This document shows positions 1 to 64,000 of a stretch of DNA of 64,000 nucleotides, one piece after another. This stretch comes from Zanthoxylum bungeanum (taxonomy: Eukaryota; Streptophyta; Magnoliopsida; Sapindales; Rutaceae). The stretch lies in contig SKCR01010140.1 of assembly GCA_019454045.1 (NCBI GenBank), positions 124,001 to 188,000 on the forward strand, read 5' to 3'. The position numbers were made by a program, and so were the translations under genes. Numbering within the stretch: the stretch's first letter is position 1; each line of letters begins with the position of its first letter. The notes beneath the pieces were generated by a model. The model worked only from the letters and a program-made list of their open reading frames with translations. It made no database searches and was not told the origin of the DNA.

Positions 1-621
1 TCCGTACGCACCTAGTGCGCTGCAGCGCTTGCTGTATGAATCGTGCTGCATGCAGCAGCCCGCTGCTAGGCAGCATTGCAACGCTGCCCTCTCAGGCAAA
101 TGTACTGAAATATTTTTTATTTTCTAAAACACCTTAAACACATTTAAAAACACAGAAATAAATTTTAATTTCAAAATCAACCACAAAAAATGTTATACAA
201 CAAACATATATATATATTCTAAATATATATATGTATATCTTTGAATCAAAATACAAACCAAAATATAATCCCACAATGAAATGACTCATGAACAATTATA
301 GGTCACCCAAAGGTGGTCAAGTGATTCTAGAATGGTAGCCATAACTTCGAGCAATCAACTAGAGTTCCAAACTCTAATTTTATGTTCCATAACCAACATG
401 AATATTTTTGACCCAATCACAAGCAAATTGTGTTTATACTTCCAAAGTATCTGTACACAATTAATTAGCCTAATTTCAACGTCAAGCTATGCTATTATGT
501 ATCCAATACATAATTCATCACTATATATCTCACTAATGAAAAACATAGTTCATAAATATTTCTACCATTTGTGGATATTTTGATAATTAAAAATATGTAA
601 TAATAGGTGTATTTGGCTTGA

Positions 622-714
622 TTTAATTGGATTAAATCAAAGTGGTAGACATGTAACTAATCTATTAATTAAACTTTATCATTATTTAATTCGATTAAAT
701 CAAAGTGGTAGACA
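622..714. repeat. Pair of 30-bp direct repeats
   Basis: A unit ending in 'attaaatcaaagtggtagac' occurs at 622-651 and again at 685-714 with one mismatch seen, about 63 bp apart, inside the left-hand LTR. The pair lies just upstream of a TATA-like palindrome and could be an enhancer-type duplication in U3. That role is inference. Confidence 0.6.
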
Positions 715-815
715 AAGGTGATTAGTCACACCTAATTATATATATTTAGAAAAATTAGATTAAGCCCACATAAAAGTTGATCAGAACTTTTATTAATTAA
801 AAATTTCATAAGTTT

Positions 816-829
816 TGCTATAAATAGCA
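816..829. promoter_or_regulatory. TATA-like palindrome TGCTATAAATAGCA
   Basis: The 14-bp perfect palindrome contains TATAAATA (819-826). The 270 bp to its right are GA-rich and look like a plant 5' untranslated leader, followed by a GTAAGT donor-like sequence at 1095-1100. This favours plus-strand transcription, but the palindrome itself does not fix direction. Confidence 0.4.
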
Positions 830-959
830 AGATTGTGCAAGGTTTTAATTAAGCTTGAGAAAGCTAAAACAAGCAAGAGTTAGAGAAGTTAGCCTAAGTA
901 GAAGTTTTGTGAGAGAAGCTTTGGAAGTTATCTATAATATTTCAACAAGGAGAAATCAA

Positions 960-1100
960 GATTGGATCTTGGAATCAAGCTTGCAAGTATTAGAATTGAG
1001 ATTGGATCTTTGAGTCAAGCTTGCTAACCTTGGAAGTTCTCCACAAGATTTCGACATTGAGAAGAAGATTGGATCTTGTAATCAAGCTTTCTAGGTAAGT
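960..1100 (+). repeat. Three GATTGGATCTT...ATCAAGCTT repeats and a splice-donor-like site
   Basis: Units of about 23 bp start at 960, 1000 and 1067, each with the form GATTGGATCTT then a few bases then TCAAGCTT. They end just before CTAGGTAAGT (1091-1100), a good plant 5' splice-site consensus. They lie in the putative R/U5 part of the left LTR. Function unknown. Confidence 0.5.
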
Positions 1101-1904
1101 TTGATCTTCTCCGAAATTATGACAAAGCCCTTGTATAATTTTGGATTAATCATATTAATCCAATTGGGTCAAAGTAAATAATCAATGTTATCTAATAACA
1201 CTTAATTATCTTAGATGATAATTATAATATCAAATAGTATTTATTATAAAAAACAATCGGTTACCCAAGTTCTCAACGAGTACACTTCATATTGTGGGAC
1301 TCTCTAAGTCCAGACATGTTCGTCATATAAGCCTAGCTTATATATACGCAATTCGATCACCTCCGATTTCGCGAAGGACACGAACGACCTTTCTAAATCA
1401 TACAAGGCAAGGTCATCACATATGTTTATCAATCCTTCCGTCCTAGGCTATCCGAGTTATCCTTAGGAAATAAATATTACATTGTCAAGTTTCCAAGGTG
1501 CACATCTCATGTCGACATATCCATGATTCTTTACAACTTATCAAAAACCATTTCTGATAGATACAATCCACCCTAGGTGATCTGTGTTGGACAAAGTCTT
1601 AAGAATCGTAACTTACTCACATGGATGTCTAAACCTCTTATGGTACACATACATGCCGACAGATCTTATCTTGATACGCACTTGATTAACGAGTGCATCG
1701 GTCCACACCCAACAAATATCTAGCGATCAGACCATGAAAGGTCTATCACATATATTGCATCTAAGTGTGGATGATCACATACAAAATCAATGATATCATA
1801 TACTCAAAAGATCACATATGCTACTCGACTCGAGGAGATTCCTATTTACGATGATATGTACTTCCAACTATTAGGAATCACATGTGAGTCATTCAGTATT
1901 CACT

Positions 1905-3232
1905 TGATAAGTGCGGTTTATAACCACTTATTCCTGCATTCTTATCTTATTATTTTGTTAGATTCTGTGTCATTTAATGTATTTTGTAGTTTGTTTTATG
2001 TTTTATTAATATGAAGCATTAGAACATGGATCTTGGAGCAATTGTACGTGTTTTGGGACCCTACGAATGCATCAAAAGCACGCGGGAAGAGCGAAAAACA
2101 CATAAAACAGCATGTCATAATTTATGTCTAGCGTCACGATGCCACTCATGTGCGTCGCGACGCCCCTTTAGATCCACACATATATTTTTCTCGAGGGATC
2201 AACGTCGCCGCGCCACTTTCCGACGTCACGACGCTGCGGCAGACACTCAGAAACATCAGAAATCAGGATTTTACATGCACAAGGACTTCAAGACTTCCCT
2301 ATAAATATAGAAGCTCGTCCAAAACCCTAAAAAGAAGGCTAATACACAACACAAAGACTTAAAACACATATTTTAGAGAGATCCAAGGAGGAAGATTGAA
2401 GAGCGACAAGAGGAGACGAAGACGGTGACGTCCGAAGGCGAAGGGATTCGATTCAGGTTTTATCATCTAGTTTCTTTCTTCAAACTCTAATGATTTCTAA
2501 TATGTTTATGAAATTATTTTCATTTTTTCTATCTTTAGTCATAAACTAACTCTATAATTCTAGAGGATGATGTGGCCAATGTTTAAACCTATGTATTGAT
2601 TGTCAATTTGATTTTTATGAAGTTTTGATTCAGTTTATTTATATTCTTTTGCGTTTAATACTTCTTGTTTGTTGGCCACAAATTGAGATGATGAATGTTT
2701 ATAATCTATCGCTCGGGAGAGAGGGATTTTGAATAGGATCTAGAGGATTTAACCTAGGAATTTTATAAAGTTCGAGAGAATCTATAATTTTTTGAAGTCG
2801 TTAACAAAGAATCACAAGGCATAATGAATTGTAAATTATTAGATTTTTATAGGGATATCGAAGTCGGTAATTAATAATCTTTTCAATATTGCTCGGGAGA
2901 GGGAGTGGAATACTTTAGGATTCTTGGCTAATAAACTACTAAACTCAATAATAGTTGATTGGCATAACAAATACATAGGGGATAGCTTGGTGAAATCAGA
3001 CTCTAGAATCTCTCTTATCCTGGTTTCTCCTCATTAAACATTTTAATATTTTGTTTATTTATCTTTTAGTTTTAATTTAGATTATTTTAAATTTCTTTCT
3101 AAATAAAGTTAGAATTATCAATTATAGTACTTAGTGTGAGTTGAATACAATCCATGTGGGTTCGACACTCTACTTATCATTTACTAAAACCTTACATCGT
3201 ATACTTGTGGTACGATATAAAATATCGCAACA
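1905..3232 (+). mobile_element. Solo Ty3/gypsy-type LTR (1.33 kb)
   Basis: It starts TGATAAG and ends CAACA. The flanks are tcact (1900-1904) and gcact (3233-3237), a 5-bp duplication with one mismatch. Removing the insert restores the alignment of the surrounding LTR with the copy at 25100-25200. A partial relative lies at 36158-36746. TATAAATA at 2300-2307 is followed by a leader-like region with 'ccaaaaccctaaa', so the LTR reads on the plus strand. It contains no internal domain. A solo LTR normally arises by recombination between the two LTRs of a full element. Confidence 0.75.
2300..2307 (+). promoter_or_regulatory. TATA box of solo gypsy LTR
   Basis: TATAAATA follows 'gacttccc', and the same context with TATATAAA is conserved in the related LTR at 36547-36554. 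It is the only good TATA in the element. Confidence 0.55.
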
Positions 3233-3635
3233 GCACTCCAATGAATACCCACAAGTCTATACGAGCTTCCAAAGCTCACGACACATCAGGTTAAACCATT
3301 GGAACTCCAATTCTAATATACGATATGTGCTAGTCTTCTAGGTTATAGGAATTCGACCATATTCCAAAACCAACAACTATGAATATTTATTTTAAGAATA
3401 GTTTATAATAGTAATACTATCCCAATGTCGGATCACCCACTGTCTAGTATTACTGCACGACTACTCTAAGGTCGATGTCATTTTCAGCTTATTTATATAT
3501 ATCAATCTAAAATGCATAATGACATTACCATTAATAAGGTTTGAAATGAAAATATAATTATTTTATTAATAAATAATAAAATATCATGTACAATACATTA
3601 TTCAGATTAGCGCTCCAAGCATCAACTCCAACAAA

Positions 3636-3650
3636 TGGTATCTAAGGGTC
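3636..3650 (+). other. PBS-like site next to left LTR
   Basis: TGGTATCTAAGGGTC starts two bases after the LTR end. Plant copia PBS is typically TGGTATCAGAGC (initiator tRNA-Met). The first seven bases match and the rest is degraded. Confidence 0.4.
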
Positions 3651-4404
3651 TCACACAATATCAAGACCGAGATATTTACTTGTATTACTGTAGAACACAG
3701 AAACTGGGCGACGCATGCTGTTCCAGGCTCGCGGCCCGGTTGGGAGTACGGAGTAGCCCACGGGGGACTAAACCGGAGAATAATGGAGTCGCCACCCAGT
3801 GTGAACCGGGAAAATGATTTAAGGCCGCACTCACCCCTCACAAGGGAAGACCTCAAACCGTTGGGTTCGGAATGGTCCCTTACTTATGTCATTTGTAATG
3901 AATGAATTTGTGCAATTTTAACCAAGTCTACTCGACATACATATTGGTCAAAGTAGTCTAAATTCTTATAAAGCCTAAATCTAGGTTTGCATGCTTCAAA
4001 AGTAAACTTTCATAATGGCAAACACATGATATCACACAATAAGCATGTTGAATAAATACGACTTAAACATAAGGTAAATTAAGCTCCTATTGCGAAAGAA
4101 AATAACTAAGTCATGCTAAAAATAAAATAACCTTCTAACGGTCTAATCATGCTCGAATACAAGTTTGGATGAAATGAAATATGTGAATCTCTCAAGTGGT
4201 ACGGGGCATTGTATCCCGAGTGTAAACCATAATACCGTCCATTCGGATTCGGCTACAGAATTTATGTCCGGGTTTCCATCCAATATACCACAAAAGGAAA
4301 ACATATTCCATTCACCCGAAATCACATCATATACTGATTCATAATTCTCATGCGACGAAAAGTAAGTTACATGCTTTTCTAAGGTACTAATTTACATAAC
4401 ATAA

Positions 4405-4735
4405 ATTAAATAACATGTTAAACTAATTATTCATGCTAAGCACATAAAATACATTTCCTAAGCTATTATTTCATGTGAACTAATTCAAACAACATGCTAA
4501 TCTAATTATTCATACTAAACACATAAAATACATTTCCTAAGCTATTATTTCATGTGAATAAATTCCATACAACATACCAAACTAATTATTCATGCTAAAC
4601 ACATAAAATACATTTCCTAAGCTATTATTTCATGTGAATAAATTCCATACAACATACCAAACTAATTATTCATGCTAAACACATGAAATAAATTTCCTAA
4701 GCTATTATTTCATGTGAGTAAATTTCCATAATATA
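4405..4735. repeat. About four 80-bp tandem repeats in LTR
   Basis: The phrase 'catttcctaagctattattt' recurs near 4452, 4531, 4610 and 4690, giving a period of 79-80 bp. The same array sits in the other LTR at about 10975-11305. The repeat predates the insertion because both LTRs carry it. Confidence 0.8.
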
Positions 4736-5203
4736 AACCCTCAGGTCTAACCTTTTGTGTCGTTCTTTGGAGATGCGTTATACGGCCGTCGGAGAGGCTA
4801 AGACACCGTGATCCCACCGGTCTGCTGTTTTGACATTTTTGCTTGTTGTTTCGCTGTTTCGTCCGCCATTTCCACTTCGTTTCGCTGCGATTCAGGTCAC
4901 CACACTTTGCTCACTGGTTTGCAGTGAATTATGGGCTGCTTTGGTGATGGTTTGGGTGCAAGTTGAGAGGCTAAAACTGGGCAGAATGTGCGCTGTTTCC
5001 AGGGGCCGAATAAGGTCAATTTGTGCACTGTTTTGAAGGCTAAATGAGGGGTGATTTGGGCGCAGGTTGAGAGGCAGTGAGGGGGATGATCCAGAGGCAA
5101 TTAAGGGCGTGACTTGAAGAGACAGCAATGGGTTGTTTTGGATCTTCAAATGCTTAAGTATTTGATTAATGTATGCTCGGTGTTTCAAGGCAGAAAATGA
5201 GAG

Positions 5204-5211
5204 TTTATATA
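5204..5211 (-). promoter_or_regulatory. TATA box in Tat-like LTR
   Basis: Minus-strand TATATAAA in 'cctatataaactc'. The identical site in the 5' LTR is at 11779-11786. It would start the element transcript toward lower coordinates. Confidence 0.5.
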
Positions 5212-5821
5212 GGCAAATAAAGTGAGTATTAATTAGGTAGGCCAAGGGTAATTAATTTGATACACTAGCTTTGTTGACAAAGGAAGGGAAAGTTGATGAT
5301 AATTGTGATCTTTGTTGAATATACAAGAAAGGTGATGGAAAATAAAGAAAAGGAAGATTAAATGGTGATGGGCGTGGGGTTGATGGCTTAAATGGTGTGG
5401 GGTTGATCAATTAATGGCTTGGAAAATTGATATCAAGGTAAAAGTTTGGTCAAAGGTGTAAAGTAAGTTGGTAGAAAGGTAAATCATGTTTGAATAGTGG
5501 ATGAAGGGGTGAATATGATGTCATGGGCGTGAGCTTCTTGGATGGTGGGCTTGGTGTTTGATTTGTTTTGATTTCATGGGCTTTGGTTGTGGGTTTAGGT
5601 GGGCTTAGAGTGGTTTGCGGTGATTTCAGGCCAAAGACATGCCTCGAAACGAAGATTCAACAAGCGAACTCCGAGCGAACTCAACGAAATAAAACCAATG
5701 ATATGTCAACTCTTGACTTCTCATTTCCGACGACCGTTTTCCGCTACTTCCACAAATTAAAGGTAGTGCCTCCTTACGAGACTCCTCATCGGGTTTGGTA
5801 TGCAAAAATGCAATGCCTACA

Positions 5822-5836
5822 GTCACCCCCACTTTG
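5822..5836 (-). other. Polypurine tract of Tat-like element
   Basis: On the minus strand AAAGTGGGGGTGAC directly abuts the 3' LTR start TGTAGGC. This is the expected site for plus-strand DNA priming. Confidence 0.75.
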
Positions 5837-5984
5837 ATGGGATTCATTGAGTGTGTGCCAATGACAATCCTATCAAAGTATGTGCAATGCATTTTTACTT
5901 ACCTGGCTCGCCAGCTGCCGTTTGACTTACCTGTTGCGCTGAGTTGATACTGCTAAGCCCCGTACCTATGGCGTCGCAGTAGTC

Positions 5985-6370
5985 CACAATTCTTCACGAT
6001 AGTCCATTATAGTCCACGATAATCCATAATACTTCTCAGTAGTCCACGGTAGTCCACATAATCCATGGTAGTCCACACAATCCTCATAATCTCTATAGTC
6101 CACATAATCCACGGTAGTCCACATAATCCACATAATCCTCATAATCTTCATAGTCCACGGTAGTCCACAGTAGTCCACGGTAGTCTGCGATAGTCCACAT
6201 AGTCCACGATAGTCCATAATACTCCACAATAATCCACAATACTTCCACAATAGTCCACATAGTCCACGATAATCCACGGTAGTCCACGACAGTCCACAAT
6301 ACTCATCGATAGTCCACGGTAGTCCACATAATCCACGATAATCCACGGTAGTCCACATAGTCCACGTGCC
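5985..6370. repeat. About 9-bp minisatellite (TAGTCCACN)n
   Basis: Roughly 380 bp consist of degenerate 9-bp units such as tagtccacg, tagtccaca and aatccacgg. On the minus strand they read as VDY/RGL-rich peptides in all three frames, which is the trivial effect of a period divisible by three. It lies in the 3' part of the Tat-like element, where pol is missing. Confidence 0.85.
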
Positions 6371-6389
6371 GTACCCGACAAAACTGATC

Positions 6390-6800
6390 TAATATGGGCC
6401 TCAACCCTGGGACACATCCCAAAACTGATGATGATTGAGTCTTGGCTTGCCAGCTGCCACCTGACTTGCCTGTTGATTCGAACCGTGCTGAAGATGCAGT
6501 GGACCTCGATCCTGGGACGCATCCCAATAACTGCAACCGAAAATGGGGGCCTCGACCCTGGGACGCATCCCAATACCGCTGACAAAATGGGCCTCGACCC
6601 GGGGACGCATCCCCAAATTGCTGATGATATGGGTTACAACCCTGGGACGCATCCCCAAAACTACTGATATGTGGGTTACGACCCTGGGACGCATCCCCAG
6701 ACTGATAATGCTGAATATGGGGCCTCAACCCTGAGACTCATCTCCGAACTGTTGATAATGATGTGGGCCTCAACCCCAGAGTGCCATACCCGGTGAACTG
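6390..6800. repeat. Tandem repeat of about 40-50 bp, block 1
   Basis: The core 'ccctgggacgcatccc' with the lead 'gggcctcgac' recurs about eight times with variable spacers containing 'actgatg'. A second block of the same family lies at 7686-7830. A 'gccagctgccacctgacttg' segment (around 6446-6470) also has a relative near 5910-5935, so this 3' region was built by repeated local duplication. Confidence 0.8.
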
Positions 6801-7130
6801 ATACTGATGTTGATGGTTCATTTCAACATATTGCCCTGCCTGTCACGAGATAATCTTGATAGCTAAACATATTTTTGTCCTCAACGGATGCTTCGTGTCG
6901 AAACCGGAGAATCTTCAAAGTATCTGATACAACTCAAATTCGACCGTCTAAGTGAATGATCTGAGCTAGACTCCAAGTGTGTGTGTGTCAGGGCTCCTTC
7001 GCAGCTTATTCCTTAACTAGGCCAACTCGATGATTTCGCTTCGGAAAATCGGACCAGTGGGTCTAACCAATCTAGATGTCTTGATCACTCTCCGTGATTA
7101 CTTCGGCATACTCAACATGATATAGTCTTC

Positions 7131-7371
7131 TTCTTTTTTTCTTTTGTCTCTTTCTTTTCTTTCTTTTCATTTTGAACTTTCTTTTTTTTCTTTTTCTTTT
7201 TCTTTTTCTTTTACTTTTACTTTTTCTTTTTTCTGACACACCTACCCTTTAAGGTAGCATTTCTCTTCATGGTGGTCCTAATACTCGCCCATGGGTAGCT
7301 TCACGCTTATCGGTTATAGGTGGTCTATTTTTTTTTCTTTTCTTTCTTTTTCCTTTTCATTGCGGAGACTT
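7131..7371. repeat. Long pyrimidine tracts
   Basis: Positions 7131-7228 are almost pure C/T with (ctttttctttt) character and a second tract lies at about 7326-7371. The opposite strand is purine-only and on the sense strand of the element. A 90-bp non-tract spacer separates the two. Such tracts can form triplex (H-DNA) structures; nothing more can be said. Confidence 0.75.
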
Positions 7372-7685
7372 TTCTTTCGTTTTCAACCATATCATATATC
7401 GTAGCATCAGTAAACCAGGGTGGACATCCAGGCAAACGGTCATTCACTGATTCACCATCTCTTCAACTAGTCATCTTGCCAACCACTCAGGCTTCTACTG
7501 TTGAGATCCCGTCAAGTGCTCATGAGTCTAGCCGAGATTAGTTTACTCAGAATACCGGATGAGAGTACCTCTGGCACTTGTCGTTTCTAAGGTTTCTTCT
7601 CTACGACATACAATGTCATCATCGGGCATATGTCTAGCCACCAAAGATTTCTTCTCTCTGAAATTCATCTTTTCAACTGCTGATA

Positions 7686-7830
7686 ATTTGGGGCTTCGAC
7701 CCAGGGGCTCATCCCCAAAACTGACACTGATGTGGGCCTCAACCCTGTGACGCATCCCCAAAACTAATACTGATGTGGGCCTCAACCCTGGGACGCATCC
7801 CCAAAAATAATACTGACGTGTTTCTGAAGC
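7686..7830. repeat. Tandem repeat of about 40-50 bp, block 2
   Basis: Three units with 'gggcctcaaccctgggacgc' and 'atccccaaaactgatactga' match the block at 6390-6800. The 1-kb separation suggests the array was split by later insertion or duplication. Confidence 0.8.
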
Positions 7831-8372
7831 TGATGATACTGTGTTGTTGCTGCTTTGACTGCCTTTGCCGCTTTCCCTTATTTTCTTTGAGACCTACGAA
7901 CACAAACAAAACAACAGAATAAAACACGTGCATGTGATGTGTACACATGCAAGTGTAGAGGTCCTCCCTGTTCATGATGGGTTAGATCCTCGTTGTGCTC
8001 CTTGGCGCCGCATGTCTCTGGTCGCCCCCTGTTGGTTCTCTTTTGTCTGAAATCTGCAAACACAAAACACAAAACAAGGGATGCAAGTTACGTGTATGCA
8101 TGGATGAACTTCCTATCCCGTCGGGTTAGGTCTTCTGCTAATTCTCTTAGTGACTGCTCAGTCTTCTTTCCTTCAGGCAAAGTACAGCTTCAATTTGCTT
8201 CGATCGACTCGGTGAACTCATTCTCCTCTAAATCTGGCAGTCTCACTGCCCCGTTTCCCAATTTCTGAATGACTACCCTGTCTTTTCTGCTTACTTCTTC
8301 TGAGGATTCCCCGTGTTCTAAACATCGTCGAGTATCATTGTACCAGGGTTGGATGTTTTTATCAAATATACT

Positions 8373-8484
8373 CATATTGTGCAGGTTGAACGAAGGAGAC
8401 TCAGACAAGTAAGCGAAATGATTGTCTTCATATTGTGCAGGTTGAACGAAGGAGACTCAGGCAAGTAAGTGAAATGATTGTCTT
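8373..8484. repeat. 56-bp tandem duplication
   Basis: 8373-8428 is repeated at 8429-8484 with two visible substitutions (agacaag/aggcaag and agcg/agtg). It sits between the gag stop and the repeat region of the Tat-like element. Confidence 0.9.
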
Positions 8485-8628
8485 TATTATCAAAAGAAAA
8501 GGTTCGAACAAGTTGAAAAAATCAATGCTGGATCACAATTAAATAAGATCAGGGAAATAAACATCCTCATAATTTGCAACTTCATCTTCCCCTATCTTCT
8601 TGCTTCCTTCGACCAGCAGCTTCTCCAA

Positions 8629-9393
8629 TTACAGTAGTTCTTCTACCAATTCACCTTTGTCACTGTCCGAGAGGTTTTCCCAAAAATCCTCCCTCTGCTT
8701 TATTTCAATTTTACCGCTGTTACCCCGTATCCCCATGCGAGAAGTTTGGTAGTTGTGGGTTTGAAGGACACGGCTGTCAGGTAGGCCAGAGTTGATCATG
8801 CGGGTGGGTGGAGATTTCCTATGTGCATTGGGTTGTTCTTTTTCAGGATCAGGTATTTTGTGGGCATCAATGAGGTCTTGGATTTCATGTCGGAGGTGGG
8901 AACATTTGCTAGTTTCATGGCCATATCGCTGGTGGAGGTCACAATAAAGTCTCACATCGAGGTGTGGCGGTATGGGGTTTGGTAGTGGTTTAGGCTCTAA
9001 GGGAATTATGAGTCCTTGTTTTTCCAGCTCTTTAAACACCTCTGACAAAGGTCTACCAAGCTTGGAGAATCGTCTGTCTCTAACAGGGGCAACCTCAGGG
9101 GAAGTGGGCTTGGTCTTTGAAGGTTCCTCGATGATATTTCCACTCTGGTTGCACAACTTTCTGTAACTGGCTATACGGGGTACAGTAAAATTGGCCACAA
9201 CATTGGTCAAAACTTGCAACTGCTCAGCAATTTTGGCTACTTTAATCTCCAATTGATCCAGGCGGGATCTCTCATTGGCTAACTTGCTCATGCTGGTTGA
9301 TGGTCCCTTGACAAATCTTCCTTCTTCCCTAACCCAACGGGAGTCTATGATGGCTTTTAAGACACAAAGGGTTAACATGATGCGTGTATGCAT
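8629..9393 (-). pseudogene. Tat/Ogre-like gag C-terminal region
   Basis: A 254-codon open frame. It contains a coiled-coil-like segment (about residues 36-70), then the stretch FSKLGRPLSEVFKELEKQGL, the proline-rich PLPNPIPP and a C-x2-H-x4-GH-x4-C-type knuckle in YCDLHQRYGHETSKC, followed by RHEIQDLID. That order is typical of the C-terminal half of gag in Tat/Ogre gypsy elements. The N-terminal capsid part is not recognisable between 9394 and the PBS, and no protease follows the stop at 8629. It is probably a remnant kept in a non-autonomous element. The first residue is not a reliable start. Confidence 0.65.
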
Positions 9394-10243
9394 GACATGC
9401 GTGCGATGTAGGGAATAAATAAGCTCATAAAAGAATTTACACTAATTGGCCCGTTATCATTTTAAAGTATTCAATCACACTATTACGCGGTGCAAACTTG
9501 TCCCAGTTGAAAAGGCCCAACATGTTTACACTTTGCGATAATATAACTAAACAACTTCAAATGATAAGAGGCCTAAACACAAAATGACCCATTGGCATTT
9601 TAGAAGCTTTTGGCCCGATTGTCAAAGGACATGAACTTGTCACAGTTTAAATGGCCCAACAAGTTTACATCTCTTGACAAGAGGTCCAACAGAATCCAAA
9701 TGAGGATGACCCTCACACAAGCATAAATAGATAATTTCTAAGGGTCATACGACTACGGTTCACATGTAGGTTTAAAGGAATGTAAACAAAAGCTCTCGCT
9801 GACGAAGGATTGCCCACAACTAGGACTCCCCACTCAAGGGTTCAAACGACCAAGTGAGCGCACCTTTTTTATACCTTACGGTACGTGCCAACAAGTTATG
9901 GTATGTGACTAACTGTCAAATGGATTTCTTATTGTAGATTCCCCAGAGGGAGGGTGGAGCGAACTCTCTTAAATACCCAAGCCTCTTAGGCTCTTATCGT
10001 CTTGGTGACAGGAATAAACAATAAGTCCTCCAAATTAGTCTGTCATAGTGAGCTACGGATAATGATTATCTAGGTGCCTTCACAGCTTTTCCTTAAAGAA
10101 AGGTAGTGAGTGAAAGAAGACACCAAACCATCACCTAGCCTTAACAATGCCTTTGATTAAACTCCTTAATCCTACAGTAGACATGGTTAATTAAATCACA
10201 AATCACAAACATTACAAGACATTATTTCGGGGTCGATTCTCTA
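9394..10243 (-). other. Leader of Tat-like element, no gene seen
   Basis: Between PBS and gag fragment. It has recurring phrases such as 'ttggcccg' and 'aacatgtttac' but no ORF with recognisable domains. Confidence 0.5.
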
Positions 10244-10261
10244 TCCCCAGTGGAGTCGCCA
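10244..10261 (-). other. Primer-binding site of Tat-like element
   Basis: Minus-strand TGGCGACTCCACTGGGGA lies three bases from the LTR edge. It starts TGG as PBSs do and is of the kind described for Ogre/Tat elements (tRNA-Arg type, from memory). Its position fixes 10265-12404 as the 5' LTR. Confidence 0.75.
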
Positions 10262-10264
10262 GAC

Positions 10265-12404
10265 TATAAGACACAGAAACTGGGCGACGCATGCTGTTCC
10301 GGGTTCGCGGCCCGGTTGGGAGTACGGAGTAGCCCACGGGGGACTAAACCGGAGAATAATTGAGTCGCCACCGGGTGTGAACCGGGAAAATGATTTAAGG
10401 TCGCACTCACCCCTCGCAATGGAAGACCTCAAACCGTTGGGTTCGGAATGGTCCCTTACTTATGTCATTTGTAATGAATGAATTTGTGCAATTTTAACCA
10501 AGTCTACTCGACATACATATTGGTCAAAGTAGTATAAATTCTTATAAAGCCTAAATCTAGGTTTGCATGCTTCAAAAGTAAACTTTCATAATGGCAAACA
10601 CATGATATCACACAATAAGCATGTTGAATAAATACGACTTAAACATAATGTAAATTAAGCTCATATTGCGAAAGAAAATAACTAAGTCATGCTAAAAATA
10701 AAATAACCTTCTAACGGTCAAATCATGCTCGAATACAAGTTTGGATGAAATGAAATATGTGAATCTCTCAAGTGGTACGGGGCATTATATCCCGAGTGCA
10801 AACCATAATACCGTCCATTCGAATTCGGCTACGGAATTTATGTCTGGGTTTCCATCCAATATACCACAAAAGGAACACATATTCCATTCACCCGAAATCA
10901 CATCATATACTGATTCATAATTCTCATGCGACGAAAAGTAAGTTACATGCTTTTCTAAGGTACTAATTTACATAAAATAAATTAAATAACATGCTAAACT
11001 AATTATTCATGCTAAGCACATAAAATACATTTCCTAAGCTATTATTTCATGTGAACTAATTCAAACAACATGCTAATCTAATTATTCATACTAAACACAT
11101 AAAATACATTTCCTAAGCTATTATTTCATGTGAATAAATTCCATACAACATACCAAACTAATTATTCATGCTAAATACATAAAATACATTTCCTAAGCTA
11201 TTATTTCATGTGAATAAATTCCATACAACATACCAAACTAATTATTCATGCTAAACACATGAAATACATTTCCTAAGCTATTATTTCATGTGAGTAAATT
11301 CCATAATATAAACCCTCAGGTCTAACCTTTTGTGTCGTTCTTTGGAGATGCGTTATACGGCCGTCGGAGAGGCTAAGACACTGTGATCCCACCGGTCCGC
11401 TGCTTTGATGTTTTTGCTTGTTGTTTCGCTGTTTCGTCCGCCGTTTCCACTTCGTTTCACTGCGATTCAGGTCACCACACTTTGCTCACTGGTTTGCAGT
11501 GAATTAGGGGCTGTTTTGGTGATGGTTTGGGTGCAAGTTGAGAGGCTAAAACTGGGCAGAATGTGCGCTGTTTCCAAGGGCCGAATAGGGTCAATTTGTG
11601 CACTATTTTGAAGGCTAAATGAGGGGTGATTTGGGCGCAGGTTGAGAGGCAGTGAGGGGGCTGATCCAGAGGCAATTAAGGGCGTGACTTGAAGAGAGAG
11701 CAAAAGGCTGTTTTGGATCTTCAAATGCTTAAGTATTTGGTTAATGTATGCTCGGTGTTTCAAGGCAGAAAATGAGAGTTTATATAGGCAAATAAAGTGA
11801 GTATTAATTAGGTAGGCCAAGGGTAATTAATTTGATACACTAGCTTTGTTGACAGAGGAAGGGAAAGTTGATGATAATTGTGATCTTTGTTGAATATACA
11901 AGAAATGTGATGGAAAATAAAGAAAAGGAAAATTAAATGGTGATGGTTGTGGGGTTGATGGCTTAAATGGTGTGGGGTTGATCAATTAATGGCTTGGAAA
12001 ATTGATATCAAGGTAAAAGTTTGGTCAAAGGTGTAAAGTAAGTTGGTAGAAAGGTAAATCATGTTTGAATAGTGGATGGAGGGGTGAATATGATGTCATG
12101 GGCATGGGCTTCTTGGATGGTGGGCTTGGTGTTTGATTTGTTTTGATTTCATGGGCTTTGGATGTGGGTTTAGGTGTTTAGGTGGGCTTAGAGTGGTTTG
12201 CGGTGATTTCGGGCCAAAGACATGCCTCAAAATGAAGATTTAACAAGCGAACTCCGAGCGAACTCAACGAAATAAAACCAATGATATGTCAACTCTTGAC
12301 TTCTCCTTTCCGACGACCGTTTTCCGCTACTTCCACGACTTAAAGGTAGTGCCTCCTTACGAGACTCCTCATCGGGTTTGGTATGCAAAAATGCAATGCC
12401 TACA
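10265..12404 (-). repeat. 5' LTR of Tat-like element
   Basis: Matches 3689-5821 over its length with scattered substitutions and a short insertion near 12170. The outer end TACA is intact. The inner end reads TATAAG where the other copy has TGTAGA, so the terminal dinucleotide has mutated. TATATAAA on the minus strand lies at 11779-11786. Confidence 0.9.
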
Positions 12405-12409
12405 ATTAC

Positions 12410-12907
12410 CCCTATTAATCAAGATTGTACACATGATACGAAAATATATGTTACGGTATTCTCTCATTTTCCATGGAGCGTATGTCTCAAAACAATATTA
12501 TACATATGATAGTTCAGATAATCACAATATTCAACTTACATTTGACATTAAGTGAAATAAACTTATTCACCTTAGGTCATATCATAAAGAAAGTGACCCT
12601 ATAACGACATTACATAATTTTCAAGCTTGAGCTCTTTTAAATTATCACTCAGACAATAAGCTTAAAAATTTGTCTCATCTTCTCTTATCACAAAGTAATA
12701 AAGGCGATTGTCCATGTGAAAGGACCAATCATTCACTTGTCCGAAATATTTCTCATACTAACTAATATTATATTTGTTTAAATATGTTTTCACATAGTAA
12801 AATCTAAGCATTAAGCACAAATATCAATGAGTATTAACATCAGTAAATATTCTTGGGAAAAAATCATCATGAAATGAAATCATATTAACATTCATGATAT
12901 AATATCA
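12410..12907. other. AT-rich stretch without gene
   Basis: It lies between the Tat-like element and the copia pol fragment. No domain, tandem repeat or LTR partner was recognised in the window. It may be the remaining leader or LTR of the copia into which the Tat-like element inserted. Confidence 0.4.
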
Positions 12908-14303
12908 TTATTCAATAAGAAAACATAGATTTTTTCTCATCCAAACCTCCCCCCAATTAGACTCGGTATAACCTTGTAATCGTAGACCATTCTCTTGATA
13001 GCATAATGGGTAATCGGTTGTCCATTTTAGATACCTTAATATTATTTTCACTAAATTCCAATGTGTTGGTCCATGATTGGATTGGTGTCTACTTACTATT
13101 TCAATAGCGAAACAAATATCAGGTCTCATACATAATATTGCGTACATTAAACTTCCAACAACATTTGAATAAGGAACTTTCTTCATTTGTTCCTTTTCAT
13201 GTGGAGTCCCTGAAGACAATCTATGATTTAAAGTTTCAATTTTCGTGATAGGAGTATCAATGGGTTTGGAAGCCTACATTGGAAGCGTTCAAGAATTTTA
13301 TTTATATATGACTCTTATGAAATAGATAATAATTTCTTTGAATGATTTCTTGAGATCTTAACTGCAAGAATATATGCAGCTTCACCCATATCTTTCATCT
13401 TGAAGTTAAATGATAACCATCTTTTGATGTGCTTTACAAACTCTTTATCATTTCCGGCTATAAGTATATCATCCACATACAAAGATAAGATAATGAACTT
13501 AAATTTATCTCTCTTGGTGTACACACAATGATCCTCATCGATCATTATGAAATCATTTGAAATGATTGTATTGTGGAATCATATATATTATTGTCTAGAT
13601 GACTGCTTAAGACCATATATAGACTGCAAAAGTCTACATACTTTCTACTTTTTAGTTTCTTTTATGAAACCTACAGATTGTTCCATGCAGATTTCTTCGT
13701 CAAGTTCTCCATTAAGAAAAACAGTATTTACATTCATTTGATGTATTTATAGATCCATGCTCGCTACTATAGCTATGATCAAGGGAATTTAGGTAAACCT
13801 TACAATATGTGAAAATGTCCATTCGTAGTCAATTCCTTCCTGTTGTGTATACCCTTTTCGCTACAAGTTGTGCTTTATATCTTTTGAAATTGCCATGAGC
13901 ATTACGCTTTATTTTAAGAACTCATTTGTTATTGATGGCTTTGCGTCCTTTGGGTAGATCAACCACTTCCCAAACTTGATTAGAGTCTCTTTTATGTTTC
14001 TTGGTTCTTCATTTTTTGAGGTAGAATCATAAAAAACTCTCATTTGATATCGAAACGATGTGGAGAAATACCTACACGATTACTACATCATAATTGGGAT
14101 TCTGGTTGTGGAATTATATATCGGCCAAAATTCCTACTTAGTACTTTAGCTATAATAATAGAGGGGGCATATTGGGTCGAGTTGGGAATGGTTGTCTTAA
14201 TGAATGATTGGTCTTCTTCTTCAGAAGGGGTTAAAGTGGTGTCGAGGTTGGTATCACCAACTTTGGCTTCTAGGTCAACGGGAGCAGTAGAGCTTGATGA
14301 GAG
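12908..14303 (-). pseudogene. Broken Ty1/copia pol fragment (linker, RT, start of RNase H)
   Basis: Reading on the minus strand, an integrase-RT linker rich in Ser/Glu (about 14300-14050) leads into RT. RT shows NVNTVFLNGELDEE (about 13735-13700), an IYGLKQS-like block, and YVDDIL at about 13462-13479, the reverse-transcriptase catalytic motif. After this come the RPDICFAI block and GYTESNWG (about 12965), the beginning of RNase H, where the frame ends. There are several stops and frame changes. The family differs from the copia element to its right. The right end is cut exactly at the LTR of that element, so the neighbour probably inserted into it. Confidence 0.75.
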
Positions 14304-16175
14304 TGTTAGTCTCTAAGACATGCCACAAGATCCTAAACATGATTCTATGTGTGAAATTAACAAGAAAAGTGGCGGAATCACTTACATTGTTCTTGGAGAA
14401 ATTCGAAATTTTACTCTTTTGGATGAAGCTCCAAGCTTGTTGTTTGTGTTGTTTAAGCCTTGGGTGAGTTTCCCTAACACCTCAAATAACTCCCCAAGTG
14501 CTAGCTTTGAGAAATTTTTGAAGAAAAAATTTCTTCCAAGTGAGAGATGAATTCGGCAATTTGAGAAAAAAGAGAAGAGAGTGAATAGTCAATTCAAGAC
14601 TTGGTTGGTGTGTGTGTTAAAGCATCCAATTAATAAAGCCAACTATTTCCATCAAAGTTAAGACATTTGATGTAAGTCAAGTGGTCCCACCACTTTTTAA
14701 ATTCAAAATTTAGGTTGGCTTCTCCAACACACAACTAAGCTTGGGCCCGAGTTCGTTTAATTCCGAATTAAATGAATTTGTCGCTCGACATAATGAAATC
14801 CAATTTAATTAAATAATTACGCCTCGCAAAATTATTACGATAATCTCTTTCGAATTAATTCTAAATTAATTCGTTCGCCCGAATTAAAATCCAAATTTAA
14901 TTTCGTATTGAAATCCGATTTCAATTAATATATCTGATATATTATTTTAGCCCTAAATAAATAAATTAAATAGAAAAATTCAATTTAACTAATAAATTTA
15001 TTTTATCGATTAATTTTAAATTAATCGCGTTCTCTCTTCTATACGAATTTAATCCCAGATTAATTTTTGCCGCAATTAATCCCAGATTAATTTTCTCTCT
15101 CAAAATTAATCTCATATTAATTCTATTCGAGTCAAATGTCATTGGTGAATCTTTGGGAAGTGACCCAAGAGATTCTTGGATATGTTGGCAGTAAATACGA
15201 TTATCGGACTATCCGAACACATGCGTACTCCGTACCATGTTCTCACCGATTTACAAGACATGGTTGGCTTCTAGCAAAGCACCGTGCCTACCCAATTCTC
15301 CAGAAATATCCGCCGAGGAATATTATATGTATCAGACGTAGTAATACTAATGTTATGTAATACGTAATACAATCCATTATCGGATGTCACATGCTAGGCC
15401 TAGGGCTGGCTCTGTGTCTGCTCCGTACGAAGTATATATCATATCCCGAGTAACTAGTCTCTGTAATCGGAAAGTCATGACCTAGTCATACTTTCTCGAT
15501 AGCTGCAGCTTTTAAGAGTACTAGTTATGTATCATGTGTGACCATCATCTCCATATAACTGAAGTGATACTCTCATCTTGACATCACATCCAATACACTA
15601 TGATTCCCAGTAAACCCAATACAGGCGTACACAGAACCTGTTAAAGCTCCGGACGACCAATACTAAAGTAAACTGATTGTCGTAAGTAATAGCGACGTAA
15701 GTCTCAAGTTAAAGATCACATACAACTACCTTGATTCGGATTCCCATAGACACATAGTCATACTACTAATGGGATTCTGAGTGGGTCTATCCAGAACGGA
15801 CTATTCCCAGTCCAACGGCTAACAGAACCTCTTATAACACTTGCATAAGTATCCAATACCTTAATATATGAGAACTATGCCGTCAAGCTTCCATAACGCG
15901 CACAAGTGTAATACTAGTCTATTCCGCATTATCAATGTCCAGTCTCGATAATACTTCGACTATGGATATTTAATGATTAAATCGTTCATGGATTAATACT
16001 GTCTCATATCTTATTAATTCGATTTAATCATATGGACTTTTATCATTAATATATATCCAAGTAATCCAATTATAATAATGATAAAATATCAATTTCCTTT
16101 TGTCACATAGTTAATTAGTACAAAAACACAATGTTCTTTACAAATAGTGATGCTATGGGTCATAATTGTCCAACA
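14304..16175 (-). repeat. 3' LTR of copia element
   Basis: On the minus strand it begins TGTTGGACAATTATGACCC and ends AGAGACTAACA (1,872 bp). The start matches the LTR starts at 49481 and 61800. The U5 part carries a GTAAGT donor-like site (plus coordinates 14380-14385) that is kept in the relatives. Confidence 0.9.
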
Positions 16176-16190
16176 ATCTCCCACTTGGCC
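16176..16190 (-). other. Polypurine tract of copia element
   Basis: Minus strand GGCCAAGTGGGAGAT directly before TGTTGG. The identical tract precedes the 3' LTR of the related copy at 61785-61799. Confidence 0.85.
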
Positions 16191-18061
16191 TATAGTTAAT
16201 CACTTAAGTATCTAACACCTGAACTATGTAGATGTCGCTCAAACTTTTGCTGAGATATAAATTTCGTCAGCGGATCTGTAATGTTATCATCTGATGCGAT
16301 CTTCTCGATCTTCACATCGCCACGATGTATGATCTCACGAATCAGATGAAATCGTCGAAGTACATGCTTGGATCATTGATGAGACTGTGGTTCCTTAGCC
16401 TGTGCGATAGCCCCATTATTGTCATAATACAAAGGTACGAGCTCAGCTGCTAACTGAACTACTCCTAATCCAATTAGGAATTTACGGATCCAAACTACTT
16501 CTTTTGCTGCCTCAGCTGCAGCAATATATTCCACTTCTGTTGTTGAATCAGCAACAGTCTCTTACTTGGAAGATTTCCAGCTCACTGCTCCATTGTTCAA
16601 ACAAAATATGTACCCTGATTGTGACTTACAATCGTCTTTGTCGGTTTGGAAACTTGCATCGGCGAATCCAGTCACCTCAAGTTCTCATTCCCCATAGACT
16701 AAGAAAGCATCTTTAGTTCATCTAAGATACTTAAGGATGTTCTTTACAACAATCCAGTGACCATCACCTGGATCGGCCTGATAGCGACTGCACATGCTCA
16801 AAGCATATGAGACATCAGGTCGCGTACATATCATGGTGTACATGATCGATCCGACTACTGAAGCATACGGGATCTGAATCATTGCATCTCTCTTATCTTG
16901 AGTTTTAGGACACATATCTTTCGATAGAGAGACGCCAAGTGACACCGAAAGCAGCCCCCTCTTGGACTGATCCATGTTGAATCTTTTCAACACTTTGTCA
17001 ATGTACGAGCTCTGGGAGAGTGCCAGCAGCTTTCTAGATCTATTCCGGTAGATACTTATTCATAGAATAGAGGCTGTCTCTCCCAGGTCTTTCATGGAGA
17101 ATTTTAATGAAAGCCAAGCTTTCACCAATTGTAGCATGGGAATGTCATTGCCAAGAAGCAATACATCATCAACGTATAGGACAATGAATGTCAGTGCACT
17201 CCCACTAACCTTCTTATATACACAAGAATCATCTTAATTTTGAATGAAACCATATTTTTTATGATCTCATCAAAACGTTGGTTCCTAGAACGCGATGCTT
17301 GCTTTAATCCATAAATGGATCGGTTTAACTTGAAAACCTTGTTTGCATGTCTTGGTATGACAAAACTATCAGGTTGTTGCATATAAACATCCTCCAAAAG
17401 GTTTCCATTAAGGAAAACGATTTTGAAATCCATATGCCATATTTCATAATCGAAATATGCAGCAATAGCAAGCATTATCCGATTGGATTTAATCATGGCA
17501 ATGGGTGAAGAAGTCTCGTCATAATCGAAACCATGTCGTTGATGATAACCTTTAGCTACAAGCCTAGCTTTGTACGTTTGTATGTTGCCTTCCATGTCTG
17601 TCTTCTTCTTGAAGACTCATTTACAACCAATAGGCTTAATGCCTTCTGGTACATCAACCAGTGTCCAAACTTAGTTGGTATACATGGAAGCCTTTAGGAC
17701 TTCATGGCTTCTTGCCATAAAGCGGAGTCGATACCTTGTATCGCTTCCTCATACGTAGCCGGTTCATTTTCCTCAATAAGATTAATGTCTACATGAGGTG
17801 AGATCAGAAACCCATACCTCTCAGGTTATTTTCTGACTCTCTTTGACTTACACGGTTCTTGTGTATTAGAAGATTGTGGAACAGTCTCATCCCTGATGGA
17901 TCATGTTCCGTGAGGGGGTCGGTGCTAGAAACAGTATCACTCCGATTTTCATCGAGTTCTACTTTCCTCCCACTTATCACTACATTCATGAATTCCTTTT
18001 CTAGGAAAACCGCATGAAGAGCAACAAATATTTTGTTCTCTTGTGGGTTGTAGAAATAATA
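16191..18061 (-). pseudogene. Copia reverse transcriptase and RNase H, with stops and a frameshift
   Basis: After an acidic linker (about 18060-17640), RT begins near 17595 with YKARLVAKGYHQ, then MDFKIVFLNGNL, SIYGLKQAS and, after a frame change near 17250, YVDDVLL at about 17170. The RPDVSYAL block is at about 16815. RNase H follows with GFADASF (about 16655) and the STTEVEYIA block (about 16530). Internal stops include one after KYLR (about 16717) and one before ETVADS (about 16565). RT and RNase H copy the genomic RNA into DNA. The domain order integrase before RT is diagnostic of Ty1/copia. Confidence 0.85.
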
Positions 18062-19246
18062 TCATTTCGTTTCCTTAGGGTAATCTACAAATAAGAACTT
18101 ATCCGATTTGGGTTCTAGTTTGGTACTATCCAAACGTTTAACATATGCCCAGCATCCATAAATCTTCAGGAATAAGAAACCCGGTTTATTTCCTATCCAT
18201 ATTTCATATGGAGTCTGTTCAACAGACTTTGATGGAACCTTATTCAAAATAAATATTGCATTGTTTAATGCGTATCCCCAGAAGGAAATCAGTAGCTCTG
18301 TGCGACTCATCATTGACCTTACCATGTCCAACAAAGTTCGGTTTCTCTGTTCGGACACACCGTTCAATTGAGGTGTTCCTGGAGGAGTCCACTGTGAAAG
18401 AATACCATATTCTTTCAAGTAATCTTGAAACTCATTGCTTAAGTATTCTCCACCATGGTCCGACCGTAATGTTTTAATACTTTTGCCAGTCTGTTTTTCT
18501 ACTTCGTGTCGAAACTCTTTGAATTTCTCAAAAGTTTCCGACTTGTGTTTCATAAGATACACATAACCATAACGCGATGCATCATCCGTAAAGGTTATGA
18601 AATATTCATATCCACCTCTAGCCTGGCTAGACATGGGCCCATATACGTCACTATGAACGAGGGCTAACAACTCGGTGGCACGTACACATTTACCACTAAA
18701 AGGTGTTTTAGGCATTTTACCTAACAAACAAGATTCACAGACATCATATGAATTAGGATCATATCCGTCCAAGTATCCATTCTTCGAAAGTGTGGATATA
18801 CGAGTTTTGTTTATGTGTCCCAGACGACAATGCCACAAATAAGTCTCATCTATTTTACTCAATTTGAGCTTTTTGTTTGTCATGTTATATGTTTGAGATT
18901 CGTTCATATTCAAAGTATAAAGACCATTATTCACATCTACTGTACATATCTCAATATCATATTTATAAACAAAACACCCAGTGTTCCCGAATACAAAGGT
19001 ATACCCGCATTGGGTTAAACTAGATACAGAGATGATATTCATAGTCAAACTAGGTACAAAATAACAGTCACCTAATGTAAGTACATGCCCTGAGGGCATA
19101 TTCAAAACATATGTGACAACGGCCAAAACAACGACTCTTGTCTCATTTCTGACTCGCATGCCGATGTCTCCTGAAGCTAGTCTCCTGCTAATCTGCAGAT
19201 CATACACATCAGTAAATATGTGAGTACCACATCCAGTATCAAAAAT
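18062..19246 (-). pseudogene. Copia protease end, GAG-pre-integrase and integrase core
   Basis: Just after the stop at 19247-19249 the frame reads IFDTGCGTHI, the aspartic-protease active site (D-T-G). An open frame from 19207 covers 381 codons. It has a zinc-binding GAG-pre-integrase domain (WHCRLGHI ... CESCLLGK) and then the integrase core: HSDVYGP, RSDHGGEY and the glutamate in NGVSEQRNRT supply the D,D35E triad. The C-terminal YVKRLDSTKLEPKS block is also present. This is the best preserved coding stretch in the window, with all catalytic residues visible, but it cannot be expressed normally because gag upstream is interrupted. Confidence 0.88.
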
Positions 19247-20152
19247 CTAATTTTTAAAACCAGTAGTGGACATGTTTATTTCAATAACAAACATACCTGA
19301 AGCCGGAGCCTTGCCCGCCTTCGCTTCCTTCAAGTCCACCTTGAACTTACGGCAGTCACGCTTCCAGTGACCCCATTTGCCACAATGTAAGCAGACGTCT
19401 TGGGATATGTCATTTGTCTTCCCAGAAGACTGTGACGATTGAGCATTACCCTTCTTTTTCTTCTTATTCTTCTTCTTATTCACACCCCTAGAAGGCTTCG
19501 GCCAAGCCTTGGCCTTCTTGGATGTCGAAGTAAGATACGCCTCACGCTTCTTACCTTTCAGAAGCTCTGGCTCTGCCTCTTTCAACATAGCCATTAACTC
19601 TCCAAGAGTTTTCTCTTGGTTCATCATATTATAGCTCATGATAAACCCGCCCCAGCAGTCGAGCAGAGATTGTAAGATCAAATCTATGGAAGTCTCGACC
19701 TCGAAGGTAATGCCCAGCTGACCCAGCTGTTCAATGTCAGCAATCATCTACGACACATAGTGTTTGACAGATGTACCCTCTGAAATTCGCGAGCGAAAGA
19801 GCTTCTTTTGCAAATCATACTTCTGAAATCTATGATTAGATCTATGAAGATCCTTCAACATCAACATCATATTATAAGGATCCAATCCCTTGTTCTGACG
19901 ACGAAAATGAGGAGTCATTGCAACAAGCATAACAGATTAAGCAGTAAAGTTATCATCACGGTGAGTCTTCCAAAGCTCACGCTCTACTGGCTGCTCAAGT
20001 CCGGGCTCAGGCTCAAGAGGTATATCTATTACATAGAGTAACTTCTCAGCTCCCAGGACTATCCTGAGGTTCATTTCCCAGTCTGGAAAATTTACGTCGT
20101 TAAAGACATTCTCACCCATGATTATGTCTCTAACGCTTATATTTCTAGCCAT
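19247..20152 (-). pseudogene. Copia gag with three in-frame stops
   Basis: From an ATG at 20152 (MARNISVRDI) one frame runs to the protease with stops at 19937-19939, 19748-19750 and 19247-19249. The capsid-like region includes LKDLHRSN and RISEGTSVKHYVS. A lysine-rich segment (about 19490-19440) precedes the CCHC zinc knuckle CLHCGKWGHWKRDC at about 19395-19350. The first two stops sit where glutamine would be expected and the third where tryptophan is usual in WIFDTG. All three can therefore be explained by C-to-T or G-to-A change, as expected from methylated-cytosine decay. No frameshift is needed. Confidence 0.85.
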
Positions 20153-22408
20153 CTTGATTGCTATAGTCCAACTATCCAATCAAATATTTCAGGTACACTC
20201 AAATGCAATGATTACTATAGTCCAACTATATAACCAACTACAAATGGAGTAGTGTTGAGTACAGTCTAACTGTTCAAAGAAAACAATAAAATAATATTAG
20301 TCCAACTAATATATATAATAACGAGAAATAATAATAATAATAGAGCGCGTGTATTAGCGAGTATTAAACGAAATTACAAATTTAATAATAGCTTCCCACT
20401 AATTTTCGGCGAGCCTCTAACCCTCCGTTGAGTACTCGGGAAACCTAGTTTCCTAGTGGGATAGGATCCCGTTAAATAATACAGAACCTTGACTTTGGCC
20501 AAAAAGCTTATAAAATTTAACTAGGTAGATCTCTAAGATCAATTGGATCCCATCCAATTCCTAGATCCGGTAGGTGAACATCCAAGTCCGAAATATATAT
20601 CTAATATATTTCCTAACATGTTTCCTCTGAATCAACTAAGCATTGACTTTGGCTCAACAAGCTTAATGATTCCAGTTAAGCGTGACCCATTGACAGTGGG
20701 AAAGCTTCGTAATCCACGTCGATGAACAAGAGTGACCTTGACTTTGGCCAACAAGTCACAATTGCCCAAGACATGAGATATTAACAAAGCTTTCATGGTT
20801 CAAACACATCCACGATAGACAATGATCTTGACTTTGGCCAACAAATCAAAGCCAATCATGGATCTTGAGAGAGAACCACTCAATGGAAGGAAACACTTAA
20901 TATTAAATACGAGGGCATTTTCGTAAATTGGAAACCAATTTATTATCTTTGATTAGGTCTCATCATACACCTTTAAACATGCATTCTAAAAGTGTAATAA
21001 TGTGTTATAAATATAACAATGATATGTGGATGGATATATACAATTTGTTCATAGAACAAATCTCTTTCTTTTCTTTTCTCTCTCCCGCTAGCACTTTACA
21101 TTCTTCTATAAACCCAATTACATAACACTATAAGAAACCTCATTTACATTGAGGGGAATTGGTGAGAAGAGAAATATAATGAGAAAAATAGAGGTGATAG
21201 GCTGGACACGCAGGTCCAATTTCAAATAAATACCATATTTACAACAATTTCCAAAATTGCCCCCACCCATCTAATATCCATCCGATATACATTATTCAAA
21301 CAAATACATCCAAGCATTCACACATAGCATGTTGTAAATCAATCTAATCCAATTAATTAATTATTCAATTAATGACCATCCAATGTTCATACAACAATTT
21401 TATTTGCGCGAGTCCAACTCGTTTAAGAATAAATACTCAAAGTAAGTATTCTTGAATTATATCGAACTATAATATTAAATCCAATTTAAATTGTATTCAA
21501 AACAAATCAAGTTTAATTCCAAATTAAACAATTACACTTATTATAGTAATGCATTTATAGACTTGGATTCCAAATCCAATCCAAATGGTCTCAAAGGCTC
21601 ATTTAGCATCCAATGACATTTCTATTAGGTCCAATGGGCCTTAATTAATTCTTTAGGCAATGACTTTTGGCCATTATGGATCAAGCCCATAATACCTTGG
21701 CACATTTAGGAATCACCCTATGCCATAAATTAATTTTGGCCCATTAGGCCCAATTAGATTATTAAAGGCACAAAAGTCATATTTTGGACTTTTATGGAAA
21801 TAGTTTAGGCCCAATTGGATCCAACCCAATTGTCCACAACCAAACTTGGTCCAACCAAGCCCATTAATCCAAATATAACCAAATTAGCCCAATTAGTATT
21901 TTATGGACTAGTTTCCGTTAATACAATATTTCAAATATTACATTAATTCAATTTAAGTGTAATTAACACAACTAATTAATTAATCTAACATTTCAAAAAT
22001 ATTAATTAATCTAATTAATCATGCTTATCATTCCAATTCATGTCCAACACGAATTTAAGCAAAATCAAGTCTCCAACAACATGCTCATTCACGTCAATTA
22101 CAGGAAAATAACATCCAATTTGATTTCAATCCAATTAAATCAACATTCAACATTTATTTCATGCCATTAACACATCCAAATGTCAAATTTTAAAAAATCA
22201 CCATGAGCTTAAACTAGGGTAGTATTCGACCAATGTAAGGGAATTGGGGAAATTTGATCCAATCAATTTTTCAACAATCCAACAATGCACAACTCTAAGT
22301 TATCATCATCTAACATCAACTAACAACTCAATTTTGAATTTTCATGCTCCAAGCAAAAATCTCTAATTAAAGTTTATGAACCCTAGATTTCCAAATCACA
22401 TTTAGCAA
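20153..22408 (-). other. Copia leader between PBS and gag
   Basis: 2.25 kb without coding potential. It is clearly related to 51460-53312 plus 57780-58240 in the plus-strand copy. It contains the fourfold motif at 20488-20845 and family phrases such as 'cccattggaccta'. Confidence 0.7.
20488..20845 (-). repeat. Fourfold leader motif TTGTTGGCCAAAGTCAAG
   Basis: In plus-strand terms the motif CTTGACTTTGGCCAACAA lies at 20827-20845, 20737-20755, 20641-20660 (variant) and 20488-20505 (variant), 90-155 bp apart. The same set occurs in the same order in the other family member. See findings. Confidence 0.8.
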
Positions 22409-22421
22409 GGCTCTGATACCA
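22409..22421 (-). other. Primer-binding site of copia element
   Basis: Minus strand TGGTATCAGAGCC, the standard initiator tRNA-Met PBS of plant copia elements, lies one base inside the LTR at 22423. Confidence 0.9.
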
Positions 22422-22422
22422 T

Positions 22423-22646
22423 TGTTAGTCTCTAAGACATGCCACAAGATCCTAAACATGATTCTATGTGTGAAATTAACAAGAAAAGTGGCGGAATCAC
22501 TTACATTATTCCTGGAGAAATTCGAAATTTTGCTCATTTGGATGAAGCTCCAAGCTTGTTGTTTGTGTTGTTTAAGCCTTGGGTGGGTTTCCCTAACACC
22601 TCAAATGACTCCCCAAGTGCTAGCTTTGAGAGATTTTTGAAGCAAA
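22423..22646 (-). repeat. Truncated 5' LTR of copia element
   Basis: Matches 14304-14530 from TGTTAGTC onward with about eight substitutions, then similarity stops abruptly near 22646. The missing 1.6 kb are not found elsewhere in the window. Confidence 0.8.
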
Positions 22647-23143
22647 AGAAAGCTCCTCGATTGGGACAACCTTGATGGGAAAATGGCATGAGGCTTCTGA
22701 TTCAGATATTTTCCTATAAAGGGACGACTCTAGGCGTAAGCTTAGTCAAATTTATGGGCTTATTTTACTATTTGTTGGGCCTACTATAATTTTTAGGGTT
22801 TTGCTTTATCTTCTTCATTGAGTAAACTAATCCTACGAAGATCTAAGTGCCCTCACAATGGCGAGAAAGTAAGTTTTACAGACAAGCATAAACACAAAAC
22901 CAGAAACGCGACCCAGAAGCTATGTAAAGCATGACCCGACCTATACATACATTTATATACAGAGAATGACATAAACACCAGAAATATAGCAAAACATCAT
23001 ATCCAAAAACCCAGCATTGTACCCAGTAAACCAACAAACCCAGAAAAACATGCTTAAACACAACAAGAAGCTCAGAAAACCACATAAACCTAGATTCGTA
23101 CAAATATAAAATTATCATATACGCACATGTATCATGCTTTTAC
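22647..23143. other. Segment with promoter-like motifs, origin uncertain
   Basis: On the plus strand TGGGCC (site II-like, about 22777), then TTTTTAGGGTTTT (telo-box-like, about 22791), a pyrimidine-rich leader and ACAATGGCGAGAAAGTAAGT (about 22855-22874), which looks like a start codon followed at once by a splice donor. That layout is seen in plant ribosomal-protein genes. No downstream exon was found. On the minus strand the same DNA, joined to 25524 onward, can be read as the end of a copia LTR. I regard the second reading as somewhat more likely because of context. Confidence 0.3.
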
Positions 23144-25523
23144 TGTAGGAGTTTTATGGCGAAAATCCGGTAACGCAGCGGAATCGCAGAAAATCAAAAT
23201 TTTCCGATTTCAAAATTTTTCTTGGATCAATTAAATAAACTTATTTATTTAATTATCTAATTATTAAATTCTGAAAAATTACACAAGAAATCAAATTTCT
23301 TGGTAATTACCGAATTGCCCCATAACTTTGTAAATTGATCATTTTAGTCCAAAAATTATCAAATATAATTTTGGATGATTCAAAATCATTTCTAAAATGA
23401 TTTCCAACAAGTCCAACTCATCAAAATCATATTGCAACCAAATCCCCAAATTTTGTCTAATTGTTGTGAGCACCCCCAATTTTTGGTTAATTACAATTTA
23501 GTCCATTTTGTTCAAAACATGCCAAGATCAAATCCAATCAACCCAAAATTTTACATGCATCATATACACTCCATAATACATCACATATATGAAAATCTCC
23601 AAATTTTGAAGGGCTTAAGAACCCTAATTTTACAATTTCATCAAATTGACCAATATTACCAAATCTTTAAAATCCAACACTTTAATCCATTCTTTACCAC
23701 ACCAAACAAGCCACACCACTTTGAAATAACTCTAGAACAATTCTAGATCACCAAGGAGTGGCTCAACAACTCTAGAATGGCAACTTGATTATCAAATAAT
23801 CAAAAGTTAGCCTTTGAAACCATTTCAAGCTTACTTACATGCATACATCTTTCATTCAAGTTCACAACCAATTAAACAACAACTATAAGTGTAGAGACAA
23901 CATCAAAGCAACACATATTGAAGCTAAGCATGTTAGAAATATTTTCTATGTTGAAGACTTTAAAGAAAAACTTACAAAACCAATGATTTTCCAAGCTTTC
24001 TTCTTTAGCCTTCAAGCTTTTTCTCTCAACTACTTTTGTGTTATTTTTGTATCTAATGAACTTATCAAACCCTAAAAATGAAACAAAATAATTTATACCT
24101 CCTCCAAAAGGGCTTGGCCGAATTTGGTGTGTAGGAAATATCTAGATATTTATTTTTTGTTTCATTAAATTTGCTTTATCAACTTGATAAAATGATCATT
24201 ACAACTTTAATGAATATTCAACAAGTCAACAAAAACAACTCATGATATTTCCAAAAATATCACAACTTATGATATTTATATTTTTAATTAATTTAATTAT
24301 TTAACAATTAAATAATTTAATAATTATTTAAATATATGTATTATATTTACATTAAATATCCAAATACATATATATTTATGATATTAGTCAAATATCTCAA
24401 TTTGACAATTAATTAATGTGTATTTGATAAAATCTATCATTAAATGCAAATACACAAAACTTAGGAAATGACTATTAGGTCCATTCACATGTATTTTTCG
24501 TTTACCTTTAAATGACTTATAAATAATCAGTATTATTTATAATAGTTGTCATAGTGCTCTACGCGTATATTTCATTAGTGGGACTCTCTAGATTCAGGCA
24601 TATGCGTCACGAAATCTAATTTTGTGTCCATAATTTACCCACCCGTAAATTATGACGACCACAGATAAACTCGCTGAATCATACAGGTCGAGGTCATGGC
24701 AAATGTATAATTCCTCCGTCACAGGTATCCGGATATATCCCAGAGATATAGATGTAAATGTCAAATCTCTATAGGGACTATCCCGTCGACGTCTCTATTA
24801 GCAATCTCTAAAAGAACACTTAGAACTCACTTCTAACGTGTACCACGGGCCCATGGTTTTTATCTGATTGATAAATATAAATGGACTACCTATGCTCTGT
24901 ACACAGAACTTACGGATCATATCTCGACACACACAGGACACCCTGAGGATCTATCCACACCCAACGAACATGTGGAGGTCTGATCTAAATAGATCGGTGA
25001 CGTGACTGCCATCTAAGTGTGGAAGATGTCTCATGTGCCCACAGTGGTATCTCAAGTCGAAGAATCACAAATGGTACTCAACCCGAGAAGATTCTTATTG
25101 ACGTTGGTGTATCATCCATTAAGAATCTTCGGTGAGTCGTTCAGTATTTATCCGCTATAAACACCTACACGTCTATACGAGTCCCCAAGACTCGTGGTTC
25201 ATTGAGAAACCATTGGAATCATATATTCCAGTATACGACATATACCGGTCTCAACGGGTTTACTTTACTGACCAAGTAGTGTAAACCTTGACCAGGAACT
25301 GTCTGAGAATGACAACGTCATGATACAACTCAATGTCAGTTGCGACGCTTTTGCAACAACATCATGACAAATCATCCTAAGGTCTATTACATCTTTACCA
25401 TATAAGAAGATTTATTATATTATAGAAACTACTTATTTTATTCATAATAAAACATTTTACAATAGTATTTTCTAGGAAATACAACCGGGAATTGGCGCTC
25501 TGAGCACCAACCCCAACATTTAC
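23139..25523. mobile_element. Solo copia-type LTR, 2.4 kb, TSD TTTAC
   Basis: LTR 23144-25518 starts TGTAGG and ends CCCCAACA. The 5-bp duplication tttac (23139-23143 and 25519-25523) is perfect. It is related to the LTR at 1-3633. No internal domain remains, so it formed by LTR-LTR recombination. On the minus strand a TATA-like TATAAATT near 24090-24100 precedes a GA-rich leader-like region and the terminus would be TGTTGG, favouring minus orientation, unlike the evidence for its relative. Confidence 0.8.
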
Positions 25524-25721
25524 TACAAGATATGGCATGCTTAAAATAAAAAACAGAGAAGGACGGGGTATACTTATTGGTTGTTAAGAGATGAGCGACT
25601 GGAGAAGAGAGCTGAAGTTGTTGGTTGCTTAAAGAACACAAGAAGAAAATATTGAGTCAGTTTTTTTGGAGTTCTTGCGAAATAAACAGCTGTTAAAAGT
25701 GGTAAAAGAGGAAGAAAGGCC

Positions 25722-25729
25722 TTTATATA
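25722..25729 (-). promoter_or_regulatory. TATA box, minus strand
   Basis: TATATAAA in 'acatatataaaggcc', followed by a C/T-rich leader-like sequence. Upstream on the same strand lies a GTGCACGTGG G-box-like site near 25790. It is either the promoter of the copia LTR or of a host gene whose body is missing. Confidence 0.4.
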
Positions 25730-26894
25730 TGTTACTCGGGTCAATCACCGTTGTTGATTTGAAGTTGGATGCATGGATGTATACCACGTGCACGGGTCGA
25801 TCTTAACCATTGAATTCAAATCAAGGGTTCGGATAAGTGCCACATGCTTGGTCAATCTCAGCCACTCAATTTGGGCGGGCAAGTCATAGATGGAATGTGA
25901 TTTGATGGATGTGACAATCATTTTTAAGGAAGTCCATTATGCCTTCATATATTCTTAGGGACGTTTAAGAATCCTAAAAACGCCTTTTCAGATAGTGATG
26001 AAAGAGAGGCAACCGTCAGAAAATGATATCTTTGGCAGCAAGCAAGGTGATCTGCCCCGAGTTGGAGAAACTTTGTGGCGCTCAATGCAGTGAAAAAATA
26101 GGAGATAGATGTTACCCGATGATCATGTTTGAGGAAGGCTTCTCGGTAAAAGATGACAAGTTTGATGCTTAGTTGATATGAAGTTTGACCGTCCTGATCA
26201 TGTTTGCCCGTTTGCACCACCATCTTGTATAAAGTTCCCGACATTAACTCGTAAACTCGTTGATAGCGAGAACTAGAGGTCAAATATTGATAGTGGTTTT
26301 TTGTAAGCTCTTAACCCGATGAAGGTTGAATGGTATTATAGTACTGCCCAACCAGATGGATAGAGAAGCCCAATAACCCAGAGATAAGAGGAAGGATGAA
26401 GCATAACCTAACCATGGTATATGATGAAGGTTCTCCATGAGTGATATTCTGAAGTGAGGCAAGTAATGGTGGTACCTGACCCGACCATATTGGAAGATAT
26501 TTTTGGATACTCTGAGAATTTATTGAGGCTGACCTGATGAAGTATCATATGTATGCGCCAGATCCGACGACTCTGAAGTATGGGTTTGGAAGAGTAACAA
26601 TTGTCTCGATTACCCGACCCGAGGAATGAAGATGGGATGATGGCCGACCAGTATATGAGCGGCATGGCATCTACCCTATTTGAGGAGGAATGAATCTATA
26701 AGGCTAATGATGAAATAAATAAAGTAGTGATTCATAGTGATTATAGAACTTGCCAGATAGCATAGGCAGGTATAGTGGCAGAGCAATAGCCGCTATAGGC
26801 CGGTGCAGTGGCAGAGAAATGAGCTTATCTGAATGGTTGAGAATGTGGTGGAAGCAATGGCTAAGAGTTGTAATGATAATTCAGTGACATGAAC

Positions 26895-26939
26895 TGACGT
26901 CATGATCAGTTACAATAATGGTTTGAGAACTTATATAAA
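26895..26939 (+). promoter_or_regulatory. TGACGTCA plus TATATAAA pair
   Basis: The palindromic bZIP/TGA-factor site TGACGTCA (26895-26902) stands 30 bp before TATATAAA (26932-26939), with a GA-rich leader after it. It reads on the plus strand, opposite to the copia LTR inferred here, so its role is uncertain. Confidence 0.35.
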
Positions 26940-27179
26940 GGGGTAGAAGTCACATTAGAAAGGGTTAACAATTTTTACATTTTACAAACACTTGTAATTT
27001 GAGAACAAAAACTAGGAAGAATAAACTAGTGATAGAGAGAGAAAGTGAGTCGTGTACCTGACCACATTGTGAAACCGATGGGTTATCTATTGTAAACAAA
27101 GTGTAATTCCTTTGTTAGGTATTCGGGTTGGTATTTACCTCGAGCATAATAAAAGCATTCCTCTTTCTCCCGTGGACGT

Positions 27180-27854
27180 TGTACGGGCCAAATTTGGGTC
27201 AAAGGCAAAATCGTATTTCCCTTTCGGGCCCAATATCAATTAAAACCAAATACCGAACACTATCCGGCCCACGGGACTTAAACCATTCTCATCTAAAGCC
27301 CAATTCCTTCAAACAGTCAATTCATGGGCCAAGGTTGGACCAAAAGACTTAACAATTCTCAGGCCCATATACAAGGAGAAGCCTACTAAATAACCTCTTG
27401 ACTTTCCCAACAGTCAAACCGAAAAAAGTCTTTTTCATAATTAATTACCTCTACGTGATTAGCCATTTTGGCACCGAAAAATTAAGCATTTGCCATAGTA
27501 ATGGGAACCACATCATAAATGTGGAGTTCCATAGCCTATAAAAGGGGGCAGAACTCGGAGATACATTCCATTCAATCTGAAACATTCTTACTTGAGCTCT
27601 CGAAGTATACCCACCCTCTAAGCATCGGCCCACCGCCCTCACGACAGTCATTAGGGACCAAGGTAACCTCAGACCTTGCTTTCACCTTATTTATCACTTG
27701 TCTTCACTACTGACTTGAGCGTCGGAGTGCCTACGGCACCCACCTCACCAGTGGTTAGAAACTCCCCACTCACTCTACCTTTATTTTGTAGGATCACTAG
27801 TGCCCATCATACAACGTCTCTATTGCGGACCTGGGGTGAAATCCAGCGTCTATA
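27180..27854 (+). repeat. 5' LTR of second Tat-like element
   Basis: Starts TGTACGGGCC and ends GCGTCTATA; the partner ends GCGTCTACA, so the terminal C has become T. TATAAAAG is at 27537-27544 in 'agcctataaaagggggcag', a strong plant core promoter also present at 32944-32951. Confidence 0.9.
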
Positions 27855-27857
27855 ATT

Positions 27858-27875
27858 TGGCGCCCACCATGGGGC
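27858..27875 (+). other. Primer-binding site of second Tat-like element
   Basis: TGGCGCCCACCATGGGGC starts four bases after the LTR. TGGCGCCCACCGTGGGGC-like PBSs are common in plant Tat-lineage elements. Confidence 0.85.
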
Positions 27876-27935
27876 CTTAGCAATTTATAGCAAGTGAAGA
27901 TCTCTCAGTCTACGACCCTTTCAACATAATCACTC

Positions 27936-28840
27936 ATGGCTTCTAGCAGCGAGCAGACACCAGATCCTATGATCACGTAATTAGCCGCTCTACAAGAATG
28001 TTTAAGAGCGTTGGAGGAAGAAAACTTAGCCATGCGAAGCTCCAATACAAATCTTCAGAAGTAATTAGAACAAATTTCCTCAACGTCCCAGTAACGAGAA
28101 ACTCACGATCATCTCAGCAACCCTAACATTCACACCAATCTCTTAGGAGCGATCAACGATGCGGCGAGCGATAATCCGCCATCAAACAACCATCTTTGAA
28201 GTCACAGGGAGGTCGCCATATCTCTCTAGCCGACGGAGCACAGTAAGTCGCCTCATCAATGCAGAAGGAAATGAAAGAATTCAAAAAAATAATTCTGTCC
28301 AGCCTACTAGGTGTCAGGCTACCAGTTAAAAGAAATCAGGCCGTCACTATTTCAGATACTCATTTCTTAGAAACCATTACTTCCAATGAACTCCCACGTA
28401 AATTCAGCCCACCAGATATAAAGTTATATGACGGATCCACGAATCCAGACGACCATGTGATTCACTACAAATACAAGATTATGTCTACAGGTTTGGCTCT
28501 ACATCAATGGGAAGTTAGGATGTGCAGAGGATTTGGAGAGACAATGACAGGCCCCACTCTCACTTGGTTCATCAATCTTCCTTATCGGATTATTGGGTCG
28601 TATCAAGAACTAGTATATAAGTTTGTGGAGCACTTTGCCAGCTCTTATAGGCTTGAGAAAACCGCAGACGACCTCAATGCAATTCAATAGAGGAATGGAT
28701 AACTTGTACAAGGCTACGTAGCGCGTTTCAACAATGAGAGAATTTCCATTCCGGATATCCACCAACTGACTACTGTAGAAGCCTTCAGGAATGGACTGCT
28801 AGCGGAAAGTGGGCTTTATAAGAAGCTAACAAAGTTATGA
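27936..28840 (+). pseudogene. Tat-lineage gag with premature stops
   Basis: A frame beginning ATGGCTTCTAGC at 27936 has a coiled-coil-like N-terminus (LQECLRALEEENLAMR) broken by TAA codons where glutamine CAA would fit. After a frame change, an open stretch 28259-28690 carries the capsid signature: PPDIKLYDGSTNPDDHV, then CRGFGETMTGPTLTWF, LPYRIIGSYQELVYKFVEHF. It resembles the retrotransposon gag domain (Retrotrans_gag). The remaining QGYVARFNNE block lies beyond a further stop near 28690. The protein would form the particle shell; here it cannot be made intact. Confidence 0.8.
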
Positions 28841-28847
28841 TGCTACA

Positions 28848-30950
28848 TTATGGATCAGGTCATGGCTCGAGCCCAAATTGAGATCAGATGGGAATAAGAT
28901 AAGAGGAACAATAATAGATAAGGTTCCTCCAATCTACACAAGGAAATGATACTGAACCCTCATAAGCGATTCTACAGATGATATCAACACCGTTAGCAAT
29001 AAAATAACCATTCGACAAGTGACTATATTTTGACTGGGGGACAAGGACCGTGCTATCTATATCATATACGATATATGTACGACATACTCGGGGACAATTC
29101 TCCTTATATTTATTTTTCAAAAGACGACACGATATTGTGATAATTGAAATTTGGAACGACATAGTAAGAAATGCTTTTGATCTCCCTTTAATCCAATCGA
29201 CATAGCATACTTCTCACCAAACAAGATCATCATTTGCTCCAAATGACGTAGTATCCAGACGACATGTATAAATATTATTCTTTACTTATTACTAACTGTG
29301 TCTATGATTTCAGATATACAGACAATAAAATATGACAATAGAGTTTCATTCGACATTACAAAGTGAATCAAGACAGTGGAACTGACCAACATCTATCTTT
29401 TTGGCACTTCAAGTCCAGTCGATATTAGCCTTTTAGTTAGTCGAATTGAGTTCATCCTGAAACTTCATCTAGGTCAGGCGACGGGAATATTACCCATGAC
29501 TCACGTCGAGTCAAGATCAAGACCTGGACCTTCATCTGGTTTAGACGACATTGAAGACTCCCTCGGACCCTCAGCAGGACTGGTCGACTGGAGATGATCT
29601 TGGTCTTTCATCTGGTCCAATCGACAGGAACATTCCCTATGGCTCACGTCGAGTTCCGATACTACACTATGGACCAGGTCATGTCTCGAGGCCAAATTGA
29701 GATCAGATGGGAAGAAGATAAGAGGACCAAAAAAGAGAGAAGGTTCCTCCAATCTATACAAGGAAATGATATCGAACCTTCCTAAGCGATTCTACAGATG
29801 ATATCAACACCCTTAGTCATAAAATAGTCATTTGAAAAGTGACTATATTTTGAATGGGGGATAAAGATCGTGCTATCTATATTATGTACGACATATGTAC
29901 TACATACCCGGGGACAATTCTCATAATATTTATTTTTCAAAAGACGACACAACATTGTGATAATTGAAATTTGGAAAAAAAACAAGAGATGGAATCAATA
30001 AACATCTTCATTCATATTGTTAACAATTAAAAAAAATTGATTACAAACAAGAGAGAATCAGTCTTTAAGACCCTCAGAGGGTGGGACTTCAGTAGAAGCA
30101 TCGACAGCAACATGGGCTTCTTATCCAACAGGGCCAATCTCCATTTTATCAGATTTTGCCTCCATCAAGGTTGAAGCTACTCTATAAGCACTTGAAGAAA
30201 CTAAATAGCATGAGGAAAGTTGTGAAGAATACCTTGAAGATGACGAGAGCTCTTCCAACTTGCAAGACGAGAAAGTTTTTCGTGAATAAAGGAAAATGAG
30301 CCTCCAAAACCTCTTATACTCACATTTCCTTTTGGCGCTTCATTTTCCCGCCAAATGACGTCTCGAAACATTCGCTAGGGCTATAGTGTAAACTGAGAAA
30401 TATGCCAAAACCTACAAAGCCCATTTCATGGAACCCAATGAGGGCCCAACCAGTAAGAACAGACAAACATTGTGGTCGATTGGGGACATTTTGAGAAGAG
30501 GAAACTTTGAGGTCAACTGGGGACATTTTGAAAGGAATAAAATAGCCTTCCACGAAGATCAGTAACCTACATATCCAACATACAACTAATGAAGGCACTT
30601 GCTCTTCTTTGACTAAAAGGAACCCCGTCCATTATTTTCCTCGTATCCCAGACGACAGTAAAACATTCACCACTTGTGACTTCATCACCATATTTTCCAA
30701 TTGACATAGTAAGAAATGCATTCGATCTCTCTTTAATCCAAACGACATAGTATACTTCTCACCAAACAAAATCATCGTTTGCTCCAACCGATGTAGTCTC
30801 CAGACGACAGATATAAATATAATTCTTTACTTGCTACTAACCGTGTTTATGATTTCAGACATACAGACGATAACATGCGACAATAGAGTTTCATTCGACA
30901 TGACAAAGTGAATCAAGATAGTGGAACTGACCAACATCTATTTTTTTAGC
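28848..30950 (+). repeat. About 815-bp direct duplication, second copy split
   Basis: 28848-29158 recurs at 29662-29976 and 29150-29400 recurs at about 30690-30945, so a unit of about 815 bp is duplicated. The second copy is separated into two by 29977-30689. Both copies contain the start of the 143-bp repeat family. Confidence 0.8.
29977..30689. other. Segment interrupting the duplication
   Basis: 700 bp without a partner in the window and without recognisable coding domains. Phrases 'ggtcgattggggacattttg' and 'ggtcaactggggacattttg' repeat at about 30473 and 30512. It may be original 3' element sequence deleted from the first copy, or an insertion. Confidence 0.45.
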
Positions 30951-30984
30951 ACTTCAAGTCCAGTCGACATTAGCCTTTTAGTCA

Positions 30985-32340
30985 GTCAATGGAGTTCATC
31001 CTGAACCTTCATCTAGGTCAGTCGATGGGAATATTCCCCATGACTCACGTCAAGTCAAGATCAAGACATAGACCTTAATCTGGTTCAGACGACATTGAAG
31101 ACTCCCCTCGGACCCTCAGCAGGTCTAGTCAACTGGAGATGATCATGGTCCTTCATTTGGTCCAGTCGACGAGAACATTCCCCATAGCTCACGTCGAGTC
31201 AAGATCAAGACCCGGACCTTCATCTGGTCCAGACGACATATAAGACTCCATCAGACCCTCAGCAGGGTTGGTCGACTGTAGATGATCTTGGTCATTTATC
31301 TGGTCCAATCGACAAGAACATTCCCAATGGCTCACGTCTAGTCAAGATCAAGACCTGGACCTTCATCTGGTCCAGACAATATAGAAGACTCCTCCGGACC
31401 CTCAGTAGTTCTGGTCGACTAGAGATGATCCTGGTCATTCATCTTGTCCAGTCGACGGGAATATTCCCCATGGCTCATGTCGAGGCAAGATCAAGACCTG
31501 GACCTTCATCTGGTCCAGACGACATAGAAGACTCATCCGGACCCTCAGTAGGTCTGGTCGACTGGAGATGATCTCTGTCATTCATATGATCCAGTTGACG
31601 GGAACATTCCCCATAGCTCATGTCGAGGCAAAATCAATACGTGGACCTTCATGTCAAGACGACATGGAAGACTCCTCCGGACCCTCAGCAAGTCTGGTCG
31701 ACTGGAGATTATCATGGTCCTTCATCTGGTCCAGTCGACGGGAATATTCCCCATGGCTAATGTCGAGGCCAAATCAATATCTTGACCTTCATCTGGTCCA
31801 GACGACATAGAAGACTCCTCCGGACCCTCAGCAGGTCTGGTCGACTAGAGATGATCCTGGTCCTTCATCTGGTCCAGTCGAAGGGAACATTCCCCATGGC
31901 TCATATCGAGGCAAGATCAAGACCTAGACCTTCATCTGGTCCAGATGATATAGAAGACTCCTCCGGACCTACAGTAGGTCTGGTCGACTAGAGATGATCT
32001 CGGTTCTTCATCTGGTCCAGTCGATGGGAACATTCCCATGGCTCATGTCGAGGCAAGATCAAGACATGGACCTTCATCTGGTCTAGACGATATAGAAGAC
32101 TCCTCCGGACCCTCAGCAGATTTGGTCGACTAGAGATGATCCTGGTCCTTTATCTAGTCTAGTAGACGGGAACGTTAGCCATGGCTCATGTCGAGTAAAG
32201 ATCAAGACCTAGACCTTCATCTGGTCCAGACGACATTAAAGACTCCTCTGGTCCTTCTCAGGACCAGTCGGCTGGAGAACACCCTAGACCTTCATCTGGT
32301 CCAGTCGACGGAAACATTCATCAAGGCTCATTTCGAGTCA
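30985..32340 (+). repeat. Tandem array of about nine 143-bp units
   Basis: The phrase 'agactcctccggaccctcag' (with variants) occurs near 31098, 31242, 31385, 31529, 31669, 31811, 31953, 32096 and 32239, giving spacings of 140-144 bp. Each unit includes 'ctggtccagtcgacgggaac' and 'gcaagatcaagacctggacc'. About one and a half related units also lie at 29450-29655. The period is similar to plant satellite monomers. Confidence 0.9.
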
Positions 32341-32584
32341 CTATCAAGATAAGGCATTCATCTGTTCCATTCGACGAGATTACTCTCTGTAGCTCATGAC
32401 TATCTCTCAGATCATCATCAAACTTGGTCCACTGAGGATCGTCCCAAATAACCATTCGTTCTTATGACATATGGCAGGTTCTAGCGACAATAGCATCCGG
32501 GTATGCTCATCAAACCCCAGACGACATACTCATCAAGTACTCTCCAAGTCAGAGACTCATTGTTTTATAGAGTATAGGATAAAC

Positions 32585-33261
32585 TGTACGGGCCAAATTT
32601 GGGCTAATGGCAAAATCGTCTTTTAACCTCGGGCCCAATATCAATTAAAACCCAAATACCTAACACTATCCGGCCCACATGACTTAAACCATTCTCATCT
32701 AAAGAAAAATTCCTATAAATAGTCAATTCAGGGGGCCAAGGTTGGACCAAAGGACTGAACACTTCTCAGGCCCATATACAAGGAGAAACCTATTAAACAA
32801 CCTCTTGACTTTCCCAACACCCAAACCGAAAAATGTATTGTTCATAATTAATTACCCCCATGTGATTAACCATTTTGGCACCGAAAAGTTAAGCATTTGA
32901 CATAGTAATGGGACCTACGTCATAAATATGGAGTTCCATAGCCTATAAAAGGGGGGCAGAACTCAAAGTTACATTCCATTCAAGCTGAAACATTATTACT
33001 TGAGCTCTCGAAGTATACCACCCTCTAATCATCGGCCCATCGCCCTTACAGCAGTCATCGGAGATCAATATAACCTCAGACATTGCTCTCACCTTATTAC
33101 CGCTCGTCTTCACTACTAACTTAAGCATCAGAGTGCCTACGACACCCACATCACCAGTGGGTAGAAACTCTCCGCTCACTCTACCTTTGTTTTACAGGAT
33201 CGCTAGTGCCCCTTCATATAACTTCTCGAATATGGACCTAAGGCGAAATCCAGCGTCTACA
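32585..33261 (+). repeat. 3' LTR of second Tat-like element
   Basis: Matches 27180-27854; starts TGTACGGGCC and ends TCTACA. The preceding bases (tatagagtataggataaac) form only a weak purine tract. Confidence 0.9.
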
Positions 33262-33266
33262 GATGT

Positions 33267-33736
33267 AGGTTGGAGCCACTCTCTATCGAACCACGTAAAT
33301 CATTGCTTCTGTGATAGTTTATCTTTTGCTAAGTTTGTTTGGTTCTCACTAACCAAATAAAATCACAATTGGATGAGGTTTGTTCAAGTGGTGAGTTTAT
33401 AATATTACCCTTAGAATGAAAAATAATCATTAACAATAAATGAAAATACAATTATGTGTTTTGCAAAACATTCAATAACAATCATTCATAATTTGCTCTC
33501 TGGAATGTTTCATTCGAACGCACCACGAACGTTTGCTCTCTGGAATTTTTCGTTCGAACCCAACAGCAAACCTGCCACCAACACCACATGTTCGAATGCT
33601 TCAATGAACGCAGCACTAACGAATTTGCTCCAGCTTTGCCAAATACCAGTCCAAATGCTCCATGTTCTTCAAGACTTATTACAACTCAATTGAACTTGTT
33701 TTGTTACGGACATTGCCAATAAAAATGAAACTAACA
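33267..33736 (-). repeat. Start of 3' LTR of the large SIRE/Tork-like copia
   Basis: On the minus strand the LTR begins TGTTAGTTTCATTTTTATTG at 33736, directly after a PPT. It is interrupted by the Tat-like element at 33266 and continues from 27179 downward. The repeat 'cgttcgaa'/'tttgctctctgg' occurs twice (about 33490-33560). Confidence 0.65.
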
Positions 33737-33752
33737 ATCTCCCTCTTTGACA
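33737..33752 (-). other. Polypurine tract of the large copia
   Basis: Minus strand CAAAGAGGGAGAT adjoins TGTTAG. A similar phrase, TGACAAAAATGGGGAGAG, occurs about 450 bp upstream, as is common in this copia type. Confidence 0.75.
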
Positions 33753-35465
33753 TTTCGTGACAAAACACTACCTAGTACAAAGACTACAGTAAAAGACCCA
33801 AAAAGAAAATAGCCAACTGCCAACCAACAGACAGTGACTTATTACGATAAGACTCGATCTAATACCTAATCAAGTAGTCTTGAAATCAATGCCACCTCAG
33901 CAAATAACCTGCTTACCTGAAACATCCACAAATAAGAATATACCGTGAAAAACACAGGAATTATAAAGAATAGATAAAGCATCAATAAAACTCATGCATG
34001 TATACATAAATAGTAGATATCCTACTCCCTCTTAATCTTAATCCCCTTAAAATGGAGATATCAAATGGATATACTACAACTCCTATATACTACTCCCCCT
34101 TAATCTTACTCCCCTTAAAACGGAGATATCAAATGGATATACTACGACTCACATATACTATTATTCTCCCATATACTACTCTCCCCATTTTTGTCATGAA
34201 ATGACAAAGGGTGAAGGTACCAGGATAAACAACACATGCAAGAGTATATGCAAACATGACTTACTCCCCCTCACTAATAGCTCTACTAAATTAGCACAGA
34301 ATCATACGGGAAGTAAACACTTATCAATATGCAAAGAAAATATGTATGCAGAAACTTGAAGCATACACAGACACACAATGAGGTAAAAAAATCAACAAAA
34401 TTGACTGAAACAGCACTTCAAGCAAGTACAATGATACCCAGTCAGAATTCAGCTGTTTATGACATGAAATAATATGCATCATTTTAGATTTTGCTAAATA
34501 CTACACACATGCATATGACATAAACATCAAAACATAGCAAGTACTTGCGTGAAAAATAAGTGCACAACAAATCAAGGCTTAAGACCTTATTTTATGAGCG
34601 GGACATAGCCAAATAAATCTCATCTCTTAACAAACCAAGTCCACAAAATATGTGTTCAAACCCAGCACCACTAGGACCTGAAAATTAGCAACATTGGTTG
34701 CATGCTATGTTATTCTCCCACTAAATATCATGAGCTCATAAATAAAAATTCTTTCGAGTGAAGGGTTTTTGCTCTTATCTTTTGAATTTTGGCCCATTGG
34801 CTCTTTTGCATTTGAGACTCATGTAATTTTTTTATTATTTTTTTGTTACTATGAGATATCACAAGGTCATCTAGTCAAATGTCATACTATTTAGTGAGCA
34901 AAGTACGGTAGAGATTAGATTGCCATCCAAAAACTTATACATGCGACCAAGCCTTGACAATTATAAAAACGTGTATGTGAAGGGCAAACACAAGATATAC
35001 TAAGGGTTTTTACCACACACACTCATGCACATAGAGCATCAAGAAAAATAAAAGCATATTACACATGCATTACATACCAGGATCAAATGCCATAAGCTTT
35101 TCATGCTCTAACAAGCCAAGAAAAAAATATTTATGGTCTTTTTATTTTATAATTTTTTATTTTATTTTTTAGTTTTTAACCCAAAAAAAATATAAAGACA
35201 CAAAACGGCTTGTCAATATCCAATGGTACGTGGAGTTGTATCCCGAGTACATATCATACTATCGTCCATTCGGAATCGGCTATGAAATTTATGTCCGGGT
35301 TTCCATCATATATACCCAGGAATATATAACAAAAAAAGACACACACACCCATATTGCAGAAAAAAATAAACGTGCAAAAATGTAAAACACACGCACACAC
35401 ATGCAATGGGAAAATAAAATACAACTTCTAACAAGAGTTACACCGAAGTGCACTCACATCTTACC
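33753..35465 (-). other. Non-coding 3' part of the large copia; pol lost
   Basis: No RT, RNase H or integrase frame is found between the gag-side fragment and the PPT, so pol has been deleted. The sequence has T-rich, intron-like stretches on the minus strand, a near-duplicate pair around 34020-34150 ('gatatcaaatggatatacta'), and the 95-nt module at 35223-35317 shared with the Tat-like LTRs. A donor-like GTAAGA at about 35466-35471 follows the coding fragment. Confidence 0.6.
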
Positions 35466-36157
35466 TTTTACGATCAATGTACTCAGAAGTAGATGGGAAG
35501 TCATCCTGCTTCCTCACCCAAACTTTCTTATGAATCTCTTCCACTTGAGAATTCATAGTCAACACAGCAAGTTTCTCACTAAAAATTTACGTATGTTTAG
35601 CTAGTGCCGAAACTTGAGACACTAGATTTGAGGAATCAAATTTAGGTGACACACTCTTAGGCATTTTCTTATGTTTGTGTTGCATGAAGCACTTAGGCCT
35701 AACGTATCATGCCTTGCCACAATGATGACATACATGCACAAACCTCGTATGAGAGTGAAGTTTACCCACCACACCTCTAGATCGAGGTTGGGTCACAGGA
35801 TGAGGAACGTCATGAAGAATCACATGACTGCACTCAACATGCTTCTTGCCTAAGTCATATTTATGAGGGACATGCACAACTCTAGATGATGACGCCTTAT
35901 CGCAATTAGGATCAATACTAATCCCTAATATGCGGTCTAGTTTTTTATTCCCACTAGAAAATGCAGACAGTTGGGTTATAGCATCTTCAAGTTCAGTTTC
36001 TAAAATTTTGACTCTATCAACTAGACCTATATTCCTCTCATCGGGGTCATCTACCATCATTAGGCTTTGCTCAAACTTAGCTTGAGCTTCATTCTTTTCT
36101 AGCTCTACATCTTTCAACCTCTTAGTGATCTCTATGTTCGTCTTCTTGATAGCTACA
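35466..36157 (-). pseudogene. Copia gag-pol junction fragment with second zinc knuckle
   Basis: A coiled-coil-like stretch (KDVELEKNEAQAKFEQSL) leads to KLDRILGISID, HVPHKYDLGKKHVE and CHHCGK, then a stop and YVRPKC. The last part is a CCHC knuckle whose histidine appears as tyrosine (CAC to TAC would explain it). Next come VSQVSALAK and the QVEEIHKKVWVRK block, known from copia gag-pol linkers. The upstream end is cut by the LTR fragment at 36158. Confidence 0.75.
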
Positions 36158-36746
36158 TGATAAGTACATGAAAGTGTACTTTAAACATCGCTAATTCGGT
36201 TTGATTATCATGTATTTAATCTTAATTATAGTTTATTTTATGCTTTGTAATTAGGAAGCAATGGAACATGAAGCTTGGAGCAATTACGCATGTTTTGGGA
36301 CCTTACGGACGCATCGGAAGCACGCGGGAAGATCAGAAGCACAGAAAGTGGTAAATCAGAAAATAAGCAGTAGGCGTTGTGGCGCATACTTCTTGGCGTC
36401 GCGGCGCCTCCACAAGAACTTCCCCATACAAACTACCTGCGAGTTGGGGATCGCAGCCCCTACTTTCTGGTGCCGTGGTGCCTCGGCAGAGACCCAGAAG
36501 CTTAATTCGGACATGTTTCACGCATATATGGACTTCAGGACTTCCCTATATAAACCTAAGTTCGTCCAAAACCCTAAAGGAGGGGAGAAATAGAGAGAAA
36601 CACGTAACAAAGAGTTAGAAACACAATTTTAAGAGAGAATAACAAAGAAGATTCAAGCCAACAGGATGTCTCTCCGATCTATCTAGGCTATGTCTATCTT
36701 CTACATGGAGAACTAATCTCCTAGGCAAAACTAAAGATGAACTCTT
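36158..36746 (+). repeat. Partial gypsy LTR, relative of 1905-3232
   Basis: Starts TGATAAGTAC. It shares 'aacatgaagcttggagcaat', 'agcacgcgggaaga' and 'ttccctatataaac' with the solo LTR at 1905-3232. TATATAAA is at 36547-36554. The 3' half is missing; the sequence runs into another LTR fragment. Confidence 0.7.
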
Positions 36747-38360
36747 TGACCGGCACGTAATCACACGCGTATAACGCAAGCGCATGTATCTTTCAAGTAG
36801 TATAAAAAGTATCGATCCCACGAAGACTTAAAACCTGTTGTTATCAATCTATGAAGTTAAATGTTTACAAGTATCTAATAGATTGATTGTTTGATTGGGT
36901 GGGTGGGTGGTGACTTTAAAATTAAAACACGTAACTAAATTGCTTGAAAGTAGATTGAAGAAAATTCAAATTTATAAAATTATCCAGGGTTGTGAATCCT
37001 TCCAACATCTTTTTTAAAAAATGAAGTGGTTATTTTACGTTTTTGTAATATATTGGTTTATTAACTTGGAACACGAAATTATGTAAAAGCCTCTTCCGAT
37101 GGTCAAATACAAATACCCAGTATAACCCAATTAATTATATTCCTATGTTAACCAAGTTATCTGAATTCATTAAGATTAAGTTCCAATTATGGTTACCTCC
37201 GCCCGACAGGTATATTCATATCCTGTAAGGAAATCTATTAAAGGTTATCTATCCTCAAGGAAGATCGTGGGCTATTGAGTCTAAGGTCTTTAACCTAAAA
37301 TCTTTTTTCCAAGTTCATTTTAAGTTTACGAGTTCAATTTTATTAATGGCCAGTTAATAAAAAGCATTAGGATTAAGGCTCAATAAATAAACATTTATAT
37401 TACCCAAACTGTAATTTAACGCCTTATAAACCAGTGATATTGGATTTCATCACAACCCCAGATAACTGGCTTAGTTACGACACATATTTACGGGTAGTAG
37501 AAACTTAAATAAAAGAAAAGACATAAAGTAAATGCTGGAAATTAAATTACTGGAAAGTAAATTGCTGAAAAGTAAATTGCTGAAAAGTAAATTTTTGAAA
37601 AGTAAATTGTCGAAAGTAAATAAAGTAAAAGTAAATTGCTAAAAAGTAAATTCCTGAAAAGTAAATTGCTGAAAGTAAATAAAGTAAAAGTACAATAAAG
37701 AAAATGCTGAGGTAAAATGATTCACTTTTATTACTACTATTTTAGATATCTCCCTTAATATAATATATTAACTTTGCGTGATAATTACCAACCAACCATA
37801 AAGGCGGTATCCTGATTAAGTCAAATTAATAATTAATTACCAACCGACCAACCAGGCGGTATCCATGATTAGTCAGGTTAAAACCAATTTATAATTAATT
37901 ACCAACCGACCAATATGGCGGTATCCTCGTTAAGTCAAGTTTTAACTAGTTTATATATTAAAATTAAGGGAGATAAATCTAAATATTAGTAATAAAATTT
38001 TACATTTTACCCCAGCAAAGGGGAGTTACCTCCTCATTACTGAAAAGTAAAAACTGAAAATTAAAGAAAGAAAAGTATTGTGCGTAAAAGTAAATTGCGC
38101 GGAAAGTAAAAACTGAAAAGTAAAGAAAAGAAAGTGTGAAAGCGGAAATAATTACTGAAAGCTGTAAATAAACAAATAAGATACAATCCTCTTAGTTATT
38201 CTTAAGGAATTTCAAAGAAGAAAGTATGAATTTACAAATGAAATGGCTTGGTATTTATAGGCAAAATTTTGCCTCCATCAAATCATCCACCAAATCCATT
38301 ATTAATTGCTCCACTAATTGCTCCACCAAATCCATTATTAATAGCTCCACTAATTGCTCC
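36747..38360 (-). repeat. Partial Athila-type LTR, diverged relative of 38457-40570
   Basis: Starts TGACCGGCAC on the plus strand and follows the neighbouring LTR for 1.6 kb, including the GAAAAGTAAATT repeats (about 37535-37690) and three GGCGGTATCC blocks (37785-37930). It stops about 450 bp short of the end. It is more diverged than the two LTRs of the adjoining element are from each other, so it is an older insertion. Confidence 0.75.
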
Positions 38361-38456
38361 TTAAAGGGAGGCTGCCATGGCTCTCTTATCTTTAGCCTTA
38401 AGGTATATGGGGCACTCAGATCGAATATGCCCATAACCTTCACACTCATGACATAG
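38361..38456 (-). pseudogene. Copia gag zinc-knuckle fragment
   Basis: On the minus strand the frame reads CHECEGYGHIRSEC (CX2CX4HX4C), then PIYLKAKDKRAMAA, a classic copia gag nucleic-acid-binding knuckle. It is the continuation of the gag at 48486-49286; the 10-kb Athila-like element sits between the two, one codon before the first cysteine. Confidence 0.85.
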
Positions 38457-40570
38457 TGACCGGCGTAAACACACACGTATAACGCAAGCGCACGTATCGT
38501 TCAAGTAGTATAAAAATATCGATCCCACGAGGACTAAATATCTAATCTATTAATTTTTATGAGTCAAATGATTACTAGTATCTAACAGGTTGTTTGATTG
38601 ATTTGAAATGGTGACGATTCTAAATTTAAAAACAAGTAAATAAATTGTTCGAAAGTAGTTTTAAGAAAATTCAATATTAAAAACTATTTAGGGTTGTGAT
38701 TTCTTCCAATATCATTTTAAAGATGAAGTGGTTATTTTATGTTTGTGTAATAAATCGGTTTACTAACCTGGAACACTAAATTATGCAAAAGCCTCTGTCG
38801 ATGGTCAGACGCAAATACCCAGTTTAACCCAATTGAACCATATGTCTATGTCAACCAAATTATCTGGATTCATTAAGTTTAAGTTCCAATTATGGCTACC
38901 CCCGCCCGACATGTATATGTCTATCCTGTAAGGAAATCTATTAAAGGGTTATAATCCCTCAAGGAAGATCGTGGGCTATTAAGTCTAAGGCTGAAACCTA
39001 AAATCCCTATGTCTAGTTCATTTTAGATTTACCACATCAATCTTATTGGTGATTAGACAACAAGAAGCATTAAGCTTAAGACTTAATAAGTAAACCTTTA
39101 AATTACCCAAACTATAATTTAACCCTTTATAAACCAGTGTTATTGGATTTCATCACAACCCCAGATAATTGGCTTAGTTACGACACAATTACGGGTAGTA
39201 AAAAAAACTTAAATAAAATAAAAGACATAAAGTAAAATACTGAAAATTAAATGCTGAAAAGTAAAAGCTGAAAGTAAATGCTGAAGTTAAATTTAAACTG
39301 AAAATTATATGCTGAAAAGTAAATGCTGAAAGTAAATTGCTAAAAAGTAAATTGCTGAAAAGTAAATTGCTGAAAAGTAAATAAAGTAAAATTACAATAA
39401 AGAAAATGCTGAGGTAAAAAGATCCACTTTTATTACTTCTATTTTAGATATCTCCCTTAATATAATATATTAACTTTGCATGATAATTACCAACCAGCCA
39501 TATAGGCGGTATCCAGATTAAGTCAAATTAATAATTAATTACCAACCGACCAATCAGGCGGTATCCAGTTTAGTCAGGTTAAAACCAATTTAAATAATTA
39601 CCAACCGACCAATATGGCGGTATCCTCGTTAAGTCATGTTTTAACTAGTTTATATATTATAATTAAGGGAGATTAATCTAAATATTAGTAATAAAAGTTT
39701 TACCTTTTACCCCAACAAAGGGGAGTTACCTCCTCATTACTGAAAAGTAAAACTGAAAATTAAATAAAGAAAAGTATTGTGCGTAAAAGTAAATTGCGGA
39801 AAGTAAAAACTGAAAAGTAAAGAAAAGAAAGTGCGAAAATGAAAATTAATTACTGAAAGCTGTAAATAAACAAACAAGATACAATCTTCTTAGTATTCTT
39901 AAGGAATTCCTTAGAAGAAAGTATGAATTTACAAATGAAATGGCTTGGTATTTATAGGCAAAATTTTGCCTCCATCAAATCATCCACCAAATCAATTATT
40001 AATTGCTCCACTATTGCTCCACTATTGCTCCACAAATCCATTATTAATTGCTCCACTAATCTCTTATCATGTTTGGTGATGATTTGATAATTTTTTTATT
40101 TAATTTATTTTTTGCTTTGAAAATGATTGAAAGTGACTTTAATAATTACACACTACACACTTCTGGATGGTTCATCAATTTCGGGCATGAAATCTTCAGA
40201 ATTCAAAATTATTTTGTCTTTCAAAGTTGTAGATCTTTGAGTCTTCTTTAATCTGGAACTTGAATCAGCTCAATCTGATAGCTGAGTAAAACGTTATGCC
40301 CAAAATACGAAAGATGCGCAAAATTGGAATTTCCAAAACTGCACTTCGTCAAAACGCCCTTTCAAGTTTCCAATCTCCAAAATTAAAATATCAAGTCCAA
40401 TAATTGCCCTTATTTGACCCATATTTCATCCTAAATGATTTCATTGAGACCCAATATTATTTTATCTGTAAAATAAACTAAAACACATCAAAACGTTCAT
40501 CAAACCCGAGAAACTAAACAAAATATTAAGTTAAAGGGGCGGTAAATATTGATATATTTTCCGCTCATCA
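38457..40570 (-). repeat. 3' LTR of Athila-like element
   Basis: Near-identical to 46374-48485. Contains degenerate 13-15-bp GAAAAGTAAATTGCT repeats (about 39235-39400) and three 53-59-bp units with GACCAAT and GGCGGTATCC (starts near 39488, 39541 and 39600). A minus-strand TATAAATA (about 39950, in 'gcctataaataccaag') is followed by a leader. Confidence 0.92.
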
Positions 40571-40586
40571 CACCCCCAAACCTAAC
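40571..40586 (-). other. Polypurine tract of Athila-like element
   Basis: Minus strand AGGTTTGGGGGTG abuts the LTR start TGATGAGCGG. Confidence 0.85.
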
Positions 40587-41887
40587 ATTTTGCTAGTCCT
40601 CGAGCAAAACAACAAAATAAAAAAAATAAAATTAAACTAAGCCACTTTCGTAGGGATCACGGTTGCATTTAGCATATGCACAAGCCTTTAAACCCCTAGG
40701 TGTCCCTAGTGGACGAGTTGTAGTCTCGTGAGGGCTTACAGCAACGATACCCACAAACTTTTACAAAAGTAAAAAGATAATAAAACTAATGCACACAAAA
40801 GTAAAAAGACAAGAGAAAATAGAATAAAGAAGTTAGTGACTAATCAGGTAAAACTTCTACTCCAAGTCAATAGTTGTTTTGTTTCATTCTAAATTACAGA
40901 ATAAGTAAATTCTCCGATTATTTTTACCATTCTTCATATACACAGCCAACAAAATATTAAACAACTCATTTTTGCCCACAACAGTCATAAGTGCAGTTGA
41001 TAAGAGAGTAATATTTTTGTCCTAAAGTTCTATCAGATTAACACCTTTTGGTAGCAATGGAATAATTTTTCTCATTTTTCTGATTTTTTCTTTGATTTTT
41101 TTTTATTTTTTATTTATATACAATATCTTCCATCTATGTAGCGAGTGTTGGGTCGGTGGCTCCCAAACCAGTTGGCTTTAGGGCACCAGGTGTTAAGACA
41201 CCCCTACGGACTTAATTACTCAGACTTCAGATATATATATTTTTACAGCATCTTTGATCCATGTAGCGAGCTTTGGGCCAATGACTCCCAAACCAGTTGG
41301 TTTTAGGGCACTAGGTGTTAAAACACCCTACAGACTTAATAACTCGGATCTCAGATTTTTTTTTTTTTACTCCATTACTTTTTGAGATGCTTCCTCCAAT
41401 TAAACTAGAGCACTGAATATTACAAACTTTTCAATTTTAGCTCATGTCCGTATGTTACCATGTATGTTGATAATATCTGTCAACTGAGCATATGAAGATC
41501 CCTTTTAGTCAATTTTATGGAGAATTTACAAATTAAATAATTCAAAAGGAAATAAACAAAAATTAACTTGTTTCGAATTAGGTTTGAGATACGTCTCAGG
41601 AGTGTGGAAAATCCTTACTCAGCTATCTTTTACCAATTTCACCTTTTTAGTCAAAATAAAAAAATACAAAACACAAAATATTTTTTGTAATTTTTGAAAA
41701 TTTTTCAATTTTTTTTTATTTTTCGAAAAATTTTGAACTAAAAATAAAACAACACACAACTAAAAAAACAAGGTACTAATCAACTAATTCTCCCCCCAAA
41801 CCTAAATGAGACATTGTCCCCAATGTCTTAAACAGTAGTAGAAGAGTTTAGAAGATAATACCTGATTAGCTGAAATTCTACAGGAGA
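40587..41887 (-). other. 3' non-coding region of Athila-like element
   Basis: No gene. It contains a duplicated segment of about 118 bp (about 41130-41250 and 41250-41360, sharing 'gtagcgag', 'actcccaaaccagttgg' and 'ggtgttaaaacaccc') and T-rich tracts. On the minus strand a second purine-rich AGGTTTGGGGGGAG (about 41792-41805) resembles the PPT and could be an internal duplicate. Confidence 0.6.
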
Positions 41888-42535
41888 TTAAAGGTTAAGA
41901 TCCAGATTAACACGACGCCTCTTACCACGATCATCCTCGGACCAATTTATCTTTGAAAGGACAGGGTCAATTTGTGGTTCATAGGCTAAGATTTGGTCTA
42001 TTAGATCCGGAGTAGTTCTGGCAGTAAAGAGGAGTTCTTTTAAAGGTTTTGATATGAACCCATTTCTCCGGGCATCATCAAGAAACACACAAAGAAAATC
42101 ATAAAATCCATCAAGTTAAACAGCCCAATTGGTTTCTGGTGTATGTCAGGTTCGCCCAAGATAGTATAAAAAATTTCCTCCAATGTGCCCAAGCCACCTG
42201 GCAAAGCAAAAAAACATTAGTACGGTTAATCATTTCTACCAGTCGTTCAGACATACCTGGCACCATCAGTTCCTCTCCGTTTGATGATCCAATAAGATTT
42301 GCCTCTGCCAAGGGTTTTGGGATGATTCCTAAAACGTTACTACCTCCTTCTGTACGGCTTTTGAAACGATCCCCATAAGTCCAAGATTGCCTCCGCCATA
42401 TATTAAGTGCATATTCCTTGCAGCTAAGACTCGACCCAATTCATGTGCTGCTTCTATGTATTGTGGTTTAGTACCAACACTACTACCGCAAAACACACAA
42501 ATATTTTCAACTCGTCTTCTTGAAGTGGCTTCCAT
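41888..42535 (-). pseudogene. LOG-family (cytokinin-activating phosphoribohydrolase-like) gene carried by retrotransposon
   Basis: LOG enzymes release active cytokinin bases from riboside 5'-monophosphates. From an ATG at 42535 the frame gives [20 protein letters not shown] and [11 protein letters not shown], both LOG signatures. After a shift near 42342 it reads [17 protein letters not shown], then MVPGMSERLVEM, where R fits the conserved arginine of the M-x2-R motif. After a second shift near 42205 comes the hallmark PGGxGTxxE (42175-42201). A third shift near 42120 leads to [10 protein letters not shown] and a basic tail ending NLDLNL at 41888. Total length, about 215 codons, is normal for LOG proteins. 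No introns are present, unlike typical plant LOG genes, which suggests capture through RNA. At least three single-base frameshifts make this copy non-functional, though other genomic copies may be intact. Confidence 0.85.
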
Positions 42536-42603
42536 GTTTTTATGTATTTCTTTCTCAATCAGGATGCCTTCAAAAGTGCATTGACGAGCTGAATTTATAG
42601 TAC

Positions 42604-42626
42604 CTGAAAAAGGTGAGTAAAAATAG
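42604..42626 (-). promoter_or_regulatory. 3' splice-acceptor-like site before LOG ORF
   Basis: Minus strand TATTTTTACTCACCTTTTTCAG then GT, about 70 bases before the LOG start codon. A pyrimidine tract followed by CAG is a good plant acceptor. Confidence 0.4.
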
Positions 42627-42798
42627 CACAAGTATCTTCCAAAGGACGATTAGTAACAAAATAGTAAAATAGATCGTGATATGGTCAAAAAGGTCTGGAT
42701 CCTGTCGGAGAAAATAAAAGAAAACAACAAAACAAATCAAATTATTAGGAAAAGACAAAGAGATATAATATGTACAAGAATTAGAGCTTGATTAACGT

Positions 42799-43346
42799 CT
42801 ATGCGTCAAGGACAAGTTTCCCATCCAATTTTCTTATAAATTGGCAAACAGGGTCTTTTTGAGTCAGATTCCCAAGACTTAACTGTTGTCTTTCTTTTTG
42901 AAATTGTGTATGTAATCTGCGAAAGGCTATGTGAACATATCCACTGGGATGCGTCTCAAGAGTCGAAGATATATCATCTAAAGACTCCTTACTCAAGCCA
43001 TCCCTAATGAATTTAATTTTGTCTTCGCGATTATTAGACACCATTCCAAAGAATGACAACGAGTATTGCAATTCCAACGTGCACATTTGTAACAAACACC
43101 CATTTGCTTAGCTCTTCGTTTCTTTGCATAAGTGCTTCTTCCAAAACCAGGCAGATGTGAAATAAAATAGTCTGAAGACTCACCTGCCAATCGGACTCGT
43201 GCTTCAATTACCCAATGAATGTCATTGGGAACACCATGGATCATCAGTAACCTCATCCGTTCCAAGCAAGCTTTGTAAACTTTCATTAGAGATTTTTTAG
43301 GGAGAGAAGGAAATTGCTTGTGAAGATTTGCGAGAGCTTCTTCCAT
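42799..43346 (-). pseudogene. Unrecognised ORF with C-x2-C-x4-C-x3-C motif
   Basis: From ATG 43346 the frame reads MEEALANLHKQFPSLPKK, then KACLERMRLLMIHGVPND and a basic AKKRRAKQMG stretch followed by CYKCARWNCNTRC, a possible four-cysteine zinc site. A frame change near 43040 is needed to continue into KFIRDGLSKESLDD, YVHIAFRRLHTQFQKERQ and FIRKLDGKL, ending at 42799. About 180 codons. I do not recognise the family. It is not gag, pol or an obvious membrane protein: no long hydrophobic segment is seen. Its place between integrase tail and LOG ORF suggests cargo or a derived accessory ORF. Confidence 0.6.
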
Positions 43347-43361
43347 CTTGAAATGTCTTAA

Positions 43362-43385
43362 CCTGCAAAAAACTAAACACACAAA
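43362..43385 (-). promoter_or_regulatory. 3' splice-acceptor-like site before the cysteine-motif ORF
   Basis: Minus strand GTGTTTAGTTTTTTGCAG then GT, 17 bases before the ATG at 43346. Together with the site before the LOG ORF it suggests spliced subgenomic messages. Confidence 0.45.
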
Positions 43386-43485
43386 ATTAAATCACACCAA
43401 ATCACAATATATACAAAAATTACATGGGTTGCCTCCCTGCTAGCGCTAAGTTTAAAGTCGTCAGCCAGACTTGACTTCTCGAACG

Positions 43486-43877
43486 TTAAGCTGGATCTGA
43501 AAGTGTAACACTTTCTTTTTGTCGCTCAAATGATTCTCCCCAGTAGTGCTTGACACGCTTGTTTTTAACCTTGAAAGTTTTGTTAGCGTCAGGATCATGT
43601 ATCTCAATGGCTCTATTTGGTAAAACTTTAGTGATCACAAATGGACCTAACCACCGTGATTTTGGCTTCCATGGGAAGAATTTCACCCCTGATTTGTTTA
43701 ACAGTACCTTCTGCCCTGGTTCCAGTTGTATGCGTACTAACTTCTCATCATGTCTTTTCTTGCCCTTTTCTTTGTACAATTTGGCATCTTCAAAAGGCTG
43801 ATTGTGAAATTCCTCCAATTCGTTGAGCTGGTGGAACTTTTTCTCTTCTATTGCTTGTAGAGCAAGAATTGGCTCTT
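43486..43877 (-). pseudogene. Integrase C-terminal tail of Athila-like element
   Basis: The frame reads KEKGKKRHDEKLVR, then LEPGQKVLLNKSGVKFFPWK and SRWLGPFVI, the GPF/Y-type module of gypsy integrases, then VKHYWGESF and a stop. Upstream residues QLNELEEF continue in the same frame to about 43873. There the protease frame ends, without RT, RNase H or the D,D,E core. So an internal deletion joins the protease tail to the integrase tail. After the stop the phrase GGGAGGCAACCCATG, usual downstream of Athila integrase, is present. Confidence 0.85.
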
Positions 43878-44640
43878 TCAGTGCAAAAGATGATAATCTT
43901 TAGGCTCCACAGGTAATTGACATGTTTTAAGTTTGTCAGTAGAACTTTGTCTTTCATCAGAGTTCTGAATGGTACTGTGTATCACATCGAGTTTGAAACA
44001 TTCCTCATTCTTTTCATCATCTGGGAAATTCATGGCCTTGAAAACATTGAATGTTACTTCTTGGTCATGTACCCTCATGGTTAGTTCTCCTTTTTGTACA
44101 TCAATAATGGTTCGACCTGTAGCCAAGAACGGTCTCCCAAGGATGATTGGCACGTCTGCGTCTTCCTTCATATCAAGGACAATAAAATCTGCTGGGAAAA
44201 TGAATTTGTCAACCTTGACCAGCACATCCTCAACTACGCCTCTTGGAAATACGAGCGTTCTATCAGCAAGTTGCAGTGAGACTGAAGTTGGCATTGTTTC
44301 TCCAATCTGTAATTTCCTGAAAATAGAAAAAGGCATCAAGTTAACACTAGCACCTAAATCACATAAAGCCTTACCAAAGTTATGTTCTCCTATGATGCAA
44401 GGAACAGTGAAACTGCCAGGATCTTTCAACTTCGGGGGAAGTTTCCTCTGAATGATAGCACTGCATTCTTCTGATAATGCTACTGTCTCGTAATCTCCCA
44501 ATCTCTGCTTTCGTGAAAGAATATCTTTCATGAATTTGGCATAGGTGGGCATTTGTTCCAACGCTTCTGCAAATGGAATGTTGATATGCAGCTTTTTGAA
44601 GATTTCCAGGAACCGAGAAAACTGCTTGTCCAATTTGTTC
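43878..44640 (-). pseudogene. Athila-like protease region
   Basis: An open frame of 251 codons. FLEIFKKLHINIPFAEALEQ and YAKFMKDILSRK are the gag-protease linker typical of Athila. LCDLGASVNLMP (about 44370-44335) is the aspartic-protease site in the Athila form, with D-L-G instead of D-T/S-G. IILGRPFLATGRTIID follows, containing the hydrophobic-hydrophobic-G block. Retroviral-type proteases process the Gag-Pol polyprotein. The reading frame upstream is shifted near 44640. Confidence 0.85.
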
Positions 44641-46135
44641 TTCTGAAGACGTTGAGGAAAAGGTGGAGGTGGAGTGATCTGTTCTTTTTCCTTGCTTCTT
44701 TTTCCTCCATCCGTTGCTTTGTTTCTTTTGGAACTTCCTCAGTAGTTTTTTGGCTCCAACATCTTTGTTGATTTCAGTACCGCTTTTTAACATAACATGA
44801 TGGCATGACATTGTTCCTTCCCCATGTTTCTTGGATTTGGCTCAGTGTTGCTAGGAAGGGTACCTGGCGGTCTGTAACTCTGAGCATTTGCCAGTTGTCC
44901 CATTTGATTCTCCAGTGCTTTAATAGAAGCAGATTGACTTTGAATTAATGCTGATTGGGATTGAAACATAGCATCATATCTTGCTGCTTGAGAGTCGTGT
45001 TTTGCTTCTAACTTTATCAAGTGGGTCAACACTTCTGTTATTCCTGGTTCATTTGCATGCTCCTGGCTTTTGTTCTGTTGTTGGAATTCAGGTGGTGGAT
45101 AGTTTTGCTGTTCTTCGGTTATTCCTGGTCATTGCCTCCCTGGCTTTTGTTCTGTTGTTGGAATTCAGGTGGTGGATAGTTTTGCGTTGGCCTGAATTGT
45201 TGCTCCATGGAAAATTGGGATGATTCCTCCACCATGGGTTGTAGGTGTTGGAATATGGATTATTCCCCTGTCTGTTGAAATTTTTGACAAAATTCACTGT
45301 CTCTTCCTGCTGAACTGGTTCTGGTGCTCCTTTATATGATGAACTTGGTGATCCACCATTAACCTTCATGTTAAGAGTTTCCAGATTTTTGTAAATCATA
45401 TCCAGCTTGACATTCAGTGCTGTGTTGGCTCCAACTTCATAAATTCCTGCGATTCTTTGGATCATGCTCCTTTCTGTTGGCCACAAAGAATTATTGTTGG
45501 CCATTTCTTCAATTAAATCCCAAGCCTGATCTCCTCCTTTTGCCATTAGTGCTCCTCCAGCAGCAGCATCAATTGTGGTTCTCATTATTCCAGAAAGTCT
45601 ATAGAATGTTTGGACTTGAAGCCATTTTGGAATCTCATGGTGAGGACATTTCCGGAGCAAATCTTTGTACATTTCCCAAGCTTCGCAGAGGGATTCTGAA
45701 TCTTGTTGTACAAAGGATGTGATGTCATTCCTCAACTTTGCAGTTCTGGCTGGTGGAAAGTATTTTGCAAGGAATTTGGTGGCTAGAGTGTTCCAAGTTG
45801 TGATGGAACCTGCTGGTAGTGAATGTAGCCAAGCTTTAGCTCTGTCCTTCAAGGAGTATGGGAAAACTCGCAGTTTCATTGCTTCTTCTGATGCTCTGTT
45901 GTAGTTGAAAGTACCACAAACTTCCAGGAAGTTACTGATGTGGGCATTAGGATCTTCAGTTGCATTCCCCCCGAACTGAACTGACTGCTGAATCATCTGA
46001 ATGCATGTTTTGATGTCACACGTATTTGCTGGTAATGGAGGAAGTACAATACAGGAAATGAGTCTGTCAACCACCGAATGGTTCTGTCTCGAATGGGAAT
46101 TGGTGGTGCAACCTCCAACGGTTCAGGTTCCATGT
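44640..46135 (-). pseudogene. Athila-like gag
   Basis: An ATG at about 46133 starts MEPEPLEVAPPIPIRDRTIR. After a shift near 46075 a 328-codon frame (46074-45088) shows the Athila capsid signature: QSVQFGGNATEDPNAHISNF, LRVFPYSLKDRAKAWL, FLAKYFPPARTAKLR and the asparagine-rich block near GIYEVG. A second shift near 45090 leads to a coiled-coil segment (SALIQSQSASIKALENQMGQ) and TLPSNTEPNPR. There is a duplicated stretch of about 70 bp around 45070-45180 ('ttttgttctgttgttggaat'). At least two frameshifts disable it. Confidence 0.85.
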
Positions 46136-46349
46136 TGACTAAAGCTTCTTGGCCTCTCTCGCCTTTCCCTTCTCAACTGTCTGATGGTTCTTTCAATTTC
46201 TGGGTCAAGCGATCGGAGTTCAAAGCTTCTGGTTCGTCTCATGTAGTTTCTGAGAACCTGAAACACAAGAAAACAAAAACAATAAGTAAAAAGAAATTAG
46301 ATACAAGTAACGTATATAACCCCTAAATTAATAGTGAAAGATAAATAAG

Positions 46350-46367
46350 TCCCCGGCAACGGCGCCA
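46350..46367 (-). other. Primer-binding site of Athila-like element
   Basis: Minus strand TGGCGCCGTTGCCGGGGA, the tRNA-Asp-type PBS of Athila elements, six bases from the 5' LTR. Confidence 0.92.
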
Positions 46368-46373
46368 AAAACT

Positions 46374-48485
46374 TGACCGGCGTAAACACACACGTATAAC
46401 GCAAGCGCACGTATCGTTCAAGTAGTATAAAAATATCGATCCCACGAGGACTTAATATCTAATCTATTAATTTTATGAAGTCAAATGATTACTAGTATCT
46501 AACAGGTTGTTTGATTGATTTGAAATGGTGACGATTCTAAATTTAAAAACAAGTAAATAAAATTGTTCGAAGTAGGTTTTAAGAAAATTCAATATTAAAA
46601 ACTATCTAGGGTTGTGATTTCTTCCAATATCATTTTAAAGATGAAGTGGTTATTTTATGTTTATGTAATAAATCGGTTTACTAACCTGGAACACTAAATT
46701 ATGCAAAAGCCTATGTCGATGGTCAGACGAAAATACCCAGTTTAACCCATTGAACCATATGTCTATGTCAACCAAATTATCTGGATTCATTAAGTTTAAG
46801 TTCCAATTATGGCTACCCCCCCCGACAGGTATATGTCTATCCTGTAAGGAAATCTATTAAAGGTTATATATCCTCAAGGAAGATCGTGGGCTATTAAGTC
46901 TAAGGCTGAAACCTAAAATCCCTATTGTCTAGTTCATTTTAGATTTACCACATCAATCTTATTGGTGATTAGACAACAAGAAGCATTAAGCTTAAGACTT
47001 AATAAGTAAACCTTTAAATTACCCAAACTATAATTTAACCCTTTATAAACCGGTGATATTGGATTTCATCACAACCCCAGATAATTGGCTTAGTTACGAC
47101 ACATATTTACGGGTAGTAAAAAAAACTTAAATAATAAAAGACATAAAGTAAAATACTGAAAATTAAATGCTGAAAAGTAAATGCTGAAAAGTAAATGCTG
47201 AGATTAAATACTGAAAATTAAATGCTGAAAAGTAAATGCTGAAAAGTAAATTGCTAAAAAGTAAATTGCTGAAAAGTAAATTACTGAAAAGTAAATAAAG
47301 TAAAATTACAATAAAAGAAAATTCTGAGGTAAAATGATCCACTTTTATTACTTCTATTTTAGATATCTCCCTTAATATAATATATTTACTTTGCGTGATA
47401 ATTACCAACCAGCCATATAGGCGGTATCCAGATTAAGTCAAATTAATAACTCATTACCAACCGACCAATCAGGCGGTATCCAGTTTAGTCAGGTTAAAAC
47501 AATTTAAATAATTACCAACCGACCAATATGGCGGTATCCTCGCTAAGTCAGGTTTTAACTAGTTTATATATTATAATTAAGGGAGATTAATCTAAATATT
47601 AGTAATAAAAGTTTTACCGTTTACCCCAGCAAATGGGAGTTACCTCCTCATTACTGAAAAGTAAAAACTGAAAATTAAATAAAGAAAAGTATTGTGCGTA
47701 AAAGTAATTTGCGGAAAGTAAAAACTGAAAAGTAAAGAAAAGAAAGTGCGAAAACGAAAATTAATTACTGAAAGCTGTAAATAAACAAACAAGATACAAT
47801 CTTCTTAGTATTCTTAAGGAATTCCTTAGAAGAAAGTATGAATTTTACAAATGAAATGGCTTGGTATTTATAGGCAAAATTTTACCTCCATCAAATCATC
47901 CACCAAATCAATTATTAATTGCTCCACTAATTGCTCCACCAAATCCATTATTAATTGCTCCACTAATCTCTTATCATGTTTGGTGATGATTTGATAATTT
48001 TTATTATTTTTTTATTAATTTATTTTTTTGCTTTGAAAATGATTGAAAGTGACTTTAATAATTACACACTACACACTTCTGGATGGTTCATCAATTTCGG
48101 GCATGAAATCTTCAGAATTCGAAATTATTTTGTCTTTCAAAGTTGTAGATCTTTGAGTCTTCTTTAATCTGGAACTTGAATCAGCTCAATCCAATATCTG
48201 AGTAAAAAGTTATGCCCAAAATACGACAGATACGCAAAACTGGAATTTCCAAAACTGCACTTCGTCGAAACGCCCTTTCAAGTTTCCAATCTCCAAAATT
48301 AAAATATCAAGTCCAATAATTGCCCTTATTTGTCCAATATTTCATCCTAAATGATTTCATTGAGACCCGATATTATTTTATCTGCAAAATAAACTAAAAC
48401 ACATCAAAATGTTCATCAACCCGAGAAACTGAACAAAATATTAAGTTAAAGGGGCGGTAAATATTGATATATTTTCCGCTCATCA
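46374..48485 (-). repeat. 5' LTR of Athila-like element
   Basis: 2,112 bp, closely matching 38457-40570 with small indels, for example in the GAAAAGTAAATT array (about 47150-47310). The three GGCGGTATCC units are at about 47401-47535. The high similarity suggests a fairly recent insertion relative to the partial LTR at 36747-38360. Confidence 0.92.
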
Positions 48486-49286
48486 ATTAGATACCTCGAG
48501 GTTTTCTAACCTTATCCTCTCTATACTCCCTCATACTATGCCTACTCTCTCTAGGTTCATCTTCTCTATCCATATTACTGCTACGACCATTCTTCTTCAG
48601 CTTAAGAAATTTCTTAAACTTCTTTACAAACATTGACAAATCATGATCACTGAGGGTATCATCATCATCGCTAGACGGATCATAAGAAATTTCCTTATGG
48701 TTTTCATCGCTATGGTTTTGGGCTTTTTATAGCCAGAAAGCTTTTTCTCATAAACCTGCAGCTTTCTTACAAGGTCGTCTAGTTTAAGTTGATCGAGGTC
48801 ATTGCTTTCCTCGATGGCGGTAATCTTCGGTAGGAACTTATCAGGCAGTGATCTAAGGATTTTTCTTACTATCTTATTAGTATGAATAGTCTCTCCCAGG
48901 TTAAAGCTAGAGTTAACAACATCGTTAATCTCAGCGTATAACTCATCAAAGGTCTCATCATCTTTCATCTGGGCGACCTCAAACCTAGTAGCAAGATCTT
49001 AGAGTCTATTATTTTTAACAGACAATGTGCCCTCATGCATAGTTTGAAGGATGTCCCAAGCATCCTTGGCTATCTCACACATAGAGATTCTTATAAATTC
49101 TGCAGAGCAAACAACACCATGAATGGCATTAATTGCCTTGTTGTTCCTATTGCTAAAATCATCATTGGTCCAGGTCAGTTTGTCTTTAGGGGAAGAGACC
49201 TCATCAACTATAACCACGGGTGGTTTCCATTCGTACTCTACTGTCATCCAGACCCTCTCATCTAAGGACTTAAGGAATGCTCTCAT
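48486..49286 (-). pseudogene. Copia gag (DUF4219/UBN2-like) of the large SIRE/Tork-like element
   Basis: FLKSLDERVWMTVEYEWKPP and KAINAIHGVVCSAEFIRISM, then AKDAWDILQTMHEGT are the UBN2-type gag. A stop at 48999 precedes DLATRFEVAQMKDDETFDEL, KILRSLPDKFLPKITAIEES and LDDLVRKLQVYEKKL. An acidic stretch SSDDDD and a basic arginine-rich part ending RKPRGI with a stop abut the Athila LTR. The zinc knuckle continues at 38456. The stop replaces a codon just before CHEC, and a CAA-to-TAA change would explain it. Confidence 0.85.
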
Positions 49287-49475
49287 GCGAACCTTCCAAT
49301 AAAAATATTAATGCAGAAAATTAGAATAATACATTAAATAAATTAACCACACAAAATCAACACAATAATTTTGGTGACGAAGTGGCAAAACTCGTGCGAA
49401 TAAAAAACCATTCTGGGTATCTCAGCTACCAGTCCAAATCCACTATATAGAGAAAAACTTGCAGCAATAGTAAAA
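49287..49475 (-). other. Leader of the large copia, left part
   Basis: Non-coding sequence before gag with 'ttggtgacgaagtggcaaaa'. It continues on the far side of the inserted plus-strand copia at 63748. Confidence 0.55.
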
Positions 49476-49480
49476 GACCT

Positions 49481-51445
49481 TGTTGGACAATTATGACCCA
49501 TAGCATCACTATTTGTACATATCATGGTGTTGTTGTACAAATTAACTATGTGACAAAGCAAATTGCTCTTTTATCATTTGTAATTAGATTATCGGGATAT
49601 ATAAATGATAAAAGTCCATGTGATTAGTTCCGGATTGAGATGATATGAGACAGTATCAATCCACGAAGGTTTAATCATTAAATATCCCTAGTCGGAGTAT
49701 TATCGAGATTGGACATCGATAATGCGTAAAAGACTAGTATTACACTTGTGCGCGTTGTGGGAGCATAACGACATAGTTCTCATATATTTGGGTATTGGAT
49801 ACTCATGCAAGTGTAATAGGAGGTTGTGTTTACCGATGGTACGGAAATAGCTTCGCTCTGGATAGACCCTTCGGAATTCCATTGGTAGTATGACTATGTG
49901 TCTATGGAAGTCCGAATCAGGGTAGGTGTATTTGGTCTTAACCTGAGACTTGCACCGTTAATACTTGCGACAATCAATATACTTTGGTTTTGGTCGTCCA
50001 GGGCTTTAACATGTTCTGTGTATGCCTCTTCTGGGTATATTGAGAATCGTAAAGTATTGGGTGTGATGTCAAGATGGAAGTATCACTTCAGTCATAGTGG
50101 AGATGATGATCACGTATGATACGAAACTGGTGCTCTTTTATGCTGCAGCTATCGGGATATTATGACCAGGTCATGTTTATCCGATTATAGAGACTAGTTA
50201 CCATAGATCCGATATGTGTTTCGTACGGGGCAGACACAATTCCAGCCCCAGGCCTAGCACGTGACATCCGATACTGGATCGTAATACGCAATACTATGTA
50301 TACTACGCCTGATAAAGATTATATATTCCTTTAAGAATATTTCTGGAGAATTGGGTAGGCACGGTTCTTTGCTAGAAGCCAACCATGTCTTGTAAATCGG
50401 TAAAAACGTAGTACTAGATACGTACGTGTTCAGATAGTCCGACGACCGGATTTACTGCCAACATATCCGGGGATCTCATGGGTCACTTCCCGAAGATTCA
50501 CCGATGACGTATGACTCGCACTTAATTAATCTGGGATTAATTATAAGAGAGAGAAAATTAATCTGGGATTAATTACGGAGATATTTTATCTGGGATAAAA
50601 TATTATTTAAAGAGAGAGAACGATTAATTTGGAATTAATCGATAAATAATATATTTGATATATTATACGAAATTAGATTTCGACGCGGAATTAAAATTAG
50701 ATTTTAATTCGGGCGAATGAGTTAATTTAGAATTAATTCGTTAGCGACATGAATAATAATTTTGCTAGGCATAATTATTTAATTAAATTTGACTTAATTA
50801 CGTCGCAACGGAAAATTCGTTAATTCGGAATTAGCGAACCCGAGCCCGGGAGTGTTTGCGGGCCCACTCGCATTTCGAATTCAAGTGCGGCCCACAAGTC
50901 ACATCAAGCGTCACATCATTAGTCATTCTTGTGATGTAAGTCACATCACTTTTAGTGATGTGATGGTTGTCAATTGTGATTGATGGTGGTGGTTGGAAGG
51001 CTTAAATGCCTTATACCTTTTTTGAATTTGGTATATCAATTAATTGATTTTTGAAATCTTCCTCCTCTCTCCTCTCAAGTTTCGGCCAAGGGCCATTTTC
51101 TTTCTTAATTTCTTGGTAAGGCCGAGAATACCAAAGAGAAAAAAGTGAGGATTTGTTGCAAATTTTCACAAGTTCTAGCACAGTTTAGGAGTCATCCAAA
51201 GGTGATAGGGAAACCCACCCATGGGCATGGAATCTACACACGAAGCTTGGAGCTTCGATATTCAACAAGGAGCACAAAAATGGAGCTTTGCCGTGAGCAC
51301 CTTGGAGGAAAAGCTTGAATAATTTTTTGTTGTTCCTCGCATCGCAAAAGCCGATCAATGTAAGTATGATTCCGCCATACTTCTTTGTTGTATTCACATG
51401 TTTAAATGCTTAAATCGATCTTGGGACTATAGTTGAAACCCAACA
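49481..51445 (+). repeat. 5' LTR of plus-strand copia
   Basis: Starts TGTTGGACAATTATGACCC, ends AACCCAACA. It includes about 48 bp (about 49731-49778) absent from the 3' LTR, and lacks about 30 bp of 'acaacaaccaacac'-type sequence present near 63330. A GTAAGT donor-like site lies at 51360-51365 in 'atcaatgtaagtatgattcc'. Confidence 0.92.
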
Positions 51446-51446
51446 A

Positions 51447-51459
51447 TAGTATCAGAGCC
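51447..51459 (+). other. Primer-binding site of plus-strand copia
   Basis: TAGTATCAGAGCC differs from the canonical TGGTATCAGAGCC by one G-to-A change. Confidence 0.85.
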
Positions 51460-53307
51460 TTGTTTAAGCATGAAATTGGAATTAGGGTAAAATTGGGTTA
51501 AATTGATTTGAGCATGTTTGGATGAAATTGATTGTTTGAATATGCTTGAATGATGATAACATAGTGTTATGCATGGTCAATTTGATGAAAATTGAATTGG
51601 ATGAATTTTCCCAAAAATGTTTGGCTTGGCCGAATGGTATGCTTACCCTAATGTCATGGTAATTTTGATTTTTGATCATTGGCTGAGTTGAAATCATTTG
51701 GGAAATGTTGATTTAGGATTTAATTGGATTGAATTCGGAATCAGACATTAAATCCCAAATTGTCGTGAGTAATTAGCATGGAAAATGATTGATTTTTTGA
51801 TTCAATTGTGTTGGACATGTGTTGATGATAATTAGCATAATTAATTATATAAATTGGTATTTTGGAAATGTTAATTTGACTAATTAATTATGGCTATACA
51901 CTTAGATTAATTTAATTGTGAAATTTGGAATTTTGTGATTTAAATTAATTGGGCTTGAAAAGTTGTATTTAGGTTTAATGGGCTTGGTTGGGCCAAGTTT
52001 GGTTTAGACTAATTGGTTGGATCCAATTGGGCCGAAAACCATAACCATAAAGTCCAAATATAACTAATGGACCTTTAAATTTTAATGGGCCTAATGGCCC
52101 TAAATTGGTTTCTTGGCTAATAAGGGTGATTCCTTAAATGGGCTTTGGTATTTGGGTTTGACCCATATTGACCAAAGTCCATGCCTTATGAAATTAATTG
52201 AAAGCCCATTGGACTTCAAATTAAATTGACATTGGATGTTAATTGGGTTTTGAGACCCGTAACGATTAGATTTGGAATCTAAGTCGTAAAGGCACATTAA
52301 AAAGTGTAATTATTTAATTTAGAATTAAATATAGAATTAGTATTAAATACAAATTAAATTGGATTTAATATTTTAGTTTAATATAATTCAAGAATTCGTA
52401 CTTTGAGTACTTATTCGTAAAACGAGTTGGACTCGCGCAAAATCAAATCGTTGTTTGAACATTGGATGGTCATTAATTTCAGATTAATTAATTGGATTAG
52501 ATTGATTGATAATATGCTTTGTGTGCATACATGGATGCGATGTATGAATAATGCATATCGGATGGATATTAGATGGGTGAGGGCAATTTTGGAAATTATT
52601 GTAATAAATTTAGAATTTATTAAATTGGACCTGGGTGTCCAGCCTATTACCTCTTGACTCTTTGTATTTCTCTTCTCACCTATTCCCCTCAATGTAAATG
52701 AGGTTTCTTTAGAAGTGTTATGTAATAGGGTAGAAGTAATATTTGTGCTAGCGGGAGAGAGGAAAGTGAGAGATTTGTTCTAGGAACAAAATGTGTTAAG
52801 TATCCATCCGCATATCATTATTATTTTATTTATACGCGCCTTATTATGTTTTTAGAATGCATGTTTAAGGGTGTATGATGATGAGACCTAACAAAGATAA
52901 TTAATTGGTTGCCAATTACGCGAAAAACCCTCACAACATATTAAGCGTTTTCCTTCCATTGAGTGATTCTTACTCAAGATCCAAGATTGACACTGGTTTG
53001 TTAGCCAAAGTCAAGACCTTTGTCCGTCGCGGATGTGTTTGAATCATGAAAGCTTTGTTCCATATCGGTGTCTTGTCCAAGTTGTGATTTGTTGGCCAAA
53101 GTCAAGATCATTTCTTGTCCATCGACATCGATTACGAAGCTTTCCAAGGTCAATGAGTTCCGCTTAACTGAGATCATTAAGTTCGTTGTGCCAAAGCCAA
53201 GGCTTAGTTGATTCAGAGTAAAAAGGTTAGGGAATATATTGGATATTATGGCATAAATATGATATATGTTTCGGACTTGGATGTCCACCTACTGGATCTA
53301 GGAATTG
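51460..53307 (+). other. Copia leader, first part, with repeated motif
   Basis: Non-coding, related to 20500-22408 in opposite orientation. TTGTTGGCCAAAGTCAAG-type motifs are at 52998-53015, 53089-53106 and about 53183-53201; the fourth, 57825-57842, lies beyond the inserted solo LTR. Confidence 0.75.
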
Positions 53308-53854
53308 GATGGTGTAACATCCCAGATTTTCGAGATATTTCTAGAAGATTTCCGGACGGATGTTGTAGTCGCGGATCGTAATAATATTGAAGAATAAGGG
53401 TTCGAGCGAAGTTATATGAGTTGGAATACTATATTATGAATTTACGTCGCGTTGGAAAACGCGTGGGATCAAAAGTCAGTTACGCGATTTTCGTAAAACG
53501 CGTAAAGTTTGTTGTTTTGGTCACGAACAGAGCAAACAAACTCCGATCGAGCTGATTTTTAGACCATCGGACTCGTTTTTTCGATACGAACAACTTTTGT
53601 GTTGAACACTTTTCGAGAATCGCATCGGAAGGGCTCCGAAATTGCAGTCCACCACGGTGAAGTTTACCATAACTGTTCGGGTTCTGGGGTGAGTTCCGAT
53701 GGTTGTTGCCAGTTGTATTCTTCCCAGCGAGATGACCGTTGAGCCTCCAAAACCATATAGAGGGGTGCCGTCATTAGTTAGGGTTCCAGAAGATTCTAGA
53801 ATATGGGTTGATTTGTTATTTTCGCAGGGACCAAATTGATATTTTGTAGTTGGG

Positions 53855-53862
53855 TATATAAA
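53855..53862 (+). promoter_or_regulatory. TATA box of Tekay-like LTR
   Basis: TATATAAA in 'gttgggtatataaagcc', about 540 bp into the LTR. It marks plus-strand transcription and implies a very long R-U5 region. Confidence 0.5.
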
Positions 53863-53918
53863 GCCTTATAGTTTCATTTAATTGCAAAAATTGCAAAATC
53901 CTCCAAAACCACAAATCG

Positions 53919-54330
53919 CCCCCCCCCCCCCCCCACGTTGTTGATCGCCATTTCTGTTTTGGGTCGCGCCGGCGGCTTGACGGCCACCTCCGGCCGGCGC
54001 GACCGTCCATACTAGACCATCCGGCCACCGTGCGTCCAATGGTGTCCGGCGGCGACGACTTGGCAGCGAGGAGCGACGGCTGGAAGGGAAAGATGGTGCG
54101 GTGGTGGGTATGGCGAATCCGGCTCGTCGGGCCGTTCCACGAGCCGTGCCACCCGTCAAATCGAAGCCCTCGACGAGTACTACGAGTGTGTGGAGTCGGT
54201 TTTGCCGAACAACGGCCGGAATCACGCGAAACGAGAGAAGAAGATTCGGTGAACAGTAAACCCATGTCGAACTCTAGCTCCGATCGGAATTCCGTCGAAA
54301 CCAGCGCGTTCGTATGGCCGAGGGGAGTCC
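53919..54330 (+). other. C run and GC-rich CpG-dense segment in LTR
   Basis: Sixteen consecutive C (53919-53934) are followed by about 400 bp rich in 'ggccgg', 'cggcg' and 'cgacg', in sharp contrast to the AT-rich surroundings. Open frames on both strands here reflect composition and do not show known domains. The C run may be misassembled in length. Confidence 0.6.
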
Positions 54331-56050
54331 GAATATGGCCTCGGAATTTCGGTATGACTCTCCGTTTAGATTTTGTTATTTTCAAGTGTTTCGAATTATG
54401 TTCGGATGCTTCTAGTAATTTCGTAGTGTAACGAATTGGCATGAACTGTATTGAATATGTCTTAATATGTTAAAACGATAGATGTGGTAGATCCGGGGTG
54501 AATCGGATGAGATATGATCGATCCGGTAGAATTAGCGAGATTCCGGTAAAACGGCGTTTCTCGCGCGATTGAGCGTAGAGGGACGTAAACATAGTTATGT
54601 TGTAAATAATGTATTTCGAGAGTAATTGAGTATTTTCGGATTAGTTCGGAGGGTTCAAGACCCTTCCGTTGCGTTTGCGGAAACTTTTCCGCAAGTAGCG
54701 GTTCTGACAGAAGTTGTGAATTGTTTTGGCAGATCGGACCCGGATCGCGGGCATTCGCTCGGCCAGGTAAGTAACTCATACTATGAATGCTTAGAATGTT
54801 TAATGATGTTCGGCCTTATAAACACAATAAAGTTAAATAGGGTGATATGTATGAAATTTGTATATATTTATATATATAAAGATCAATGTAGAAAGAGGAG
54901 GCAAGTGTATTGTATGTACATGTAGATAAGAATAAGTAGTTCTAAACACATATATGAGTAAAAGACAGACACGAGCATTTAGAGGTAAAGAAATGTATGT
55001 AGATAGGTATATAAATAAACAGTCATCAGTAAAGTTTAGATTGAAATACAAGAATGACAGTGTACAAGCGTATACAGGAAGCGAGTAAATACTGATAACC
55101 TAATATATTTGAGACTTGGGTATGGGGATGTAGAACTACACCCTAGGGAATAGGATTAGAGTTATAAATGGGATAATCAGATATGAACTAGAGATACGAA
55201 GGAAGTTGTAAATTATGCGTTATATAAGAACATTAGCATTATGAAGATAGATATGAGTGTATAAAGTGATAAAGAACATGAACGAATAGAATATGCATAA
55301 CATGAGAATACATAAAAGGTTATGATTTGAGATGTCTGAACACAAGTTGATAGCTAGAAAACGGCAAAGAAGTTTAAGAATAAAAGTATTGGAACATATA
55401 TATGTTTGATATCTGATATAGTAGTAGAGTTTCGAATGCATGCTTGTAAATATAAATTGTGCAACATACTGACTGTGAGCCACTAGCAAGGTAAGTTATA
55501 AAGGTAAGCCAAGTTGTGATAGTTTGATGTGTGCATATATATATAGATAAATGTAGATCTGTATGAATGTAAGATGAATTTAGCTTGTTTAGTTAGAACA
55601 AGTGTTCTGTCGATATTTGAGCATATAGTAGTAAGATCATTATAGAGAATATCATAACCAGGGTAGAGAGAAGCATGAGAATGCATATATGCATGTTCAT
55701 GTGTGTGTGTGTTTAAGTTTTCAGCAGTTGAGCAAACAATAACAATGTTTTCAACGATTTCAAATGTTTTAAAGAGAGATTTCATTTGCTTTGAAAAGTA
55801 TCGTATTTCAGAAAATGTTTCTTTCTTTCTACAGTTTTGAGTAACAGATTATGGTTTTATGGTTTTCGGGGTATGAGGTAAAAACTCACCCCAGTATGTA
55901 ACTTGAGACACAGTTTGGACTTGACGGATACTTTGGATGCGGGATTTGGGATTTGACCCATCCCAGTTGTACATTGTTGGAATTGACGGATTTCAGAGAC
56001 ATGTGCACAGGTTGAGGACTGAGGGGACGCTCTCAGATCCTCCAGATGGG

Positions 56051-56302
56051 CTAGGGGGACGGCGAGACGTAACGCCCCTAGACCCCAGTTTGAGCTTGGG
56101 TGGTAGCATAGATCCGCACCCCCAGCTCCAGATTGTGGCTTGGGGGACGGCGATACGTAACGCCCCAAGACCACCAGATATGAGACAGTAGTGGCATGCT
56201 TTGGGGGACGGCGATACGTAACGCCCCAAAGTCATGGTTTTGCACTTCTGCCTCCAGATAGGCGTATGGGGGGACGGCGATACGTAACGCCCTCATACGT
56301 CC
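56051..56302 (+). repeat. Four tandem hairpins with constant loop and covarying stems
   Basis: Units at 56051-56086, 56135-56174, 56195-56236 and 56261-56302. Each has a constant loop GACGGCGATACGTAACG (first unit AGACG in place of ATACG). The loop is closed by a different inner stem each time: CTAGGGG/CCCCTAG, CTTGGGG/CCCCAAG, TTTGGGG/CCCCAAA and a TATGGGGG/CCCTCATA type with one wobble. A single unpaired base on the 3' side at the same place is followed by an outer stem (GG/CC, GTGG/CCAC, CATG/CATG, GG/CC). This pattern suggests selection on the folded form. Confidence 0.8.
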
Positions 56303-57779
56303 AGGTTTTCAGACAGAGATACAGATTTCAGAAAAGCTTTCAGATTTCATACAGTTTTCAGACTTTCAGTATACAGTTTTCAGATTTTCAGTGCCTAGAT
56401 TTCATAAATCAGATTATAGTACACAGTTTTCAGAAACAGTTTTCAGATCTCAGCCTTCAGTTACAGTTTTCAGAAAGAGCCCTTTTGAAAAGAAAGTTTT
56501 CAGAACATCAGTTTTACGAGTGATTCAGAATTTCAAGCAGAAACTAGTTTTCAAGTAAAGTTTTCAGTAAAGAGTTTTCAGAAAGAAACTTTCAGAGAAG
56601 AGTGTGCAGAAAGAGGTTTCCGAAAACAGTATTTCAGAAAAGATTTTAAGAAGTGTTTTATGAAGGCATTGCATGATAAGTAGAGTATAGTTCACAAGTT
56701 AAGTATATAAATAATATACTTTAGTTATCATTTAAAAGTATTTGGTTGACATAACATTTATGGCATGGCTGCATCAGTATGCACATATGATTTACTTGTG
56801 TAGAGCACGTTCATATAGAAGTATCACGTTGTAAAGTACGAGTGCCTAGTAGCTTAATCTTATTTAAATGAATATGTATCAATGATGCATGTATGAGTTA
56901 TTTACTTACTTAGAAAGAACATATAGTAAGAATACGAGATCATGATGAAATGATAACATATGCATGTTCACATGGATAGTGATAGTGGGTTAAATGTTTG
57001 ACAGAAATAATACTTTAGTTGTCCGATTTGATGATATTTCAAGATAGTGAAGAGAGAAAGTTATAATAAATACCTGAACCAGATTAATATCGAGTATAAA
57101 GAGTATACATAATTCAGTGTAGTGCATCGGTAGTATGAAGGGAGCCCTTATGTTGATGATATAGGAATACATATATTTATATGTATTATAGCTGTTTGAT
57201 AGTGTAAATAGTAAACAGAAGCTGGCAGATGGTGATCAGTTAAAGGTATAGTAACAAGTGTCAGGTTTGTGAAATGAATAAGAAACAGACATTTAATTAA
57301 AATTTTATAGTGTTTGCATGATTACTTACTGAGTCATTTTGACTCACACCCAACAGTTTGTTAGTTTTGCAGGTCAGTAGCGGTTATGCTGAACCAGTAG
57401 GATTCTGTGAAGACTTTGAAGACGGTGGATCGCCCCAATTGCAGTCAAGAGAGTCCTGGGTCGAGTTATGGGTCCTCACGGCCCTTTGTCTTTGTATTTG
57501 CATTTGTATCTCATTTGTATAAGTAATGTAATAGCTTAGCTTTATTTTTGAGTCCTGGCCGGAGGCCAATTGATTTACTTTTTGTTCTTTGAGTTCAGGC
57601 CTGAGGCCTCGATATTGAGATTTGATGATTGTGTTGTATTTGGATGCTGGCTATAGGTCAGGTTGCATGATGTTTTGCATACATCATGCCGAATTTTCGT
57701 CAGAATCAGAGGCTTATGGAGATGGGTTCTCCTGTCTCCTGCCGGTAGCATCCTGGCCTAGGCGGGATGTTACAGATGA

Positions 57780-58219
57780 GATCCAATTGATCTTAGAGAT
57801 CTACATAGTTAATTATCATACAATTTGTTGGCAAAAGTCAAGATTGTGTGTTATTTAATGGGATATTAGCCCACTAGGAAACAAGGTTTCCCGAGTACTC
57901 CATAGAGGGTTAGAGGCTCGCCGAAAAATAGTGGGAGGCAAGTATTAAATTTACAATATTCGTTTAGTTACTTGCCAATACGCGCTCATTTCAAATTTTT
58001 CGTCAATATAAATTAATTTATTAGTTGGACTAATATTTAATCGTTTTTTTAATAAAACAGTTAGACTGTATTCAAACTACTTCAATTATAGTTGATTATA
58101 TAATTGGATTATAGTAATCAATATATTTGAATTTAAACCAATTAAATTATAGTTGATTATATAGTTAGACTATAGTAATCATTATAATAAATAGTACCTA
58201 AAATCGTTGATTTGATAGT
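57780..58219 (+). other. Copia leader, second part
   Basis: Continues the leader after the solo LTR, including the fourth repeat motif (57825-57842) and 'gttagactgtattcaaact'. No gene. Confidence 0.7.
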
Positions 58220-58950
58220 TAGACTATTGGAATCAAGATAAATGAAAGATTAGCATTTAGAACATAATCCTGGGAGAAAATGTTTTTTAAACGGCTTTAA
58301 TTTTCAGATTGGGAATAAAATCTCAGGATAGTCCTGGAGACTGAAAAGTTACTTTATTTGATAGAGTGACGTCTCGAGCCTGAGCCCGGAGTTGAGCAAA
58401 TAGTAGAACATGATATTTGAATATTTATGTGATGATAACTTTAGTGTTTAATCTGTTATGTTTGCCGCAAAGACTCCTTAATTTCTTAGTCAGAACTAAG
58501 GATTAGATCCTTATAGTATGATATTGAAATGGAAGGATCTTCATAGATCTATCCTTAGATCTTGGAAGTACAAATTGCAATAGAAAAATCTTGGAGAGTT
58601 AATGGCTATACTCAAGGAGACAAAGCCAGAGTTTGCAATAGGGCAAGAAGCGCAAGGCGCATCTTATTTCAACATTCCAGAAGGCCAAGGCTTGCCCCAA
58701 GGCTTCTGAGTGTGGAAAAGGGCAAAGGCAAAATCGTCATAATCTTCTGGGAAGACAAAGGACATATCCCAAGATGTCTGCCTAAAACTGTGGCAAACGG
58801 GGTCACTAGATGCGTGACTGCCGTATGGACAAGGCAGACGTGAAGGAAGTGAAGGCGGGGCAAGGCTCCGGCTTCAAGTATGTTTGTCATAAACATGTTC
58901 TCTACTAGTATTAAAATTGGATTTTAGATACTGAGTGTGGTACATAAATA
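58220..58950 (+). pseudogene. Relic of copia gag
   Basis: Alignable by eye to gag at 20152-19247 (for example 'acgtctcgagcctgagcccgg' against the GLEQPVERE-coding part, and the 'gacaaaggacatatcccaagat' stretch near the knuckle). Frames are broken every few codons and large parts are missing. The knuckle cysteines are not preserved in one frame. Confidence 0.6.
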
Positions 58951-60200
58951 TGTACTGATGTGCAGAATCTGCTGACAAGCAGGATACTGACTTCAGATGA
59001 GATTAATCTGCGAAATGAAAACGGGACGAGAGTTGCTGTTTTAACCGTAGAGACCTAAGTTTAGGAACTACCCTTCGGGTATGTACTTAAATTAGGAAAC
59101 TGTTAGAATGTAACTAGTTTGACTAGAAACATTATCTCTATATCAGGGTTTAACCCGTTGCTGGTATACCTTTATATTCTAGAACACTAAAGTGTCTTAT
59201 TTTATAAAGATGATATTGAGATAAGCACATTAGATGTGATTAACAATATTTATATTTTGAATATAAATGAATCTCTAATGTATGACATGACAAACAAATA
59301 GCTCAAACTGATTTGATCAGATAAGACTTATTTGTGGTATTGTTGTATGGGACAAAAATAAACAAGACTCGTATATCTACACTTTTGAAGAGTTGATACT
59401 ATGACGGATTTGATTCTATTCAAATGATGTCTATGAATCTAGTTTATTAGGCAAAGTGCCTAAAACACCTTTTACTTGGTAAAAGTACAAGTGCCACCGA
59501 TCTGTTAGCCTTCGTTCATAGTGACGTAAGTGGGCCCATGTCTATCTAGGCTAGAGGTGGATATGAATACTTCGAAACCTTTACGGATGTGGCATCGCGT
59601 TATGGTTATTTGTTTCTTTTGAAACACGAATCAGAAACTTTTGATTAATTCAAAGAGTTTCGACACGAAGTAGACAAACAGATCGGCTAAAGTATTAAAA
59701 CATCATGATTAAACTATGATGGAAAATACTTAAGCAATATGTTTCTCGAATACTTGAAAGAGTATAGTGTTCTTTCAATGTGGACTCCTCCCGGAACACC
59801 TTAATTTGATGGTGTGTCTGTACTGAGAAACCAAATTTTGTTGGACATGAAAAGGTTAATCATGGGTCGCTCTGAGCTACATTTCCTTCAAGGGATATGC
59901 ATTTAACAGTGCAACACTTATTTTGAATAAGGTTCCATGAAAATCCGTTAGACAGACTTCGTATTAGATATGAACAGGAAAGAAACTAGGTTTTCTCATT
60001 CCTAAAGATTTGGGAATGATAGGCATATGTTTGGATGATACCAAACTAGAACCCAAATCGGATAAGTGCCTAGTTATGGGTTATCCTAGGGTAACCAAAG
60101 TATAGTACTTATACAACTCACAAGAGAACAAATTAATTGTTGCTCTCCATGCGGTTTTCCTAAGAGGAATACCTATATGCAGTGGTAAGCGGGAGGAAGG
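58951..60200 (+). pseudogene. Relic of copia protease and integrase
   Basis: The DNA follows the minus-strand integrase at 19207-18062: 'gtaaaagtacaagtgccacc' then 'gttcatagtgacgtaagtgg' (the HSDVYGP region, about 59515) and 'aggtggatatgaatacttcg' (RGGYEYF). RNRTLLDM-like sequence follows near 59830. Stops and indels occur throughout, so catalytic residues cannot be read in one frame. Confidence 0.75.
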
Positions 60201-61784
60201 TAAAACTCAATGAAAATTGGAGTAATACTATTCTAGGCACCTATTCCTTAATGAAACACAAATAGTTCATCAAGGATGAAACTATACCAATAATCTTCGA
60301 ATACACAAAAACCGCGCAAGTCGGAGATAGTCAGAAAACAACCTGAGAGGTATGGGTTTCTGATCTCACCTCGTAAAGATGTCAATCTTATTAAGGAATA
60401 CGAACTGACTACGTATGAGGAAGTGATACAAGGTATCGACCCCCAATCATGGCAAAGTGTCATGAAGTCCGAAATGGATTCCATGTATACCAACCAAGTT
60501 TAGACACTGGTTGTTGTACCGGAAGGCATTGTGCCTATTGGTACTATATAAGTCTTCAAGGAAGACATACATGGAAGGCAACATACCAACGTACAAAGTT
60601 AGGCTTGTAGCGAAAAGGTATCGTTATCAACATTGTGTCGATTACGATGTAACCTTTTAACCGTTGCCATGGTTAAATCCATCTGGATAATGCTTGCTAA
60701 TGCTGCATGTTTCATTTATGGAATATGGCAGCTGTAACGTCAAAATCGTTTTCCTTAAACGGAAACCTTTTGGAGGATGTTTACAACATCCTGACGATTT
60801 TGTCGCACCAAAACAAGCAAATAAGATTTGCAAGTCAATTCGATCCATTTATGGATTGAAGCAAGCATTAAGTTCTTGGAACTGGCATTTTGATGTAATC
60901 ATAATGGTATATGATTTAATTCAAAACGGAAATGATTCTTGTGTATATAAGAGGGTTAGTGGGAGCGCACTGACAATGATTATCCTATATAAAAGATGAT
61001 ATATCATTTCTTGGAAATGATATTCCCATAATAAAATCGGTGAAAGCTTGGCTTTCATGAAAAATTCTCCGTAGAATTCTTGGGAGAGACAACCTTTATT
61101 CTAGGAATAAAGATCTACTGGGATAGATCTAAAAGTTGTTGGCACTCTCCGAGAACTCATACATTAATATAAATGTAAGCGACCTGGTGTCTCATATGCT
61201 TTGAGCTTATGGAGTTACAATCAGGCCAATCCAAGTGATAGTCACTGTATTGATGTTAAGAACATCCTTACGTATCTTAGATGATCTAAGGATGCTTTCT
61301 TAAGCTATGGAGAAGGAGAACTTGAAGTGACTGGGTTCACTGCTGCAAGTTTCCTAACCGATAAAAACGACTATTAGTCGTAATGACGGTACTATATAGT
61401 TTGAATAACGGAACAGTGAGCTGGAAATCTTCCAAGTAAGATATTGTTGCCCAATAAACAACAAAAGCGGAATATTTCTGCAAATGAGGCAGCAATAGAA
61501 GCCTTTTGGATTGATAATAATCCTAATCAGATTAGAAGTAGTTCTGTTAGCAGCTGAGCTAGGCTATTGCACAGGCTAAAGAATTAATGGTCTCATCAAT
61601 GATCCAGATATATACTTCAAATATTCATCTGATTCGTTAGGATCATACATCGTGGTGATGTGATGATCGAATAAATCGCATCAGATGATAACCATGCAAA
61701 TCCCCTGATGAAAGCATTTTCTCAGCATAAGTTTGAGCGAACCGTACATAGTTCGGGTGTAGGACACTTAAGTGATTGGCTATA
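60201..61784 (+). pseudogene. Relic of copia RT and RNase H
   Basis: An open stretch of about 100 codons at 60694-60999 retains SIRSIYGLKQALSSWNWHFD and NDSCVYKRVSGSALTMI. The YVDD position that should follow near 61000 is destroyed. RNase H remnants ('gtgactgggttcactgctgc', about 61328) and the SKHVL-like tail precede the PPT. Confidence 0.8.
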
Positions 61785-61799
61785 GGCCAAGTGGGAGAT
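61785..61799 (+). other. Polypurine tract of plus-strand copia
   Basis: GGCCAAGTGGGAGAT before TGTTGG, identical to the tract of the minus-strand relative. Confidence 0.88.
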
Positions 61800-63742
61800 T
61801 GTTGGACAATTATGACCCATTGCATCACTATTTGTACAGATCATGGTGTTGTTGTACAAATTAACTATGTGAAAAAAGAAATTGCCCTTTTATCATTTGT
61901 AATTAGATTATCGGGATATATAAATGATAAAAGTCCATGTGATTAGTTCCAGATTGAGATGATATGAGACAGTATCAATCCAAGAAGGTTTAATCATTAA
62001 ATATCCCAAGTCGGAGTATTATCGAGATTGGACATCGATAACGGCATAGTTATCATATATTTGGGTATTGGATACTCATGCAAGTGTAATATGAGGTTAT
62101 ATTTACCGATGGTACAGAAACAGCTTCGCTTTGGATATACCCATCGGAATTCCATTGGTAGTATGACTATGTGTCTATGGAAGTCCGAATCAGGGTAGGT
62201 GTATTTGGTCTTAACTTGAGACTTGCAGCGTTAATACTTGCGACAATCAATATACTTTGGTTTTGGTCGTCCAGGGCTTTAACAGGTTCTGTGTACGCCT
62301 CTTCTGGGTATATTGAGAATCGTAGTGTATTGGGTGTGATGTCAAGATGGAAGTATCACTCCAGTCATAGTGGAGGTGATGATCACGTAGGATACGGAAC
62401 TGGTGCTCTTTTATGCTGCAGCTATCGGGATATTATGACTAGGTCATGTTTATCCGATTATAGAGACTAGTTATCAGAGATCCGATATGTGCTTCGTACG
62501 GGGCAGACACAATTCCAGCCTCAGGCCTAGCACGTGACATCCGATACTGGATCGTAATACGCAATACTACGTAACTACGCCTGATAAAGATTACATATTC
62601 CTTTAAGAATATTTCTGGAGAATTGGGTAGGCACGGTTCTTTGCTAGAAGCCAACCATGTCTTGTAAATCGGTAAAAACGTAGTACTAGGTACGTACGTG
62701 TTCGGATAGTCCGACTACCGGATTTACTGCCAACATATTCGGGGATCTCATGGGTCACTTCCTGAAGATTCACCGATGACATATGACTCGCACTTAATTA
62801 ATCTGGGATTAATTATAAGAGAGGGAAAATTAATATGGGATTAATTACGGAGATATTTTATCTGGGATAAAATATTATTTAAAGAGATAGAACGATTAAT
62901 TTGGAATTAATCGATAAATAATATATTCGATATATTATACGAAATTAGATTTCGACGCGAAATTAAAATTAGATTTTAATTCGGGCGAACGAGTTAATTT
63001 AGAATTAATTCGTTAGCGATGTGAATAGTAATTTTGCTAGACATAATTATTTAATTAAATTTGACTTAATTACGTCGCAACGGAAAATTCGTTAATTCGG
63101 AATTAGCGAACCCGAGCCCGGGAGTGTTTGCGGTCCCACTCGCATTTCGAATTCAATTGCGGCCCACAAGACACATCAAGCGTCACATCATTAGTCATTC
63201 TTGTGATGTAAGTCACATCACTTTGAGTGATGTGATGGTTTTCACTTGTGATTGATGGTGGTGGTTGGAAGGCTTAAATGCCTTATACCTTTTTTGAATT
63301 TGGTATATCAATTAATTGATTTTTGAAATCAATAACAACAACCAACACAACTTCATCTTCCTCCTCTCTCCGCTGAAGTTTCGGCCAAGGGCCATTTTCT
63401 TTCTTAATTTCTTGGCAAGGCCGAGAATACCAAGGGGAAAAAAGTGAGGATTTGTTGCAAATTTTCACAAGTGCTAGCACAGTTTAGGAGTCATCCAAAG
63501 GTGATAGGGAAACCCACCCATGGGCATGGAATCTACACACGAAGCTTGGAGCTTGGAGATTCAACAAGCATCACAAAAATGGAGCTTTGCCGTGAGCACC
63601 TTGGAGGAAAAGCTTGAAGAAATTTTTGTTGTTCCTCGCATCGCAAAAGCCGATCAATAAATATGATTCTGCCATACTTCTTTGTTGTATTCACATTTTT
63701 TAATGCTTAAATCGATCTTGGGACTATAGTAGAAACCCAACA
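61800..63742 (+). repeat. 3' LTR of plus-strand copia
   Basis: 1,943 bp matching 49481-51445 with scattered substitutions and indels. The U5 donor-like site is mutated here (ATCAATAAATATGATTC). The end AACCCAACA is followed by the TSD gacct. Confidence 0.92.
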
Positions 63743-63747
63743 GACCT

Positions 63748-64000
63748 ATGGCGGCAACTCCACCGACTCTAATACCTCTAGACTAAAGGAACTCAAGGAC
63801 CTCCCTAAGTCCGCACACCACAGTTTTCTTCAAAACTTCTGAAGTCTTTAAATGAATCAACTTTGCAGCTCTAAATGCCGGAACTCTGACTGCCAATCTT
63901 CCTCCTATAGAAAACTTAAGGGTTTATTTTGATGGTTTATCAAAGTTCTATATCACCAGGAAACACGAAGACAAGAGATTCAAGGAAGTCTTCAAGGTGA
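63748..64000 (-). other. Continuation of the large copia leader
   Basis: Follows directly from 49475 once the plus-strand copia is removed. No ORF or PBS is recognisable in the last 250 bases; the 5' LTR should lie to the right of the window. Confidence 0.4.

Follow-up and report, generated by a model that had tools for sequence, protein, structure and literature searches.

LOG enzymes convert cytokinin nucleotides to active cytokinin, and plant genomes contain several LOG genes. In Ty3/Gypsy retrotransposons, a LOG-family domain (YgdH) has been reported for Citrus sinensis and C. clementina and, with a looser filter, for Populus trichocarpa, in passages of PMC9289625 that cite Steinbauerova et al. 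2011 as an earlier report. The window analyzed here (the whole stretch of 64,000 nucleotides of Zanthoxylum bungeanum DNA) carries a LOG-family gene within an LTR element. The account that we favor, and regard as reasonably probable, is that of an Athila-like family with two accessory genes, in which LOG was kept by selection and is predicted to activate cytokinin; the window element would be a non-autonomous member of this Ty3/Gypsy family, with both accessory genes lying after the integrase.

Structure of the window element

A minus-strand LTR element occupies positions 48485 to 38457 of the window (Table 1). Its two LTRs are 97.2% identical across 2093 aligned columns (K2P 0.028); assuming 1.3e-8 and 7e-9 substitutions per site per year, this divergence would correspond to approximately 1 to 2 million years. 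The primer binding site is presumably of the tRNA-Asp type. Compared to the relative L025, in which RVT_1, RNase H and rve stand in Gypsy order, the window element has no RT, RNase H or integrase core between the protease and the integrase tail. The assignment to Athila is ours by resemblance to a lineage with gag, protease, RT, RNase H and integrase in Gypsy order, long LTRs and a tRNA-Asp-type primer binding site, and is hence putative; the window element itself has gag and the primer binding site, with most of pol missing. The Athila ORF-1 domain PF03078 is absent from the Pfam matches of the six scanned window ORFs; according to the consulted part of PMC6317226, this domain is found in 16% of Athila elements; it is no requirement. 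No perfect 5-bp target-site duplication is present in the flanks of the element.

Table 1. Features of the minus-strand LTR element in the window
Feature	Position	Strand	Remarks
5' LTR	46374..48485	-	2112 bp, TG...CA
Primer binding site	46350..46367	-	18 nt, just past the 5' LTR
gag ORF	45088..46074	-	PF03732, E 5e-21
Protease region	43878..44633	-	weak matches to aspartyl protease profiles PF13650 (E 0.004) and PF08284 (E 0.005), both under cut-off
Integrase C-terminal tail	43486..43818	-	no Pfam match alone; homologous to the end of the L025 integrase ORF
Carlavirus-type nucleic-acid-binding (NABP-like) ORF	42993..43382	-	PF01623 over cut-off, PF05515 just under
LOG leader with pyrimidine-rich stretch	42536..42760	-	CAG-terminated in 17 of 18 aligned copies; possible 3' splice site
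LOG-family gene	41888..42535	-	ATG to TAA; intron-free, frame-shifting indels
3' LTR	38457..40570	-	2114 bp, TG...CA

Several other repeats are located in the window. A further LTR-like stretch at 36805-38354, matching at approximately 62-98% by block, directly adjoins the 3' LTR. The direct repeats at 3687-5829 and 10263-12412, approximately 6575 bp apart, at 96% and each with an 80-bp tandem array, look like a second LTR element. In addition, Copia-type pol pieces (RVT_2, rve and gag_pre-integrase) are found at 17191-19207, a 143-bp unit in 9.5 tandem copies at 30998-32349, and a minisatellite of a TAGTCCACGA-like 10-mer at 5980-6366.

The LOG gene and its virus-type neighbor

An earlier note on this DNA had described a full-length, intron-free LOG gene with its own start codon and at least three frameshifts, lying on the minus strand inside one LTR pair after the integrase tail. 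The present analysis bears out most of this description. The LOG motifs stand in the right order, distributed over three frames of the minus strand; no intron is present in the gene, which runs from ATG to TAA between the two LTRs; and alignment to an open relative reveals five frame-shifting indels. When read through, the gene matches PF03641 with 82 bits against a cut-off of 27. Searched alone, the first of its pieces matches PF18306 (E 9e-8) and not PF03641, the second matches PF03641 under the gathering score (E 0.003), the third matches PF03641 over the cut-off of 27 (36 bits, E 9e-9), and the fourth gives no Pfam match; the profile check of the frames proposed in the earlier note was thus answered by the third piece. 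The position after the integrase tail is also correct, except that a second accessory ORF, the unremarked NABP-like ORF, intervenes.

Both the PGGxGTxxE motif and the upstream arginine, which we take to be important for LOG enzymes, are found in the window pieces. Among solved chains, the best match of the window LOG is Arabidopsis At2g37210 (E 5e-47). In a large protein collection, 1292 proteins among 1600 candidates match it at E 0.001, and the two best relatives, each of 217 residues, show 80-81% identity. Measured over its readable codons against 11 open relatives, the window LOG has a median dN/dS of 0.36. In 17 of the 18 aligned copies, a pyrimidine-rich tract with a terminal CAG lies ahead of LOG. 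By eye, the N-terminal extensions of the relatives P0008 and P0009 resemble the translated leader upstream of the window LOG, and a leader-LOG context like that of the window therefore seems, from these sequences, to exist in other sequenced material.

The neighboring NABP-like ORF of the window scores 28.5 bits with PF01623 (cut-off 20.9, E 1.5e-6) and 22.9 bits with PF05515 (cut-off 23). Its frame is broken in the window copy and encodes 182 aa in most full-length relatives. In alignment A1, 16/16 relatives match PF01623 and 15/16 match PF05515 at E 0.01 or better. Among the 120 matches listed of 925, the proteins with a named source come from Xanthoceras, Populus, Acer and Rhamnella; no virus is named among these 120, few of which are named at all, and one of them has "Viral nucleic acid binding" as its product name. 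IMG/VR scans with the NABP-like alignment and with P0001 gave no relatives at the sensitivity used, and the AlphaFold model of the protein (mean pLDDT 50.7) was too poor for use. The LOG protein P0112 and the NABP-like protein P0139 each lie on a single 4511-base contig from the same source, which suggests that they are neighbors.

On contig C23952 of the host genome, seven same-strand NABP-like matches occur between 418412 and 429796 at a spacing of approximately 1.8-1.9 kb. This series looks like a tandem array of the NABP-LOG unit, because L033, a stretch taken from it, contains LOG as well and, past it, the same part of the element again.

The element family in the host genome

A PF03641 profile search of the 3.96-Gb host assembly gave 47,331 loose candidates, 150 of which were scored. 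All 150 lie over the cut-off, 147 of them without a stop inside the match, and the host genome contains at least 150 LOG copies. Domain positions 1 to 131 are spanned without introns by 149 of the matches, and positions 1 to 130 by the other one. Twenty loci (the LOG-chosen sample) were hand-picked among ranks 1 to 51, on contigs with enough surrounding sequence. Element-internal sequence adjoins LOG in all 20, and a matching LTR was also found in 19, with none in the L021 stretch. Three further short loci (L003, L005 and L007) are element sequence reaching an LTR; in total, all 23 loci examined lie in the element family of the window. Plants have several LOG genes of their own, and the matches might be read as host genes or processed host pseudogenes; the location of all 23 loci within element sequence, together with the intron-free span of the domain in 149/150 matches, makes such a reading very improbable.

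The 20 LOG-chosen loci fall into different structural types. Seven of them (L011, L012, L013, L015, L018, L019 and L024) align gap-free through the pol deletion of the window, and the window element therefore belongs to an amplified non-autonomous group. Three others (L017, L025 and L026) hold approximately 2.7 kb more between the protease and the integrase tail; of these, L025 combines RVT_1, RNase H and rve with a 182-aa NABP-like ORF and a 217-aa LOG ORF. The search for relatives with an uninterrupted LOG ORF, as suggested previously, was accordingly successful within the host genome. Five loci contain LOG alone (see below), and five are rearranged or unclear (L014, L016, L021, L023 and L027). 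L016 contains two tandem LOG units with LTR pieces, 3.5 kb apart and 98.8% identical over 4.5 kb.

A second sample was chosen without regard to LOG. A PF05515 profile search of the host genome gave 19,137 loose candidates, 150 of which were scored, all over the cut-off; the same search of 14 control genomes gave no match. From the 150 loci, 20 were hand-picked across approximately the top 90 and taken together with 1.7 kb of downstream sequence (the LOG-blind sample). LOG lies downstream of the NABP-like gene in 19 of the 20 and is missing from L039; it is partial in L034 and L038, and in L036 it follows extra sequence and runs off the stretch. Since LOG follows the NABP-like gene in 19/20 loci chosen by the latter, it is a lasting part of the element family and no private capture by one element. 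The same count rules out a separate, late insertion of LOG into the window element alone, the outcome set beforehand as refuting. Given also that both flanks of LOG are homologous among the copies examined, the probability of such an insertion is close to nil.

Selection on LOG and neighboring genes

In 16 LOG-blind copies, the dN/dS of LOG is 0.33, with a 95% codon bootstrap interval of 0.26-0.42 that is too narrow owing to the non-independence of the pairs, as are the other intervals given here; 0/2000 replicates reach 1. The four remaining loci of this sample were left out, as LOG is partial or running off in L034, L036 and L038 and absent from L039. For the NABP-like gene, which had served to choose these 16 loci, the value is 0.40 (0.30-0.53); this gene is open in nine of them, one without ATG, and LOG in two. 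In the LOG-chosen 20 loci plus the window, with the second unit of L016 (L016b) dropped, the dN/dS of LOG is 0.25 (0.19-0.31) for the whole gene, and codons beyond the scored domain give 0.37 (0.25-0.56). The scored domain itself gives 0.18, against 0.35 and 0.42 outside it, a contrast inflated by the choice of loci via LOG. Similar values were obtained for gag (0.32, 9 copies) and for the NABP-like gene in 12 copies chosen by LOG and not by the gene itself (0.37).

Two further estimates were set aside: a dN/dS of 0.64 for the NABP-like gene in 16 copies, since L014, L016, L026 and L027 keep only part of it, and a median of 0.21 for LOG in 11 open frames of the first 20 loci, since these loci are the top LOG-domain scorers.

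Wrong-frame controls gave 0.69 and 1.30, and since one of them is itself 0.69, base composition may account for part of any dN/dS below 1. Over the 400 bases past LOG, copies differ by 0.13 on average, which is above the 0.05 of LOG at nonsynonymous sites and under its 0.18 at synonymous sites. Synonymous LOG differences between copies, at 0.18 and 0.22, are far above the 0.028 by which the LTRs of the window element diverge, which implies that most of the divergence predates insertion and arose in transposing lineages. Judging from these rates, and from the LOG-blind value in particular, LOG was retained by selection while the elements were active, although just 2/16 of the copies are open. 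The comparison of dN/dS between copies had been proposed as a check in the earlier note; its outcome lends support to the suggestion that LOG may have been functional in the parent element. Pairwise dN/dS cannot separate an advantage to the element from an advantage to the host.

LOG-only elements

Another group of loci consists of elements in which LOG is the sole recognized protein. These are five of the 20 LOG-chosen loci (L009, L010, L020, L022 and L028), and the same pattern is seen in L003 and L007 within their 3.4 kb. Compared to L020, the other four are 78-87% identical over 1935 bp between the LTR and LOG. A tblastn search of the five loci for gag, protease, integrase tail and the NABP-like protein gave no match, and three small upstream ORFs of L020 gave no Pfam match over the cut-off. 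L020 and L028 keep an open LOG frame, and the frame is disrupted in L009, L010 and L022. At least L010 and L022 are real transposed units, because exact 5-bp target-site duplications are found at their TG...CA ends; their LTR identities are 95.1% and 96.6%, respectively. No target-site duplication was found in L028, which has a tandem arrangement, or at the edges tested for L009 and L020.

The LOG-only group bears on whether LOG could be a mere passenger, that is, a captured host cDNA without effect on the element. Captured genes have been reported in plant retrotransposons, at least in the consulted part of PMC7264820, and most LOG copies of the LOG-blind sample are broken. However, the interval of the LOG-blind dN/dS lies wholly under 0.5, and in the short LOG-only derivatives the dN/dS of LOG is 0.23 for the whole gene and 0.35 (0.22-0.57) for codons beyond the scored domain, these loci having themselves been found through their LOG score. 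On this evidence we consider a passenger role quite unlikely and favor retention of LOG by selection.

Relationships of the element LOG proteins

In a tree of 42 LOG proteins, 36 form a clade with support of 99/97; among its members are the window LOG, the six host-genome copies included in the tree, and sequences from Populus, Reevesia and Diplodiscus. Outside this clade are two Arabidopsis proteins, one bacterial protein, P0105 (Xanthoceras), P0036 and P0044. The Arabidopsis proteins At2g37210 and At5g11950 (solved as 2a33 and 1ydh), presumably LOG3 and LOG8, are the same as the element LOG in family, motifs and length; unlike them, the element proteins form a separate supported clade. The earlier note had proposed that a host LOG messenger was captured by the element. 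The missing introns fit this proposal; on the other hand, the 19/20 LOG-blind loci and a clade spanning several plants speak against its having happened recently and in a single element.

All 21 host-genome frames, a set selected through the PGGxGTxxE motif, keep the arginine ahead of it. Of 120 database LOG proteins checked, 15 have no readable motif; 96 of the other 105 keep the arginine, one has cysteine, and eight (P0008, P0009, P0011, P0016, P0017, P0029, P0030 and P0040) have glutamine. Given this replacement, enzyme activity may have been lost in some relatives. It is conceivable that the LOG protein is retained for a purpose other than cytokinin chemistry, such as binding nucleotides in support of element RNA or particles. 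The glutamine-bearing relatives, several of them full length, and the pairing with a protein of nucleic-acid-binding type would agree with such a role. Against it stand the arginine in 21/21 host-genome frames, a sample in which the motif itself is no test, and the strongest constraint being in the scored domain, a contrast inflated by the choice of loci. We regard this role as rather unlikely and retain the prediction of cytokinin activation.

Proposed function

According to the favored account, LOG would have joined the family in intron-free form, ahead of the divergence of the copies examined, and purifying selection would have kept it while the elements transposed, with decay in each copy after insertion. 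The data show the structure, the linkage, the multi-copy occurrence and the selection; for expression, splicing, enzyme activity and benefit, we infer the following course. The LTR promoter would give rise to a subgenomic, probably spliced RNA and hence to LOG protein, which may convert cytokinin nucleotides to the active hormone in those cells in which the element is active. With a larger number of dividing or meristem-like cells, new insertions could then have a better chance of reaching the germ line, although a cytokinin role in transposition is a guess. The NABP-like protein would bind RNA and may blunt silencing. The position after the integrase is that of the env-like ORFs in Athila, and together with the CAG-ending pyrimidine stretch it would suit expression from spliced RNA.

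A more far-reaching reading is put forward tentatively, as possible rather than likely: the two genes may be a selected cassette that manipulates the host, with a cytokinin-raising LOG and a virus-type protein countering silencing, and the LOG-only derivatives may be moved in trans, bringing hormone activation alone. If the enzyme is active, this would be a mobile element with many copies of a hormone-activating gene, acting on host development, a strategy known from plant-infecting bacteria. The family also provides a case in which selection on an accessory gene can be put to the test in non-autonomous elements.

Comparison with known systems

Among the papers listed for cytokinin, LONELY GUY and retrotransposons, none dealt with hormone action by an element, and no report of an NABP-like gene in retrotransposons was found among the matches listed, which is weak evidence of absence. 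Among the same matches, LOG in Gypsy elements is already known, and the NABP-like pairing, the LOG-only derivatives and the evidence of selection were not found.

The closest described systems are the YgdH Gypsy elements of Citrus and Populus (PMC9289625), which, as far as that source was consulted, carry a LOG-family non-canonical domain as the present family does. Section 12 of that paper names no lineage for these elements and contains no analysis of selection or function; the terms carlavirus, nucleic acid binding and NABP do not occur in its main text, and the LOG-only derivatives described here have no mention in the portions consulted. The same paper describes orchid Gypsy elements that encode an AlkB-type m6A demethylase and similarly represent a cellular-type enzyme kept as an extra ORF. 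According to those portions, the orchid enzyme has RNA as its substrate and was assayed in vitro, whereas the enzyme of the window family is predicted from sequence to be of a hormone-activating type. A virus-type gene is carried by insect retrotransposons with a viral SF1 helicase, proposed in the consulted part of PMC6338049 as a silencing suppressor; in contrast, the virus-type gene of the present family belongs to another protein family (Carla_C4/Viral_NABP) and stands beside LOG in a plant element.
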